Origin: Cellulosimicrobium marinum
GTDB lineage: Bacteria > Actinomycetota > Actinomycetes > Actinomycetales > Cellulomonadaceae
NCBI RefSeq assembly: GCF_020551945.1
Contig: NZ_JAJBZH010000004.1
Coordinates: 321,353-385,352, forward strand
Length of the DNA stretch: 64,000 nt
Direction of reading: 5' to 3'
Shown: positions 1 through 64,000 of the stretch, one piece after another
Layout of the letters: each line of letters opens with the position of its first letter
Numbering within the stretch: the stretch's first letter is position 1
The notes under the pieces: model-generated
Seen by the model: only the letters and a program-made list of their open reading frames with translations
The model's database searches: none
What the model was told of the DNA's origin: nothing
Position numbers and translations under genes: made by a program

Positions 1-47
1 CCCCCGGCGCACGCGTAGGCGCGAAACCCCGCGCGCGCGCGCGATGC

Positions 48-1346
48 TCAGCCGCGCCCGCGGCCGAGCATCGCGCGCAGCACGGCGTCGTGCACGTCGG
101 TGTTGCGCTGCGCGCCGCCGAGCCGGTCGGCTCCGGGGCCCTGCGCGGTGATCGGCGTCGCCTCGCCCGTGTGGCCGCCCGTCGTCCAGTCGACCGTGAA
201 CTGCAGGTCCGTGCCCGCGACGTCGAACGGGCCGTCCTCGGACGTCGCGCCCTCCCCGCCCTCGTCCTCGTCGTCCACGTTCTCGATCGCCAGGCCACCG
301 GTGGCGTGGTCACCGACGACGAGCACGAGCGTCCCGCGGTGACGGTCCGCGAAGTCCAGGGCGAGCGCGACGGTCTCGTCGAGCGCCTGCCCGGCCTGGA
401 TGGTGCGTGTCGCGTTGCTGCGGTGCGCGAACTCGTCGACGGCCTCCTCCTCGACGACGAGGAAGAACCCGTCGCGGTCGCGCGCGAGCGTGTCCAGCGC
501 CTTCGCGGTCATGTCGACGAGCGGCACCTCGGGCTCGTACAGGTCGCCCTCGCCCTCGTTGCGCTGCTCGAACATCTCCTCGTTCGCGAACAGCCCGAGG
601 AGCTTCCCGCGCCCGGCGGCGTCGAGACCTTCGGCGTCGCTCACGTACGTGTAGCCGAGGTCCTGCGCGCGCTCGACGAGGTTCCCCGCGGTGCCCTTGC
701 TCTGCTCCGTCGGGTCCTTGGCGGGGTTGTCCTCCCACGCGCCCGGCTCGCCCGCCGGGAACCACCAGTCCTCGCCGCCGCCGAGGATCACGTCGGGACG
801 GGACGACTCGAGGAACTGGCGCGCGATCTCGCTCTGGTCCCCGCGGTCGGGCACGTGGGCGCCGAACGCGGCGGGTGTCGCGTCGGTGACCTGCGCCGTC
901 GTGACGAGGCCGGTCGCCTTGCCTGCTGCGCGGGCCCGCTCGAGGAGCGTCGGCACGGGCTCGCCGTCGACGTCGACTCCCACCGCGCCGTTGTACGTCC
1001 GCACCCCCGACGCGAACGCCGTCGCGCCGGCCGCGGAGTCGGTGACGGCGTCGTCGGGGTCTGCCGAGTCCGTCGTCGTCCAGCCGGCGTGCTCGAGCGT
1101 GTCCATCGCGAGCCGGCCGTCCTTCCCGACGGTCGCGAGGCGGACCACCTCGCGGTGCGACAGCCCGAGACCGTCGCCCTGGATGAAGATGACGTTGCGG
1201 GCGCGGTCGCCGTCGGGTCGGCCGTGCCCACGGTCGTCGTCCCGGCCGCCTCCCCGGTCGCCGGCCAGCGGCATCGTCAGCGCGAGCGCGGCCACCGCCG
1301 CGGCGCCGATCGTTCCTGTCCCGAACGTGGTGCGTCGTGCGTGCAT
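48..1346 (-). CDS. Secreted alkaline phosphatase (PhoA family)
   Basis: This 432-residue protein is a PhoA-type alkaline phosphatase, which hydrolyses phosphomonoesters outside the membrane. The N-terminus ([14 protein letters not shown] followed by an Ala/Leu-rich stretch to about residue 29) is an export signal with a twin-arginine-like RR. Visible family motifs are the metal-binding IQGDG near residue 57, the nucleophile motif TDSAAGATA with Ser104 (the E. coli enzyme uses Ser102), and GDHATGG in the C-terminal third. An Asp/Gly/Arg-rich linker (about 30-50) separates the signal from the enzyme. The start has a GAGGGAGAG ribosome site just upstream. It is transcribed divergently from hemH and is monocistronic. 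No PHO-box direct repeats were seen, so phosphate control is not shown by the sequence. Confidence 0.92.
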
Positions 1347-1444
1347 GAGCTCTCCCTCGAGCGTCGCACCGGCACGGCACGCGACGGCGGGGTCGCCGTC
1401 GGTCGCGGCCGCGCCCGACGGCGTCGGTGCCGCCGGATCTCTTC

Positions 1445-1472
1445 ACGCTAGGCCGGTGCCCTGCACCGGCAA
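1445..1472 (-). promoter_or_regulatory. Candidate promoter with palindromic operator upstream of the alkaline phosphatase gene
   Basis: Reading the minus strand, TTGCCG (1472-1467) and TAGCGT (1450-1445) are separated by 16 bp and look like -35 and -10 boxes about 100 bp before the phosphatase start. The spacer holds most of the perfect inverted repeat GCCGGTG-N5-CACCGGC (1452-1470), a plausible repressor site. The assignment rests on sequence pattern only. Confidence 0.4.
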
Positions 1473-1588
1473 GCCGGGACGGGTCGAATGCGCGACCCAC
1501 GGAGGTGACAGGGTGTCCCGTCAATGTCACGTCCGTCGTGCCCGGTTCTCGTCGGGCGTGCTCGCGACCGGGTGGGATCATCGGGAGC

Positions 1589-2755
1589 ATGCCCTCGTTC
1601 TCCCCCCAGGACGTCGCAGCCGACGCCACCCCCGACCTGCGCCCCTACGACGCGCTGCTGCTCTACTCGTTCGGCGGCCCCAACAAGCCCGAGGACGTCG
1701 TGCCGTTCCTGCGCAACGTCACGGCCGGCAAGGGCATCCCCGACGCCCGTCTCGAGGAGGTCGGCGAGCACTACTACGGCTTCGGCGGGAAGAGCCCCAT
1801 CAACGAGCAGAACCTCGCGCTGAAGGCCGCGATCGAGGCGGAGCTCGCGCGGCGGGGCGTCGACCTGCCGGTCGTGTGGGGCAACCGCAACTGGGAGCCG
1901 TACACGGACGACGCGATCACCGAGCTCGAGGCCCTCGGGGCGCGGCGCACGGTCGCGCTCGTGACCAGCGCGTTCTCCTCGTACTCCGGCTGCCGCCAGT
2001 ACCGCGAGGACCTCGCGGTCGTGCTCGAGAAGCGCGGGCAGCTCGACGACACCGGGTCCACCGGCGTGCAGTTCGACAAGGTCCGCTCGTACTTCAACCA
2101 CCCGGGCTTCGCGCAGGCGAACGTCGACGCCGTGCTCGACGCCTACGCGGCGCTCGCGGAGCAGGGCGGGGACGGCTCGGCCGCGCGGCTCGTGTTCGTC
2201 ACCCACTCCATCCCCGACACGATGGAGGCGGCGTCCCGCGTCGCGATGGCGACGTACTCCGAGCAGCACCTGGACCTCGCCCGCGTCATCGCCGCCCAGG
2301 TCTCTCAGCGCCTCGGGCACGACGTCGCGTGGGACCTCGCGTACTGCTCGCGGTCCGGCCCGCCGAGCCAGCCGTGGCTCGAGCCCGACGTCAACGACCA
2401 CCTGGAGGAGATCGCGAAGGACGGCGTGCGCGACGTCGTGCTCTCCCCGATCGGGTTCGTGTCCGACCACATGGAGGTCGCCTACGACCTCGACACGGAA
2501 GCCCTGGAGACGGCCCGGGAGCTGGGCCTGACGGCGGTGCGCGCCGGGACGGTCGGCACGCGCGAGCCGTTCGTGCGGGGGCTCGTGGACCTGCTGGTCG
2601 AGCGTGCCGCGATCGCGCGCGGCGACGACGTCGCCGAGGCGACCGTGGGCGACCTGCCCCCGTTCCGGTCGGTGTGCGCGCCGGGCTGCTGCCTGCGTCG
2701 CGACGGCGAGCCGAGCGGCGTCCCCGCGCTGTGCAGCACCGACCTGTACTCCTGA
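1589..2755 (+). CDS. hemH: Ferrochelatase (coproporphyrin III type)
   Basis: A 388-residue ferrochelatase that inserts Fe2+ into a porphyrin. In actinobacteria with HemQ the substrate is coproporphyrin III (CpfC). The protein opens with the family pattern [21 protein letters not shown], followed by [10 protein letters not shown]. Cysteines fit the actinobacterial [2Fe-2S] type: Cys135 in SGCRQY and the C-terminal CAPGCC (Cys363, 367, 368). The reading frame extends upstream to 1427, but the ATG at 1589 lies directly before the conserved N-terminus and has GGGAG a few bases upstream. The gene is followed 56 bp later by hemQ on the same strand, so the last two steps of coproporphyrin-dependent haem synthesis sit together. 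The coproporphyrinogen oxidase gene (hemY/cgoX) is not in the window. Confidence 0.95.
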
Positions 2756-2811
2756 GCACGCCCACCGCCGAGCACGACCACCCGCACCGCCGACGAGGAG
2801 ACCGCAGTCCC

Positions 2812-3561
2812 ATGAGCGACCAGCACGGAGGTGGCGCGGGCCGCGTCCCCGCCGACCACGACGAGATCAATGCGACGATCCGCTACGCGATGTGGTCGGT
2901 GTTCGCGACGGCGGCGCCGCTGCCCGCGAACGCCGAGGAGCGTGCGGCGCTGGTCACCGAGGCGCTCGACGCCGTGGGCGGCGGGGCGGACCCTGCGTCC
3001 ACGGACGGCGACCTCGTGGTGCGCGGCTGGTACGACGTCGCGGGCCTGCGGTCGGACGCCGACCTCATGGTGTGGTGGCACGGCCCCACGATCGAGTCGG
3101 TGCAGGGCGCGTACCAGCGCCTGCGCCAGAGCGGGCTCGGGGCGCACCTGGAGCCGGTGTGGTCGAACGCGGCCCTGCACCGCCCGGCCGAGTTCAACCG
3201 GGGTCACGTCCCGGCGTTCCTCGCGGGCGAGGACCCCCGCGGGTACCTGTGCGTGTACCCGTTCGTGCGGTCGTACGACTGGTACCTGCTGCCCGACGCG
3301 GAACGTCGCACGATGCTGCGCGACCACGGCCTCGCGGCGAAGGACTACCCGGACGTGCGCGCCAACACGGTGTCGTCGTTCGCGCTCGGCGACTACGAGT
3401 GGATCCTCGCGTTCGAGGCCGACGAGCTGCACCGGATCGTCGACCTCATGCGCGAGCTGCGCGCCACGGAGGCGCGCCGGCACGTGCGCGAGGAGGTCCC
3501 GTTCTTCACCGGCCCGCGCACGAGCCTCACCGCCTGGGCGGACCGGCAGCCGTTCGCCTGA
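2812..3561 (+). CDS. hemQ: Coproheme decarboxylase (HemQ/ChdC)
   Basis: A 249-residue chlorite-dismutase-family protein that converts coproheme to haem b with peroxide. Family features seen: [10 protein letters not shown] near the N-terminus, NRGHVPAF with His132, [15 protein letters not shown] with Tyr149, and [10 protein letters not shown] with His172. The 17-residue spacing of His132 and Tyr149 matches the distal histidine and catalytic tyrosine described for actinobacterial ChdC (Corynebacterium numbering H118/Y135), and His172 is in the position of the proximal haem ligand. ATG at 2812 follows GAGGAGACC. The gene lies right after hemH and is presumably co-transcribed. The downstream 171 bp to the convergent M48 gene hold no clear hairpin. 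Confidence 0.94.
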
Positions 3562-3732
3562 CAGCGTGCCTTGGGCTCGGACCTCCGGGGACGACCTGAG
3601 GGGCGGCGACGGGTCTACCATCCGCGCCGCTCGTCCCTCGCGCCGCTCCCGCCAGACCCGCCACGACCCGCCGCCACCCCTCCGGTCGTACCCGGCTGGC
3701 ACACGTCCCCCCGGTCGGTCCCGCGTGGTCGC

Positions 3733-5598
3733 TCAGGACGCCGCGACCGGGTCGGTGTCGCGCACGTAGGGGGTGACGAACGCGGCGAGCGCCTCGTTGC
3801 TGTCCTTCGTCAGCCGTTCGCCCGACCACGTCTCGTGCAGGGTCACGGTGGCGCCGCCGTGGAGGGTGAGGTCGACGCGCGCGGGCGTCACCTTGCGGAC
3901 GACCGCCGCGTGGATCTGCTCGTAGGGCAGGAACCGGTGGGTGCGGGCGAGCTCGGCGACGGGTGCCGACCGTGCCAGGGCGGCCAGCCGGGCCTTGCCG
4001 CCCTCGGTCTTCTTGGGGCACGGCGCGAGGACGAGCCCGTTGTCGAGCACGAGGACGTCGTGCTGGGTCCCGTCGACCTTGACGTTGGCGAGGCCGCCCA
4101 CGACCTGCCCGCCGTGCGCGGTGGCCTGTGCCGCGACCTGCGTGGCGGAGGCGACGTCGACACCGAGACCGGCGACCCGCTCCCGCGCCTCGGCCACGGT
4201 CGCGGGGTCGAGCGCGAGGCGGGCGACGTCCTCGAGGTCGAGGGGCGCGCCGTCGGGCCCGACCAGGGTCGCCGGTCCGGTCCACGAGAGGCGCCAGGCG
4301 GCGACGCCGGACGCGACGGCGGCGGCCCGCAGGGCCGCGGTGGTGGCGCCGACGAGCTCGGCGCGTGCCTCGTCGAGGGGCAGGCTCGGCACGGTGTCGC
4401 GGCGCACGGTGTCGTAGCCGCCTCCTGCGACGACGTCGAACCAGGTGTCGAGGCTCCCGCTGCCGGTCCCCGCGGCCCGGCCGACGGCGCGGTAGAGCCG
4501 GTCCGCGACCCGCTGGTCCTCGACGGGCATGGACCGGGCGACGAGCTCGTCCCAGCCCACCTGCTGCCGCGTGCCGTAGTCGACCTGCTCGTGGGCGACG
4601 CGTGCGGCGTGGTGCCAGAACGCGGGGACGAGCGCGGTGGCGGGCCGGTGGTCGAGGGGGGCGTCGGCGTCGGGCATCGTGTCCATGGCGGCGACGCGGG
4701 CGGCGATGGAGGGGTGGCTGTCCCACCGCGACTGCTCGGTGGGGGCGTGCTCCCGCATCTCGGCGAGGTCGCGCGACCGGCCCTGGAGGAGCTGTGCGAA
4801 GCCCTCGAAGACGGCGGTCGGCGCGGGCGCGTACCCGTGGTCCCAGCCGAGGGCCATGTACTGGCCGGTGTAGAAGCTCCAGGCGGAGTCGAGCGCGGGG
4901 ATCTCGCGCAGCGTGGCCTGGGCGGTGGCGCGGCCCGCCACCCGGACGGACAGCTCGTCCGCCTCGAGCTCCTGGCGGCGGCTCACGGCGGCGGAGACCA
5001 GCAGGTAGAGGTGGGTGTAGTGCTTGAGCAGCCAGCCGACGACGTTGCCCTGGAGCTGCTGCACGGTGGCGACCATGGCCGCGCGCCCGCGGTACGCGAG
5101 GGGGCCGAGGCGCGTGTGCGAGCGCGAGTAGTGACCGAGCTCGTGCGCGAGCACCGAGCGGAGCTGCGCCGCCGTGAGGCCCTGCAGCAGCGGCACGCCG
5201 AGGAACAGGCGGCGCGTCCCGCCGACCAGGCCGAGCAGCTTCGTGTCCTCGCTGACGGCCGCGTTGACCTCGGCGACGAGGCGGATCTCGTCGGGCGCGC
5301 GGGTGTCGGCGACCTGGGCGAGGCTTCGGACGGTCGCCCACAGCTCGGGCGCGGCCGCCTCGTCGAGCAGGACGCCCGACGGCGGGTGCTTCTCCGCCCG
5401 GGCGACGCGCCACAGCGCGACCACGAGCCCCACCGCGACCGCGACGGTGAGGAACCCGAGCTTCGCGGCACCCGCCCCGGCGTGCTCGGAGAACGCCCAC
5501 ACGGTCGTGACACCGAGGCCGACGACGGCCCCGAGCGCGACGACGTAGAACCCCATGAGGAGGAGGATCGAGAGCGCGGCGCGCAGGGTGGTGGTCAC
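3733..5598 (-). CDS. Membrane-anchored M48 family zinc metallopeptidase
   Basis: A 621-residue protein with two N-terminal membrane segments (about 8-33 and 46-64) followed by an M48 peptidase domain. The zinc motif HELGH is at residues 152-156, and the downstream glutamate ligand is in the SRRQELEADELSVRVAG stretch that typifies the family. Between them are further hydrophobic segments (TVQQLQGNVVGWLLKHY, THLYLLVSAAV). The C-terminal 300 residues lack a motif I recognise and are longer than in HtpX-type proteases (about 290 residues), so this is the larger two-part M48 form. It probably acts on membrane proteins or in stress quality control; the substrate is unknown. It stands alone, convergent with hemQ. 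Confidence 0.88.
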   Translation of the reverse strand: MTTTLRAALSILLLMGFYVVALGAVVGLGVTTVWAFSEHAGAGAAKLGFLTVAVAVGLVVALWRVARAEKHPPSGVLLDEAAAPELWATVRSLAQVADTRAPDEIRLVAEVNAAVSEDTKLLGLVGGTRRLFLGVPLLQGLTAAQLRSVLAHELGHYSRSHTRLGPLAYRGRAAMVATVQQLQGNVVGWLLKHYTHLYLLVSAAVSRRQELEADELSVRVAGRATAQATLREIPALDSAWSFYTGQYMALGWDHGYAPAPTAVFEGFAQLLQGRSRDLAEMREHAPTEQSRWDSHPSIAARVAAMDTMPDADAPLDHRPATALVPAFWHHAARVAHEQVDYGTRQQVGWDELVARSMPVEDQRVADRLYRAVGRAAGTGSGSLDTWFDVVAGGGYDTVRRDTVPSLPLDEARAELVGATTAALRAAAVASGVAAWRLSWTGPATLVGPDGAPLDLEDVARLALDPATVAEARERVAGLGVDVASATQVAAQATAHGGQVVGGLANVKVDGTQHDVLVLDNGLVLAPCPKKTEGGKARLAALARSAPVAELARTHRFLPYEQIHAAVVRKVTPARVDLTLHGGATVTLHETWSGERLTKDSNEALAAFVTPYVRDTDPVAAS

Positions 5599-5737
5599 GG
5601 TTCGCCTTTCACGTGCGCCGCACCGACGCGGCGACCTCGGCCGGGATCATAGCGGCGCCGCGGCTCGGCGCGTGACGGTCGTCCAGCACGCCTGCGCGCG
5701 AGGGTCCGGTCTGCGACGAGGAGTGCCTCCCAAGATG

Positions 5738-5751
5738 CTCAGCATGCTGAG
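5738..5751. promoter_or_regulatory. Perfect 14-bp palindrome, candidate operator of the TspO-like gene
   Basis: CTCAGCATGCTGAG is a perfect inverted repeat ending 18 bp before the TspO-like ATG, where a repressor would cover the promoter or the mRNA start. Dimeric repressors of the PadR/MarR kind bind palindromes of this size, but I cannot name the family from sequence. No regulator gene is adjacent. Confidence 0.5.
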
Positions 5752-5769
5752 GGATGTCACGCTGGCGTC

Positions 5770-6606
5770 ATGACGACCGCCGCCACGCACCCTCCCGCAG
5801 CCCTCGCCCCGACACCCGCCGACCGCGTCCGCCAGGTCGTCGTGCTCGTCGGCTCCCTCGTCGCCGCCGGCGCCGCCGCCTACGGCGCCGGAGCCTTCGG
5901 CGGGCAGCCGATCCAGGACGCCGCCGGGGGAGCGCTGTCCGCCACCGCCACCCCCGTCGCCCCCGACAACCCCGCCTTCCGCATCTGGTCCGTCATCTAC
6001 CTCGGACTGTTCGTCTTCGCCGTCTACCAGGTGCTGCCCAGCCGCGCCACGACGCCCCGGCTGCGCGCCACCGCCTGGTGGGTGCTCGCCTCCATGGTGC
6101 TCAACGCCGCCTGGATCGGCGTGGTCCAGGCGGGCTCCCTCGCCGCGAGCGTCGTCGTCATCGCCGCCCTCCTCGCCGTGCTCAGCGTCCTCGTCGTCCG
6201 GCTCGTGCGCCGCGCCCCCGACACCACCGCGCAGGCCGTCGTGCTCGACGGCACCACCGGCCTCTACACCGGCTGGGTGAGCGTCGCGACGCTCGCCAAC
6301 GTCAGCGCCGCCCTCGCCGACGCACAGGTCGGCGACCTCGGGCTCGGCGCCACCGGCTGGTCCGTCGTCGTCCTCGCGCTCGCGGCGGCGCTCGCGGTCG
6401 CCTGGGCCACGTTCACCGCCGGGCGCCGCGCCCTCGCCCTCGGCATCGGCCTCGCGATGTCCTGGGGTCTCGCCTGGGTGGCCGTCGGGCGCTTCACCGG
6501 CCCGCTCGCCGACGAGACGGTCGGCTGGGCCGCGGTCGTCGCGTCCGCCGTCGCGCTCGGCGCCGGCGTCTGGGCCGCGACCCGCCGGCCCGCGCGTCAG
6601 GGGTAG
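5770..6606 (+). CDS. TspO/MBR-like tryptophan-rich membrane protein (long form)
   Basis: A 278-residue polytopic membrane protein with about seven hydrophobic segments. It resembles the TspO/MBR (tryptophan-rich sensory protein) family through FRIWSVIYLGLFVFAVYQ, WWVLASMVLNAAW and LYTGWVSVATLANVSA. Classical TspO proteins are about 150-180 residues with five helices and bind porphyrins; this is the longer variant common in actinobacteria, so porphyrin binding is an inference. The ATG lies 18 bp after the palindrome at 5738-5751 and has only a weak ribosome site (GAGGG, 16 nt upstream). Its last 10 bp overlap the convergent glutamate dehydrogenase gene. A family of unrelated membrane proteins remains possible. 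Confidence 0.7.
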   Translation: MTTAATHPPAALAPTPADRVRQVVVLVGSLVAAGAAAYGAGAFGGQPIQDAAGGALSATATPVAPDNPAFRIWSVIYLGLFVFAVYQVLPSRATTPRLRATAWWVLASMVLNAAWIGVVQAGSLAASVVVIAALLAVLSVLVVRLVRRAPDTTAQAVVLDGTTGLYTGWVSVATLANVSAALADAQVGDLGLGATGWSVVVLALAAALAVAWATFTAGRRALALGIGLAMSWGLAWVAVGRFTGPLADETVGWAAVVASAVALGAGVWAATRRPARQG

Positions 6607-7892
6607 AGCCCCCGGATCTGGTGGGCCTCGGCGACGCGCTGCACGCCGATGACGAGCGCGGCGTCGCGCAGGCTCAGCCCGTCGCGGCGGGCGAGTCCCG
6701 CGACCTCGTCGTAGGCGTGCAGCATGCGGTGCTCGAGCTTCTCCCCGATCTCGTGCTCGGTCCACCAGTACGCCTGGTTGGCCTGCACCCACTCGAAGTA
6801 GGACACGACGACGCCGCCCGCGTTCGCGAGGACGTCCGGGACGACGGTGACGCCGTTCGCGGCGAGGACGCGGTCGCCGTCGGCCGTCGTGGGGCCGTTG
6901 GCGCCCTCGACGACGAACCGGGCGCGCACGCGCGGGGCGGACGCGGCGTCGAGCACGCCGCCGACCGCGGCGGGGACGAGGACGTCGACGTCGAGGGCGA
7001 GCAGGGTGTCGTTGTCGATCGCGTCCGCGCGCTCGTACCCGAGCACGCTGCCGGTCGCGGCGACGTGCTCCACGAGGGAGCGCACGTCGAGGCCGTCCGG
7101 GTCGTGCACACCGCCGTACTGGTCGGAGACGGCGACGACCTTGGCGCCGCGGGCGGCGAACAGCGTCGCGGCGTGCGAGCCCACCTTGCCGAAGCCCTGG
7201 ATCGCGACGCTGACGTGCGCGAGGTCCTCCCCGGCCTCGGCGAGCGCCGCGGCGGTGACGTGGACGACCCCGGCCGAGGTCGCCGTCGTGCGGCCGAGCG
7301 AGCCGCCGACGGTGATGGGCTTGCCCGTCACGACGGCCGGGATGGTGTACCCCTGGTTGACGGAGTAGGTGTCCATGACCCAGGCCATGGTCCGCTCGTT
7401 CGTGCCCATGTCGGGCGCCATGATGTCCCGCTCGGGGCCGATCACGGGCATGATCTCCGACGTGTAGCGGCGGGTGACGCGTTCCAGCTCGGCGTCGGAG
7501 TGCTCTCGCGGGTCGATCGCGACCCCGCCCTTGGCGCCCCCGTACGGGAGGTCGACGAGGGCGCACTTCCACGTCATCCACATGGCGAGGGCGCGCACCT
7601 CGTCGATGTCGACCCCGGGGGCGTAGCGCAGTCCGCCCTTCCCGGGCCCGCGCGACACGTTGTGCTGCACGCGGTATCCGTGGAACAGGACGGTGCGGCC
7701 GTCGTCGCGGCGCAGGGGGACGGCGACGTTGACCTCGCGGCGGGGCGTGGCGAGCATCTCGTGCAGGCCGGGGTCGTAGCCGAGGAAGTCGACCGCGCCG
7801 GCGAGCTGGGCGTGCGCGGTGGCGAGGGCGGAGCCGGCGTCGGCGGGCCGGGCCGTGGGCAGGGTCGTCTGGGGTGCTGACGTCGTCGTCAC
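6597..7892 (-). CDS. Glutamate dehydrogenase (Glu/Leu/Phe/Val dehydrogenase family)
   Basis: A 431-residue NAD(P)-dependent dehydrogenase interconverting glutamate and 2-oxoglutarate plus ammonia. The substrate-binding signature is VSRGPGKGGLRYAP, the catalytic lysine is in DLPYGGAKGGVAIDP, and the Rossmann motif is AIQGFGKVGSHAA. GGVVVSYFEWVQ supplies the serine that, with the first lysine, contacts the glutamate side-chain carboxylate, which favours glutamate over leucine dehydrogenase. I chose the GTG at 7892 because GGAGGA precedes it by 4-5 nt; an in-frame ATG at 7952 lies inside the hairpin region and lacks a site. Together with putA nearby, it would take proline-derived glutamate to 2-oxoglutarate. 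Confidence 0.93.
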   Translation of the reverse strand: MTTTSAPQTTLPTARPADAGSALATAHAQLAGAVDFLGYDPGLHEMLATPRREVNVAVPLRRDDGRTVLFHGYRVQHNVSRGPGKGGLRYAPGVDIDEVRALAMWMTWKCALVDLPYGGAKGGVAIDPREHSDAELERVTRRYTSEIMPVIGPERDIMAPDMGTNERTMAWVMDTYSVNQGYTIPAVVTGKPITVGGSLGRTTATSAGVVHVTAAALAEAGEDLAHVSVAIQGFGKVGSHAATLFAARGAKVVAVSDQYGGVHDPDGLDVRSLVEHVAATGSVLGYERADAIDNDTLLALDVDVLVPAAVGGVLDAASAPRVRARFVVEGANGPTTADGDRVLAANGVTVVPDVLANAGGVVVSYFEWVQANQAYWWTEHEIGEKLEHRMLHAYDEVAGLARRDGLSLRDAALVIGVQRVAEAHQIRGLYP

Positions 7893-7914
7893 AGGTCCTC
7901 CGGGTCGAGGTGGT

Positions 7915-7948
7915 TCCCGGGCCCGGCGGGGGTGTGCCGGGCCCGGGA
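7915..7948 (-). terminator. Strong stem-loop between aldo/keto reductase and glutamate dehydrogenase genes
   Basis: TCCCGGGCCCGGC (7915-7927) pairs perfectly with 7936-7948 across an 8-nt loop. It lies 17 bp past the reductase stop and before the dehydrogenase start, so it fits an intrinsic terminator for the reductase transcript. There is no U-tract, as is common in GC-rich actinobacteria. Confidence 0.65.
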
Positions 7949-7964
7949 TCACGGTACCGCGCGG

Positions 7965-8768
7965 TCAGTTCCCGAGGGCGTCCACGGCGGCGCGCTCGTC
8001 GTCGGTCAGGGTGAACCCGGCGACGTCGAAGTTCGCCTCGATGCGCTCCGGGGTGACGGACTTCGGGATGACGACGAACCCGTGGTCGAGGTGCCAGCGC
8101 AGCACCACCTGGGTGGGCGTGACGCCGTGGGCCGCGGCGACGTCGGCGAGGACGGGCGCGTCGAGGTCCGTGCGCTTGAACGGGCTGTACCCCTCCAGCA
8201 CGACGCCGCGCGTGGTGAGGTCGTGGGCGAGGCGGTGGTCGTAGTCGGCGGGGCTCCAGGGGATCTGGTTCACGGCGGGGGTCTCGCCGACCTGCTCGGA
8301 GAGGATGTCCACCTGTTCGACCGAGTAGTTGCTCACCCCGATCGAACGGACCTTGCCCTCGTCCCGCAGCTCGACGAACCGCTCCCACACCCACGGCGAC
8401 GCCTCGCCGGACGGCGGCCAGTGGATCAGCCACAGGTCGACGTAGTCCGTGCCGAGGTCGCGCAGCGACGCTTCCAGCGTCTCGCGCTCGCGCCCTGCGG
8501 CGTCCGGCGGCAGCTTCGTCGTGACGAACACGTCGCCGCGGTCGACGGACGACTCGGCGAGCGCCCGGCCCACCTGCGCCTCGTTGCCGTAGCCGGTCGC
8601 GGTGTCGACGTGGCGGTAGCCCACGTCGAGCGCGTGGCGCACGGAGCGGTACGCGTCGTCGCCCTCGGACTGCCACGTGCCGAGGCCGAGCAGCGGGATG
8701 TCTCCGCCGGGCAGCGTCGCCGTGGGGATGCGGGAGGGTCCCTGGCCTGTCGTTCCGGGTGTCGTCAT
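7965..8768 (-). CDS. Aldo/keto reductase (2,5-diketogluconate reductase type)
   Basis: A 267-residue NADPH-dependent aldo/keto reductase with a TIM-barrel fold. The catalytic tetrad is visible in order: Asp in YRHVDTATGYGNE, Tyr in the same motif, Lys in VFVTTKLPP, and His in LWLIHWPP. The coenzyme loop ends in VVIPKSVTPERIEANF. Length and motifs match the DkgA-like group, which reduces small carbonyl compounds and keto-sugars; the physiological substrate is not evident. A 51-bp gap separates it from the PAS-AraC regulator gene upstream on the same strand, so the two may be co-transcribed, with the stem-loop at 7915-7948 ending the message. Confidence 0.92.
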   Translation of the reverse strand: MTTPGTTGQGPSRIPTATLPGGDIPLLGLGTWQSEGDDAYRSVRHALDVGYRHVDTATGYGNEAQVGRALAESSVDRGDVFVTTKLPPDAAGRERETLEASLRDLGTDYVDLWLIHWPPSGEASPWVWERFVELRDEGKVRSIGVSNYSVEQVDILSEQVGETPAVNQIPWSPADYDHRLAHDLTTRGVVLEGYSPFKRTDLDAPVLADVAAAHGVTPTQVVLRWHLDHGFVVIPKSVTPERIEANFDVAGFTLTDDERAAVDALGN

Positions 8769-8819
8769 GCCACCAGTCTTCGTGCCCGACGCCGTCCCTC
8801 GCCACCGGACGAGGCAGCG

Positions 8820-9581
8820 TCAGCCCGGGCGCGCGGTGCGGCGGCGGTACTGGGCGGGGGTCTCGCCGGTGAGTCGGGCGAACGTGCGCGTGAACGACGG
8901 CTGGTCGTAGAAGCCCGACGCCGCGGCGACCTCCGCGACGGTGCCGTCGCCCGCGGCGAGGAGCCGGGTCGCGCGGTCGACGCGCGTGCGCAGCACGAGC
9001 TGGCGCGGCGTCACGCCGTAGACGCGGCGCACACGGCGGTCGAGGGTCGCGGGGGTGCACCCGGCGGCGTCGGCGAGCCGCGCCGTCGTCCACCGCGCGC
9101 CGAGGTCCGCCTCGACGGCGGCGACGAGCGCGGCCACCGTCGCCATGGTCGCGTCGTCGGCCTCGCCCGCGCGCAGGTCGTGCGAGACGGACACGAGCCC
9201 GACGAGGGTGCCCGCGGCGTCGTGCACGGGCAGCTTCGCGGTGAGGAACCACCCGGACGTGCCGCCGAGGCGGCGGATGCGCTCGAGCTCGCCGCGCAGC
9301 GCGCGACCGGTGCGCAGCACCTCGGCGTCCTGCTGCTCGTACCGTTCGGCGAGCTGGGGCACGAACAGGTCGGCGGCCCGGCGGCCGAGCACGGCGCGCC
9401 GCGACCGTTCGCGGGTGCGTGCGACGAACACCGGGTTGACGGCGACGTACCGGCCGGTGACGTCCTTCGCGCAGAACATGGTGCCCGGCAGCTCGTCCAT
9501 GAGCGCGACCATCGCCGGGCTGAGCGCCGCCAGGAGCGCCGCGCCCTCGGGCCAGGGGGTCTTGTCGTGGACCGGTGCCAT
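8820..9581 (-). CDS. PAS-domain AraC-family transcriptional regulator
   Basis: A 253-residue regulator. Residues about 25-135 look like a PAS domain (LPGTMFCAKDVTGRYVAVNPVF, then GWFLTAKLPVHDAAGTLVGLVSVSHD), in place of the usual cupin sensor. The C-terminal 100 residues are an AraC HTH pair: TARLADAAGCTPATLDRRVRRVYG, and the conserved second-helix block AAASGFYDQPSFTRTFARLTGETPAQYRR. The ATG at 9581 is chosen because the upstream extension lies in the divergent putA leader and is Arg/Ser-rich. Starts of this gene and putA are only 52 bp apart, so it is the likely activator or repressor of proline catabolism; that link is by position only. Confidence 0.85.
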   Translation of the reverse strand: MAPVHDKTPWPEGAALLAALSPAMVALMDELPGTMFCAKDVTGRYVAVNPVFVARTRERSRRAVLGRRAADLFVPQLAERYEQQDAEVLRTGRALRGELERIRRLGGTSGWFLTAKLPVHDAAGTLVGLVSVSHDLRAGEADDATMATVAALVAAVEADLGARWTTARLADAAGCTPATLDRRVRRVYGVTPRQLVLRTRVDRATRLLAAGDGTVAEVAAASGFYDQPSFTRTFARLTGETPAQYRRRTARPG

Positions 9582-9633
9582 GTCGCCCCGGATCGTACAA
9601 GACAGGCCCGTCCGGGCGGGGCAGGCTGGTGGG

Positions 9634-12600
9634 ATGAGCGACGACGCCTCCTCTCCCGTGACCACCGACGTGCGCGGACCGGTCGCACCCGGACCGGACG
9701 CGCTCGTCGACGACGCGGTCGCCCTCGCGCGGCGCTGGCTCGCTGCGAGCGAGGGCGCGGGCAGCGCGCGCGAGCGGCGCACCGCCGAACGGCTCGGCGC
9801 GCTCGTCGCCGACCCCGCGGGCCTGGAGCTGGCCGTCCGGTTCGTCGACGACGTCGCGCGCCCCCAGGACGTGCGCGTCGCCGCCCGGGCGCTGGGCCGC
9901 CTGGGCGAGCTCGCGGGCGGCGCCGGGGCGTTCCTCGGGCCGGTCGACCGGACGCTGCTGCGCGCCGGCGCGGGCGTCGCGACCGTCCTGCCGTCGGTCG
10001 TCGTCCCGGCGGCGCGGGTGCGGCTGCGCCAGCTCGTCGGGCACCTCGTGGCCGACGCCGGGTCGGGCCTCGGCGCTCATCTCGCCCGGACGCGGGCGGA
10101 GGGCTACGCGCTCAACGTCAACCTGCTCGGCGAGGCGGTGCTCGGCGAGGACGAGGCGAACGCGCGCCTCGGGCGCACGATCGCGCTCGTCGAGCGGCCC
10201 GACGTCGACTACGTCTCGGTCAAGGTGTCGTCGGTCGCGTCGCAGCTCGTCACGTGGGACCTGGAGGGGTCGCGCGACCGCGTCGTCGAGCGGCTCGTCC
10301 CGCTGTACCGCGCGGCCCGCGACCACGGCACGTTCCTCAACCTCGACATGGAGGAGTACCGCGACCTCGCGCTCACCACGGCGGTCTTCCAGGCCGTGCT
10401 CGCGCGCGAGGAGCTCCGCGACCTCGAGGCCGGGATCGTCCTCCAGGCGTACCTGCCCGACGCGCTGGGCGCGCTCGACGAGCTCACGGCGTTCGCGGCC
10501 GAGCGCGTCGCGGCCGGCGGCGCGCCCGTCAAGGTACGTCTCGTCAAGGGCGCCAACCTCGCGATGGAGGCCGTCGAGGCCGAGCTGCACGGCTGGGCGC
10601 AGGCGCCCTACCCGACGAAGCGCGACGTCGACGCGAACTACGTGCGCCTCCTCGACCACGCGCTGCGCGCGCCCCGCACCGACGCGGTGCGGATCGGCGT
10701 GGCGAGCCACAACCTGTTTCACGTCGCGCTCGCCGTGCTGCTCGGCCGCGCGCGCGGGGTCAGCCACGCCGTCGACGTCGAGATGCTCCAGGGCATGGCG
10801 CCCGGCGAGGCGCGCGCGGTGCGCGACGAGGTCGCGCGCGACCGCGACCCCGGCGACCCGCGCACCGGTCGCGTCGTCCTCTACACCCCGGTCGTGCGCG
10901 ACGAGGACTTCGACGTCGCGATCTCCTACCTCGTGCGACGCCTGGAGGAGAACGCCGCCGAGCAGAACTTCCTCCACGCCATGTTCGCCGGCGACGGCCG
11001 CACCGCGATGCAGCGCCAGGAGGACGCGTTCCGCGCGTCGGTCGACCTCGGGGTCCGGTACGCCGCGACCGACGTGACCCCGCGCCGTCGGGCCCGGGGA
11101 CCGGTCCCCGGGTCGAGCGAGCCCGCCGAACCCCGGGTCGCTCGGCAGGATCCGGCCGCGGTGACGCGTAACCCGGGGTTCGGCAACGCCCCCGACACCG
11201 ACCCCGCCGTCGCCGCGTCGCGCGACTGGGCGCGCCGCGTCACCGGCCCCGACAGCGGGGACGTCCCCGTCCGCACCCCCGAGCTCGCCTCCACGGCCGA
11301 GGTGGACGACGCCGTCGCGCGCGCCGAGCACGCCACCGCCGCCTGGTCGCGGGTCGCCCCGGCAGCGCGCGCCGCCGCCCTGCGCGCGATCGCCGCCCGC
11401 CTGGAGGAGGCCCGCACCGACCTCGTCGCCGCCATGGTGCACGAACCCGGCAAGACCGTCGCCGAGGCCGACCCCGAGGTGAGCGAGGCCGTCGACTTCG
11501 CCGCCTACTACGCCGACCGCGCCGCCGAGCTCGACCCCGCCTCCGGTGCGTACCCCGGCGCGACGTTCACGCCCGACGGCGTCACCCTCGTCACCCCGCC
11601 GTGGAACTTCCCCGTCGCGATCCCCGTCGGCGGAGTCCTCGCGGCGCTCGCGGCCGGCTCCGCGGTCCTCGCGAAGCCCGCACCGCCTACGCCCCGCTGC
11701 CTCGAGGTCGCGGTCGACGCCGTCCACGCTGGCCTGCGGGACGCCGTCGCCGCCGACCCGGCCCCGTTCGAGGCCGCCGGCCTCGGACCGGACGACGTGA
11801 CCGGCGTCGTGCAGTACGTCCGCGTGCCCGACGACGAGCGGGGACGCCACCTCGTCTCCCACCCTGGCGTGGCGCGCGTCGTGCTCACCGGCTCCATCGA
11901 GACCGCCGAGCTGTTCGCGCGGTGGCGGCCCGACCGACCGGTGCTCGCCGAGACGTCGGGCAAGAACGCGCTCGTCGTCACGCCGTCGGCCGACCTCGAC
12001 CTGGCCGTCGCCGACCTCGTGCGCTCCGCGTTCGGGCACGCGGGCCAGAAGTGCTCCGCGGCGTCCCTCGCGATCCTCGTGGGCTCCGCCGGCGACCCGC
12101 GAACCGAGACGGGCCGACGCGTCCGGCGCCAGCTCGTCGACGCCGTGCGGTCGCTCGCCGTCGGGCCCGCGACCGCGCTCTCCACGACCATGGGGCCGCT
12201 CACGGAACCGGCCTCGGGCAAGCTGCTGCGCGCCCTCACGACCCTCGAGGAGGGCGAGTCGTGGCTCGTCGAGCCGCGCTGCCTCGACGCGGGCGAGGAC
12301 GGGACGGGGCGCCTGTGGACGCCCGGCCTCAAGGAGGGCGTGCGCCCCGGGTCGGCGTTCCACCTCACCGAGTACTTCGGACCCGTCCTCGGCCTCATGA
12401 CCGCCGCGACCCTCGACGAGGCGGTCGAGCTGCAGAACGCCGTGCCGTTCGGGCTGACCGGGGGCATCCACAGCCTCGACGACGACGAGGTCGAGCGGTG
12501 GCTCGACGCCGTCCAGGTCGGCAACGCCTACGTCAACCGGCACATCACCGGCGCGATCGTGCAGCGCCAGTCGTTCGGCGGGTGGAAGCGGTCGTCCGTG

Positions 12601-13206
12601 GGCCCGGGCGCCAAGGCGGGCGGCCCGAACTACGTCGCCCAGCTCGGGACGTGGACCGACGCGGTGGCGACCGACGGCGCCGCGGACCTGCCGCCCGCGC
12701 GCGAGAGCGCACCCGACGCGTGGCTCGCCTGGGCCCGTGCGGACGACGCCCGCTGGTGGGACCGCGAGTTCTCCCGCGCGCACGACCCCAGCGCACTGCG
12801 CGCCGAGTCGAACGTGTTCCGCTACCGGCCCGTCGACCTGCTCACGGTGCGCGTCGGCGCCGACGCGTCACCCGTCGAGGTCGAGCGCGTGCTGCACGCC
12901 GCGCGGACCGCCGGGGTGCCGGTCGTCGTCCTGCCCGCGCCCGGGGCGCCCGCCGTGGGCGGTGCCCCCGGCACCGAGGTGAGCGACGCCGACCTCGCCG
13001 CGCGCGTGCGCGACGGCCGGGTGCGGGGGCGCGTGCGCGTCGTCGGCTCGTCGCCGGGGCTGCGGGAGGCCGCCGCCGAGCGCGTCGGCGACGTCACCGT
13101 GCTCGACCAGCCCGTCGTCGCGAGCGGCCGCCGCGAGCTCCTCACGGTCCTGCACGAGCAGGCCGTGAGCCGCACCATGCACCGCTACGGCCACGTGCGC
13201 GCCTGA
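9634..13206 (+). CDS. putA: Bifunctional proline dehydrogenase / L-glutamate-5-semialdehyde dehydrogenase
   Basis: An 1190-residue fused enzyme oxidising proline to glutamate. Residues about 100-460 form the FAD proline dehydrogenase barrel (DYVSVKVSS, LNLDMEEYRDL, VRLVKGANLAMEA, ASHNLFHVA, RRLEENAAEQNF). After a basic linker (about 480-530), residues 540-1010 are the aldehyde dehydrogenase, with TPPWNFPVAIPVGG, the catalytic-glutamate motif AETSGKNALVV, and catalytic Cys807 in GQKCSAAS. The last 160 residues are an extra C-terminal region. There is no N-terminal ribbon-helix-helix DNA-binding domain, so it is not self-regulating like E. coli PutA; the divergent PAS-AraC gene probably supplies control. 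ATG at 9634 is preceded by GGTGGG. Confidence 0.95.
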   Translation: MSDDASSPVTTDVRGPVAPGPDALVDDAVALARRWLAASEGAGSARERRTAERLGALVADPAGLELAVRFVDDVARPQDVRVAARALGRLGELAGGAGAFLGPVDRTLLRAGAGVATVLPSVVVPAARVRLRQLVGHLVADAGSGLGAHLARTRAEGYALNVNLLGEAVLGEDEANARLGRTIALVERPDVDYVSVKVSSVASQLVTWDLEGSRDRVVERLVPLYRAARDHGTFLNLDMEEYRDLALTTAVFQAVLAREELRDLEAGIVLQAYLPDALGALDELTAFAAERVAAGGAPVKVRLVKGANLAMEAVEAELHGWAQAPYPTKRDVDANYVRLLDHALRAPRTDAVRIGVASHNLFHVALAVLLGRARGVSHAVDVEMLQGMAPGEARAVRDEVARDRDPGDPRTGRVVLYTPVVRDEDFDVAISYLVRRLEENAAEQNFLHAMFAGDGRTAMQRQEDAFRASVDLGVRYAATDVTPRRRARGPVPGSSEPAEPRVARQDPAAVTRNPGFGNAPDTDPAVAASRDWARRVTGPDSGDVPVRTPELASTAEVDDAVARAEHATAAWSRVAPAARAAALRAIAARLEEARTDLVAAMVHEPGKTVAEADPEVSEAVDFAAYYADRAAELDPASGAYPGATFTPDGVTLVTPPWNFPVAIPVGGVLAALAAGSAVLAKPAPPTPRCLEVAVDAVHAGLRDAVAADPAPFEAAGLGPDDVTGVVQYVRVPDDERGRHLVSHPGVARVVLTGSIETAELFARWRPDRPVLAETSGKNALVVTPSADLDLAVADLVRSAFGHAGQKCSAASLAILVGSAGDPRTETGRRVRRQLVDAVRSLAVGPATALSTTMGPLTEPASGKLLRALTTLEEGESWLVEPRCLDAGEDGTGRLWTPGLKEGVRPGSAFHLTEYFGPVLGLMTAATLDEAVELQNAVPFGLTGGIHSLDDDEVERWLDAVQVGNAYVNRHITGAIVQRQSFGGWKRSSVGPGAKAGGPNYVAQLGTWTDAVATDGAADLPPARESAPDAWLAWARADDARWWDREFSRAHDPSALRAESNVFRYRPVDLLTVRVGADASPVEVERVLHAARTAGVPVVVLPAPGAPAVGGAPGTEVSDADLAARVRDGRVRGRVRVVGSSPGLREAAAERVGDVTVLDQPVVASGRRELLTVLHEQAVSRTMHRYGHVRA
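11128..11181. repeat. Inverted repeat inside the putA interdomain linker
   Basis: GAACCCCGGGT (11128-11138) and ACCCGGGGTTC (11171-11181) are perfect inverted 11-mers. A further CCCCGGGTCG copy sits at 11107-11116 with GAGCGA matched by TCGCTC near 11139. The stretch encodes the low-complexity linker between the two PutA catalytic domains. Confidence 0.6.
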
Positions 13207-13230
13207 CCGCCACCTCGCGAGAACCGCGGG

Positions 13231-14247
13231 TCAGACGGAGTCGCGCTCCACGAGCTGCGGCGCGAGGACGAGCGACGCGGCGCCCCCGCGGTGGGCGACG
13301 AGGTCGAGCAGGATGTCCGTCGCCGTCCGCACCATCTCGACCATGGGGTTCTGCACCGTCGTGAGCGGAGGCGACGACGACGCGGTGTCGGTGAGGTTGT
13401 CGAAGCCGACGACCGAAACGTCGCCGGGCACGTCGCGACCGTGCCGGGCCAGCACGCGGATCGCGCCCTCGGCCATGAGGTCGGACGCGGCGAACAGCCC
13501 GTCGACGTCCGGGTGCTCCGCGAGGAGGCGCTCCATCGCGGCGGCGCCGCCGGACACGGCGAAGTCGCCGACCGCCACCGCGCCGTCGGGGAGGCCGACC
13601 TCCCGCATCACCTCGCGCCACCCGGCGAGGCGGTCCACGCCGGCCGTCATGTCCTGCGGGCCGGCGATCGTCGCGATGCGACGGCGCCCCGCCTCGACGA
13701 GCCGCCGCGCGGCGAGCCGGCCCCCCTCGACGTTGTCCACGTCGACGTACAGCAGGTCGGGCGTCGGGCGGAACGGCCGGCCGACGAACACGGCGGGGAG
13801 CCGGGTCGCGAGCAGGGCCTCCTCGAGCTCGTCGTCGCGGTGGTGCGACGCCACGATCGCTCCGTCCACGTGCCCGCTGCGCAGGTACCGCACGATGCGG
13901 CCCGGCTGCTCGTCGGGGCGTGCGAACAGCAGGACGAGCTGCAGGTCGGTGCCGCCGAGCGCCGCGCTCACGCCGCGCATCGTGCCCGCGAGGAACGGGT
14001 CGGTGAGGATGCGCTCGTCGGGCTCGGGCACGACGAGCGCGATCGAGTCGGTGCGCCGGGTGACGAGGGAGCGGGCGGCCCGGTTGGGCGTGTAGCCCAG
14101 CTCGGCGACGGCGGCGTCGACCGCGGCCTGCGCCTCGGGGGAGACCCGCAGCCCGCCGTTGATCGCGCGCGACGCCGTCGAGCGCGAGACCCCCGCGGCC
14201 TGGGCCACCTCGTCCAGCGTCGGCGCGGTGCTCGGGGTGGTGCTCAT
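13231..14247 (-). CDS. cebR: LacI-family repressor, probable CebR of the cellobiose operon
   Basis: A 338-residue LacI/GalR regulator. The N-terminal HTH (TLDEVAQAAGVSRSTASRAI) and hinge (NRAARSLVTRRTDSIALVVPE) are followed by a periplasmic-binding-like sugar sensor (PDVDGLFAASDLMAEGAIRVL, DVSVVGFDNLTD). It is the last gene of a minus-strand series cebE-cebF-cebG-bglC-cebR, 71 bp after the beta-glucosidase stop. Two 14-bp sites before cebE resemble the known CebR operator of Streptomyces, so this gene most likely represses the operon and is released by cello-oligosaccharides. Convergent with putA, 24 bp apart. Confidence 0.85.
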   Translation of the reverse strand: MSTTPSTAPTLDEVAQAAGVSRSTASRAINGGLRVSPEAQAAVDAAVAELGYTPNRAARSLVTRRTDSIALVVPEPDERILTDPFLAGTMRGVSAALGGTDLQLVLLFARPDEQPGRIVRYLRSGHVDGAIVASHHRDDELEEALLATRLPAVFVGRPFRPTPDLLYVDVDNVEGGRLAARRLVEAGRRRIATIAGPQDMTAGVDRLAGWREVMREVGLPDGAVAVGDFAVSGGAAAMERLLAEHPDVDGLFAASDLMAEGAIRVLARHGRDVPGDVSVVGFDNLTDTASSSPPLTTVQNPMVEMVRTATDILLDLVAHRGGAASLVLAPQLVERDSV

Positions 14248-14318
14248 CCGCCCAGTATCCCGCGCCGACGCCGTGGTCCGCGCCGTCGCATCGCGGACGG
14301 TCACCGGCGCGTCGGCCA

Positions 14319-15836
14319 TCAGCTCACCTCGTCGTCCCTGGCCGGGATCGCGTTCTCGCGGGCCACCCGCGCGTACCAGCGGCCGCTCGCCTTCACGGTG
14401 CGCTCCTGGGTCTCGTAGTCCACGCGGACGATGCCGAACCGCTTGGTGTACCCGAGGGCCCACTCGAAGTTGTCGAGCAGTGACCAGGCGAAGTAGCCCC
14501 GCACGTCGGCGCCCGCGTCGACCGCGTCCTTCGTCGCGCGCAGGTGCGCGTCGAGGAAGTCGAGGCGGTCCTGGTCGTCGACCGACCCGTCGGCCTCGAC
14601 GACGTCCGGGTAGGCGGCGCCGTTCTCCGTGACGTACATCGCGACGCCGCGCGGTCCCGTGTACTCGGCCTGCAGGCGGGTGAGCAGGCGCGTCAGCCCT
14701 TCCGGCTGCACCTCCCAGCCCATGTCCGTGAGCGGCAGCCCGCGCGAGCGCCCGTGCGCGTCGTCGGCGGCCGGGTACGGGGACGACGTCGCGCGGACCG
14801 GCGCGTCGTCCGTCGCCTCGTCCCGCACGCCCTCGGGACGAGTGCCGCCGTCGCTCTCGCCCGGCTCCTGCGGGCGGCCCGCGAACGCGCCCCCGTTGTA
14901 GTAGTTCACGCCGAGGGTGTCGATCGGCGTGGACACGATCTCCAGGTCGCCGTCGCGCACGTGGTCGAGCAGCCCGTAGGGCGCGACGTCGTCGAGGACG
15001 TCCTGCGGGTAGGCGCCGCGGAAGATCGGGTCGAGGAAGATGCGGTTGAACTGGCCGTCGACCCGGCGTGCGGCGTCGACGTCGGCGGGGTCCTGCGGGT
15101 CGACCGGGTCGGCGACGGTGAAGTTCAGGGTGATGCCGAGGTTCGCCTGGGGGGCGCGATCGCGCAGCGCCTGCACCGCGAGGCCGTGGCCGAGGAGGAG
15201 GTGGTGCGCGGCGGCGAGCCCGTCCTCGCGGGACTGCCGGCCGGGCGCGTGCACGCCCGCGGTGTAGCCGAGGAACGCGGAGCACCACGGCTCGTTGAGG
15301 GTGGTCCACACCCCGACGCGGTCCCCGAGCGCCTCGTGCATCGTCACCGCGTACTCCGCGAACCGGGAGGCGGTGTCGCGGTTCGTCCAGCCGCCGCGCT
15401 CCTCGAGCGCCTGCGGCAGGTCCCAGTGGTACAGCGTGATCCAGGGGAGGATCTCGGCACCCAGCAGCTCGTCGACGAGCCGGTCGTAGAACGCGAGGCC
15501 CGCCGGGTTGACCGCGTCGCCGTCCGGGCGGACGCGCGCCCACGAGCTGGAGAAGCGGTAGGCCCCGAGGCCGATCTCGCGCATGAGCGCCACGTCGTCG
15601 CGGTACCGGTGGTAGTGGTCGCACGCGACCTCGCCGTCGTCGCCGTTCACGACGGCGCCCGGCACCCGGCAGAACGTGTCCCACACCGAGTCCGTCCGCC
15701 CGTCGGTGTGACCGGCGCCCTCGACCTGGAAGGCGGCGGTCGCGGCCCCCCAGAGGAAGCCCTGCGGCATCGGGACGCGGCCCGTCGCGGTGGCCGGGTT
15801 CGGGTCGAGGGGCGTGGTCGGGACGAAGAGGGTCAT
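14319..15836 (-). CDS. bglC: GH1 family beta-glucosidase (intracellular, BglC-like)
   Basis: A 505-residue glycoside hydrolase family 1 enzyme without a signal peptide, so it acts in the cytoplasm on imported cellobiose or cellotriose. GH1 markers: GFLWGAATAAFQVEGA at the N-terminus, the acid/base glutamate in WTTLNEPWC, the nucleophile glutamate in MYVTENGAAY, and the C-terminal YFAWSLLDNFEWALGY. An Asp/Gly/Pro-rich insertion of about 40 residues (PGESDGGTRPEG to DAHGRSRG) lies in the second half and makes it longer than the usual 440-480. ATG at 15836 has AGAAGGA upstream. It is co-directional with the ABC transporter genes, as in the Streptomyces ceb operon. Confidence 0.94.
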   Translation of the reverse strand: MTLFVPTTPLDPNPATATGRVPMPQGFLWGAATAAFQVEGAGHTDGRTDSVWDTFCRVPGAVVNGDDGEVACDHYHRYRDDVALMREIGLGAYRFSSSWARVRPDGDAVNPAGLAFYDRLVDELLGAEILPWITLYHWDLPQALEERGGWTNRDTASRFAEYAVTMHEALGDRVGVWTTLNEPWCSAFLGYTAGVHAPGRQSREDGLAAAHHLLLGHGLAVQALRDRAPQANLGITLNFTVADPVDPQDPADVDAARRVDGQFNRIFLDPIFRGAYPQDVLDDVAPYGLLDHVRDGDLEIVSTPIDTLGVNYYNGGAFAGRPQEPGESDGGTRPEGVRDEATDDAPVRATSSPYPAADDAHGRSRGLPLTDMGWEVQPEGLTRLLTRLQAEYTGPRGVAMYVTENGAAYPDVVEADGSVDDQDRLDFLDAHLRATKDAVDAGADVRGYFAWSLLDNFEWALGYTKRFGIVRVDYETQERTVKASGRWYARVARENAIPARDDEVS

Positions 15837-15919
15837 GGTCGATTGTCCTTCTCGGGAGCGGAGGTGCGCGCGGGCGCCACGCGGTGGCGCCCGCGCCGGG
15901 AAGCGTCGGGCCGGGGCGG

Positions 15920-16840
15920 TCAGCCCTTGACGGCGCCCTGCATGATGCCGGCGACGAGCTGACGACCCGTGAAGACGAAGATCACGATGAGCGGCAGCGT
16001 CACGAGGAAGATCCCCGCCATGACCAGCGAGTAGTCGACGAAGAAGTTCGACTGCAGGGACCGCACGACGAGCGGCAGCGTGGGGTTGTTCTGGTTGAGC
16101 ACGATCGACGGCCAGAAGAAGTTCGTCCACTGCTGCACGAACGTGAACAGGCCGAGCATCGCCGCGGCCGGCCGGGCCGCCGGCAGGGCGATCGACCAGA
16201 ACGTGCGGAACATCGACGCACCGTCGACGCGAGCCGCCTCGATGAGCTCGTACGGCAGCGCCTCGCCCAGGTACTGGGTCATCCAGAACACGCCGAACGC
16301 GGTGACGAGCGCGGGCACGATCACGGCCTGGAGCTTGCCGATCCACCCGAGGTCCGACATGAGGATGTACATCGGGATGACGCCGAGCTGCGTCGGCACG
16401 GCCATCGTCGCGATGACGAACACGAGCAGGGGCCCGCGCCCGCGGAAGCGCAGCTTGGAGAACGAGAACCCGGCCAGCGTGGAGAACAGCACGACCGACA
16501 GCGACGTGATCACCGAGATGACCACGGAGTTCCACGCGGCCTTCCAGAAGTTGATCGCGTCGGAGCCCATGACGTCGGAGAACCGGTCGAGCAGGCTCGC
16601 GTCGGGCAGGAGCTGGGGGAGCGCGCTGCGGGAGATCTCCTCGGGCGTCGACGACCCGAGGATGAGCGTGAAGTAGAGCGGGAAGACGGAGATCAGCAGG
16701 ACGACCCCGAGGATCGTGTACGTGACCCAGCGGGGGCGGCGCTGCGCGCCTCCCACGTGCTTGCCCGCCCCGCGCCGGCGGGCGGCGGCGCGCGCCGCGC
16801 CGGGTCCGGCGGTCTGGGCGACGACGGGGACGGAGCTCAT
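15920..16840 (-). CDS. cebG: Carbohydrate ABC transporter permease (MalG/CebG type)
   Basis: A 306-residue inner-membrane permease with about six helices, the first at WVTYTILGVVLLISVFPLYF. The EAA loop that docks the ATPase is recognisable as YELIEAARVDGASMFRTFWSIALP. The start overlaps the stop of the upstream permease gene by ATGA, showing translational coupling. The pair forms the channel for the sugar bound by the solute-binding protein encoded upstream. No ATPase gene is present in the cluster; in Streptomyces the ceb system borrows the shared MsiK ATPase, and the same is inferred here. Confidence 0.92.
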   Translation of the reverse strand: MSSVPVVAQTAGPGAARAAARRRGAGKHVGGAQRRPRWVTYTILGVVLLISVFPLYFTLILGSSTPEEISRSALPQLLPDASLLDRFSDVMGSDAINFWKAAWNSVVISVITSLSVVLFSTLAGFSFSKLRFRGRGPLLVFVIATMAVPTQLGVIPMYILMSDLGWIGKLQAVIVPALVTAFGVFWMTQYLGEALPYELIEAARVDGASMFRTFWSIALPAARPAAAMLGLFTFVQQWTNFFWPSIVLNQNNPTLPLVVRSLQSNFFVDYSLVMAGIFLVTLPLIVIFVFTGRQLVAGIMQGAVKG

Positions 16841-17961
16841 CGCTTCCTCCGATCGGTGGTGCCGGGCGTCGTGGCGCCCGTCGTGTCCGCGGGCGGTCGG
16901 CTCCCGGCGGTGCTCGCGTTGGCGGCGAGCAGGGCACGGGCCTGGGCGGCGCGTCGTCGCCGCTCGCGCCGTGACCCGCCGGGTGGTGCGGCCGAGCTCG
17001 CGATGCGGCGCGTGGCGAGGAAGTTCACCATGCCGATGAGCAGGATGAGGAGGAACAGGAGCCACGCGACGGCGGCCGCGCGGCCGAAGTTCTTCTGGTT
17101 GCCCCACGCGACGTCGTAGAGGTAGAGCACGGTGGTCATCCACTGGCGGTCGGCGCCGCCGAGACCCTGCGCGTCGAACATGCGCGGCTCGTCGAAGATC
17201 TGCAGGCCGCCGATGGTGGAGGTGATGACGACGAAGATGATCGTGGCGCGGATCTGCGGGACCGTCACGGAGAAGAACTGCCGCACGCGGCCCGCGCCGT
17301 CGATGATCGCGGCCTCGTAGAGCTCGCGCGGCACGGCCTGCATGGCCGCGAGGAAGATGAGGGCGTTGTACCCCGTCCAGCGGAAGTTCACCATCGACGC
17401 GATGGCCACGTGGCTCGCGAGCGGGTCCGCGTGCCAGCGCACCGGGTCGACCCCCACGAGCCCGAGGAGCTCGTTGATGAGGCCGTACTGGTCGGCGAAG
17501 AGGCGGCCGAAGATCATCGACACGGCCACGGGCGCCACGACGTAGGGGAGCAGCACGCCCATGCGCCAGAAGGTCGCGGCGCGCAGGTTCTGGTCGAGCA
17601 TCGCGGCGATCGCGATGGCCGCGATCACCTGCGGCACGGACGACAGCAGGAAGATCGACGCCGTGTTGCGCAGCGACTTCCAGAACGTCGGCTGCGCGAG
17701 CACGTCCGTGTAGTTCTGCAGGCCCACGAAGTCGCCCTGCCCGCCCAGGAGGTTCCACTCGTACACCGACACGACCGCGGTGTAGACGAGCGGGAACAGC
17801 CCGGTGATCGCGAAGATCAGGAAGAACGGCGAGATGTACAGGTAGGGGGAGACCTTCACGTCCCAGCGGCTCAGGCGCTGGGTGAAGCCGACGCGGCGCG
17901 GCGGTCGGTCGGTCGGCCCGTGGAGCCCCGGCGGGGGCTGGGTGGGGGTGAGGACGGCCAT
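16837..17961 (-). CDS. cebF: Carbohydrate ABC transporter permease (MalF/CebF type)
   Basis: A 374-residue permease with about six membrane segments, beginning VSPYLYISPFFLIFAITGLFPLVYT. The EAA loop is PRELYEAAIIDGAGRVRQFFSVTVP. A basic Ser/Ala/Arg-rich C-terminal tail of about 50 residues (RREQRRR-like, from SSAAPPGGS onward) extends past the last helix. ATG at 17961 is preceded by AGGA at 7 nt; an in-frame ATG at 18000 lacks a site. It is separated from cebE by a 131-bp gap containing a strong stem-loop and overlaps cebG by 4 bp. Confidence 0.92.
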   Translation of the reverse strand: MAVLTPTQPPPGLHGPTDRPPRRVGFTQRLSRWDVKVSPYLYISPFFLIFAITGLFPLVYTAVVSVYEWNLLGGQGDFVGLQNYTDVLAQPTFWKSLRNTASIFLLSSVPQVIAAIAIAAMLDQNLRAATFWRMGVLLPYVVAPVAVSMIFGRLFADQYGLINELLGLVGVDPVRWHADPLASHVAIASMVNFRWTGYNALIFLAAMQAVPRELYEAAIIDGAGRVRQFFSVTVPQIRATIIFVVITSTIGGLQIFDEPRMFDAQGLGGADRQWMTTVLYLYDVAWGNQKNFGRAAAVAWLLFLLILLIGMVNFLATRRIASSAAPPGGSRRERRRRAAQARALLAANASTAGSRPPADTTGATTPGTTDRRKR

Positions 17962-18050
17962 GGTGAGTTCCTGTGCGGCGGGTCGCGCCGGCGGGGTCAC
18001 GACGGCGCGGGTGCGGTGGGCGGGCGGGGTGCGCCCGAGGACGCACGGCG

Positions 18051-18086
18051 GGGGCCGGGCCGACGCGCGTGCGCCGGCCCGGCCCC
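18051..18086 (-). terminator. Stem-loop between cebE and cebF
   Basis: A perfect 12-bp stem (18051-18062 with 18075-18086, GGGGCCGGGCCG type) with a 12-nt loop sits 7 bp past the cebE stop. In binding-protein-dependent transporters such structures cause partial termination or protect the upstream message, giving more binding protein than permease; that role is inferred. Confidence 0.7.
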
Positions 18087-18092
18087 GTCAGG

Positions 18093-19430
18093 TCACAGAC
18101 CCAGGTCCTGGAAGGACTGGAGGGTCTTGTCCCACGAGGACGCGGCGTCGTCGGTCTTCTCGACGTCGACACGCTTGATGCCGTCCTGCACGGTCGTGTG
18201 GATCGTGAAGTAGTTCGGGCCCTTGTACGGGGCGCCGTCGATCGCGAGGGCGCGGTTGACGAAGATCTCGCCCACCGGCGCGTCGTTGAAGAAGTCGTTC
18301 GTGAACGCCTGCACCGCCTCGGACTCCTGCGCGTCGACCTGCGACGGGAACGTCCCGGCGTTCTCGAACGCGGTGGTCTGCTGCGCGGGGTCGGTCAGCC
18401 ACGCGGCGAGCTCCTTGGCCGCCTCGGCGTGCGGGCCCGAGGCCGGGACCGTGAGGAACGAGCCGCCCCAGTTGAGGCCGCCGCCGGGGAAGACGTCGGC
18501 GACGTTCCAGCCGGTGACACCGCCCGCGCGCTCCTCGACCGGACCGGTCATCCACGCGGGGCAGACCATCGTCGCGAAGCCGTCGTTCTGGAACGCGGCG
18601 TCCCAGTCTCCGGACCACTGCTCGAGGCCCGCGGAGAGCTCGTTCGTCGTGGACTGCTCCAGCACGGTGTTGTACATGTCGATGATCGGCTGGTTGCTCG
18701 CGAGGTCCTTCGGCGTGCCGTCGGACTCCTCGTAGGCGTTGTCGATCTGGTTGACCATGGCCTGGGAGATCGACATCGCGGAGTCGTACCACGCGGCGTC
18801 GCTCGCCTCGACGAACGTCGCGCCCGCGGCGAAGTAGTCGTCCCACGTGGCGTCCTCGCCGCCGAGCAGCTCGGCCACCTCGGCCGGGTCGGTCGGGAGG
18901 CCGGCGGCCTCGAAGAGGTCCTGGCGGTAGCAGATCGCGCTCGGGCCGATGTCGGTCCCGTAGCCGAAGACCATGCCGTCCTCGGTGGTCGCCTGCTGGA
19001 CCTTCCAGTCCACCCAGCGGCCGTCGAGCGAGTCGTCGCTGAGGTCGGTGAAGAGGTCGGGGTACTGCATGAGCTCGGGGAGCCAGTCGACCTCGATGGC
19101 CTCGATGTCGGCCAGGCCCTCGCCGCCGGCGGCGAGCTTGGTCGTGAGGTTGGTGCGCGCGTCCTCGGCCTTGGCGGCCTTGGTCTGCTTCACCGTGACG
19201 TTGGGGTGCTCCTCGCTGTACGCCGCGAGGAGCTCGTCGGTGTAGCCGAAGTCGTTGAACGTGGCGACGGTGAGCGTGATCTCCTCGTCGGAGGTCCCGG
19301 TCTCGGCGCTGTCGTCGTCCGATCCGGAGCCGCTCGAGCACGCGGTGAGGGTGAGGGTGAGGGCCGCGAGGCCCGCGACGGCGGACACCGTCGTGCGGGA
19401 CCGGCGGGTCGTACGGGTGCTGCTCAGCAC
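18093..19430 (-). CDS. cebE: Extracellular sugar-binding lipoprotein, probable cellobiose/cellotriose binder
   Basis: A 445-residue family-1 solute-binding protein. The signal peptide ends in the lipobox LTLTAC with the lipidated Cys at residue 31, followed by a Ser/Gly/Asp linker, so the mature protein is tethered outside the membrane. Substrate-binding features include VTVKQTKAAKAEDARTNLTTKL and the Trp-rich WSGDWDAAF, PAWMTGP and GGGLNWGGSFLTVP, typical of oligosaccharide binders. It is the first gene of the operon, behind two CebR-like boxes. Cello-oligosaccharides are the most likely ligands given the GH1 enzyme and operators, but other beta-glucosides cannot be excluded. Confidence 0.9.
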   Translation of the reverse strand: MLSSTRTTRRSRTTVSAVAGLAALTLTLTACSSGSGSDDDSAETGTSDEEITLTVATFNDFGYTDELLAAYSEEHPNVTVKQTKAAKAEDARTNLTTKLAAGGEGLADIEAIEVDWLPELMQYPDLFTDLSDDSLDGRWVDWKVQQATTEDGMVFGYGTDIGPSAICYRQDLFEAAGLPTDPAEVAELLGGEDATWDDYFAAGATFVEASDAAWYDSAMSISQAMVNQIDNAYEESDGTPKDLASNQPIIDMYNTVLEQSTTNELSAGLEQWSGDWDAAFQNDGFATMVCPAWMTGPVEERAGGVTGWNVADVFPGGGLNWGGSFLTVPASGPHAEAAKELAAWLTDPAQQTTAFENAGTFPSQVDAQESEAVQAFTNDFFNDAPVGEIFVNRALAIDGAPYKGPNYFTIHTTVQDGIKRVDVEKTDDAASSWDKTLQSFQDLGL

Positions 19431-19473
19431 GGTGACTCCCTTGTCGGTGGGCGGGTGGTGGATGTCGGTGGCT

Positions 19474-19509
19474 TGGTAGCGCTCTCACACCCGAGTGGTA
19501 GCGCTTCCA
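19474..19509. promoter_or_regulatory. Two CebR-like operator sites
   Basis: TGGTAGCGCTCTCA (19474-19487) and TGGTAGCGCTTCCA (19496-19509) are 22 bp apart, two helical turns, on the same face. Both resemble the Streptomyces CebR box TGGGAGCGCTCCCA with two or three changes. They lie 44-79 bp before cebE. Confidence 0.8.
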
Positions 19510-19523
19510 CGAACGTGGGACCG

Positions 19524-19552
19524 ATCGTGCTCGGGGGCGGGTGCGGTGTCAA
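19524..19552 (-). promoter_or_regulatory. Candidate cebE promoter
   Basis: On the minus strand a consensus TTGACA (19552-19547) is followed after 17 bp by CACGAT (19529-19524), a weak -10. Transcription would begin near 19518, just upstream of the two CebR-like boxes, so bound repressor would block initiation or early elongation. Confidence 0.45.
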
Positions 19553-19677
19553 GCCTCCGGAGTGGACGCGTCGTGGTGGTCGCGCTCCCACACGTGCGTC
19601 GTCGCAGGTCAGCGAGCTGCGCTGGTCTCAGCCGAGGACCATGGTCCCCGACATCGTTATGCGTTCGAGACCGACTC

Positions 19678-20181
19678 TCAGCGGGTCAGCCACTCCTGGC
19701 CGGCGTCTTCCTCGGCGGACAGCGCCGTGCGCACCGCCTCGGCCGCCGCCTCCTCGATCGCGCCGCCGAACAGCGGGACCGAGGCCTTCACCTCGCCGTC
19801 GTACGACTGCACCGTGGTCCCGTCCGGCGCGGCCCGGAGCCGCACCGTGCCGGTGAGGCGCACCGGCGCACCGGTGATCTCCAGGGACACGGTCCCCGCG
19901 CGGACGTCGTCGCCCTCCGGCTCCCACGCCTCGGCCTGCCGGATCTCCAGGCGCCCGCCCACGAACGCGCGCACGTGCGACGGGATCTGGTCCGTCGGCA
20001 GGGTGCGGCGGACCACGACCGTGAAGGACCCCGCGGCCTCGCCCGTCACGTCCACGAGCTCGACCGACGCTCCCGGCCCGCCCGACCGCTCGGCCCGCCA
20101 GCGCACGAACGACTCGTCCGCGAGCATCGCGCCGACACGGTCGACCGTCGCGGGGTAGCGCAGCTCGACGCTCAGGTGCAC
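19678..20181 (-). CDS. DUF2505 domain protein
   Basis: A 167-residue soluble protein of the actinobacterial DUF2505 family, related in fold to the START/SRPBCC ligand-binding domains. Features: the N-terminal VHLSVELRYPATVDRVGAML, the alternating-strand middle (AGSFTVVVRRTLPTDQIPSHVRAFVG) and the C-terminal helix DGEVKASVPLFGGAIEEAAAEAV. No function is known. The GTG at 20181 is selected because GGGAGGA precedes it at the right distance. It is divergent from pdtaS, 78 bp apart. The region 19553-19677 downstream holds only a 12-bp palindrome and no gene. Confidence 0.82.
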   Translation of the reverse strand: MHLSVELRYPATVDRVGAMLADESFVRWRAERSGGPGASVELVDVTGEAAGSFTVVVRRTLPTDQIPSHVRAFVGGRLEIRQAEAWEPEGDDVRAGTVSLEITGAPVRLTGTVRLRAAPDGTTVQSYDGEVKASVPLFGGAIEEAAAEAVRTALSAEEDAGQEWLTR

Positions 20182-20246
20182 GGGTCCTCCCTCGGGTGCG
20201 GCCCCGTCGGCGGGGCCCACGGGGACTCTAACGGTCCGGGCCCAAC

Positions 20247-20252
20247 TACGCT
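20247..20252 (+). promoter_or_regulatory. Candidate -10 box of pdtaS (leaderless start)
   Basis: TACGCT ends 7 nt before the GTG at 20260, placing the transcript start on or next to that codon. This favours GTG 20260 over the ATG at 20269, and no ribosome site is present for either. Confidence 0.5.
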
Positions 20253-20259
20253 GGGGTCC

Positions 20260-21756
20260 GTGTCTGCCATGAGTGACCTCATCTCCCGCCACGCGGACCT
20301 CGACGCCGCGGACAACGAGTGGCTCCACCTCCTCGTCGGGGACTGGCAGGTGATCTCGGACCTCGCGTTCGCCGACCTCGTCCTGTGGCTGCCCACGCAC
20401 GACGGCAACTTCGTGGCGCTCTCGCAGTGCCGCCCCTCCACCGGGGCCACCGTGCACTACGACGACATCGTCGGGTCGCTCGCCCCCGACGGGCAGCGGC
20501 CCCAGCTCGAGCGCGCCCTCACCGAGGCCCGGTCGCAGCGCTCGCGCGAGCCGCGCTGGTTCGGCGCCTACGCGGTCCGCGAGGAGGCGATCCCCGTGGT
20601 GCACAAGGGCCGGCCGGTCGCGGTCGTGGCCCGGCAGACCAACCTCGGCAGCGGCCGCACGCCCAGCCGGCTCGAGCTGAACTACGTCGAGGCGGCCGAC
20701 GACCTCATCGCGATGATCTCGCGCGGCGAGTTCCCGTTCCCCAACGCGGCGACGGGCCCGCGCCGGGGCGCGCCCCGCGTGGGCGACGGGCTCATCCGGC
20801 TCAACTCGGAGGGCGAGGTCCTGTACGCCAGCCCCAACGCGCTGAGCTGCTTCCACCGCCTCGGCGTCATCGGCCCGCTCGTCGGGCGCTCGCTCGCCGA
20901 GGTCACGGCCGACCTCGTGGAGCACCAGACGCCCGTCGACGAGTCGTTGCCGCTCGTCGTCATGGGTCGCGCGCCGTGGCGCACGGAGATCGAGGCGCAG
21001 CGCGTCGCGCTGTCGCTGCGCGCGCTGCCGCTCACCGAGTCCGGCCAGCGCATCGGTGCCGTGCTCCTGTGTCGCGACGTCTCCGAGCTGCGCCGCCGCG
21101 AGCGCGAGCTCATCACCAAGGACGCGACGATCCGTGAGATCCACCACCGCGTGAAGAACAACCTCCAGACGGTCGCGGCGCTCCTGCGTCTCCAGGCACG
21201 CCGCATGGACGTGCCCGAGGCGCGCGCCGCGCTCGAGGAGGCGATGCGCCGCGTCGCCACCATCGCCCTCGTCCACGAGAGCCTGTCCCAGACCCTCGAC
21301 GAGGAGGTCGAGTTCGACGACATGGTCGGCCGGGCGCTGCGCCTCGCGGCCGACGTCGCGTCGGCGGGGACGAGCGTCCGCACGGTCCGCACGGGCAGCT
21401 TCGGGCTCGTGCCCGCCGAGGACGCCACCCCCCTGGCGCTCGTGCTCACGGAGCTCGTGACGAACGCCGTCGAGCACGGGCTCGCGAAGCAGGAGACGGG
21501 GACCGTCGAGGTGGCGGTCGAGCGCGACGGCTCGGCGGTGCGGATCGTCGTCGCGGACGACGGCGTCGGGATGCCGGACGGCGACGTCGCGCGCGCGGGC
21601 CGCGCCGCGAAGAGCGGGCTCGGGTCGCAGATCGTCCAGACGCTCGTGACGAACGAGCTCCGCGGCACGATCGAGTGGGGCGACCGCCCCGGCGGGGGCA
21701 CGCAGGTGGTGCTCCAGCTCGTGCTGCGCGACGGCAGCGGGTCGCGGCAGTCCTGA
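20260..21756 (+). CDS. pdtaS: Sensor histidine kinase PdtaS
   Basis: A 498-residue cytosolic HisKA_2-type kinase that aligns along its length with Mycobacterium tuberculosis PdtaS (Rv3220c) as I remember it. An N-terminal GAF-like domain (LLVGDWQVISDLAFADLVLWLP) and a PAS domain (GDGLIRLNSEGEVLYASPNALSCFHRLG) precede the phosphoacceptor motif IREIHHRVKNNLQTV (His295/296) and an HATPase with LVLTELVTNAVEHG and ADDGVGMPDG. PdtaS signals to the ANTAR-type antiterminator PdtaR, which is not in this window. Conserved next to whiB1, here convergent with it. No transmembrane segment is present. Confidence 0.93.
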   Translation: MSAMSDLISRHADLDAADNEWLHLLVGDWQVISDLAFADLVLWLPTHDGNFVALSQCRPSTGATVHYDDIVGSLAPDGQRPQLERALTEARSQRSREPRWFGAYAVREEAIPVVHKGRPVAVVARQTNLGSGRTPSRLELNYVEAADDLIAMISRGEFPFPNAATGPRRGAPRVGDGLIRLNSEGEVLYASPNALSCFHRLGVIGPLVGRSLAEVTADLVEHQTPVDESLPLVVMGRAPWRTEIEAQRVALSLRALPLTESGQRIGAVLLCRDVSELRRRERELITKDATIREIHHRVKNNLQTVAALLRLQARRMDVPEARAALEEAMRRVATIALVHESLSQTLDEEVEFDDMVGRALRLAADVASAGTSVRTVRTGSFGLVPAEDATPLALVLTELVTNAVEHGLAKQETGTVEVAVERDGSAVRIVVADDGVGMPDGDVARAGRAAKSGLGSQIVQTLVTNELRGTIEWGDRPGGGTQVVLQLVLRDGSGSRQS

Positions 21757-21792
21757 GCGGTCGCCCTCGGCACGTGCGGTCGTCGGGCACGG

Positions 21793-21828
21793 CGAAGGGC
21801 CGCCACCCGGGTGGGTGGCGGCCCTTCG
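21793..21828. terminator. Bidirectional terminator between pdtaS and whiB1
   Basis: A perfect 16-bp stem (21793-21808 with 21813-21828) closes on the loop GGGT. It lies between two convergent genes; AA and TT at the stem base give a short U-run in both directions. Confidence 0.85.
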
Positions 21829-21880
21829 TCAGGTCTCGCGAGGTGTCAGGCCGTGCGGGCCGTGCTCGACGTCGCGGGTG

Positions 21881-22129
21881 TCAGCCGGCGCGGCGGGCGC
21901 GCGCGGTGCGGCGCTTGAGCGCGCGGCGCTCGTCCTCCGACAAGCCGCCCCAGACGCCGGCGTCCTGACCGGACTCGATGGCCCACTTCAGGCACGTGTC
22001 GACGACGTCGCACCGGCGGCACACGGCCTTCGCCTCCTCGATCTGCAGGATCGCGGGGCCGGTGTTGCCGATCGGGAAGAACAGCTCGGGGTCTTCGTCC
22101 AGGCATGCTGCGCGGTGGCGCCAGTCCAT
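21881..22129 (-). CDS. whiB1: WhiB1-type Fe-S transcriptional regulator
   Basis: An 82-residue WhiB protein. Four cysteines (ACLDEDPELFFP, AVCRRCDVVDTC) bind a [4Fe-4S] cluster, followed by GVWGGLSEDERRALKRR, the turn and basic DNA-binding tail. The start MDWRHRAACLDEDPELFFPIGN is nearly the same as mycobacterial WhiB1, and pdtaS is the neighbour in both. GAGGAG precedes the ATG at 22129 by 7 nt, so the longer in-frame extension to 22270 is upstream leader. WhiB1 is essential in mycobacteria and binds sigma-A; an equivalent role is inferred. Confidence 0.95.
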   Translation of the reverse strand: MDWRHRAACLDEDPELFFPIGNTGPAILQIEEAKAVCRRCDVVDTCLKWAIESGQDAGVWGGLSEDERRALKRRTARARRAG

Positions 22130-22237
22130 GATGATCTCCTCGGCGGTGAGAGCCTGGCGCAGGGATGGTGCTGCGCGGAGTGGGGGCACCGCGATGCCAG
22201 GCTCGACGCGGGTCAGGTGCGGGGGGTGATTGATGCT

Positions 22238-22330
22238 TGAACCAGGTTCACACCTCGTGAAGGGCAGCACAAGGGGTTACGCAGAAGTTTCCTCCGCGTG
22301 AACCGTGAGGTGTTCGTCACACACCTGTGA
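22238..22330. promoter_or_regulatory. Cluster of GTGAA/TTCAC palindromes in the whiB1 leader region
   Basis: Three inverted repeats lie in 93 bp: TGAACCAGGTTCA (22238-22250, perfect), TTCAC-N5-GTGAA (22247-22261) and TCACA-N4-TGTGA (22317-22330). The mycobacterial whiB1 promoter is controlled by the CRP-like regulator Rv3676 (TGTGA-N6-TCACA); these sites share the half-site sequence but not the exact spacing. Confidence 0.45.
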
Positions 22331-22361
22331 AGGCCCAGGTCGCGGCGTAGGGTGGTGGATC

Positions 22362-22814
22362 GTGCCCCCCCGAACACCCCCCAGCACGCCGCCCGGACCG
22401 ACCGACGACGCGACTGCGCAGACCGGTCCGCGCCCCCCTGCGCTCCTCGCGCTCGTCGCCGGGATCGGGCTCGAGGTGCTCGCTCTCGCGGCCGGTGCCG
22501 TGCTCGTCCTCGTCGAGCTCGTGGCCGGGCGGTCGATGTCCCTCGGGGTGAGCCTGTTCCTCGTCGTCTTCGCGCTCGGCGTCGCCGCCCTGCTCGCCGC
22601 GTGCGTGCGCGGACTCCTCCAGGGCCGGCGATGGGCGAGGTCCCCGGTCGCGACCTGGCAGATCCTCCAGGGGGTCGTCGCGGTGAGCTCGATCCAGGTC
22701 GGTGCCACGCCCTGGGCGCTCGTGGCGCTGGCGCTGGCGGTCGTCGTCCTCGTCCTCCTCATGCTCCGCCCGGTGGTGGAGTCCACGACCCGCGACGCGC
22801 GACCGTCCGCCTGA
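22362..22814 (+). CDS. Small integral membrane protein (unknown function)
   Basis: A 150-residue protein with a Pro/Thr-rich N-terminus and four predicted helices (LLALVAGIGLEVLALAAGAVLVLVEL, LGVSLFLVVFALGVAALLAACV, a short amphipathic ATWQILQGVVAVSSI, and ALVALALAVVVLVLLML). I recognise no enzyme motif. The GTG at 22362 is preceded 8 nt upstream by TAGGGT (22348-22353), suggesting a leaderless message; a longer form from 22305 is possible. Mycobacteria also carry a small membrane-protein gene (Rv3217c) near whiB1, so this may be its positional counterpart. Convergent with the EssC-like gene, with 9 bp between stops. Confidence 0.75.
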   Translation: MPPRTPPSTPPGPTDDATAQTGPRPPALLALVAGIGLEVLALAAGAVLVLVELVAGRSMSLGVSLFLVVFALGVAALLAACVRGLLQGRRWARSPVATWQILQGVVAVSSIQVGATPWALVALALAVVVLVLLMLRPVVESTTRDARPSA

Positions 22815-22823
22815 CCGTCCGCC

Positions 22824-25800
22824 TCACGCACGCGGCTCCGTGACCTGCCGGGGCTCCGTGACCTGCCGGGGCACCGCGACCTGAAGAGGCACCGCGACGC
22901 CGCCTCGCACGAGCACGCCCCGACCCGGCCGCGGCGGACCGGGGTCCGTGAGCCACCCGAGGTCGTGACCGAACACCTCGGCGCTGCCGCGCTCGCCCGG
23001 CCCCAGCACGATCCCGTGGCGCACGGCCCGCAGTTCGGCGAGCGGTCCGCGCAGCGCCATCGCGGCCGACGCCGTGGTCGCCGACGCCACGAGGCGCACG
23101 TCGTCCCGGCACAGCGCGGCGACCCGGTCCGCCTCCAGCACGCACAGCTGCGCGAGCTGGTCCAGGTCGTCGACCACGAGCACGGACGGGCCCGACGCCG
23201 CGGCGACGGCGTCGAGCACGCGCGCCACCTCCGCCGGGACCAGCCGGGACGCCACCGGCACGCCCGGACCCGCGACGGCGCGGAGCGTGGCGTCGCGCGC
23301 GACGACGCCCCGCAGCACACCGCCTGACGCCGCACCGCGCGCGAGCAGGGCCAGGGCGGTCGTGCGCCCGCTCCCCGGCGGTCCCACGACGAGCGCACCC
23401 TGCGACACGTCCAGGTCGAGCGGGGCGGGCGCGTCCCCGCCCACCCCGACGCGCACGCGGTCCCCGTCGCGCGGTGCGGCGTCCCGCGGCGAGTCCTGCG
23501 TCCCGGTCGGGGCGGCCCCTCCCGCGTCCCCGGGGGCGTCCACGGCGCCGTCGACGACCCGGTCCGGGAGCGCACCCAGCCGCAGGGGCCGTGGGCCGTC
23601 GTCGGGGGCCGGGCGGAGCGACCCGGCGCTCCCGGCCCCGTCGCCCGGACGCACGAGATCGTCCGGACGCACGAGATCGTCCGGACGCTCGACGTCGCCG
23701 GGATGCGCGACGTCGTCCGTGCGCACGACCTGGCACACGACCGGTGCGCCGCGGCCGAGCCACACCGCGCGGCCGGGCGGGCCACCCTGCCCGGCGAGCG
23801 CCGTCGGGACGCCGAGGGCGACGTCGTCGTGCCGGTCGCGGGACGAGAGCACCGCGCGGACCCCGACGAGGGCGCCGAGCCCGGCGACGGTCGGCCCCGA
23901 CCCGGCGACGGCGAACGCCGCCGTGCCGTCGGCGAGCGTGTCGGCGAGGAGGTCGGTGCCCGCCCCGCCGGCCAGCGCCGACAGCGTCGAGCGCACGGCC
24001 TCGACGTCGTCCACCACGACGAGGGTGCGCGCCGGCGCGCTCTCGCCCCGCCCGTGCGAGGGCACGGCGGGCCGGGAGCGGCCGTCGTCGTGCCCGCCGA
24101 GGAGCCGCAGGAGCCGGGCGAGGCGGCGCGGGTCCGACCGGTCGACGACGGTCCCGACCCCGGGGTGCCGCGCGAGGCCGCCGAGCGGGACGCCGACCGC
24201 GTGCACGTGCCACCCCCGGTCGAGGGCGGCGTGCGCGAGCGCGCGCAGGGCGCCGGTGCGTCCGGTGCGGGCCCGGCCGAGGACGGCGAGGTGACCGTCG
24301 TGGGGGTCCCAGCCCACCGTGACGCGACGCTGACCGGCCGGGTCGTCGCCGAGCGCGAGCGGCAGGAGGTCCTCGTCGTCGGCGGGCGGGAGGTCCGCAC
24401 GCCCGACGCGCGCGGGCAGCGGGGGGAGCCACGGCGCCCGAGGCGTCCTCGTGCCCGACCGTCGCGCGGCCCGGCACGCCGCCTCGACGAGGGCCGGGAG
24501 GGTGCCCGCGCCGTCGTCCCCGCCTGCGGCCCCGCGGTGGGGCGGACGTGACGGACCGGACCCGGTGCCCGACGCCGCGCCGTCGCGCCCGGTGGGCGCC
24601 CACGGGGGAGCGAGGACCGCCCCTGCGGTCGGTGCGGGGACGGGCGCCCCGGCCCGAGCACACTGCAGGGCGACCGGGGCGTCGGCACCGCGGCGCAGCA
24701 CGAGGCGCCCGGGGGCGCGGGCGGGGATCAGCGCGGCGTGCGGCGACTCGACCACGTCGCGCGAGTCGGCGGCGTCGACCACGCGCAGCGCGAGGCGCAG
24801 CGTGATGTTGGCCCGCACGTCGGCGCTCACCGCCCCCGCGGGGCGCTGCGTCGCGAGGACGAGGTGGATACCCAGCGAGCGGCCCTGCGCGGCGAGCCGC
24901 AGCAGGTCGGGCAGGAACTCGGGCATGTCGTCGGCGAGCGCCCGGAACTCGTCGACCACGACGACCAGGCGCGGGAGCGCCCCGGGGGGCAGGTCGCCGA
25001 CGTCCGCGACGCCCGCGTCGGCGAGGACGTGCTCGCGGCGCCGCAGCTCGGCCCGCAGCCCTCCGAGCGCCCGCGCCGCGAGGCCCGCGTCGAGGTCCGT
25101 CACCTGCCCCACGACGTGCGGCAGCCCGGCGCACGCGCCGAACCCGGCGCCGCCCTTGAAGTCGACGAGGGCGAAGGTCAGCTCGTCCGGGGAGCGGCCG
25201 AGCGCGAGACCCGCCACGAGGGTCTGCAGCAGCTCGGACTTCCCGGCGCCCGTCGTCCCCGCGACGAGGGCGTGGGGGCCGTCGGCCACGAGGTCCACGA
25301 CGACGGGCGAGCCGTCCGCGCCGACGCCGAGCGGGACACGCAGCCCGCGGCCGTCGCGCGCGGCGGCCGACCGCCACCGGTCCTCGACCCACGCGGCCAG
25401 CGCCGGGACGTCGGGTGCCCCGCGCTCCAGGGGTGCGCCGACGAGGGCGGCGAGCGCGACGTCGTCGGGCAGGCCGGGCGCGGCGGGGTCGCAGCCGTCG
25501 GCGGGGGCGGGGCCGTCCGGTCGTACCCGTCCGAGGTGGTCCGCCGCGGCGAGGTGGCGGGCGAGGTCCTGCGCCCAGGCGGTGTCCACTGCCACCTCCG
25601 GGCGGGCCGTGCGGACCCCGTCGGCGCCCACGAGGACCGTGGCGCCGCCGCCGTGCGCGTGCAGGACCGTGCGGCACCACGGCGGGACGTCCTGCGGGCG
25701 GGGGACGACGAGCACGAGGCGCGCGCCCGCCGGGCCGAGGCGCTGCCACGCGAGGGACAGCTCGCCCGGGTCGGGCGCGCCGTCGACCACGAGGACGTCC

Positions 25801-27098
25801 GCGGAGTCCCGGTCGGGGACCGTCGCGTCGAGGCGCCGCACGACGGTCGCGCGCGGCAGCCAGCGGCACCACGCCCAGTCCGTGGCCGTGCCGCCCGTCT
25901 GCCGCACCGTCACGGACGGACCGGCGACGAGGAGCTCGGCGAGCAGCGCACGGGCCGCCCCGAGCGCGTGCGCACGGGGCCCGACGACGGCGACGCACCC
26001 GTCCGGCAGGGCGGCAGCGGGCCACGGGGTGGCGTCGTGCCGGTCGACCGGGGCACCGGGGAGCGGGTCGGGTCCGGCCGCACGACCGGCGGGACGGTCG
26101 TCCCCCGCGCCGTCCGGGGCGAGGTGGGCGACGAGCGCCCACGACAGGACGTCGGCGGGCCGGGGGCGCAGCGGGTCGCGGTCCGTGGACGTGCCGACGC
26201 CCGGTCCGTCGGGGGAGCCGGGCCCGGCGGGCTCCTGCGCCGCTCCGGCGACGCTCGCCGCGCGTCGGGCACGGCGGCGTCGCGCCTCGACGAGGGCGGG
26301 CACGAGCACGGCCAGCGGACCCGCGAGCGCCAGGAGGGCGTAGAGGGGCTGCCGGAACGCGACCGCGAGGGCGACCCCCGCGACCGCCGGGGTCAGCGCC
26401 GTCGTGAGGAGTTGGGACCACGGCCGTGCGGGCTCGGGCGACGCCGGGACCCGTGCCCGGTCGTCCGTGGCGGCGACCCGGTGCTCCAGCACCGGGCGGG
26501 GCCGCAGCGCGTACGTCGTGGACCCGTGGACCACGACCCGCCCGTCGCGCCACCGCACGAGCCGCCGCGTGCGCAGGCTCCGGGTGCCGGACCTCTGCGC
26601 GGCGGCGACCGCCTCGGCCCGCGCCGCCCGGACGCGGGTCGCGCCGGGCGGCAGGACGACGTGGACCCGCGATCCGCGGCGCCCGCGGGCCCAGCGCACG
26701 TCGAGCGCGTCGACCGTGACCCGGCCCTGCCGCGCGTCCGGGGCGCCCGGACCCAGGGCGACGAGCCGCCCGGCGCGCGGGCCCGTCAGCACGGCCACGT
26801 GCCGCTCCGCCGCGAGCACCGCGTCGTCGCGAGCCCCCGCGCGCGCACGCGCCGGGGACGTGGCGAGCGTCGCCCCGGGCAGCAGCGGGCGCGTGCCGCA
26901 GCGCTGGTGGTCGTCGACGGGGACGCCGTCCGCGACGAGCGGCGCGGTCAGCAGCTCGGGCCGGCACGCCAGCGCGGCGAGCGCGGCCCGCGCGTCGCCG
27001 AGGCGCGTGCCGTGGTCGAGGAGCACGTCCGTCGCCGGGTGCAGGGTGAGCCGCACGGGACGGGCGGACGGCGGCGCCGGGGAGGTCGGGAGAGGCAC
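22824..27098 (-). CDS. EssC/EccC-like FtsK/SpoIIIE-domain ATPase
   Basis: A protein of about 1424 residues built like the motor of type VII secretion. The N-terminal 200 residues resemble EssC-type forkhead or ubiquitin-like input domains (VRLTLHPATDVLLDHGTRLGDAR), two membrane helices follow (about 230-275), then three FtsK-type modules. The first is intact: Walker A AGTTGAGKSELL with Lys620, and Walker B LVVVVDEFRAL with Asp716-Glu717. The second (GRARTGRTGALRALA) and third (VVGPPGSGRTTALALLA) have Arg in place of the Walker A Lys. No WXG100, EccB, EccD or mycosin gene lies nearby. GTG 27098 is chosen because it directly precedes the folded N-terminus; an upstream start in an Arg/Gly-rich extension is less likely. 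Confidence 0.82.
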   Translation of the reverse strand: MPLPTSPAPPSARPVRLTLHPATDVLLDHGTRLGDARAALAALACRPELLTAPLVADGVPVDDHQRCGTRPLLPGATLATSPARARAGARDDAVLAAERHVAVLTGPRAGRLVALGPGAPDARQGRVTVDALDVRWARGRRGSRVHVVLPPGATRVRAARAEAVAAAQRSGTRSLRTRRLVRWRDGRVVVHGSTTYALRPRPVLEHRVAATDDRARVPASPEPARPWSQLLTTALTPAVAGVALAVAFRQPLYALLALAGPLAVLVPALVEARRRRARRAASVAGAAQEPAGPGSPDGPGVGTSTDRDPLRPRPADVLSWALVAHLAPDGAGDDRPAGRAAGPDPLPGAPVDRHDATPWPAAALPDGCVAVVGPRAHALGAARALLAELLVAGPSVTVRQTGGTATDWAWCRWLPRATVVRRLDATVPDRDSADVLVVDGAPDPGELSLAWQRLGPAGARLVLVVPRPQDVPPWCRTVLHAHGGGATVLVGADGVRTARPEVAVDTAWAQDLARHLAAADHLGRVRPDGPAPADGCDPAAPGLPDDVALAALVGAPLERGAPDVPALAAWVEDRWRSAAARDGRGLRVPLGVGADGSPVVVDLVADGPHALVAGTTGAGKSELLQTLVAGLALGRSPDELTFALVDFKGGAGFGACAGLPHVVGQVTDLDAGLAARALGGLRAELRRREHVLADAGVADVGDLPPGALPRLVVVVDEFRALADDMPEFLPDLLRLAAQGRSLGIHLVLATQRPAGAVSADVRANITLRLALRVVDAADSRDVVESPHAALIPARAPGRLVLRRGADAPVALQCARAGAPVPAPTAGAVLAPPWAPTGRDGAASGTGSGPSRPPHRGAAGGDDGAGTLPALVEAACRAARRSGTRTPRAPWLPPLPARVGRADLPPADDEDLLPLALGDDPAGQRRVTVGWDPHDGHLAVLGRARTGRTGALRALAHAALDRGWHVHAVGVPLGGLARHPGVGTVVDRSDPRRLARLLRLLGGHDDGRSRPAVPSHGRGESAPARTLVVVDDVEAVRSTLSALAGGAGTDLLADTLADGTAAFAVAGSGPTVAGLGALVGVRAVLSSRDRHDDVALGVPTALAGQGGPPGRAVWLGRGAPVVCQVVRTDDVAHPGDVERPDDLVRPDDLVRPGDGAGSAGSLRPAPDDGPRPLRLGALPDRVVDGAVDAPGDAGGAAPTGTQDSPRDAAPRDGDRVRVGVGGDAPAPLDLDVSQGALVVGPPGSGRTTALALLARGAASGGVLRGVVARDATLRAVAGPGVPVASRLVPAEVARVLDAVAAASGPSVLVVDDLDQLAQLCVLEADRVAALCRDDVRLVASATTASAAMALRGPLAELRAVRHGIVLGPGERGSAEVFGHDLGWLTDPGPPRPGRGVLVRGGVAVPLQVAVPRQVTEPRQVTEPRA
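22838..22900. repeat. Short tandem repeats at the 3' end of the EssC-like gene
   Basis: Units of 18 bp of the type GCTCCGTGACCTGCCGGG are repeated about three and a half times with decay. They encode the C-terminal series VPLQVA-VPRQVT-EPRQVT-EPRA. Confidence 0.7.
23646..23717. repeat. 18-bp tandem repeats within the EssC-like gene
   Basis: CGGACGCACGAGATCGTC occurs twice exactly (23646-23663 and 23664-23681), followed by two decayed copies to 23717. They encode a VRPDDL-type hexapeptide repeat in a low-complexity linker between the second and third ATPase modules. Confidence 0.8.
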
Positions 27099-27140
27099 GG
27101 CCCGATCCTGCCCGGTCGGGGCGTCCGCCCGCCCGGACGA

Positions 27141-27177
27141 CGTGCGCCCCTGTGGACAAGGTCCGCAGGGGCGCACG
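27141..27177 (-). terminator. Terminator after the ABC permease gene
   Basis: CGTGCGCCCCTG (27141-27152) pairs with 27166-27177, and the inner GGAC/GTCC extends the helix over one T-G pair to about 17 bp with a 3-nt loop. It lies 14 bp past the permease stop, ahead of the EssC-like gene on the same strand, so it separates the two units. Confidence 0.8.
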
Positions 27178-27190
27178 ACGCGGGCGGTGC

Positions 27191-29725
27191 TCAGTCGACG
27201 GCGAGCGCCGCCACCGGCGACGTCCGGGCCGCCGCACGACCCGGCACCACCGACGCGAGCAGGCCCGCGCCGAGGGCCACCACGAGGACCACCGCGACGT
27301 CGCGCCACGGCACCGCGAACGCCACGTCGCCCATGAGGCTCAGGGCCGTCGCGGCACCCGCCCAGCCGTACACGACGCCCAGCGCCACGCCGAGCAGCGC
27401 CCCGACGCCCGCGATGAGCATGCCCTCGACGGCCAGCATCCAGCGCAGCCGACGCCGGCTCAGACCGATCGCGCGCAGCGTCGCCGACTCACGCCGCCGC
27501 TCGATCACCGACAGCGACAGCGTGTTCGCCACGCCGATGAGCGCGATGACGACCGCGACCGCGAGCAGCCCCACGACCACGGCGAGCATCGTGTCCACGA
27601 CGCTCTGCATCGCCGCGCGCTCCACGACGGCGCCCACGACCTCGACCGGGGCGTCCGCCTCGGACACCGCGTCCTGGATGCCCGCGACGACCTCCGCGTC
27701 CGACGGGTCGTCGACCGAGACCCACAGCCCGGTCGTCGCGGCGTCCGGGTCCAGGGTGCGCGCGTCGGCCGCCGTGAGGAGGAACACGCCCGACGCGCCC
27801 CCGACGACCTCCACGTCCAGCGTCGTCCCGGCGTCGGTCGTCAGGGTCGTCGTGGCGCCGTCGCTCAGGCCCCAGACGTCGAGCTGGTCCTGCGGCGCGA
27901 CCAGCGTCCCCGGCCCGAACGCGCCCTCCACCCCCAGGGTCGCGGACGACCGCACCACCGCCGCCGCCTCCGCGGGGTCCACCGCGGTGATCGGCGGCGA
28001 CGAGCCGTCGGGCAGGGTCGCGTACACCTCCGACGTCGGCGCGACCCGCGCGACGCCGTCCACACCCTCCACGAGGTCCGTCGTGCTCGACGCGACCGTC
28101 CCGTCCACGCCGCTGCCGAGGACCACGACGTCGACCGGGTACTGGTCGTCCAGCGCCGCGCCGAGGCTCGTGCGGGCGCTCGCGGCCCCCGTCGACATCA
28201 TGGCGACGAGCGTGACGCCGATGAGCAAGGCGGTGCTCGTCGCGGTGGTGCGCCGCGGGTTGCGCAGCGTGTTCGCGGCGGCGAGCCGCGCCGTCGGGCC
28301 CGTGCGGGCGAGGAGGCGGCCGACGAGCGCGACGACGGCGGGCAGCCAGAACACGGCACCGACGAGGATCCCGACGAACGACACCGTGCCCCCCACCACC
28401 CCGGCGAGGAGGCCGACGTCGGGCGCGCCGTTCGCCCCGAGCACCACGCCGCCCGCGAGGAGCGCGAAGCCGACCACGGTGAGCAGCACCGCGGCGACGA
28501 GCCGGACGCGACCCGCCCCGGTGCCGACGCGCGGCGCGTCGGCGGGGCGCAGGGCCTCCAGGGGGGAGACGCGGGTCGCCGCGCGGGCCGGCGCGAGCGA
28601 GGCGACGACCGTGACGAGCGTCCCGACGACCAGCGGTGCGAGGACGACCGCGGGGGTCAGGGACACCGTGGCGGGCAGCGGGACCCCGAGGTCCGCGCCG
28701 CGGCCGACCGTCAGGGCCAGCTGGACGAGCCCGGTGCCGACGAGCAGGCCGGCGAGGGAGGAGAGCAGCCCGAGGATCGTCGCCTCCGTGAGCACGGAGC
28801 GGGCGAGCTGGCCACGGTTCGCGCCGACCGCGCGCAGCAGCGCGAGGGTGCGGGTGCGCTGCGCGACGAGCACCTGGAACGTGTTCGCGATGACGAGCGC
28901 CGCGACGACGAGCGCGACCGCCGCGAACGCGAGGATCACGTACGTGAAGACCTGCTCGCCGCCGGTGTGCGCGGCGGCGAGGTCCTGGGCGTACTCGTCG
29001 GGCGTGCGCACGAGGCCGCCCTCGCCCGCCGAGTCGAGCACGGCCGCCCGCACGCCCTCGAGGTCCGCGCCGTCCGCGAGCGCCACCATGACGGCCGCGA
29101 CGGAACGGTCCTCCCCGGCCTCCAGCGCCCACGCCTCGGCGTCCTGCGGCGCGACGACGGCCGCCCCGCCCATCTGCGCGAACGCCCCGTACGGGTCGTC
29201 GGTGATCCCGACGACGGTCAGCGTGTCCCGCAGCTCCTGCGGCTCGACGTCCTCGTCCGACGACCAGACGTAGCGCAGGTTCGTCACGTCGTCGCCCACG
29301 CCGACGCCGAGGCGCTCGGCGACGTCCTGCGGCAGCGCGACCTGGCCCGCCGCCGACGGCAGCGCACCCTCCACGACGTCGAGCGGGTCGAACCGGGGGT
29401 CGGACGGCGTGGGGACGGCCATCTGGTAGACGGTCCGCCGACCCACCTCCAGGGCCACGGACGTGCTGCGGACCGGCTCGACCGCGTCGACGCCGTCGAG
29501 CGCCGCGAGGTCGTCCACCTCGAGCGGCGTGTACGACCGCTCGCCGCCGACGACGAGGTCCGCGTCGGCGAAGCGCGCCGCGATGGCGTCGTTCGTCGAA
29601 CGGGTGAGGACACCGCCCGCGAGCAGCGTCGCCGCGACGAACGCCGTGCCGATGAGGACCGCGACGCCGGCCGCGGCCAGCCGTCCGGTGCTGCGGCGCA
29701 TCTGCGCCAGGGTGAGCCGCAGCAT
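27191..29725 (-). CDS. ABC transporter permease, FtsX/MacB-like
   Basis: An 844-residue permease with two FtsX-type halves. After an N-terminal helix (LAAAGVAVLIGTAFVAATLLAGG) comes a large extracytoplasmic domain, then three helices (TYVILAFAAVALVVAALVIANTF, the segment GLLSSLAGLLVGTGLVQLAL, and a third), two central helices, a second extracytoplasmic domain with a family sequence AAANTLRNPRRTTATSTALLIG, and the C-terminal FtsX block (ALIGVANTLSLSVIERRRESATLRAIGLSRRRLR). This is the lone-permease layout of actinobacterial lipoprotein or peptide exporters. The start overlaps the ATPase stop (TGATG), so both are translated together. Substrate unknown. Confidence 0.92.
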   Translation of the reverse strand: MLRLTLAQMRRSTGRLAAAGVAVLIGTAFVAATLLAGGVLTRSTNDAIAARFADADLVVGGERSYTPLEVDDLAALDGVDAVEPVRSTSVALEVGRRTVYQMAVPTPSDPRFDPLDVVEGALPSAAGQVALPQDVAERLGVGVGDDVTNLRYVWSSDEDVEPQELRDTLTVVGITDDPYGAFAQMGGAAVVAPQDAEAWALEAGEDRSVAAVMVALADGADLEGVRAAVLDSAGEGGLVRTPDEYAQDLAAAHTGGEQVFTYVILAFAAVALVVAALVIANTFQVLVAQRTRTLALLRAVGANRGQLARSVLTEATILGLLSSLAGLLVGTGLVQLALTVGRGADLGVPLPATVSLTPAVVLAPLVVGTLVTVVASLAPARAATRVSPLEALRPADAPRVGTGAGRVRLVAAVLLTVVGFALLAGGVVLGANGAPDVGLLAGVVGGTVSFVGILVGAVFWLPAVVALVGRLLARTGPTARLAAANTLRNPRRTTATSTALLIGVTLVAMMSTGAASARTSLGAALDDQYPVDVVVLGSGVDGTVASSTTDLVEGVDGVARVAPTSEVYATLPDGSSPPITAVDPAEAAAVVRSSATLGVEGAFGPGTLVAPQDQLDVWGLSDGATTTLTTDAGTTLDVEVVGGASGVFLLTAADARTLDPDAATTGLWVSVDDPSDAEVVAGIQDAVSEADAPVEVVGAVVERAAMQSVVDTMLAVVVGLLAVAVVIALIGVANTLSLSVIERRRESATLRAIGLSRRRLRWMLAVEGMLIAGVGALLGVALGVVYGWAGAATALSLMGDVAFAVPWRDVAVVLVVALGAGLLASVVPGRAAARTSPVAALAVD

Positions 29726-30546
29726 CAGGCGCGCACCGCCTCGTCGTCGGACAGCTCGAGAGAGCGCAGCGCGTCGAGGCCGGCGAGCACCGCCTCCGGC
29801 GTCGGGTCGGCGATGTCGCCCGCGATGCGCCCGTCCGCGATGAGGACCACGCGGTCGGCGTACGCGGCGGCCGTCGGGTCGTGCGTGACCATGATGACGG
29901 TCCGGCCGAGCTCGCGGACGCTGCGGCGCAGGAAGCTCAGCACCTCGGCGCCGGAGCGGGAATCGAGGTTGCCCGTCGGCTCGTCGGCGAACACGACCTC
30001 GGGGGCCGCGATGAGCGCGCGGGCGATGGCGACGCGCTGCTGCTGCCCGCCCGACAGCTCGCTCGGACGGTGGCTCAGGCGCGCCTGCAGGCCGAGGGTG
30101 TGCACGAGCGTGCCGAACCACTCCCGGTCGACCGTCCCGCCCGCGAGCTCCACGGGCAGGGCGATGTTCTGCTCGGCCGTGAACATCGGCAGGAGGTTGA
30201 ACGACTGGAACACGAACCCGACGCGGTCCCTCCGCAGCGCCGTGAGCTCGTTGTCGTCGAGCGCCGTCACGTCGGTGTCGCCGAGGAACGCGTGCCCGCC
30301 CGTCGCCGAGTCGAGGCCGGCGAGCAGGTGCATGAGCGTCGACTTGCCGGAGCCCGACGGTCCCATGATCGCGGTGAAGTGCCCGCGCTCGAAGTCGACG
30401 TCGACGCCGTCGAGCGCGTGCACCGCGGCCTCGCCGCTGCCGTACGTCTTGCGCAGCGCCCGGGCGCGGACCGCGGGCGGCCCCGCCGTCGCGGGGGCGC
30501 CGCCGTCGGGGGCGGGGTGTGCGGGTCGGTACACGGTCGTGTCCAC
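29725..30546 (-). CDS. ABC transporter ATP-binding protein (MacB/LolD type)
   Basis: A 273-residue ATPase partner of the FtsX-like permease. Motifs in order: Walker A GPSGSGKST, Q-loop FVFQSFNLLPMFTAEQN, signature LSGGQQQRVAIARAL, Walker B VVFADEPTGNLD, and the H-loop VTHDPTAA. The SFNLLP and EPTGNLD forms are typical of the MacB/LolD/FtsE group. GTG 30546 has AGGAGA 8 nt upstream; the upstream frame to 30636 is rejected for lack of a site. Upstream, 398 bp without a gene separate it from the divergent DUF559 gene. Confidence 0.93.
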   Translation of the reverse strand: MDTTVYRPAHPAPDGGAPATAGPPAVRARALRKTYGSGEAAVHALDGVDVDFERGHFTAIMGPSGSGKSTLMHLLAGLDSATGGHAFLGDTDVTALDDNELTALRRDRVGFVFQSFNLLPMFTAEQNIALPVELAGGTVDREWFGTLVHTLGLQARLSHRPSELSGGQQQRVAIARALIAAPEVVFADEPTGNLDSRSGAEVLSFLRRSVRELGRTVIMVTHDPTAAAYADRVVLIADGRIAGDIADPTPEAVLAGLDALRSLELSDDEAVRA

Positions 30547-30722
30547 GTCGTCTCTCCTGGTCGGGGTGGCTGCGGTGCGGCTCGTCCCGGGGCGACGGCG
30601 CGCCCCGGGATCGTGCTCGACGCTACGGAGCGGCACGGCCCGCGCGCGTCCCGCGACGGTGGGGTCCCGTCGAGGGCGAGGTCATCCCGTGGTCGTACGC
30701 GCGCGTCGTCGGACGTCCCCCG

Positions 30723-30770
30723 ACCTGTCAGCGCCCGGTCGGTCCCGGGGTCGGTGGGCTGCTGACAGGT
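30723..30770. repeat. 48-bp palindrome-ended repeat, copy A
   Basis: Starts ACCTGTCAGC and ends GCTGACAGGT, perfect 10-bp inverted ends around a 28-bp GC-rich middle containing GGTCCCGGGGTC. It aligns without gaps to copies B and C. Confidence 0.85.
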
Positions 30771-30783
30771 CCGGACGCGTGCG

Positions 30784-30831
30784 GGTCGTCAGCGCCTCAC
30801 GGGTCCCGGGTCCGGTGGGGCGCTGACAGCT
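30784..30831. repeat. 48-bp palindrome-ended repeat, copy B
   Basis: Same length as copy A and identical at 34 of 48 positions, including the inner GTCAGCGCC, the central TCCCGGG, GGTGGG and the final GCTGACAG. The extreme left end has diverged. Its inner ends GTCAGCGCC and GGCGCTGAC are perfectly complementary. Confidence 0.8.
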
Positions 30832-30944
30832 TCCGGCGCCCGACGGCGCGTCGTCGCCGTCCCCAGGCCCGGTTCCGGCGGGCTCGTCCACAGGGTCGCG
30901 GCCCGGGGTGGGAGACCGTGCCCGGGGAACGGCAGGGTCGGCGC

Positions 30945-31889
30945 ATGAGCGGAGGAGCAGGGTTCCTGGACACGGTCGCCGGGCTGCGGGACGTCGCGGC
31001 GCGACAGTGCGGCGTGGTCGCGCGGTCGCAGCTGACGCGGCTCGGGGTGACGTCCGACGCCGTCGACCACCAGGTCCGCGCGCGACGGTGGCGTCGCACG
31101 AGTCGCGACGTCGTCGTGCTGCACCGCGGGCCGCTCACCCGCGCCGCACGCTGCTGGGTCGCGGTGCTCGGCGCCCCGGCGGGTGCCGCGCTCGGCGCGT
31201 GGACCGCGCTCGAGCTGCGCGGGCTCACCGGGTGGGACCGCGAGCCGCTGCACGTCGTGATCGCGCGCGGACAGCGGGCGGACCGCCACCCGTGGCTCGT
31301 CGTGCACGAGTCGCGACGTCCCGCGACCGGCGACGTCGGTGTCGTCGCGGGGCTGCCCGTGCACGACGTCGCGCGTGCAGCGGTCGACGCCGCGGCGTGG
31401 CAGCCGTCGTGGCGGACGGCGTCGGGGCTCGTCGCGGCGGTCGTGCAGCAGCGGCTCGCGACCCCGGCCGTGCTGCTCGCGAAGCTCGACGAGGTCGGTG
31501 CGGTGCGGCACCGGGCGACGGTCCGGCTCGCGCTCGCCGACATCGCGGGCGGTGCGGACTCGCTCGCCGAGATCGACTTCGCCCGGCTCTGCCGGCGGGC
31601 GGGTCTGCCCGAGCCGGCGCGGCAGTCCCGCCGCCGCGACTCGACCGGTCGCTGGCGCTACCTCGACGTCGAGTGGCGGGCGCGCGGGCGCCGTCTCGTC
31701 GTGGAGGTCGACGGCGTGGGGCACCTGGAGAGCCGTCGGTGGTACGACGACCTCCTGCGCGACGCCGAGCTCGGCGCGGACACGCGCACGGTGCGCCTGA
31801 GGCTCCCGGCGATGGCGGCGAGGCGTGAGCCGGAGCGGGTGCTCGCCGTCGTGCACCGTCACCTCGCGGACCTGATGCTCGCCGCGTGA
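30945..31889 (+). CDS. DUF559 / AbiEi-antitoxin-like protein with Vsr-type nuclease fold
   Basis: A 314-residue protein. Residues about 8-45 form a winged-helix region like the AbiEi antitoxin N-terminal domain (GLRDVAARQCGVVARSQLTRLGVTSDAVDHQVRARRWRR). The C-terminus (about 205-305) matches DUF559, a Vsr/PD-(D/E)XK-like fold: DSLAEIDFARLCRRAG, then YLDVEWRARGRRLVVEVDGVGHLESRRWYDDLLRDAEL. The visible Glu in SLAEIDF, Asp in YLDVEW and Glu-Val-Asp in VVEVDG could form an active site. No AbiEii toxin gene is adjacent, so a type IV toxin-antitoxin pair is not supported. Three copies of a 48-bp repeat bracket the gene. ATG at 30945 has no strong ribosome site. Confidence 0.75.
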   Translation: MSGGAGFLDTVAGLRDVAARQCGVVARSQLTRLGVTSDAVDHQVRARRWRRTSRDVVVLHRGPLTRAARCWVAVLGAPAGAALGAWTALELRGLTGWDREPLHVVIARGQRADRHPWLVVHESRRPATGDVGVVAGLPVHDVARAAVDAAAWQPSWRTASGLVAAVVQQRLATPAVLLAKLDEVGAVRHRATVRLALADIAGGADSLAEIDFARLCRRAGLPEPARQSRRRDSTGRWRYLDVEWRARGRRLVVEVDGVGHLESRRWYDDLLRDAELGADTRTVRLRLPAMAARREPERVLAVVHRHLADLMLAA

Positions 31890-31900
31890 GCCCGGCGGCG

Positions 31901-31948
31901 ACCTGTCAGCACCTCACCGACCTCAGGGCCCGTGGGCTGCTGACAGCT
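31901..31948. repeat. 48-bp palindrome-ended repeat, copy C
   Basis: Begins 12 bp after the DUF559 stop with ACCTGTCAGC and ends GCTGACAGCT, the same length and ends as A and B, with CCTCAC in the left arm as in B. It lies between convergent genes and could also work as a transcription terminator, since CTGTCAGC pairs with GCTGACAG. Confidence 0.85.
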
Positions 31949-31969
31949 CGCGCGGGGACGGCTCGCGGG

Positions 31970-32683
31970 TCAGGACCCCGGACGAACCAGCCCGGTCTCG
32001 TAGGCCGTGACGACGGCCTGCACGCGGTCGCGCGCGCCGAGCTTCGCGAGGATGCGCCCCACGTGGGTCTTCACGGTCGCCTCGGCGACGAACAGGTCGG
32101 TCGCGACCTCCGTGTTCGAGCGCCCGCGGGCCATGAGCACGAGGACCTCGCGCTCGCGCTCGGTGAGCCCGGCGACGGCCGCGTGCGCGGGGGAGTCCGC
32201 CGCCTGCTCGGCGGGCAGGGCGGTGACGAGGTGCTCGAGGAGCCGCCGGGTCGACGACGGCGCGATGACGGCGTCGCCGCGGTGCACGGTGCGGATCGCG
32301 GCGAGCATCTCCTCGGGCGGCGCGTCCTTGAGCAGGAACCCGCTCGCGCCGGAACGGATGGCCTCGAGCACGTACTCGTCGAGGTCGAACGTCGTGAGGA
32401 CGATGACGCGCGGCACGTGCGCCGCACCGTCCGTCCCCGCCGTGAGCCGCGCGGTCGCCTGCAGGCCGTCGAGGTTCGGCATGCGCACGTCCATGAGGAC
32501 GACGTCGACCGGGTGGTCCGCGAGCAGGCGCAGGGCCTGCACGCCGTCCCCGGCCTCGACGACGACCTGGAGGTCGGGCTGGGAGTCGATGACCATGCGG
32601 AACCCGGCGCGCACGAGCTGCTGGTCGTCGACGAGTGCGACCCGGACGGGGACGTCGGAGGGGAGGGGGGTGTCGGCGGTCAT
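31970..32683 (-). CDS. NarL/LuxR-family response regulator
   Basis: A 237-residue two-component regulator. The receiver domain has the acidic pair VALVDDQQ, phosphoacceptor Asp65 in DVVLMDVRMPNLDG, Thr in VIVLTTFD and Lys in FLLKDAP. The C-terminal HTH is the LuxR type, LTEREREVLVLMARGRSNTE followed by VKTHVGRILAKLG. Its ATG overlaps the stop of the upstream kinase gene, so the pair is translationally coupled. Target genes are unknown; this class often controls an adjacent ABC exporter, and the MacB-like transporter nearby is a candidate. Confidence 0.93.
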   Translation of the reverse strand: MTADTPLPSDVPVRVALVDDQQLVRAGFRMVIDSQPDLQVVVEAGDGVQALRLLADHPVDVVLMDVRMPNLDGLQATARLTAGTDGAAHVPRVIVLTTFDLDEYVLEAIRSGASGFLLKDAPPEEMLAAIRTVHRGDAVIAPSSTRRLLEHLVTALPAEQAADSPAHAAVAGLTEREREVLVLMARGRSNTEVATDLFVAEATVKTHVGRILAKLGARDRVQAVVTAYETGLVRPGS

Positions 32684-34218
32684 GGCGTCCTGTCGTTCGG
32701 TGCGTGCTCGGTCGGTGCGTGGTCGGTCGATGGGGCTTCCGTCCGCGCGGGCGCCGTGGGCGCCGTGGGCGCTGCGGGCAGGGCGCCCGACGGCGCGGGG
32801 CTACCCGGCGCGGGGGCGCCCGGCACGGGGAGGGTGAGGTGGACGCGGAACCCGCCGCCCGGGCGTGGTCCGACGGCGACCCGGCCGCCGAAGAGGGCGG
32901 CGCGCTCCCGCATCCCGAGCAGCCCGAACCCGCCGGGCGCGGAGGGTTCGCCGTGGCGGACGGCGTCGCCCGGACGTGCGCCCTCACCAGGACGCGGGGA
33001 CGGCTGGGCGGCGGCGCCGCGCCCGTCGTCGTCGACCTCGAGGTCGAGGGTGGTCGGTCCCCAGCGCACGACGACCGTGACCTTCGGGTCGGGTCCGGCG
33101 TGCTTGAGCACGTTGGTCAGCGCCTCCTGGCACACGCGGTACACGGTGAGGCCGACCCCCGGGGGCAGCGGGCGAGGCTGACCGACGCGCACGAGCGAGA
33201 CCCGCAGGCCGCTGTCCCGGACCTGGGCGACGAGGGTCTCGAGGTCGGCGGTGTCGGGCTGCGGTGCCCGTTCGAGGGCGTCCGGCACCGGCGCCCCGTT
33301 CGGGGAGCCGGCGTGCCCGACGGCGCGCGGCGGGCTCCCGGGAGGGCCTCCGGGCGCGCTGCCCGGCAGGGCCCCGGGCGGGCTCCCGTTCGGGCCGGCC
33401 AGATCCGGTGCCGGCCGTGGCGCCTCGGCACGCAGCACGCCGAGGAGGCGGCGCATGTCGGCGAGCGCCGCCCGCCCCGTCTCGGACACGGTCGCCAGGG
33501 CGCGCTGCGCGGCGGCGGGGTCGTGCGCCGCGGCGTACCGACCGCCGTCGGCCTGGGCGATGACGACCGACAGGGAGTGGGCGACGATGTCGTGCATCTC
33601 GCGCGCGATGCGGGCCCGTTCGGCGGCGGTCGCGATCCGCGCCTGCTGGTCGCGCTCCACCTCGAGGCGCTCGGCGCGGTCGACGAGCGCGGCGATGGTC
33701 TCGCGGCGGGAGCGCCGGACGAGGCCGAACGCCCACACGGCGAGGAAGGTGACGCTCCCGAACGCGGTCGTGAAGAACACCATCGTGGCGAGGTCGACGA
33801 GCCGCCCCGACTGCAGCCCGAGCGCGGTCCCGAGGACGAGCGCCCCGGCGAGGGAGGACACGATCGCGGTGCGGTGCGCCCAGCGTGGCCCGTACACCGT
33901 GACGGAGTACAGCGCGACGAGCACCGCGAGGTCGGCGGGCAGCAGGAGCAGGTAGCCCGCGAGCAGGTGGGTCAGGGCGACGGCGAACACGGTCACGGCG
34001 GACGCGACGGGGTGCGTGCGGCGCCACGGCAGGGGCGCGAGCAGGAGCGCCGCCCAGACCATGCCCCAGCCGTAGTGGGTCGTGAAGCCGGCGCCCCCGT
34101 ACGTCGAGAACGCCGCGGAGAGGGGGACGACGACCACCGCGACGACCAGCGTGGCGACGAGGTCGACGCCGAACCGGTGCTGCTCGGACCACTGTCCGAG
34201 GCGTGCGTACCACCCCAT
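32680..34218 (-). CDS. NarL-type sensor histidine kinase (HisKA_3)
   Basis: A 512-residue membrane kinase. Five or six N-terminal helices (to about residue 170) form a DUF7134-like sensor without an external domain. The dimerisation helix carries phosphoacceptor His209 in RARIAREMHDIVAHSLSVVIAQADGGR. The ATPase has VCQEALTNVLKHAG, LEVDDDGRG and GGFGLLGMRERAALFGG. A Pro/Gly-rich insertion of about 50 residues (GPNGSPPGALPG to PVPDALERAP) separates these, and another Pro/Ala/Thr-rich tail ends the protein; both are low-complexity and fast-evolving. Partner of the response regulator it overlaps. Confidence 0.93.
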   Translation of the reverse strand: MGWYARLGQWSEQHRFGVDLVATLVVAVVVVPLSAAFSTYGGAGFTTHYGWGMVWAALLLAPLPWRRTHPVASAVTVFAVALTHLLAGYLLLLPADLAVLVALYSVTVYGPRWAHRTAIVSSLAGALVLGTALGLQSGRLVDLATMVFFTTAFGSVTFLAVWAFGLVRRSRRETIAALVDRAERLEVERDQQARIATAAERARIAREMHDIVAHSLSVVIAQADGGRYAAAHDPAAAQRALATVSETGRAALADMRRLLGVLRAEAPRPAPDLAGPNGSPPGALPGSAPGGPPGSPPRAVGHAGSPNGAPVPDALERAPQPDTADLETLVAQVRDSGLRVSLVRVGQPRPLPPGVGLTVYRVCQEALTNVLKHAGPDPKVTVVVRWGPTTLDLEVDDDGRGAAAQPSPRPGEGARPGDAVRHGEPSAPGGFGLLGMRERAALFGGRVAVGPRPGGGFRVHLTLPVPGAPAPGSPAPSGALPAAPTAPTAPARTEAPSTDHAPTEHAPNDRTP

Positions 34219-34311
34219 GCTCCACAGCCTAGGCAGGGCCGGCCGTCGGGACCTCCGTCCCTGGTCGGACCTCGTTCACGACACGATGGGACCGAAGTCG
34301 TACGAATGCCC

Positions 34312-34317
34312 TAGCAT
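34312..34317 (+). promoter_or_regulatory. Candidate -10 box of the OmpR-type regulator gene
   Basis: TAGCAT ends 6 nt before the ATG at 34324 and no ribosome site is present, pointing to a leaderless transcript. Confidence 0.5.
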
Positions 34318-34323
34318 GAGCGA

Positions 34324-35007
34324 ATGACCCACGTACTGCTAGCGGAGGACGACCCGGCGATTGCCGAACCTTTGGCACGTGCGCTCACTCGTGAGGGTTA
34401 CAACGTCGTCGTCCAAGGAACAGGTCAAGGAGCGATCGACTCCGCCGGCGGTGCGGACATCGTCGTCCTCGACCTGGGCCTGCCGGACATGGACGGGCTC
34501 GACGTCGCACGCGAGATCCGTCACAAGGGTCTCACCACGCCGGTGCTCGTGCTCACCGCCCGGGCGGACGAGGTGGACCTCGTCGTCGGGCTCGACGCCG
34601 GCGCCGACGACTACGTGACGAAGCCGTTCCGCCTCGCCGAGCTGCTCGCGCGCGTGCGGGCGCTGCTGCGCCGAAGCCACGGGGAGCCGGGCGACGAGGA
34701 GGAGCTCACCGCCCAGGACGTGCGCGTCGACGTGTCGGCGCACCGCGCGTTCCAGGGCGAGCGCGAGCTCCACCTGACGACGAAGGAGTTCGAGCTGCTG
34801 CGCGTCCTCGTCGCGAGCGCGGGGTCCGTGGTGGTCCGCGACGCGCTCATGCGCGACGTGTGGGGCTCGGAGCCGGTCGGGTCGACGAAGACCCTCGACA
34901 TGCACGTGTCCTGGCTGCGTCGCAAGCTCGGCGACGACGCCAACGCGCCGCGCTACATCTCGACGGTCCGCGGTCTCGGGTTCCGGTTCGAGACCGGGGA
35001 GAGCTGA
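34324..35007 (+). CDS. OmpR-family response regulator
   Basis: A 227-residue regulator: receiver with LLAEDDPAIA, phosphoacceptor Asp50 in DIVVLDLGLPDMDG, VLTARADEVD and DDYVTKPFRLAELLARVRALLRR, then a winged helix with LTTKEFELLRVLVASAGSVV, TLDMHVSWLRRKLGD and ISTVRGLGFRFE. It is followed 32 bp later by a histidine kinase gene. The pair sits immediately before GtrA and purK. The stimulus is unknown. The initial 40 codons are less GC-rich than the surroundings (for example attgccgaacctttg), which may reflect the leaderless start. Confidence 0.93.
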   Translation: MTHVLLAEDDPAIAEPLARALTREGYNVVVQGTGQGAIDSAGGADIVVLDLGLPDMDGLDVAREIRHKGLTTPVLVLTARADEVDLVVGLDAGADDYVTKPFRLAELLARVRALLRRSHGEPGDEEELTAQDVRVDVSAHRAFQGERELHLTTKEFELLRVLVASAGSVVVRDALMRDVWGSEPVGSTKTLDMHVSWLRRKLGDDANAPRYISTVRGLGFRFETGES

Positions 35008-35039
35008 CCGTCCGCCGGGCGACGGGGTCGAGGAGCAGC

Positions 35040-36365
35040 GTGCGTCGCAGGATGCTGCAGGCCACGGTGGCGGCGGTCGCCGTGGCCGTCATCCTGCTGG
35101 GGTTCCCGTTGGCGTTCTTCGGGGCGCAGTTCGTCCTCCAGGGCGAGGCCGACGACGTGCAGTCCCGTGCCGACCGGCTCTCGGCCCGCATCGACCAGCG
35201 TCTGGGGAACGACGAGGAGATCCCGGACGTCATCATCGAGAACGCGGTACAGGCGTCGACCACGGAGATCCCGGCGACGGTGTACGTCCAGCTGCCGGAC
35301 GGCACCCAGCTCCGCGCCGGCGACGAGGTGACGGGCCGGGAGATCCGGCGGACCGCGTCGTCGGAGTCCGGCGCGATCGTCACGGTGGCGATCTCGTACT
35401 GGTCGGCCTACTGGACGGCCGCGCAGATCGTCGTCCTCGTGGTCGCCGCGTCCGTGATCGCGTTCGCGGCGGGCATCGTCATGGCGGTGTGGCAGGCGAA
35501 CCGGCTCTCGGCGCCCCTCGTGTACCTCGCGGCGTCGGCCGAGCAGCTCGGGTCCGGGCAGGTCCGGCCGCGCCTGGAACCGTCGGGGGTCGAGGAGATC
35601 GACCTCGTCGCGGCGGAGCTGGCGCGCAGCTCGGACCGTCTCGCGGGGCGTCTGGCCGCCGAGCGGCAGTTCGCCGCCGACGCGTCGCACCAGCTCCGCA
35701 CGCCGCTCACCGCGCTGAGCATGCGCCTGGAGGAGATCTCGCTGGCGTCGGACGACGCCGCCGTCCAGGAGGAGGCGCGCATCTCGCTGGAGCAGGTGGA
35801 GCGGCTGGTGGGCGTCGTCGACGACCTGCTGGCGTCCTCGCGCCGGGCGCAGGGCGGCACCACCGAGGCGGTCGACCTGCTCGACGTGGTGCGCCAGCAG
35901 GAGGAGGAGTGGGTGCCGACGTTCACGAAGGCCGGGCGCCGGCTCGTCGTGGACGTCCCCGCGAGCTTCCAGGTGCTCGCGACGCCGGGCGCGCTCGCCC
36001 AGGTCCTCGCGACGCTCATCGAGAACTCGCTCAAGCACGGCGGCGGGACGACGACCGTGCGCGCGCGCCCGTCGGGGACGAGCGGTGCCGTGGTGACCGA
36101 GGTGTCGGACGAGGGGCCGGGCGTCCCGGACGACCTCGCGCCGCGCATCTTCGAGCGGGAGGTCACGTCGGGCGCGGGCACGGGGCTGGGTCTCGCGCTG
36201 GCGCGCGACCTGGCGGCGGCCGACGGAGGGCGCCTCGAGCTGGCGCAGCGCAGGCCCCCGGTCTTCGCGTTGTTCCTCGCGGGCGTGCCGCGCCGCCTCG
36301 ACCCGCGCGTCGTGCTGCCGACCGGGACGGCCGTGCCGTCACGCCGTCGGCGTCGACGCCGGTGA
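35040..36365 (+). CDS. Sensor histidine kinase (HisKA type)
   Basis: A 441-residue membrane kinase. Two helices (about 8-32 and 126-152) flank a 90-residue extracytoplasmic sensor, followed by a HAMP-like region, the dimerisation helix with His217 in FAADASHQLRTPLTAL, and an ATPase with LATLIENSLKHGGG, VSDEGPGVPD and TGLGLALARDLAAADGG. GTG 35040 is preceded by GAGGAG. It is the partner of the OmpR-type regulator. The C-terminal tail ends in eight arginines. Its last 27 bp overlap the convergent GtrA gene. Confidence 0.92.
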   Translation: MRRRMLQATVAAVAVAVILLGFPLAFFGAQFVLQGEADDVQSRADRLSARIDQRLGNDEEIPDVIIENAVQASTTEIPATVYVQLPDGTQLRAGDEVTGREIRRTASSESGAIVTVAISYWSAYWTAAQIVVLVVAASVIAFAAGIVMAVWQANRLSAPLVYLAASAEQLGSGQVRPRLEPSGVEEIDLVAAELARSSDRLAGRLAAERQFAADASHQLRTPLTALSMRLEEISLASDDAAVQEEARISLEQVERLVGVVDDLLASSRRAQGGTTEAVDLLDVVRQQEEEWVPTFTKAGRRLVVDVPASFQVLATPGALAQVLATLIENSLKHGGGTTTVRARPSGTSGAVVTEVSDEGPGVPDDLAPRIFEREVTSGAGTGLGLALARDLAAADGGRLELAQRRPPVFALFLAGVPRRLDPRVVLPTGTAVPSRRRRRRR

Positions 36366-36839
36366 GGTCTCGTCCGCGCGGTCCGGTGCGGGCTCGCCCG
36401 TGAAGACGAGGTGCCGGTAGGCGACGTAGCGGAACGCCGTGCCGAGGACGAGACCCACGCCGTTCGCGGAGACGTTCTTGGCGAGCGGCGACGTGAGCCC
36501 GAGGACGTAGGTGGAGAACGCGAGGCAGCCCACGGCGATGAGCATGCCCCCGACGTTGACGACGACGAACGCCGTGAGCTCGCGCCCGCGGGTCTGGGTG
36601 CGGCGCGCCGCGAACGTCCAGTACCGGTTCCCGAGCCACGCGACGAGCGTCGCGACGGCGACGGAGACCACCTTGGCCGTGAGCGGCTTGTGGCCGAGGA
36701 CCTCGCCGGGGCCGAACTGCAGCAGGTTGAACAGGCCCAGGTCGACCACGTAGGCGACGGCCCCCACCGAGCCGAACTTGGCCAGCTCGCGCACACGGTC
36801 GCCGACACGTCGGCGTGCCTCGGGGGTGCTGCGGACCAT
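36339..36839 (-). CDS. GtrA-family membrane protein
   Basis: A 166-residue GtrA-like protein with four helices. The family pattern [20 protein letters not shown] starts the membrane part, [19 protein letters not shown] gives the conserved WLGNRYWTF, and the last helices include [21 protein letters not shown]. GtrA proteins flip or help transfer polyprenyl-linked sugars for wall glycans. A mycobacterial counterpart, Rv3277, also lies beside purK. Divergent from purK by 64 bp. Its 3' end overlaps the kinase gene. Confidence 0.9.
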
Positions 36840-36903
36840 GCGGGCGAGCGTACCGGGCCCTCCTGGGAAGCCGGTGCGCCCGCAGGCACTAAGGTGGGTG
36901 CAC

Positions 36904-38142
36904 GTGGCAGCACCAGTGATCGCCGTGGTCGGCGGCGGACAGCTCGCACGGATGATGGCCCCCGCGGCCGGGGAGCTCGGCGTGCACCTGCGCGTGCTCG
37001 TCGAGTCGGACGGCACCTCCGCGGCCCAGGTGGTCGCGGACGCCCCCGTCGGCGCGGCGTCCGACGAGGCGGCGGTCCGCGCGCTCATCTCCCCGCCGGA
37101 GGGCGCGCCCGCGGACGTCCTCACCTTCGAGCACGAGCACGTCCCGAACGACCTGCTCACCGACCTCCTCGCGCACGGCACGCCCGTGCGCCCCGGGCCC
37201 GACGCCCTCGTCCACGCCCAGGACAAGATCGTCATGCGTCGCCGGCTCACCGAGCTCGGCGCGCCGTGCCCGCGATGGGCCGCCCTGCCCACCGAGCCCG
37301 ACGCCGCCCGGGCGGCCCTCGCGGACTTCCTCGCCCAGGTCGGCGGCGAGGCCGTCGTCAAGACGTCGCGCGGCGGCTACGACGGCAAGGGCGTGCGCGT
37401 CGTCGCGACGGCCCGCGGCGGGGCGGACGCGGTCGCGGAGTGGATCGACGCCGCCGCGGCCGGGGGACCCGCGCTCCTCGTCGAGGAGAAGGTGCCGTTC
37501 GTGCGCGAGCTCGCGGTCCTCGTCGCACGCCGCCCGTCGGGCGGTGCGGACGGGCGCGGCGAGGTGCGCACGTGGCCCGTCGTCGAGTCGATCCAGCGCG
37601 ACGGCGTGTGCGCGGAGGTGATCGCCCCCGCGCCCGGGCTCACCGAGGCCGAGGCCGAGCGCGCGCGCGACGCGGCCGTGCGCATCGCCGAGGGTCTCGG
37701 CGTCACGGGCGTCCTCGCCGTCGAGATGTTCGAGGTGGCGGGCGACGACGGCTCGCAGGTCCTCGTCAACGAGCTCGCGATGCGCCCCCACAACTCCGGT
37801 CACTGGACGATCGACGGCGCCGTGACGAGCCAGTTCGAGCAGCACCTGCGCGCGGTCCTCGACCTCCCCCTGGGCGACACGGCGCCCACGGCCCGCTGGA
37901 CGGTCATGGCGAACGTGCTCGGCTCGACGCTCGACCGCCTGACCGACGCCCTGCCCGACGTCCTGGGGGCCTTCCCCGACGCGAAGGTGAACCTCTACGG
38001 AAAGGACGTGCGGCCGGGACGCAAGCTCGGGCACGTCAACCTCAGCGGCGACGACCTGGACGACGTCCGCCGTCGTGCCCTCGCCGCGGCCGCGGTCCTG
38101 CGCGGCGAGCCCACCCCCGACGGCGAGGAGAGCCGAGCATGA
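36904..38142 (+). CDS. purK: N5-carboxyaminoimidazole ribonucleotide synthase
   Basis: A 412-residue ATP-grasp enzyme that carboxylates aminoimidazole ribonucleotide with ATP and bicarbonate in purine synthesis. It begins [22 protein letters not shown], continues with [11 protein letters not shown], the ATP-binding [17 protein letters not shown] and [15 protein letters not shown], and the metal region [35 protein letters not shown] 36904 follows AAGGTGGG at a suitable distance; a second GTG at 36898 is also possible. It overlaps purE by ATGA. Confidence 0.95.
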
Positions 38143-38672
38143 GCGAGAACCCCGTCGTCGGCATCGTCATGGGGTCGGACTCGGACTGGCCCGTCATGCG
38201 GGCCGCCGCCGACGCCCTGGCCGAGTTCGACGTGCCCGTCGAGGTCGACGTCGTCTCCGCGCACCGGATGCCCGTCGAGATGATCGACTACGGCCGCACC
38301 GCCGCGGAGCGCGGCCTGCGCGTGATCGTCGCGGGCGCCGGGGGTGCCGCCCACCTCCCGGGCATGCTCGCCTCGGTCACCCCGCTCCCCGTGATCGGCG
38401 TGCCCGTCCCTCTCAAGCACCTTGACGGGATGGACTCGCTGCTGTCCATCGTGCAGATGCCCGCAGGCGTGCCGGTCGCGACCGTCTCCGTCGGGGGTGC
38501 GCGCAACGCGGGTCTTCTCGCGGCACGGATCCTCGCCTCCGGCACGGACGACGCCGCGGCTCGCCTGCGCGAGCGGATGGTCGCGTTCCAGGCCGACCTG
38601 GGCGACCAGGCACGCGCGAAGGGCGCACGGCTGCGCGCCGAGCACGCGGGGGACGCCTCGCCCGACGCCTGA
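38139..38672 (+). CDS. purE: N5-carboxyaminoimidazole ribonucleotide mutase
   Basis: A 177-residue class I PurE, which moves the carboxylate from N5 to C4 of the imidazole after PurK. Signature: [32 protein letters not shown] with the catalytic histidine, [25 protein letters not shown], and [23 protein letters not shown]. Translationally coupled to purK (4-bp overlap). Convergent with the LCP gene, 13 bp between stops and no hairpin in the gap. Confidence 0.95.
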
Positions 38673-38685
38673 CCGTCGCCCGCCG

Positions 38686-40119
38686 TCAGCCCGTCGGGAG
38701 GCCGCCGACCTGACCGGGCTCGAGGGAGCCGTCGCGGATGTCGGTCCAGAACTGCGGGGCCGTCTCGGGGTCGAGCTGGACCGTCGACCCGACGCCGCCC
38801 GGCCGGTAGTCGGGGTTGCCGATCGGGGGCGTGCCGGTGATCCCGTCGGGTCCGTTCGCGGACCGGAAGGCCAGCGCGAGCTTCCCCAGGTCGACGATGC
38901 CCGTGCTCTGGTCGACGGTCAGCGCGCCGAGACCGGCGTCGAGCAGCGAGACCTGGTCCCCGGGCCGCAGGACGATGCCCGGGTCGGCCGCCTTCGCGCT
39001 GATGGCGCCGATGACCTGGCGCTGTCGTTCCGCGCGCCCGATGTCGCCCTCGGGGTCCGAGTAGCGCATCCGGGAGAACGCGAGGGCGGTGTGCCCGTCG
39101 GCGACGTGGCAGCCCGCGGTCCAGACGAGCTCGCTGCGCGGGTCGTCGACGTCGTAGTCGAGGCAGAGCTCGACGCCGTCCAGGGCGTCCACGACTCCCT
39201 CGACGCCGCCGAAGCCCACCTCGACGTAGTGGTCGACGGTGAGGCCCGTGAGCTGCTCGACGGTCCGGACCAGGAGCGGGGCCCCGCCCCAGGCGTACGC
39301 GGAGTTGAGCTTGCTCGCACCGTTGTCCGGGATCTCGGCGTAGGTGTCGCGCGGGATGCTGATGAGGGCGACGGGGCCGCTCGCGGGCGCGTGGAGCAGC
39401 ATGATCGTGTCCGCCCGGGCACCCTCGGTGCCGTCCTCGCTGATGCCCTCGCCCCGCGCGTCGGACCCGGCGAGCAGGTACGTGTTCCCCGTGGTGCCCG
39501 GTGCGCCGGACAGCGCGTCGACGTGCTGGATCTTGCCGTTCGCCCAGACGAGCAGCCCGACGGGCCAGGCGAGCAGGCCGACGAGCACGACGCACGCCAC
39601 GAGGGCGGCGACCCGGCCCTTGCGCACCCGCAGCCGTCCGGGCGCCGCGGGACGGCCCGGCGTCGGCAGGTCACGGGAGGTGGGACGCGGGGTCCTGGGG
39701 CCGGCTCCCGCGGACCGCGACGAGGCGGGCACCGCGCGCGCGGAGCCGTGGGGCGAGGAGCTGACGCGGCGCGGCGCGGCGCCGCCCTGGGGTGCGCCGG
39801 ACCGAGGAGTGCCGTTCGCGGGCGGCACGGAACGAGGCGGGGACGCCGCCGGGGCGGAGGAGCGCGGCGACCGTGCCGGGCGGGCGGGGGGCGGCGTGCC
39901 CGCCCGGGCGGGCGTCACCGGGATCTCGCGGGAGGACTGCCGCCGGATGCGCGGCTCGGGGCGCGCGGCGTCGTCGGGCACGCTCCGGCGCGGTGTGGCG
40001 CGCTGGCCGCTGTTGCCCACGGAGATCGCGTCGTCGACGGACGACGGCCGTGGCGCGCGGCCGCCCTGGGGCGTGAAGCTCGGGGGGATGGAGCGCGGGT
40101 CGCGCGAGGAGTCCGACAT
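38686..40119 (-). CDS. LytR-CpsA-Psr (LCP) family glycan ligase
   Basis: A 477-residue LCP protein. Residues 1-165 are a cytoplasmic Pro/Arg/Ser-rich tail, one helix follows (VAALVACVVLVGLLAWPVGLLVWA), then the extracellular LCP domain with NTYLLAGSDARGE, the phosphate-binding arginine in RADTIMLLH, LISIPRDTYAEIP, AFSRMRYSDPEGDIGRAERQRQVIGAI. LCP enzymes transfer lipid-linked glycans onto peptidoglycan. It begins 6 bp after the stop of the second LCP gene, so the two form an operon. Rv3267 is a comparable LCP gene in the mycobacterial neighbourhood. Confidence 0.92.
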   Translation of the reverse strand: MSDSSRDPRSIPPSFTPQGGRAPRPSSVDDAISVGNSGQRATPRRSVPDDAARPEPRIRRQSSREIPVTPARAGTPPPARPARSPRSSAPAASPPRSVPPANGTPRSGAPQGGAAPRRVSSSPHGSARAVPASSRSAGAGPRTPRPTSRDLPTPGRPAAPGRLRVRKGRVAALVACVVLVGLLAWPVGLLVWANGKIQHVDALSGAPGTTGNTYLLAGSDARGEGISEDGTEGARADTIMLLHAPASGPVALISIPRDTYAEIPDNGASKLNSAYAWGGAPLLVRTVEQLTGLTVDHYVEVGFGGVEGVVDALDGVELCLDYDVDDPRSELVWTAGCHVADGHTALAFSRMRYSDPEGDIGRAERQRQVIGAISAKAADPGIVLRPGDQVSLLDAGLGALTVDQSTGIVDLGKLALAFRSANGPDGITGTPPIGNPDYRPGGVGSTVQLDPETAPQFWTDIRDGSLEPGQVGGLPTG

Positions 40120-40124
40120 GCCGC

Positions 40125-41405
40125 TCACCCGCACTGGGCGGTCTCGTCGGCGGCGGAGAACTCCTCCGTGCCCGCGTCCTTCGTCCGCACGGGTGCCGGG
40201 GTCTCCTCGGTGGTCGCGGCGTCGGACGGCTCGTCCTCCGTCGCGGACGGGGGTTCCGTGGCCTCGGCCGGCGCGTCGTCCGCCGGGGCGGGCGCGGCGG
40301 CGGCCGACGACGCCTCGGCGGGCTCGTCCGCCCGGATCCGCTCCCACAGCGAGTCCGCCTCGGAGGTCCACACGACCTTGTTGTCGGGATCCAGCGGGTC
40401 GGCGGCGTTGGGGACCGTCATGAAGGTGATGTTGCCACTGGTCGCGCCCCGGAGGCTGAAGGCGAGCCCGGCGAGGCTCGGGATGGACGCGAGGTTCTCG
40501 CTCATCGTGAGCGACTTCGTCCCCGCGTCGACGAACCCGTAGAGCTGACCGAGGTCCGTGAGGACGTTCTTCTCGAGCACCGTGCGCGCCATGGCGGCCA
40601 TGAGCTCCTGCTGGCGCCCGATCCGCTTGAGGTCCGACCCGTCGCCCATCCCGTAGCGGGCGCGCGCGAACCCGAGGGCGTCCGCGCCGTCGAGCGTCTG
40701 CCACCCCGCGGGGAGCACGAGGTCGGCCTTGGGGGAGTCGATCGCCTCGGGGATGCACATCTCGACCCCGCCGAGCGCCTCGATCATCTCCTGGAACCCC
40801 GCGAAGTCGACGACGACGAAGCCGTCCACGTACACGTCGGTCAGGGACTCGACCGTCGCCATGGTGCACGCCGCCGCCGACGCGATGTCCCCGCCGGCGG
40901 TCGCCCCGTTCGCGAACGCCGCGTTGAAGCGCGTGTTCACGGGGGCGGTCGTCCCGCCGCCGGTGACGTTGCACGCGGGGATGTCGACGCGCGAGTCGCG
41001 GGGGATCGAGATCATCTCCACGCGCGACCGGTCGGCCGAGACGTGCACGAGGACCGTGGTGTCGGAGCGCATGCCCTCGACCCCCTCGACCTCGTGGCCG
41101 TTGTCCCCGCCGCGCAGGTCCGAGCCGAGGACGAGGACGTTGAGGGGCTTGCCGGCGTTCGGGTCGTCCGGGTCCGGGGTCGACTGCTCCGGACGGTCGG
41201 TCAGCAGCGACTCGACGTCCGCGCGGCCGAGGTTGCCCTGGATGGCGTTCAGGGCCGACGCCCCGCCGACCACCCCGAAGGCGAGCGCTCCCGTGGCCAC
41301 CAGCCCGACGGCGCGCGCGACGGACCGGGTCCGCAGCGACCGTGCGTGCGCCGGACCACGGGACGGCGGGGTCGCCGCGGTGCGGGCACGGGTACGGGAC
41401 GTCAC
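40125..41405 (-). CDS. LytR-CpsA-Psr (LCP) family glycan ligase
   Basis: A 426-residue LCP protein, first of a two-gene operon. A short basic N-terminus and one helix (AVGLVATGALAFGVVGGASAL) lead to the LCP domain: NVLVLGSDLRGGDN, RSDTTVLVHVS, MISIPRDSRVDIP, ALGFARARYGMGDGSDLKRIGRQQELMAAMA. A C-terminal tail of about 60 residues rich in Ala, Glu, Pro, Asp and Thr follows, ending AQCG. Divergent from the glycosyltransferase genes with 119 bp between starts. It probably attaches a rhamnose/galactofuranose glycan to the wall; the exact polymer is not shown. Confidence 0.92.
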   Translation of the reverse strand: MTSRTRARTAATPPSRGPAHARSLRTRSVARAVGLVATGALAFGVVGGASALNAIQGNLGRADVESLLTDRPEQSTPDPDDPNAGKPLNVLVLGSDLRGGDNGHEVEGVEGMRSDTTVLVHVSADRSRVEMISIPRDSRVDIPACNVTGGGTTAPVNTRFNAAFANGATAGGDIASAAACTMATVESLTDVYVDGFVVVDFAGFQEMIEALGGVEMCIPEAIDSPKADLVLPAGWQTLDGADALGFARARYGMGDGSDLKRIGRQQELMAAMARTVLEKNVLTDLGQLYGFVDAGTKSLTMSENLASIPSLAGLAFSLRGATSGNITFMTVPNAADPLDPDNKVVWTSEADSLWERIRADEPAEASSAAAAPAPADDAPAEATEPPSATEDEPSDAATTEETPAPVRTKDAGTEEFSAADETAQCG

Positions 41406-41511
41406 GGGGAACGAGCATAGGCCGCACCTGCGCCGCGGCCGCGCGCGTGGCGGGCCGGTGGGGTGGAGGAGTTGTGTGGACCCGCCGTCCGGGCGGCACG
41501 ACGGGGTCCGG

Positions 41512-41517
41512 TAGCCT
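41512..41517 (+). promoter_or_regulatory. Candidate -10 box of the glycosyltransferase operon
   Basis: TAGCCT ends 7 nt before the GTG at 41525; with no ribosome site this suggests a leaderless transcript covering the two GT2 genes and possibly glf. Confidence 0.45.
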
Positions 41518-41524
41518 GCTCGAC

Positions 41525-44594
<3,070 letters not shown>

Positions 44595-44605
44595 CGTGCC
44601 GCCCG

Positions 44606-45430
44606 TCAGCCGGCGGTGACGCGCTCCGACTCGACGAGCCGGCGACGGGCGTCCGGGTCGAGCGCGGCCGCGCGGGCGGGGGAGAGCAGCACCACGGAGC
44701 CGCCCGTGGCGAGGACGGCGAGCACGGTGGCGAGCGTGGCGGCGACGTCGTCGCCGCCCGTCACGAGCGCCCGGGCGCCCGGCGGGGTCGGCGAGGCCGC
44801 GACGGCGGCCGTGACGAGGCCGGCGTGGGCGACGGGCGCGGGGGCTGCTCCGGTCCCGTGCACGACGGCGGGTGCGTCGGGCTCGACGGCCGGCACCCAT
44901 CCGAGCTGGTCGCCGTACGTCATGACGGCGGCGGCGGCGTCGACCGCCCCGCGGGGGAGGTCGCCGTCGTAGCGCCGGGCGAGGGCGGGGAGCGCGACCG
45001 CGACGAGGTCGGCGCGCGCCGTCGTCCACCGCGACGGCTCGGCCGTCACGACGACGTCCGGCCCGCTCCCGGCGGCGTCGTCGCCGAGCACGGCGGTCGC
45101 GCCCGCACGCCACGTGGCCAGCGCCCAGATCACGGTCCGCCAATTCACGGGAAGATCGATCGCGACCAGCGTGCCGGGTGCGGCGTCGAATTCCTCGACG
45201 AGCAGGTTCGTGGTCTTGTTCACCCAGTTCTCGAGGACGGCTCCGGAGAGCTCGACGCGCTCGCCGTCGTCCCCGTACCAGGTGAGGCGTGGGCGGCCCG
45301 GCTCGGTCGTGAGGAGTCGCAGCAGGTCAGCGACGTGTGCGGGGAGCGCTGCGGCGCTCGCGTCGGGTGCGGCGCCGGACGTCGCGGTGGTCGTGGGCCG
45401 GGGGGTGACGGGTCGGGGAGCGCTCTCCAT
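44606..45430 (-). CDS. TIGR03089 family protein
   Basis: A 274-residue actinobacterial protein resembling the N-terminal part of AMP-forming acyl-CoA ligases: RPRLTWYGDDGERVELSGAVLENWVNKTTNLLVEEFDAAPG and LPVNWRTVIWALATWRAGATAVL. The adenylation core motifs (A3, A8, A10) are absent, so it should not be a ligase. Function unknown. A homologue (Rv3268) is beside an LCP gene in Mycobacterium. It is divergent from whiB2; the intergenic region holds TGTGATA half-sites in both orientations. Confidence 0.85.
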   Translation of the reverse strand: MESAPRPVTPRPTTTATSGAAPDASAAALPAHVADLLRLLTTEPGRPRLTWYGDDGERVELSGAVLENWVNKTTNLLVEEFDAAPGTLVAIDLPVNWRTVIWALATWRAGATAVLGDDAAGSGPDVVVTAEPSRWTTARADLVAVALPALARRYDGDLPRGAVDAAAAVMTYGDQLGWVPAVEPDAPAVVHGTGAAPAPVAHAGLVTAAVAASPTPPGARALVTGGDDVAATLATVLAVLATGGSVVLLSPARAAALDPDARRRLVESERVTAG

Positions 45431-45513
45431 GGCACCACCCTAGAACGTGTGATAAGCGTCCGGACATGTCGTGATTTCACCCCTCGGCCTCCGCGGGCCT
45501 ATCACATTTCGGC

Positions 45514-45542
45514 TTGACGCCCGCGGATGACACGCGTGTAAT
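45514..45542 (+). promoter_or_regulatory. whiB2 promoter
   Basis: TTGACG (45514-45519) and TGTAAT (45537-45542) with a 17-bp spacer form a good sigma-70-type promoter; transcription should start near 45549. Inverted TGTGATA/TATCACA half-sites (45448-45454 and 45500-45506) and GTGATTTCAC (45471-45480) lie just upstream. Confidence 0.65.
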
Positions 45543-45585
45543 TTCCCTAATGCAGTTTCTCGCGAACGGCATGAAGGGGCGCACG

Positions 45586-45915
45586 ATGTGGAACATGCTG
45601 GACGGAGCCGGCGGGGATTTCCCGACCGACGCAGGACGTGAGGTGGAGCGCGTGGCACCGGTGCTGCCGCTCTTCGGCGAGCCGGTCGACGACTCGCTCA
45701 TGGGCTGGCAGGAGCGGGCCCTGTGCGCGCAGACGGACCCGGAGGCCTTCTTCCCGGAGAAGGGCGGGTCGACGCGCGAGGCGAAGAAGGTCTGCACGGG
45801 CTGCGAGGTCCGGGCGGAGTGCCTCGAGTACGCGCTGGCGAACGACGAGCGCTTCGGGATCTGGGGCGGGCTGTCGGAGCGCGAGCGCCGCAAGCTCAAG
45901 CGCCGCGTCGTCTGA
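45586..45915 (+). CDS. whiB2: WhiB2 (WhmD)-type Fe-S regulator
   Basis: A 109-residue WhiB protein needed for septation in mycobacteria and streptomycetes. The core is WQERALCAQTDPEAFFPEKGGSTREAKKVCTGCEVRAECLEYALANDERFGIWGGLSERERRKLKRR, with four cluster cysteines and the GIWGG turn; PEAFFPEKGGSTREAK is diagnostic of WhiB2. The start is uncertain: ATG 45586 has AAGGGG 7 nt upstream, while ATG 45550 would be leaderless given the promoter at 45514-45542 and would add 12 residues. The gene separates TIGR03089 from the envelope transferases, as in Mycobacterium. Confidence 0.92.
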   Translation: MWNMLDGAGGDFPTDAGREVERVAPVLPLFGEPVDDSLMGWQERALCAQTDPEAFFPEKGGSTREAKKVCTGCEVRAECLEYALANDERFGIWGGLSERERRKLKRRVV

Positions 45916-46017
45916 CGCGGTCCGGCCCGGGCGGTCCGGTGGGGGTGCGCGCCCCCGCCACACCGGGGCGCGCAAATGCGGGCTCTGCAGCCGTGGTCGT
46001 CGCATGATCGACGGGAC

Positions 46018-49000
46018 ATGACTTCCTCGGACCTCACGAGCAGCGCCCGCGTCACCCTGCCCGCGGCGGCGCCCGTCGCCGTGCGCCCGGTCGGCGGGCT
46101 CGAGCACCCTGCCTCGCCCCCGGTGGGTGCCGTCTCCGCGACCGACGTCGTCTCGAGCGTCACCGGCGCGGTCCCCGTCGTCGTGACCGTCACGGCCGTC
46201 GTCGTGACCCGTGGCGCGTCGCCGTACCTCGCGCGCACGCTCGCCGCGGTCCGTGCGCAGACCAGCACCCCCGACGCCGTCGTCGTGGTCGACGCCTCGG
46301 GTGCCGGCGGTGCGGGTGCGCGCGACCTCGACCTGCGACTCGGGGACGCGCGGTTCGTCGCGGCGCCCCGCGCCCGCTCGTTCGGCGACGCGGTCGACGT
46401 CGCGCTCGCGAACCACGACGCGGGCACGTGGCTGTGGCTCCTGCACGACGACAGCGCCCCCGCCCCGGACGCGCTCGCCGAGCTGCTGCGCGCGGTCGAG
46501 CACACGAGCGCGGTCGCGGTCGCCGGGCCCAAGCAGGAGCGCTGGGACCCCGGTGCGGGCGACGAGCCCGCCGACCCGTTCGAGCCGGGGACGGTCGGCC
46601 GGCTCGTCGAGGCGGGCTTCACCACGACGCCGCTCGGGCGGCGGATGACGGGCATCGACGAGGACGAGATCGACCAGGGGCAGCACGACGCCCGGGACGA
46701 CGTGCTCGCCGTCGGGCTCGCCGGGTCGCTCGTCCGCCGCACCGTGTGGCACGAGCTCGGCGGGACCGACCCGGAGCTCGGCCCGTTCGGGGACGGTCTC
46801 GACCTGTGCCGGCGGGCGCGCCTCGCCGGCCACCGTGTGGTCGTCGTGCCCTCGGCGGTCGTGCGGCACGTCCAGGCCTCGCTCCTCGGCCTGCGGGACC
46901 GGGCGGGGCGGCCGACCGGCGCGCGCCCCGACCCCGACGCGTCGTCCGCCGCACGTCGGCGCAGCCACCTGCACGCCCGCCTCGTCCACGTCGCGGGTCC
47001 GTGGGTGCCGCTCGTCGCGCTCGCGATGGTCGTCGGCGCGCCTTTCCACGCGATGTACCGCCTCCTCGTCAAGCAGCCCGGGCAGGCGCGCGACGAGCGC
47101 GTCGCGCCGCGGTGGGCGCTGGTGCGCGTCGGTCCCCTCGTCCGGGCGCGTCGCCGTGCCCGCCGGACCCGCCGGCTGCCCCGTGCTGCGCTGCGGCCGC
47201 TGCGCGGCACGTGGCGCGAGGTGCTCGCGGAGCGGCGCGACCGGCGCCTGGCCCGCGCCGAGCTGCGCCGCACCGTGTGGGCGCCCACCGACATCGAGCG
47301 TCGGGAGATGCGGGCGCTGGCGGTCCGTCGTCGCACGGGTCTCGGGCTCGTGCTCGCGACGCTGGCCGGACTCACCGCGGTCGTTTTCGGCCCGCTCCTC
47401 GGGACGCTCGCCGGCGGCGGTCGGCTCGTCGGCGGGGCCCTGCTCCCGGCGGGGAGCGCCGTCGGGGACCTGTGGCGCGCCGTGACGACCGGGTGGGTGA
47501 CGACCGGGCTGGGCGCGCCCGTGCCGGCGGACCCGTTCGTCTCGGCCCTGCTGCCCGCGGCGCTCCTCGCGGGCGGGTCCGCGCAGACCGCCCTCGACGT
47601 GCTCGTCCCGGCGTGCCTCGTCGTCGCCGGGACGGGCGCGTGGTTCGCCGCCGGGGCCCTGACCCGCTCCGTGCCGCTGCGCGGCTGGGCCGTCGTCGTG
47701 TGGGTCGCGTCGCCCGGCCTCCTCGGCGCGCTCGGCAGCGGGCGCGTCGGCGGCCTCCTCGCCCACGCCGCGCTCCCGTGGCTCGCCCTGGGCGTCGTGC
47801 GCGCGCTCGGCCTGCAGCGGGTCGACGTCCTCGCGCCCGCGGCACCTGGTGCGCCGGCGCGAGCGGCGCGACCGGAACCCGGATCGCTCGCCGCGGCCGC
47901 GGCGGCGGGGCTGGCGTTCGCCGTCGTCGTCGCGGGCGCCCCCGTGCTGCTGCCCGCCGGAGTGCTCGCGCTCGTCGTCGTGGCCCTCGGGGTGCGCGGG
48001 CACCGCCGCTACCTCGCGCTCGTGCCCGTGCCGGCGCTCGTGCTCTTCGCCCCGTACCTGGTGCACGCGCTGCGCACCTGGGCCGACGGCGGGTGGCGCC
48101 TCCTCGTCGCCGGTCCGGGCGCCCCCGTGGCCGCGGACGCCGCGCCCGCGTGGCAGCAGCTCCTGGGGATGCCGGTGGCGCCCGTGCCGTGGTTCGGGCT
48201 CGACGACGGCGGCGCGATCGACGTGCTCGCCGGGTGGGCGCCGTACGGGGCCGGCGGGGTCGTCGTCGTGCTCGCCGCCGTCGCCGTGCTCCGCGGGCGC
48301 CGCGTCGCCGTGGGCGCGTGGTTCGTCGCCGCGCTCGGGCTCGCCGCGGGGATCGTCGCGGGCTCGACGACGGTCGCCGCGGGCACCGGGTCGGGTCCGG
48401 CCGTCACGGGGTGGGCCGGGCCCGGGGTGTCCCTCGCGCTGCTGGCGCTGCTCGGCGCGGCGCTCGCGGGGCTGCCGCGTCTCCCCGGCCGGGGTGCGCC
48501 GGCGTGGAGCACGGGCAGCGTCGCCGCGATCGCCGTCGTGGTCACGGTCCTCCCGCTCGGCGGCCTCGCCGCGTGGACGGCCGACGTCCTCGACCGGCCG
48601 AACGCCCGGGTGGGCGAGGTCCGGGCCACCGCCGAGCCGGTGGTCCCGCCGGTCGGTCGGCAGGCGCAGACGTCACCCGCGCAGGCCCGGGTGCTGACGC
48701 TCGAACCGGGGGCGGACGGCGTCGTCGCGTACGCGGCGCTGCGGGGCGACGGCCCGCAGACGGCCGACGCGTCGTCGGCCGTCCAGGTCCGGCGGCTCGC
48801 CGACCCGGGGGCCACGCAGGGCACCCTGCCCGAGGTCGTCGCGGAGCTCGCCGCCGGGACGTCGGACGACGTGGCGACGCGTCTCGCGCACCTCGGCGTC
48901 GGTGCGGTCCTGGTCCCCGCCGCGGTCCCCGACGACCCGTCGCGCGCGGCCCTCGTCGCGCGGCTCGACATGGTGCCGGGGCTGGAGCGGATGACCGAGG

Positions 49001-49398
49001 GCCGGCCGGACGTGACGTGGCGCGTCGCCCCCGTGGGGGTCCAGCCCGCGTACGCCCGCGTGGAGACCGAGAGCGTCGAACCGGTCGCCCTCGCCGCGGA
49101 CCGGACCGCGCTGCGCCCCGTGGACACCCGAGTGGACCCCGGCACGGCGGACCGGCTCGTCGTCCTCGCGGAGGACGCAGCCCCCGGCTGGCGCGCGACG
49201 CTCGACGGCCGGGCCCTCGTGCCGGTCGAGGCCCCCGGGGGTCTCCAGGCGTTCGAGCTCGGGCCCGAGGGCGGCCACCTCGCGGTGTGGCACGCGGCCG
49301 ACCACCGGTCGGCGTGGCTCGTCGTCGCCGGCGTCGTCCTCCTCGTGTACGTCCTGCTCGCGGTGCCCGTGCGCCGCCGCCGACCGGTGGCGAGGTGA
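46018..49398 (+). CDS. Large membrane glycosyltransferase (GT2 domain plus polytopic C-terminus)
   Basis: An 1126-residue protein. Residues about 55-330 are a GT2 domain: VVTVTAVVVTRGASPYLARTLAAV, PDAVVVVDASG, the metal motif WLWLLHDDSAP, and FGDGLDLCRRARLAGHRVVVVP. After a basic stretch (about 380-440) come ten or more hydrophobic helices (for example LVLATLAGLTAVVFGPLLGTLAGG, WAVVVWVASPGLLGALG) ending in an external domain (about 880-1090) and a last helix (AWLVVAGVVLLVYVLLAV). It probably extends or exports a lipid-linked wall glycan. The partner gene DUF5719 follows after 8 bp. ATG 46018 has no strong ribosome site; an upstream ATG at 45976 is also in frame. Confidence 0.88.
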   Translation: MTSSDLTSSARVTLPAAAPVAVRPVGGLEHPASPPVGAVSATDVVSSVTGAVPVVVTVTAVVVTRGASPYLARTLAAVRAQTSTPDAVVVVDASGAGGAGARDLDLRLGDARFVAAPRARSFGDAVDVALANHDAGTWLWLLHDDSAPAPDALAELLRAVEHTSAVAVAGPKQERWDPGAGDEPADPFEPGTVGRLVEAGFTTTPLGRRMTGIDEDEIDQGQHDARDDVLAVGLAGSLVRRTVWHELGGTDPELGPFGDGLDLCRRARLAGHRVVVVPSAVVRHVQASLLGLRDRAGRPTGARPDPDASSAARRRSHLHARLVHVAGPWVPLVALAMVVGAPFHAMYRLLVKQPGQARDERVAPRWALVRVGPLVRARRRARRTRRLPRAALRPLRGTWREVLAERRDRRLARAELRRTVWAPTDIERREMRALAVRRRTGLGLVLATLAGLTAVVFGPLLGTLAGGGRLVGGALLPAGSAVGDLWRAVTTGWVTTGLGAPVPADPFVSALLPAALLAGGSAQTALDVLVPACLVVAGTGAWFAAGALTRSVPLRGWAVVVWVASPGLLGALGSGRVGGLLAHAALPWLALGVVRALGLQRVDVLAPAAPGAPARAARPEPGSLAAAAAAGLAFAVVVAGAPVLLPAGVLALVVVALGVRGHRRYLALVPVPALVLFAPYLVHALRTWADGGWRLLVAGPGAPVAADAAPAWQQLLGMPVAPVPWFGLDDGGAIDVLAGWAPYGAGGVVVVLAAVAVLRGRRVAVGAWFVAALGLAAGIVAGSTTVAAGTGSGPAVTGWAGPGVSLALLALLGAALAGLPRLPGRGAPAWSTGSVAAIAVVVTVLPLGGLAAWTADVLDRPNARVGEVRATAEPVVPPVGRQAQTSPAQARVLTLEPGADGVVAYAALRGDGPQTADASSAVQVRRLADPGATQGTLPEVVAELAAGTSDDVATRLAHLGVGAVLVPAAVPDDPSRAALVARLDMVPGLERMTEGRPDVTWRVAPVGVQPAYARVETESVEPVALAADRTALRPVDTRVDPGTADRLVVLAEDAAPGWRATLDGRALVPVEAPGGLQAFELGPEGGHLAVWHAADHRSAWLVVAGVVLLVYVLLAVPVRRRRPVAR

Positions 49399-49406
49399 GG
49401 AGCCCG

Positions 49407-51107
49407 ATGACCACGAACCCTGCCCGTCGCCTCCTTCGCCGGGTCGTCACTACCGGTGCCGGTGTCCTCGGGATCGGGGCCGTGGGCGCGGTCGTGGCCC
49501 TCGGCGGTCCGGCCGCCGACCGGCTGCCCGCCGTCGACGTCGCGGACCCCGTCCAGCAGGTGACGGTCGCCCCTGCGCAGGACGTGCTCGTGTGCCCCGG
49601 CCCTGCCCGGCTCACCGACCCCGAGGCAGGAGGCGACGCGCAGTTCGCACCCTCCCCGGTCGGGACGCAGAGCGTCGCGCGGGCCGCCGTCGGCGGTGAC
49701 GCGGTCTCGACGTGGGGACCCCTGGGCGCCGACCCGCAGCCCCTCGACGCGGCGCCCGGCACCGACGGCCTCGCGCTGCTCACCGCGCCCGACCCGGAGG
49801 CCGGGAGCGTGCTGAGCGTCCAGCCCGGCGACGGCGACCCCCCGCGCCCCGCGGCCTCGGTCGGGTCGGTCACGACGGACGGCGACCTGCGCGGCCTCGC
49901 CGCCGCGAGCTGCGCCCGCCCCGGCATCTCCCACTGGCTCGTGGGAGGCAGCACGGAGATCGGGAGCAGCTCACGCCTCGTCCTCCAGAACCCGGGACGC
50001 ACCCCGGCCACGGTGCAGGTGTCCGTCTGGGGGCAGGGCGGTGAGGCCGTGCTCGCGGGCGGGGGGCAGCAGCTCGTCGGGCCGGGCGAGGAGGTCGTCA
50101 CGCTCGTCGAGGCGGCGGCGCCGGAGCAGCGGCGCACCGTCGTGCACGTGCAGTCCACGGGCGGCCTCGTGGCCGCGTGGCTGCAGCACAGCGCGCTCGA
50201 CGGCCTCGTCCCCGTCGGGGTGGACCACGTGGTCCCGGGCGCCGCGCCCGCGACCGCGCTCGCCCTGCCGGGGGTGGTGAGCACGGGCGAGCCCGTCGAC
50301 GACGCGCACGCGCCCCGGCTGCGCCTGCTGGCCCCCGGCGCGGAGCACGGTGCCGCACACGTCACCGTGCTCGGGGAGGACGGGGCCGTGCCGCTGCGCG
50401 GCGTCGAGGACGTCGCGCTGACCGCCGGGGTCGTCACCGACGTGTCCCTCGGCGGTCTGCCCCCGGGCCGCTACACCGTGGTCGTGCACGCCGACGTCCC
50501 CGTCGTCGCGGGCGCCTCGCTCGACCGGCGCGGGGAGCCGGAGCCCGACCTCCTCGACGAGCAGCGCCGCTACGACCGCGCCTGGGTCGCCGCGCAGCCG
50601 CTCGACGCCTCGGTCCCGTCGTCGCCGTACCGCGCCGGCCAGGTCGCGCTGGTCCCCGGCACGACGTCGAGCCTGTCGCTCGCCGCGGTGCCGGCCGCCG
50701 CGGCGGCGGACGGCGCCCGTCCGGACGACGGGGGTCCGGACGACGAGGGTCCCGGCGACGCGCAGCAGGGCGACGTGGTGCTTGACGTGCGCACGTGGTC
50801 CGAGGACGGGGAGCCGCTGGGGGAGCGGTCCGTCACCGTCACCGGAGGCACCACGGTCGCGCTCGACCCGGCCGACCTCACGTCCGAGGGTTCCGACGGG
50901 ACGCCCGCCGTCGTCGCGGTCGACGTGGCACGCGCCGACGACGGCCTCGTCCCGGCGTGGTCGGTGCTCGCCGCCGCGGGCGGACCCAGCGGCGACGCGG
51001 GGGACGACGAGCCGAGCCTCGTCTCGGTGCTGCAGCCCGTGGCCGACGGCGCGTCGTCGCGCGAGATCGGGGTGCGGGTGACCGACACCGCCGGGCTCGG
51101 GAGCTGA
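49407..51107 (+). CDS. DUF5719 family secreted/membrane-anchored protein
   Basis: A 566-residue protein of the actinobacterial DUF5719 family. One N-terminal helix (TTGAGVLGIGAVGAVVALGG) anchors or exports it, and the rest is beta-rich: LVCPGPARLTDPEAGGD, SRLVLQNPGRTPATVQVSVWGQGGEAV, VTLVEAAAPEQRRTVVHVQSTGGLVAAWLQHSA. An Asp/Gly/Pro-rich linker (about 435-455, ARPDDGGPDDEGPGD) divides it. The pairing with the preceding giant transferase is conserved in actinobacteria, suggesting a shared complex outside the membrane; the activity is unknown. ATG 49407 has GAGGAG at 6 nt. Confidence 0.85.
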   Translation: MTTNPARRLLRRVVTTGAGVLGIGAVGAVVALGGPAADRLPAVDVADPVQQVTVAPAQDVLVCPGPARLTDPEAGGDAQFAPSPVGTQSVARAAVGGDAVSTWGPLGADPQPLDAAPGTDGLALLTAPDPEAGSVLSVQPGDGDPPRPAASVGSVTTDGDLRGLAAASCARPGISHWLVGGSTEIGSSSRLVLQNPGRTPATVQVSVWGQGGEAVLAGGGQQLVGPGEEVVTLVEAAAPEQRRTVVHVQSTGGLVAAWLQHSALDGLVPVGVDHVVPGAAPATALALPGVVSTGEPVDDAHAPRLRLLAPGAEHGAAHVTVLGEDGAVPLRGVEDVALTAGVVTDVSLGGLPPGRYTVVVHADVPVVAGASLDRRGEPEPDLLDEQRRYDRAWVAAQPLDASVPSSPYRAGQVALVPGTTSSLSLAAVPAAAAADGARPDDGGPDDEGPGDAQQGDVVLDVRTWSEDGEPLGERSVTVTGGTTVALDPADLTSEGSDGTPAVVAVDVARADDGLVPAWSVLAAAGGPSGDAGDDEPSLVSVLQPVADGASSREIGVRVTDTAGLGS

Positions 51108-51117
51108 CGCCCCGGCG

Positions 51118-51699
51118 TCAGTCCCCCGACCAGCGGGGGTCGATCTCCTCCGGCGAGCGGGCCAGCAGGTGCGCGACCTGCTCCACGACGACGTCGCGCA
51201 CCAGGTCCTCCAGGTCCTCCGCGTCGAGGGCCCGCGCCTCCACGGGACGCCGGTACACGACGACGCGCGCCGGCTGGCCCGACTCGGCCGGGAAGCACCG
51301 CCCGAGCGGGACGGTCCCCGACTCCCACGGCGCGGGGTCGGACGGGGGCACGTCCTCGACCGCGAACTCGGTGCCGCGCAGCTGCTTGGCCCAGGACCGC
51401 TCGACGTGCTCGACGACGTCGAGGACGACGTCGTCGAACTTCTCCGCGCGTGTCCGCGCGGCGGGCGCGGAGGGGGGCAGCAGGGGGCCGCGGATGCCCC
51501 GGCCCCGGCGGTCCCGACGGCGCGGGGCAGGCCCTGCGGTCCCCGGCGCGGGGACGCGGGGCGGGATGACCGGTTCGCCGGGTACCGGCGTCGGCTCGCC
51601 GCGCCCGGGCGGTCGGCGGTCCGCCGCACGGTCGCGCCGACGCTGCCCGTGCCCGCTCGGCTCCGGACGAGGACCCGGGAAGGAAGGCAGACCGCGCAC
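51118..51699 (-). CDS. Zincin-like metallopeptidase family protein with degenerate active site (Rv3259-like)
   Basis: A 193-residue protein: a disordered Pro/Arg-rich N-terminus (1-80), then a domain like the small Zincin_1 family (FDDVVLDVVEHVERSWAKQLRGTEFAVEDVPPSDP, LGRCFPAESGQPARVVVYRRPVEARA, LVRDVVVEQVAHLLARSPEEIDPRW). The last block aligns with the HExGHH motif of active members but reads VEQVAH, so both zinc-binding histidines of HExxH are missing. It is probably not a protease. The mycobacterial Rv3259 occupies the same place between whiB2 and DUF3499. GTG 51699 is tentative; a shorter start near the domain is possible. Confidence 0.75.
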   Translation of the reverse strand: MRGLPSFPGPRPEPSGHGQRRRDRAADRRPPGRGEPTPVPGEPVIPPRVPAPGTAGPAPRRRDRRGRGIRGPLLPPSAPAARTRAEKFDDVVLDVVEHVERSWAKQLRGTEFAVEDVPPSDPAPWESGTVPLGRCFPAESGQPARVVVYRRPVEARALDAEDLEDLVRDVVVEQVAHLLARSPEEIDPRWSGD

Positions 51700-51752
51700 A
51701 CCACGACTGTAGACGACGGCGTGTGCCGTGACGCGACACGTCGCGCAGGGCG

Positions 51753-51758
51753 TAGGGT
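51753..51758 (+). promoter_or_regulatory. Candidate -10 box of the DUF3499 gene
   Basis: TAGGGT ends 6 nt before GTG 51765, consistent with a leaderless message. Confidence 0.45.
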
Positions 51759-51764
51759 CGCCCC

Positions 51765-52118
51765 GTGAGATCCGTCAGGCAGTGCTCGCGCACGGCGTGC
51801 GTCCGTGCCGCCGTCGCGACCCTCACCTACGTGTACGCCGACTCGACGGCGGTGCTCGGCCCCCTCGCGCACCACGCGGAGCCGCACAGCTACGACCTGT
51901 GCGCCGAGCACGCCGAACGCCTCACGGCGCCCCGCGGGTGGGAGGTCGTGCGGCTGTCCCCCCGCTTCGTCGAGACCGGCCCGAGCGACGACGACCTCTC
52001 GGCCCTCGCCGACGCGGTCCGCGAGGCGGGCAAGGCGCAGACCGACCCCGAGCCGCCGGACGTGCTCGAGGTCGGGCGGCGCGGGCACCTCCGGGTCCTG
52101 CGCGCCGAGGGCGACTGA
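51765..52118 (+). CDS. DUF3499 family protein
   Basis: A 117-residue protein conserved in actinobacteria (Rv3258c type). The N-terminus RQCSRTACVRAAVATLTYVYADSTAVLGPL, then HSYDLCAEHAERLTAPRGWEVVRL, contains CxxxxC and CxxH groups that could hold a zinc. Function unknown. The neighbours are the Rv3259-like gene, divergent, and rmlC, convergent with 21 bp between stops. No ribosome site; the TAGGGT box upstream suggests initiation directly at the GTG. Confidence 0.85.
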   Translation: MRSVRQCSRTACVRAAVATLTYVYADSTAVLGPLAHHAEPHSYDLCAEHAERLTAPRGWEVVRLSPRFVETGPSDDDLSALADAVREAGKAQTDPEPPDVLEVGRRGHLRVLRAEGD

Positions 52119-52139
52119 CCCTCCCGGGAGGCCCGGGCG

Positions 52140-52757
52140 TCAGACCTGCAGCGCCTCGACGAACGACCGGACCCGGTCCCAGTCGGGCAGCGCCTCGCGG
52201 GCACGCGCGTCGGCCAGCGAGGGTGCGGACGCGTCCTTCTCCGAGAACGACGGGACGAGCGGGACGCCGCCGGGGCCGCGCGTCGGCCAGGTGATCGCGA
52301 GCTCGGGGTCGCGGGGGTCGACGCCGTGCTCGCGCTCCGGCGCGTAGCCCGTCGAGCAGAGGTACACGACGGTCGAGCCGTCCTCCAGCGCCATGAAGCC
52401 GTGCCCCAGCCCCTCGGACAGGAAGATCGCCCGGCGCGTCCGTGTGTCGAGGGTGACCGCGTCCCACCGCCCGAAGGTCGGCGAGCCGACCCGCAGGTCC
52501 ACCACGACGTCGAGCACGCTCCCGCTCACGCACGTCACGTACTTCGCCTGCCCCGGCGGCACGTCGGCGTAGTGGATGCCGCGCACGACGCCGGCGCGCG
52601 ACGTCGACGCGTTCGCCTGCGCGAGCTCGAGGCGGCGCCCGGTCGCGTCCTGCAGCGCGCGCGCCGTGAACCACTCGAGGAACACCCCCCGGTCGTCGGG
52701 GAACTGGCGCGGCGTGAGCTCCCACGCACCGGGGACGGTCAGCTCGCGGACGTCCAT
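52140..52757 (-). CDS. rmlC: dTDP-4-dehydrorhamnose 3,5-epimerase
   Basis: A 205-residue cupin enzyme, third step of dTDP-L-rhamnose synthesis. Motifs: PDDRGVFLEWFTARAL, QANASTSRAGVVRGIHYADVPPGQAKYVTCVSGSVLDVVVDLR with the catalytic histidine in RGIHYA, FLSEGLGHGFMALEDGSTVVYLCS with the second catalytic region, and the Tyr in STGYAPEREHG. ATG 52757 has GGAAGGA 7 nt upstream. Divergent from rmlD with 60 bp between starts; the promoters share that gap. Confidence 0.95.
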   Translation of the reverse strand: MDVRELTVPGAWELTPRQFPDDRGVFLEWFTARALQDATGRRLELAQANASTSRAGVVRGIHYADVPPGQAKYVTCVSGSVLDVVVDLRVGSPTFGRWDAVTLDTRTRRAIFLSEGLGHGFMALEDGSTVVYLCSTGYAPEREHGVDPRDPELAITWPTRGPGGVPLVPSFSEKDASAPSLADARAREALPDWDRVRSFVEALQV

Positions 52758-53701
52758 GGGGATCCTTCCGGATGGGTAGTGTCGTGCCGACGGTAGCGGG
52801 CTGGGGAGGGAACGCACGTGCGCTGGACGGTGACGGGGGCGTCGGGGATGCTCGGCCAGGACCTCGTGGCGCGGCTGCGCGCCGACGGGCGGGACGTCGT
52901 GGGACTCGACCGCTCCGCGCTCGACATCACGGACGCCGCCGCCGTCGACGTCGCGCTCGCCGGGGCGGAGGTGGTCGTGAACGCGGCCGCCTACACCGCG
53001 GTCGACGCGGCCGAGGACGACGAGGCCGGCGCGTTCGCGGTCAACGCGACCGGGGCCCAGCACGTCGCGCGTGCCGCACGGCGACGTGGCGCGCGCCTGG
53101 TCCACGTCTCGACGGACTACGTGTTCGACGGCGACGCGTCGGTGCCGTACGCCGAGGGGGCGGCCGTCTCGCCGCGGTCCGCCTACGGGCGCACCAAGGC
53201 GGCCGGGGAGTGGGCGGTACGGGTCGAGCATCCCGGGACGCTCGTCGTGCGGACCGCCTGGCTCTACGGGGCGCACGGGCCGTGCTTCCCCCGGACGATC
53301 GCCCGTGCCGCCGCGGAGCGGGACGCCCTCGACGTCGTCGACGACCAGGTGGGACAGCCGACGTGGACGGTCGACCTCGCGGACCTCGTCGTCCGCCTCG
53401 TCGACGCCGACGCTCCCGCGGGCGTCTACCACGGCACGTCCGGCGGCCGGGGCTCGTGGTGGGACCTCGCGCGCGAGGTCGTCGACGCGGCCGGTCTGGC
53501 CGACCGGGTCGAGGTGCGGACCACGACCAGCGAGGCGTTCGCCCGTCCTGCCCCACGCCCCTCGTGGTCGGTCCTCGGGCACGACGCGCTGGACGCCGTC
53601 GGCGTGGAACCGATCGGGGACTGGCGGGAACGGTGGCGCGTCGCCGCGACCACCGTCCTGGCGGAGGCGATCCGGGAGGGCCGACCGACCGCCCTCGGGC
53701 C

Positions 53702-55683
<1,982 letters not shown>

Positions 55684-55692
55684 GGGGCCGGG

Positions 55693-56799
55693 TCAGGCAC
55701 CCACGGCCTTGGCGCTCACGCGCACGAACTTCGGGCTCGACTGCCAGATCTGGCGGACCTGGATCGTCTTGCCGGGACGCGGCGCGTCGATCTGCATGTT
55801 GCCACCGAGATAGATCGCGACGTGCCCGGGGGACCAGATGAGGTCGCCGGGGCGCGCGCTCGACTTCGAGATCGTCCGGCCGGCGTGGCGCTGGGCCGAC
55901 GACGTCCGGGGGAGGGACCCGGCACCCGCCTTCTTGTACACGTAGGACGTGAAGCCGGAGCAGTCGAAGCCGGTGCTCGGGGAGGTGCCGCCCGAGCGGT
56001 ACCGGACCCCGATGTGCTTCTTCGCCTCGGCCACGACCGGGGAACCTGCCGACTTCACGGTCAGGCGGTAGGAGCGCAGCGCGCTCGTGACGCCCGGGAC
56101 GGACGAGCGGTAGCGCACCTTCACGAGGCGCTTGCCCGTCCAGAGGTTCTTCGGAAGGGTGACCGTCGTCCGGCCGCTCGAGAGCGTTGACGTCCTGACG
56201 AGCTTGCCGTCGACGGAGACGTAGACCCTGCCCTTCGCGCGGGCGTCGCCCGCAGTCGCGCGGAGGGAGATCGTCGTGGGCGTCCTCCCCTTGACCTGAG
56301 TGGTCGAGGACGCGGTGAGGTACAGCTTGGAGGACACGACCGGATTCTTCACCGTGAGGTGGAAGGAGCGCAGCGCGCTCGTCGCACCGGGGTCGTCGGG
56401 GGTGAAGCGCACGCGGACCAGCCGCTTCCCGGACCAGAGCGAGGACGGCATGGTGACGGTGGCACGGCCGTCCTCGAGAGTGGTCCGCCGGACGAGGGTG
56501 CCGTCGACGGAGACATGGACGGTCCCCGCGCCCGTCGCGCTGCCGGTGGTCGCGCGCAGGCTCAGCGTGGCGGGCGTCCGGCCCTTCGTCTGGGTGGTCG
56601 ACGAAGCCTCGAGGTAGAGCTTCGAGGAGGCCGACGTGCTCTCGGAGGCTGCGGCGGACGCCGTGGAGGGGTTGGCGACGGCGGTTGCGAGGCCGGCGCC
56701 GAGGACGAGGGACGAGGCGAGGCTCGTGACGAGGCCGAGCCGCAGGCCCTGGCGGGCGAAACGCGCTCGCGGCTCACCCGGGTGTCGGGTCGTGGTCAT
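55693..56799 (-). CDS. Secreted NlpC/P60 peptidoglycan hydrolase with two beta-sandwich repeats
   Basis: A 368-residue secreted endopeptidase. The signal peptide spans about 1-50 (AS-rich cleavage region after LVTSLASSLVLGAGLATAVA). Two homologous repeats of about 94 residues follow (59-152 and 156-249), each starting SKLYL-ASSTTQ and ending TSALRS-LTVK, of the bacterial Ig-like kind. The C-terminal NlpC/P60 domain has catalytic Cys280 in TGFDCSGF and His326 in PGHVAIYLGG; the usual third His position reads Asp (MQIDAP). It should cut stem peptides of the wall. GGAGAA precedes ATG 56799, directly after the riboswitch stem. Confidence 0.92.
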   Translation of the reverse strand: MTTTRHPGEPRARFARQGLRLGLVTSLASSLVLGAGLATAVANPSTASAAASESTSASSKLYLEASSTTQTKGRTPATLSLRATTGSATGAGTVHVSVDGTLVRRTTLEDGRATVTMPSSLWSGKRLVRVRFTPDDPGATSALRSFHLTVKNPVVSSKLYLTASSTTQVKGRTPTTISLRATAGDARAKGRVYVSVDGKLVRTSTLSSGRTTVTLPKNLWTGKRLVKVRYRSSVPGVTSALRSYRLTVKSAGSPVVAEAKKHIGVRYRSGGTSPSTGFDCSGFTSYVYKKAGAGSLPRTSSAQRHAGRTISKSSARPGDLIWSPGHVAIYLGGNMQIDAPRPGKTIQVRQIWQSSPKFVRVSAKAVGA

Positions 56800-56811
56800 G
56801 TGAAGTTCTCC

Positions 56812-56985
56812 GGACGCCTGCGAGGTGAGCTGTCGGGTTCGGGCGGGAGGTGGCCCGGCCGGCTGTCGATCGTGGATCGGCGGTCCGGCTTCACCCCAAG
56901 GGCTCGCGCGCGGCGTGCCCGTCGAGAGTGGTTCCCCCGTCACTGCCTGGTTCGTGACCCCGCCGGCGGCAGTGCTCGGCGTTCC
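56812..56985 (-). ncRNA. c-di-AMP riboswitch (ydaO-yuaA type)
   Basis: On the minus strand the leader contains conserved blocks of the ydaO class in order: GGTCACGAACCAGGCAG, GGGGGAACC, TTGGGGTGAAGCCGG, and GAACCCGACAGCTCACCTCG near the end. The closing P1 helix pairs GGAaCGCC (56985-56978) with GGCGTCC (56818-56812). The hydrolase ribosome site GGAGAA begins right after P1. In Streptomyces and mycobacterial relatives this class lies before rpf and NlpC/P60 hydrolase genes and turns them off when c-di-AMP binds; that behaviour is inferred here. Confidence 0.88.
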
Positions 56986-57040
56986 GGCGGGGGGCGTCGC
57001 GGTGGCTCGCGTCGCCGAAAGACCATAACCGCGCTTCTCC

Positions 57041-57061
57041 TGTTATCACAAACAGGTAACA
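57041..57061. promoter_or_regulatory. Inverted repeat, candidate MtrA-like site before the NlpC/P60 leader
   Basis: TGTTATC-N7-GGTAACA (one mismatch in 7-bp arms) lies about 56 bp upstream of the riboswitch 5' end. GTTAC-type repeats are bound by the actinobacterial response regulator MtrA, which controls wall hydrolases. The identification is by motif resemblance only. Confidence 0.35.
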
Positions 57062-57185
57062 GGGAATGTTGCCAATAGTGTCCGAAGAATGTGTGAACGT
57101 GCACGGGAATATCGGTCATACCTACGCGTGACGCCTCCCCGGGGTGTGACGTGGATCATTCCGCGGCCACCCGTGAGCCGCTGGG

Positions 57186-57191
57186 TAGGCT
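57186..57191 (+). promoter_or_regulatory. Candidate -10 box of manB
   Basis: TAGGCT ends 6 nt before GTG 57198, again fitting a leaderless start. Confidence 0.45.
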
Positions 57192-57197
57192 GAGCCG

Positions 57198-58664
57198 GTG
57201 ACCACCGACCTGTCGCACCTCATCAAGGCCTACGACGTCCGGGGGACCGTCCCCGACCAGCTCGACGCCGACGTGGCACGGGCCATCGGCAGCGCCTTCG
57301 CCCACGCCGTCGTCCTGCCGGAGGCGGAACCCGCCGCCGGTCGTCCACGGGTCGTCGTCGGCCGCGACATGCGCGACACCGGGCCCGCGCTCGTCGACGC
57401 CTTCGCGGCCGGCCTCACCACGGCCGGGGTCGACGTCGTCCGGATCGGTCAGTGCTCCACCGACGGGCTGTACCACGCCGCCGGCGTGCTCGGCGCCCCG
57501 GGCGCCATGTTCACCGCGAGCCACAACCCCGCCGCCTACAACGGCATCAAGCTGTGCCGCGCCGGCGCGCGTCCCGTCGGGCAGGACACCGGCCTGGGCG
57601 ACGTCCGCCGTCTCGCCGAGCAGCACCTCGACGGCGACGCACCGCCCGCAGCCGCGGACCCGGGCACCGTCACCGACACGGACACGCTCACCGACTACGC
57701 CGCCTTCCTGCGCGGACTCGTGGACCTCGCCGCGGTCCGGCCGCTGCGCGTCGTCGTCGACGCGGGCAACGGGATGGCCGGGCTCACCGCCCCCGCCGTC
57801 CTCGGCACCGCCGCGGGCCTCCCCGCGCTCCCCCTCGACGTCGTCCCTCTCTACTTCGAGCTCGACGGCACCTTCCCGAACCACGAGGCGAACCCTCTCG
57901 ACCCGAAGAACCTCGAGGATCTCCGTGCGGCGGTCGTCGAGCACGACGCCGACCTCGGTCTGGCGTTCGACGGCGACGCCGACCGGTGCTTCGTCGTCGA
58001 CGAGCACGGCGACCCGGTCTCGCCGTCGGCGATCACCGCGCTCGTCGGGCTGCGCGAGGTCGAGAAGGAGAAGGCAGCGGGCCGCACGCCCACGGTCATC
58101 CATAACCTCATCACGTCGCGCTCCGTGCCCGACTTCCTCGACGCCGCCGGGGCGAGGACGGTCCGCACACGAGTCGGACACTCGTTCATCAAGGCGCAGA
58201 TGGCCGAGCACGACGCCGTGTTCGGCGGCGAGCACAGCGCCCACTACTACTTCCGCGACTTCTTCTTCGCCGACACCGGGATGCTCGCGGCGCTGCACGT
58301 CCTCGCCGCGCTCGGGTCGCAGCCCCACCCCCTCTCGGCGCTCGCGGAGATGTACGAGCCGTACGTCGCGTCCGGGGAGGTCAACTCGACCGTCGGCGAC
58401 GTCGCGGCGGCCCGCGCGCGCGTCGTCGACGCCTACGTGGCCCAGCAGGGCGCCGGCCCGGTCGAGGTGGACGAGCTCGACGGGCTGACGGTCTCGCACT
58501 GGGCCTCCCACCCGCAGTGGTGGTTCAACCTGCGCGCGTCGAACACCGAGCCGCTGTTGCGGCTCAACGTCGAGGCCGCGGACCAGGACATCATGGAGAA
58601 GGTGCGCGACGACGTCCTGTCGCTCGTGCGCGAGACGGGCACCCCGACCGAGGAGCGAGCATGA
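57198..58664 (+). CDS. manB: Phosphomannomutase/phosphoglucomutase
   Basis: A 488-residue alpha-D-phosphohexomutase interconverting mannose-6-phosphate and mannose-1-phosphate. The N-terminal IKAYDVRGTVPDQL, the phosphoserine loop MFTASHNPAAYNGIK with Ser108, the magnesium loop LAFDGDADRCFVVDE, the sugar loop GGEHSAHYYFRDFF and the C-terminal phosphate loop LRASNTEPLLRLNVEA are all intact. Corresponds to Rv3257c, which also follows DUF3499 and an Rv3259-type gene in Mycobacterium. It supplies GDP-mannose for wall and lipid glycans. Overlaps the Trm112-like gene by ATGA. Confidence 0.95.
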   Translation: MTTDLSHLIKAYDVRGTVPDQLDADVARAIGSAFAHAVVLPEAEPAAGRPRVVVGRDMRDTGPALVDAFAAGLTTAGVDVVRIGQCSTDGLYHAAGVLGAPGAMFTASHNPAAYNGIKLCRAGARPVGQDTGLGDVRRLAEQHLDGDAPPAAADPGTVTDTDTLTDYAAFLRGLVDLAAVRPLRVVVDAGNGMAGLTAPAVLGTAAGLPALPLDVVPLYFELDGTFPNHEANPLDPKNLEDLRAAVVEHDADLGLAFDGDADRCFVVDEHGDPVSPSAITALVGLREVEKEKAAGRTPTVIHNLITSRSVPDFLDAAGARTVRTRVGHSFIKAQMAEHDAVFGGEHSAHYYFRDFFFADTGMLAALHVLAALGSQPHPLSALAEMYEPYVASGEVNSTVGDVAAARARVVDAYVAQQGAGPVEVDELDGLTVSHWASHPQWWFNLRASNTEPLLRLNVEAADQDIMEKVRDDVLSLVRETGTPTEERA

Positions 58665-58849
58665 GCCTGCAGATCGACCCCTGGGTGCGTGAGGCCCTGC
58701 GCTGCCCGGTCACCGGGGCCACGCTCGTCGACGGCACCGACCCCCAGGGCGAGCCGGAGCTGCGCTCGACGGATCCCGAGCGGCCGATGGCCTACCCCGT
58801 GCGAGACGGCGTGCCGGTGCTGCTCGAGGACGACGCGCGCCCGCTCTGA
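58661..58849 (+). CDS. Trm112-family small protein
   Basis: A 62-residue Trm112/UPF0434-type protein: LRCPVTGATLV, then RSTDPERPMAYPVRDGVPVLLEDDARPL, which is the conserved end. Only one cysteine remains of the zinc ribbon. Bacterial members sit after phosphomannomutase or other sugar genes and their role is unknown; eukaryotic Trm112 activates methyltransferases. Translationally coupled to manB by a 4-bp overlap. Confidence 0.88.
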   Translation: MSLQIDPWVREALRCPVTGATLVDGTDPQGEPELRSTDPERPMAYPVRDGVPVLLEDDARPL

Positions 58850-58907
58850 GCGACGTCTCCCGGCGAGGCGGCGCGACGTCGGGGGTGCGAGGTGGTTGGC
58901 TGGGGCG

Positions 58908-59822
58908 ATGGGAGCCGCCGGCCAGTTCCGTCGCCTAGTCACCGCACCATCGCGTCTCCTGGCCCTGCGGCGGGAGGTCCCCGAGCTGCGGCGAGAGCTG
59001 GCGGCCGAGCGCGACCGGGCCGAGGACCTGCGGCGCCGGGTCCGCGCGGCCCGGACGCGCATCCAGCAGAAGGACGCGACGATCGCGACGCAGCGGCTCG
59101 AGATCGAGAGGCTGCGCGCACGCGCGCACGAGGCCGAGACGACCATGGCGACGGACACCCTTCCTGATGCGGTGGTCGAGCGGATCGGCGCGGTGATCCG
59201 GGAGAACCTCAGCTATCTCAAAGGGCCACAGCTCGCGGCGCTCGCGCGCGCGGCGCTCGACGCCGAGGCGCAAGAGATCCCAGGCCTGTTCATCGAGGCA
59301 GGAACCGCTCGTGGTGGCTCCGCCATCGTCCTGGCGGCCGCGAAGTCGCCGGAGCGCAGGCTCGCGGTCTACGACGTCTTCGGGATGATTCCGCCCCCGA
59401 GCGACGCCGACGGCGAGGACGTCCATCGGCGCTACGAGAAGATCGCGTCCGGGGGAGCGCGCGGCGTGGGCGGCGAGACGTACTACGGCTACAGGGACGA
59501 CCTGTACGGCGAGGTGACCGAGAGCTTCGCGCGGCACGGGTACCCGGTGGGCAGGTCCAACGTCGAACTCGTCCAGGGATACTTCGAGGACACCATCCGG
59601 CTCGACGAGCCGGTCGCCCTCGCGCACCTCGACGGGGACTGGTACGAGTCGACGAGGACGTGCCTCGAGCGGATCGTGCCGCACCTCGTGACAGGTGGAC
59701 GCCTGGTCGTCGACGACTACTTCGCCTGGTCGGGCTGCCGCACCGCGGTCGACGAGTACTTCGCCGGTCGTGCGGGCTTCCGACGCGAGCTGCACGGGCG
59801 TCTGCACATCGTCAGGACCTGA
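58908..59822 (+). CDS. TylF/MycF-like class I methyltransferase
   Basis: A 304-residue protein. Residues about 20-80 are a coiled coil (LRRELAAERDRAEDLRRRVRAARTRIQQKDATIA). The C-terminal 200 residues match macrocin-O-methyltransferase-type enzymes: PGLFIEAGTARGGSAIVLAAAKS binds S-adenosylmethionine, YDVFGMIPPPSDADGEDVHRRYEKI follows, and HLDGDWYESTRTCLERIVPHLVTGGRLVVDDYFAWSGC carries the metal and catalytic acids. Probably an O-methyltransferase that caps or decorates a wall polysaccharide; the acceptor is inferred from the setting among glycan genes. Confidence 0.85.
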   Translation: MGAAGQFRRLVTAPSRLLALRREVPELRRELAAERDRAEDLRRRVRAARTRIQQKDATIATQRLEIERLRARAHEAETTMATDTLPDAVVERIGAVIRENLSYLKGPQLAALARAALDAEAQEIPGLFIEAGTARGGSAIVLAAAKSPERRLAVYDVFGMIPPPSDADGEDVHRRYEKIASGGARGVGGETYYGYRDDLYGEVTESFARHGYPVGRSNVELVQGYFEDTIRLDEPVALAHLDGDWYESTRTCLERIVPHLVTGGRLVVDDYFAWSGCRTAVDEYFAGRAGFRRELHGRLHIVRT

Positions 59823-59860
59823 TCGGCCGGGTCGGGCGCCGCGCGGACTGATCAGGGGCG

Positions 59861-62596
59861 ATGGGGAAGCCGCGTGCGCGTCAAGGTGCCCCGGGCTACC
59901 GTGGCCGGGTGCGTAGAGCGGCGCGAGGCGCGGTCGTCCTTGTCCTGGCGACCGGGATGGGGGTCCTCCCGGTCGTCTCGTTCCCGGTGCCCGAGGCCCG
60001 TGCGGTGCCACCCGACGTCCGGGCCGTCGAGATCGACGACGTGGTCGAGGAGGCGGTCGAAGACCCCACCGCGCTCGAGCCGGCCGTCGTCGGCGGGCTC
60101 GACGTCGAGGACGCGGCACAGCCCGAGGAGCGACCGACCCGCTCGGGAGCTGCGGCCGAGAGCACGGGCACACCGAGCGGTACGGGGTCTCCGGACGGCG
60201 TGGACGCGGACGAGAGCGCCGAGGAGACGGACGGGGACGGAACGGCGGACCCCGGCGAGGTGACCGTCGACGGTGCGGAGGGCCGGGTCGCTGGGCTCAC
60301 GGCGCTCACCGCGACCGAGCCGTTCCTCGTCGCGGGCGTCACGTGGGACGACGAGGCTGACAGCGCGGATGTCGTCGAGGTCGCGGTGCGTGTGCTCGCG
60401 GACGGTTCGTGGTCCGACTGGACTCCGCTCGAGGTCGAGGACCTCGGGATGGCGGGGGAGAGGCCGGGGACCGCGCCCGTCGTGACCGGAGGCTCCGAAG
60501 GCATCCAGGCCCGCGTCGTCACCGAGAGCGGGGACACGCCCGACGGCGCCCGTATCGACCTCGTGGACCCCGGCACGTCCGCGGCTGACGGGAGAGCGAC
60601 GGGTCGACCCGCTGCGAGCGCTGACGCGGCGACGGGTGACGAGCTGCGGCCGGCGATCGTCACGCGCGCGCAATGGGGGGCGGACGAGAGCAGGGGGAGC
60701 GCCTGGCCCGACGTCTCGGCACAGCTCAAGGCCATGTTCGTGCACCACACGGCGGGCACCAACAGCTACTCGAAGGCGCAGGCGCCGGCGATCGTCCGGG
60801 GCATCTACGCGTATCACACGGGGTCGCGGGACTGGCCCGACATCGGCTACCAGTTCCTCGTCGACAAGTACGGGACGATCTACCAGGGTCGGCGCGACGC
60901 CCTGCAGGACCTGCCGGTCGGCGCCCAGGTCGGCGGCTTCAACACCGAGACGATCGGCGTCTCGGCGATGGGCAACTACGAGACGGCGCGGCCCAGCAGC
61001 GGGCTCGTCACCTCGATCGAGCGGGTCCTCGCGTGGCAGGCGTTCCGTCACGGTCTCGATGCCACGGGCTCCGTCACGCTCACCGGCGGCGGGTCGTCGT
61101 CGCGGTACCAGCCAGGCTCCCGGGTCTCGGTGCGCGTGATCTCCGGCCACCGGGACACGAGTTACACGACGTGCCCGGGCCAGTACCTCTACGCGAAACT
61201 GTCCTCGATCCGCTCGAACGTCAAGAGCAGGGTCGCGTCGGCGACGACGTCGTACGGGCCGGCGAGGCCGACGACGTGGGCGGTCCAGCCGGGCGCCACA
61301 CCCGCCACGCTCGGACCAGCGCAGCTCCCCTATACGGCGGCGTACGAGTGGTCGTCCGTCCCGGGCGCGGTGGGGTACAAGGTCTACCAGCGCAACGCGC
61401 CGCACGGCGCGGCATCGCCGGACTCCCGCTCGTGGAAGACGCTGCGGACGGTGACCGGGACGCGCACCTCCATCAGCACTCCAGCCGGGTACACGCGCAG
61501 CGTCGCGGTGCGCCCCGTCGACTCCGCCGGTCGGCTCGGCACCCTGACCCAGGTGCGCACCTCGACGCGACCCATCGGCCTGACGTCCATGACTTTCAGC
61601 CCGTCCTACGCCAAGGTCTCGGACTCCGCGTACCTGTGGGACGCCGCGATGCGATCCACCTCGAGCACCGCCGCCGTCACCGTCCGCGGCGTACGTCAAG
61701 CACGCCAGGTCGTCATCATCGGTCCGACGGGACCGGGGAAGGGACGTCTGCAGGTCGTCGTCGGCGGTCGGGTCGTCGGCACCGTCTCGATGGCGTCGTC
61801 GACCATCTCGAAGCAGGGGCAGCGCGTCGTGACCCTTCCTGGTAGCACGTCGGGCACCGTCACGATCCGCTCGATGGACGCGGGCAAGGACGTGCGCATC
61901 AGCGCGCTGTCCTTCCCCCGAACCGAGCCCGCCGCCGCCACGCCCGGGAAGCCCCGGGTCAATCAGCTCTCGACGGCCTACAGCCCCATCAGCATGGGGA
62001 CGTCGACGCCGCTCCGCTGGGCGGCCTCCCCGGGAGCCGTGCGCTACGACGTCTACGTGCGCGCGGCGTCGTACCGCACCGGGCTGCCGGACTCCTGGAC
62101 CAAGCTCACCTCCACCACTCGGACGACGCACACCGCACGGTCCGCGACACCGGGCGGCCTCTACGTGTACGGCGTGCGGGCCGTCGGGCGCTCCGGAACG
62201 AGCCCGCTCGCGACCTTCTACTCGGTGGCGCGGCCGTTGCCCTCCACCGACTGGGAGCTCTCCACGGGCTCGCGGGCCTGGACGAGGGTCGACAGCTCCC
62301 GCTACGTCCGCGGGTACGTGTACCGGACCGAGGCCCGGGGAGCGACGTTGACCGTCCCCGACGCCGTCGAGGTGCGCCGGGTGCGGGTGATCGGCAAGGT
62401 CGGACCAGGCGGCGGTGCCGTCGACGTGTACGTCGGCGGGACCCGGTACGGCCGCATCGACCTCTCGGCGTCGAGCACCGTCGACCGCCGCAGCGTCGAC
62501 CTCTACCTGCCGCGCCTCGTCTCCGGGGACGTCGAGCTCCGTACGGTCTCGACAGGCGTGGTCAGGATCTCCGCCGTCGCACTCGGCCACCGCTGA
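59861..62596 (+). CDS. Secreted PGRP/N-acetylmuramoyl-L-alanine amidase with C-terminal beta domains
   Basis: A protein of about 911 residues. A signal peptide (GAVVLVLATGMGVLPVVSFPVPEARA) and an acidic linker (to about residue 145) precede a beta domain, then the amidase/PGRP domain: zinc ligands His295 in MFVHHTAGTNSYSK, His430 in VISGHRDTSYTTCPG and Cys438 in the same motif, with IGYQFLVDKYGTIYQGR between. The last 430 residues hold two fibronectin-like segments (YEWSSVPGAVGYKVYQR and LRWAASPGAVRYDVYVR) alternating with two strand-rich repeats (VVIIGPTGPGKGRLQVVVGGR and VRVIGKVGPGGGAVDVYVGG). ATG 59861 has AGGGGCG just upstream; GTG 59909 would give a shorter, typical signal peptide and is equally possible. 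Confidence 0.88.
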   Translation: MGKPRARQGAPGYRGRVRRAARGAVVLVLATGMGVLPVVSFPVPEARAVPPDVRAVEIDDVVEEAVEDPTALEPAVVGGLDVEDAAQPEERPTRSGAAAESTGTPSGTGSPDGVDADESAEETDGDGTADPGEVTVDGAEGRVAGLTALTATEPFLVAGVTWDDEADSADVVEVAVRVLADGSWSDWTPLEVEDLGMAGERPGTAPVVTGGSEGIQARVVTESGDTPDGARIDLVDPGTSAADGRATGRPAASADAATGDELRPAIVTRAQWGADESRGSAWPDVSAQLKAMFVHHTAGTNSYSKAQAPAIVRGIYAYHTGSRDWPDIGYQFLVDKYGTIYQGRRDALQDLPVGAQVGGFNTETIGVSAMGNYETARPSSGLVTSIERVLAWQAFRHGLDATGSVTLTGGGSSSRYQPGSRVSVRVISGHRDTSYTTCPGQYLYAKLSSIRSNVKSRVASATTSYGPARPTTWAVQPGATPATLGPAQLPYTAAYEWSSVPGAVGYKVYQRNAPHGAASPDSRSWKTLRTVTGTRTSISTPAGYTRSVAVRPVDSAGRLGTLTQVRTSTRPIGLTSMTFSPSYAKVSDSAYLWDAAMRSTSSTAAVTVRGVRQARQVVIIGPTGPGKGRLQVVVGGRVVGTVSMASSTISKQGQRVVTLPGSTSGTVTIRSMDAGKDVRISALSFPRTEPAAATPGKPRVNQLSTAYSPISMGTSTPLRWAASPGAVRYDVYVRAASYRTGLPDSWTKLTSTTRTTHTARSATPGGLYVYGVRAVGRSGTSPLATFYSVARPLPSTDWELSTGSRAWTRVDSSRYVRGYVYRTEARGATLTVPDAVEVRRVRVIGKVGPGGGAVDVYVGGTRYGRIDLSASSTVDRRSVDLYLPRLVSGDVELRTVSTGVVRISAVALGHR

Positions 62597-62616
62597 CGAG
62601 CGGCTACGATCGCCGG

Positions 62617-64000
62617 ATGCCCGACCTGCAACGCCTCGCCCTGCCGCGCCCAGGCTCACCGGAGGGTCGTCTCCCGGCCTACCTGCGCGGCGGGATGCCG
62701 GTCGACGGCGTCGTGCGAGTGTCCGCCGGCGGGGTCCTCGACCTCGGCACGTGGTTGAACGCCGCGCCTGTCGGGTGGTGGAGGGAGCTGCTGGGCATCT
62801 CGACGGTCCGGCTCGAGGTTCGAGGGTCGGGGCGACTGACGGTGCGGGGCGGCCGAGGCGCCAGAGCCGTCGTGATCGCCGAGGCGTCGTTCGAGGGCGG
62901 GCACGTCGTCGTCGTGCCGACGCACGGTGTGGACTGGGCGTGGATCGAGGTCGAGGCGCCGGACCGCGGCGACGGCCTGGTGGACACCGTGACCTGGTCC
63001 ACCGAGGGCGGCGAGCCGTCGTCACCCGCCACCGTGGTCGTACCGACCTTCCGCCGGGAGGCCGACTGTCGGGACCAGCTCGCCCGGCTCACCGCGCCCG
63101 AGGCTGTCGGCACCGTCGGCCGCGTGGTCGTCGTCGACCAGGGCGGGACCCTCGCCGCGTCGGACGGTGCGCGTGAGGTCATCGAGGCCGCGGGGGATCG
63201 CGTCGTGCTGCTCGAGCAGGCGAACCTCGGCGGGTCCGGCGGCTACGGGCGGGGGATGGTCGAGTCCCTGCGATGGCCCGACGACCCGGTGCTGCTCCTC
63301 GACGACGACGCCGAGATCGACCTCGAGGTCCTGCGGCGACTTCTCGTCGTCTCGGAACTGGCGCCCGCGCCGACCGTGCTCGGTACCGGCCTGCTCTCCG
63401 CCGAGCACCCCACCCGGTTGGAGGCGCTGTCGGAGGGCGTCGCGCCGCGTTCCTTCCGTTGGGGTCCGCTCGACGGCCTCGGGGACGCCGGGGCCGACCT
63501 GGCTGACGGTGGGCCGCCGTCGTGGACCTTCACGCACCCGCGGGACCGGGCGCAGTACACCGGGTGGTGGGGGACGCTCCTCCCGGCCGGGGCGGTGGCA
63601 CGGGTCGGTCTGCCGGCGCCGTACTTCCTCAAGTGGGACGACGCCGAGTGGGGCCTGCGTGCGCAACGCCGAGGCCTCTCGAGCGCGACGCTGCCCGGTA
63701 CGGCGGTATGGCACCCGACGTGGGCCGCCAAGGGAACCATCTCCTCCTGGTCCGCGTGGCCGCTCCATCGCAACCGTCTTGCCACCGCCGCCGCCTACGG
63801 CGCTGGGCGAGGTGTTCTCGTCGACTCGCTGCTCCACCAGGTGAAGCACGTGCTGGCGCTTCGGTACGACACTGCCGAGCTGTGGAACGCGGCGCTCGGT
63901 GAGGTGGTCGGCGGCCCGGGCTGGCTCGGCGGCGATCTCACCACCGTCCGGCCACGAGCGCAGGCCGTGCTCGACGCACGTCCTGCGGCGCCGCGTGTCT
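62617..64000 (+). CDS. Galactofuranosyltransferase GlfT2-like protein (truncated by window edge)
   Basis: Open reading continues from ATG 62617 to the window end with no stop (461 codons seen). Residues about 1-130 form a beta-sandwich like the N-terminal domain of mycobacterial GlfT2. The GT-A domain follows: ATVVVPTFRREADCRDQLARL, VVVVDQGGT, EQANLGGSGGYGRGMVES, metal motif LLLDDDAEIDLE (Asp229-231), YFLKWDDAEWGLRAQRRG (Asp341-342, Glu344) and the metal-binding His366 in VWHPTW. GlfT2 enzymes polymerise galactofuranose from UDP-Galf. With glf at 43407 it makes a galactan-type polymer likely. The gene starts 20 bp after the amidase stop and is probably co-transcribed. Confidence 0.88.
   Translation, partial: MPDLQRLALPRPGSPEGRLPAYLRGGMPVDGVVRVSAGGVLDLGTWLNAAPVGWWRELLGISTVRLEVRGSGRLTVRGGRGARAVVIAEASFEGGHVVVVPTHGVDWAWIEVEAPDRGDGLVDTVTWSTEGGEPSSPATVVVPTFRREADCRDQLARLTAPEAVGTVGRVVVVDQGGTLAASDGAREVIEAAGDRVVLLEQANLGGSGGYGRGMVESLRWPDDPVLLLDDDAEIDLEVLRRLLVVSELAPAPTVLGTGLLSAEHPTRLEALSEGVAPRSFRWGPLDGLGDAGADLADGGPPSWTFTHPRDRAQYTGWWGTLLPAGAVARVGLPAPYFLKWDDAEWGLRAQRRGLSSATLPGTAVWHPTWAAKGTISSWSAWPLHRNRLATAAAYGAGRGVLVDSLLHQVKHVLALRYDTAELWNAALGEVVGGPGWLGGDLTTVRPRAQAVLDARPAAPRV

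Follow-up and report, generated by a model that had tools for sequence, protein, structure and literature searches.

Genomic context of the AbiEi-DUF559 gene

The window, as we term the whole 64,000-nucleotide stretch that was analysed, belongs to the 3.83 Mb, 14-contig genome of Cellulosimicrobium marinum (G000 in the comparisons below; position G000:C9:321353-385352). It carries the gene of a 314-residue protein, P0001 (30945..31889, forward strand), in which an AbiEi-like N-terminal part is joined to a DUF559/Vsr-like, nuclease-type C-terminal domain, and which is enclosed by three copies of a palindromic repeat. Copy A (30726..30767), a 42-bp unit of the form TGTCAG-N30-CTGACA and one of 26 copies in the genome, and copy B (30787..30828), a 42-bp unit with the left end CGTCAG instead of TGTCAG, lie in tandem 5' of the gene with a 19-bp spacer between them (30768..30786), giving the start-to-start distance of 61 bp that is typical of most pairs elsewhere; the 42-bp copy C (31904..31945) stands right behind the stop codon. 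The neighbours on the reverse strand are an ABC transporter ATPase (29725..30546), which lies beside an FtsX-like permease and adjoins the gene in several other genera too, and a LuxR-type response regulator (31970..32683) with an adjoining HisKA_3 kinase. No AbiEii toxin was found among the four neighbours scanned (permease, ATPase, response regulator and histidine kinase).

An earlier, sequence-only reading of this DNA had described the three copies as 48-mers, and these were located at 30723-30770, 30784-30831 and 31901-31948 with the 61-bp period from A to B and the 14 of 48 differing positions between these two that it had given (A and C differ at 12/48, B and C at 14/48). Its remark that no other copy was noticed in the window is borne out: a search of the window with a model built on the 40-bp core sequence retrieves these three only at E < 1e-8 and has its next match at E 0.1. 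The shared ends and fixed length that it proposed required adjustment: copy B starts with TCGTCAGC and not with CTGTCAGC, the left end being common from GTCAGC inward, and the conserved unit is better taken as 42 bp, embedded in a somewhat longer symmetric context and imperfectly palindromic in its interior. The motif GTCAGC-N28-GCTGAC occurs three times in the window against 0.05 per 64 kb expected from first-order Markov windows. The 1.9 kb around the gene gave no Rfam match up to E 1, and no terminator-like site was found in the gene region.

Protein family

P0001 itself scores 14.4 bits against DUF559 (PF04480), below the curated cut-off of 20.6, and 4/29 family proteins match DUF559 at E 0.01, while all 29 match the PADLOC AbiEi models. 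Scans of the family with Pfam, NCBIfam and PADLOC returned AbiEi and DUF559 only, the HuH Y1 tyrosine transposase being absent and NCBIfam assigning no family. Fold matches were to the endonuclease-like 3hrl and the homing endonuclease I-Bth0305I, and for the N-terminus to AbiEi; Foldseek gave no match at E 0.001 or better, and a PDB sequence search with the family profile gave nothing credible. The EDxHD enzyme I-Bth0305I is Vsr-like. Endonucleases of the DUF559/Vsr-like kind are characterised by a restriction-endonuclease-like fold with conserved E, D, ExD, H and D.

Eight candidate catalytic residues (E209, D211, D241, E254, D256, H260, D269 and R272; codons within 31569..31760, forward strand) are invariant in the 29 aligned family proteins. 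When the catalytic motif was written as a regular expression, 42/58 rows matched and L279, L286, L291 and 13 other class rows were missed; the expression was probably too strict, and conservation of these residues is claimed for the 29 family proteins only. Loci with a frameshift or truncation (L072, L080, L083, L084 and L085) were kept out of the alignment (A2) and the tree and retained in the flank counts. In L042, L044, L045, L083 and L084 the family genes appear frameshifted or truncated, and the repeats are still present in their genomes.

Association of the gene with flanking palindromes

Among 221 genomes of the host's family, a single-sequence search at E 1e-20 or better found the gene in 31, which with three second copies makes 34 loci; a profile search at 1e-12 reached 53 genomes, of which the extra 22 (E 1e-12 to 1e-26) were counted as gene-less. 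A locus was scored by 42-bp palindromes with six perfect outer pairs and at least 13 of 21 pairs in total, lying within about 450 bp. By this rule palindromes stand on both sides of the gene at 29/34 loci and on at least one side at 32/34, as against 10/370 and 109/370 predicted genes of the repeat-rich genome G150, 2/33 and 9/33 predicted genes of the window, and 0.2% and 7.5% of shuffled flanks. With 14 or 15 pairs required, two-sided cases numbered 24 or 19 of the 34 family loci, 13 or 9 of the 29 class loci described below, and 2 or 1 of the 370 control genes. When other palindrome lengths were tried, two-sided cases were most numerous at 40 and 42 bp for the family and at 42 bp for the class set.

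The layout recurs beyond the family. In a sample of 394 genomes of the class, including that of the window, a relative at E 1e-25 or better was detected in 143 genomes and in 61/138 genera, and at loci taken one each from the 29 best-scoring other genomes, palindromes occur on both sides at 16/29 and on at least one side at 23/29, with ends that include TGTCAG, CGTCCG, CGTCAT, CGTCCT, AGTCAG and CGTGTG. The DUF559-type gene among palindromes, first reported from the single locus, is thus a family-wide arrangement that reappears in the class. One record from human faeces, an unverified 'Bacteriophage sp.' of 38% identity, likewise shows 42-bp palindromes with GGTGAT ends to either side; no relative of P0001 was found in the plasmid collection at E 1e-10, and none was confirmed in viral contigs. 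Locus L293 has, 5' of the gene, a series of GGCGGG...CCCGCC palindromes, with a distance of about 60 bp between several of them.

Gene and repeat also co-occur genome by genome. At least six copies of TGTCAG-N30-CTGACA, a threshold chosen after the counts were seen, are present in 22/22 gene-bearing genomes outside genus g4 and in 17/190 gene-less genomes, and the highest number is 200 in one genome; the nine gene-bearing g4 genomes, whose palindromes have the other end type, contain zero copies. With these nine included (17/199), Fisher's test gives 4e-20, uncorrected for kinship, and a reversed-pattern control found zero copies in all listed genomes but one. The 17 genomes show the repeat in the absence of a counted gene, an occurrence that the sequence-only reading had held to speak against a link. 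In g4 the corresponding CGTCCG-N30-CGGACG amounts to 23-88 copies in the nine gene-bearing genomes, and at least 23 are also present in G054, G062, G080 and G096, which have no strong gene match; since the g4 background is a median of 11 in the other 72 genomes, this pattern is weaker evidence than TGTCAG.

The type of palindrome follows the protein. Three genomes (G124, G150 and G179) have two family genes each, with different palindromes beside the two, so that there is one repeat type per paralog: in G179 one is TGTCAG and the other CGTCCG, and the second gene copy of G124 has palindromes downstream only. All 36 sampled copies of G150 are clearly nearer to the flanks of one paralog (14 and 22 copies; smallest margin 10/42 positions). 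On a tree of 55 proteins with 50 labelled loci, from which L279, L286 and L291 were left out for an apparently wrong reading frame, the end hexamer changes 8 times against a mean of 22.9 in 200 shuffles (lowest 19), an agreement of which some would be expected from shared descent alone.

Distribution and form of the repeats

In the genome of the window, GTCAGC and GCTGAC separated by 22-40 nt gave 32 matches per strand, 26 of them with exactly 28 nt, and 5 control matches; with the spacer fixed at 28 nt the figures are 26 and 0. A sequence-only model of these 26 recovers all of them (51 strand hits, the lowest at 21.4 bits), and among its best 150 candidates partial matches begin at 18.9 bits, which leaves few or no copies whose GTCAGC/GCTGAC ends are damaged. 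Clustering of copies beside DUF559 genes, which the sequence-only reading had named as a point to check, is not seen in this genome, since 23/26 copies lie away from its single AbiEi-DUF559 gene. Twenty-five of the 26 are on three of the 14 contigs (about 53% of the genome).

G150, numbered from a dnaA-like gene, was sampled in 60 stretches (L162-L221; 36% of the genome). Between predicted genes lie 26/36 of the sampled copies, against about 9-11% of random positions, and 9/36 lie inside predicted genes. Copies are absent from 14 consecutive sampled stretches at 1.34-2.07 Mb, opposite the dnaA end, and present elsewhere; this gap, which may represent avoidance of the terminus half, has a chance of about 4.5e-4 counting events, for an interval picked after the fact.

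The conserved length and ends had been ascribed to selection on a DNA or RNA structure. Taken as a hairpin, this is contradicted by arms that vary independently in G000, G110, G125 and G150. Over the 18 possible pairs of the 26 copies of G000, 80.3% of cells are paired, against 81.0% after shuffling of one arm, and no pairing excess was present in the interiors (z -0.93 to 0.15 for G000, G110 and G125; 1.60 and -0.95 for the two G150 types). Of 64 neighbouring same-type pairs no more than 150 bp apart, 49 have a distance of 61-63 bp, the other 15 distances being 54, 59, 60 (2), 73 (2), 74, 83, 85 (2), 93, 112, 130, 141 and 145 bp. At 10.5 bp per turn of the helix, 42 bp correspond to four turns and 63 bp to six. 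Because the arms lack covariation and tandem copies are mostly spaced by about six helical turns, the site is to be regarded as duplex DNA and not as a hairpin, and its length and spacing suit recognition of the double helix by a protein lying along one face of it. A hairpin or terminator was rejected on the missing covariation together with the lack of terminator-like sites.

Gene loss and turnover of the repeats

The position of the gene between the ABC transporter and the response regulator looks ancestral, because the same neighbours enclose it in several other genera. In the genus of the window 14/17 genomes have no gene at this locus, nor any match elsewhere at 1e-12 among the best ten candidates per genome. 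In 12 of these 14 the emptied interval measures 218-296 bp, and most retain the interior of a palindrome without the TGTCAG ends. In L132-L148 the leftover interior, near the stop of the response-regulator gene, resembles a near-perfect hairpin and may have been put to new use as a terminator.

In G000, whose copies were initially identified through their ends, 23/26 have both ends exact; among the matches listed by the G000 model both are exact in 16/23 in G125, whose gene is truncated, in 1/4 in G124, and in 7/31 in ten gene-less genomes, where some of the copies of G116 and G117 are common by descent. The mostly damaged ends of G000-type copies in gene-less members of the genus fit relics, and decay of the ends after gene loss is suggested. 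A simple relic reading is at odds with the exact copies of other interior types in two genomes without the gene (13 in G110, 12 in G113), and with G190 and G193 of genus g19, which have 97 and 109 exact copies and no gene at E 1e-12 among the best ten candidates per genome. In genus g3, the TGTCAG-N30-CTGACA repeats of G020 and G021 are nearly perfect hairpins (the TGTCAGAAGCTCCCCGG type), and the gene was undetected.

Sites shared between species reveal how the repeats change. Seven copies of G110 lie at five sites that are also occupied in G000, one of them placed only to an interval of about 240 bp, with flanks 73-88% identical and interiors agreeing at 12-15/28 positions; every copy at these sites is assigned to the profile of its own genome (leave-one-out 26/26 and 13/13). 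The interiors have therefore been rewritten together, which constitutes concerted evolution at fixed sites. The consensus sequences of G000 and G125 are almost the same, and the two genomes can hardly be told apart by them (16/26 and 16/25). At two other places a copy occurs in G125 and G110 and none in G000, one of these places being a 2-oxoacid dehydrogenase acyltransferase gene, where the copy falls in the linker that joins the lipoyl domain to the E3-binding domain. Such presence/absence differences imply gain or loss of copies from one species to another.

Mechanism and alternative explanations

The reading that we favour, at a probability of about 0.6, is that the AbiEi-DUF559 family and its own dispersed 42-bp palindromes form a REP/RAYT-like system in which an unrelated nuclease binds, probably cuts, and homogenises the repeats. 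Binding, cleavage, a repair step and a benefit to the host are what we infer. The N-terminal winged-helix part would bind the palindrome as a dimer, one subunit on each 21-bp arm of the roughly four-turn site, and pairs about six turns apart would allow cooperative binding. The DUF559 domain may nick or cut at or near the conserved ends, after which repair templated by another palindrome would spread and homogenise the repeats by gene conversion. The same repair could hold the bracketed gene in place, in the manner of a domesticated homing system or of a REP/RAYT-type system with a different enzyme. AbiEi antitoxins are described as autoregulating by binding 23-bp inverted repeats (PMC7319586), and I-Bth0305I as dimerising on nearly 60 bp (PMC3943268), which together make a cutting dimer on 42 bp plausible. 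Copying after cleavage would be a further, presumed step; homing endonucleases cleave a target allele that is then copied by repair, and concerted evolution at fixed sites is compatible with such a process.

The same autoregulation (PMC7319586) lends some credit to an AbiEi-type transcriptional regulator, with the flanking palindromes as its operators, the dispersed ones as a regulon or titration sites, and no nuclease role for DUF559. The AbiEi models are matched by all 29 family proteins, and a dimeric regulator would fit long two-fold sites whose arms are independent, but palindromes also stand right behind the stop codon and inside coding regions such as the acyltransferase linker, their number reaches 200 in one genome, and the nuclease-type residues are invariant; we regard regulation as unlikely. 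Still less probable is a protein that bridges palindromes as chromosome-organising or replication-linked sites. The copy-free 14 stretches of G150 and the concentration of 25/26 copies on three contigs of G000 are in line with it; the gene, however, is missing from most relatives (14/17 genomes of the genus), and the sequence turns over fast between species, unlike essential organising sites. Repeats that are common terminators between genes, or REPs that owe their movement to a transposase encoded elsewhere, with the nuclease gene as a passenger, would agree with the intergenic excess in G150 and with genomes that have repeats and no gene, but are highly improbable and already disfavoured given the lack of a terminator-like site and of covariation, the 9/36 copies inside genes, two-sided bracketing far above control and the match of repeat type to paralog.

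If the nuclease-and-palindrome reading is true, a large unannotated actinobacterial nuclease family would gain a function and a visible substrate, and dispersed palindromes with a dedicated enzyme would have arisen more than once, here with an unrelated enzyme and duplex recognition. Specificity can be tested directly, since nature supplies many enzyme/site pairs that differ in their 42-bp site, and concerted evolution at fixed sites is clearly exemplified.

Comparison with known systems

In the literature, largely outside subscription journals, no account of DUF559 or AbiEi-DUF559 proteins with palindromic repeats was found, and the evidence points to an enzyme-and-repeat system not yet described, in many actinobacteria. 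I-Bth0305I is a phage-type homing enzyme with one target, whereas the present gene is bacterial and accompanied by 6-200 dispersed palindromic sites. The type IV toxin-antitoxin system AbiE has an adjacent AbiEii nucleotidyltransferase; here the four neighbours include none, and a DUF559-like domain is present instead.

CGTC-tagged REPs, as portrayed in PMC3733652 (Di Nocera 2013), have a CGTC or TGTC tag, occur mostly as head-to-head pairs and are said to lack a dedicated transposase; they are mainly alphaproteobacterial, with stems of 8-9 bp, loops of 4-5 bases and an unpaired tag, and the word Actinobacteria is absent from the main text of that paper. The palindromes described here differ in that their ends are paired across 42 bp and their arms lack covariation. 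We nevertheless entertain, tentatively and at less than even odds, that DUF559-type nucleases are a second, unrelated repeat-maintaining lineage parallel to RAYTs, in which actinobacterial AbiEi-DUF559 genes would each drive their own palindromes by cut-and-copy conversion and short DUF559 proteins may be the missing partners of proteobacterial CGTC REPs. In 14 DUF559-only loci, from 35 records of the plasmid collection (gene ends in unannotated records were set by eye), perfect CGTC/TGTC-tagged hairpins lie near the gene at 2/14: three in Sinorhizobium meliloti (L301, pSymB), spread over both sides, and three in Neisseria gonorrhoeae, on one side and 281 bp apart. Over their 32,007 bp the 14 loci contain 6 tagged hairpins, compared with 1 whose tags are reversed, and 49 kb of the S. 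meliloti replicon contain 3; this partnership is a thin lead and not a result. An ISRm16 transposase gene adjoins the S. meliloti DUF559 gene. One-sided CCTC-tagged hairpins seen at L299, L303 and L307 in a looser scan fail the stricter rule and were not counted.

The closest comparison is with REP/RAYT systems, in which REP elements go with RAYT (TnpA-REP) tyrosine transposases, as in REPtrons and REPINs; they are portrayed in PMC8266576 and PMC3733652 as dispersed, genome-specific and often paired palindromes with a flanked enzyme gene that co-evolves with the repeat. The REP-associated-transposase-like layout proposed from the single locus stands in that respect: here too the gene is flanked by repeats, the repeats are dispersed in the genome and the two co-evolve, and the enzyme presumably acts on the palindromes. 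REPs are single-stranded hairpins tagged GTAG, whereas the present sites are 42-bp two-fold duplex sites without covariation, and the enzyme is an AbiEi-DUF559 protein without a HuH Y1 transposase match. With neither a HuH match nor a hairpin, the AbiEi-DUF559 system is therefore not a member of REP/RAYT; what is new is an enzyme and a repeat outside that group whose logic is alike.
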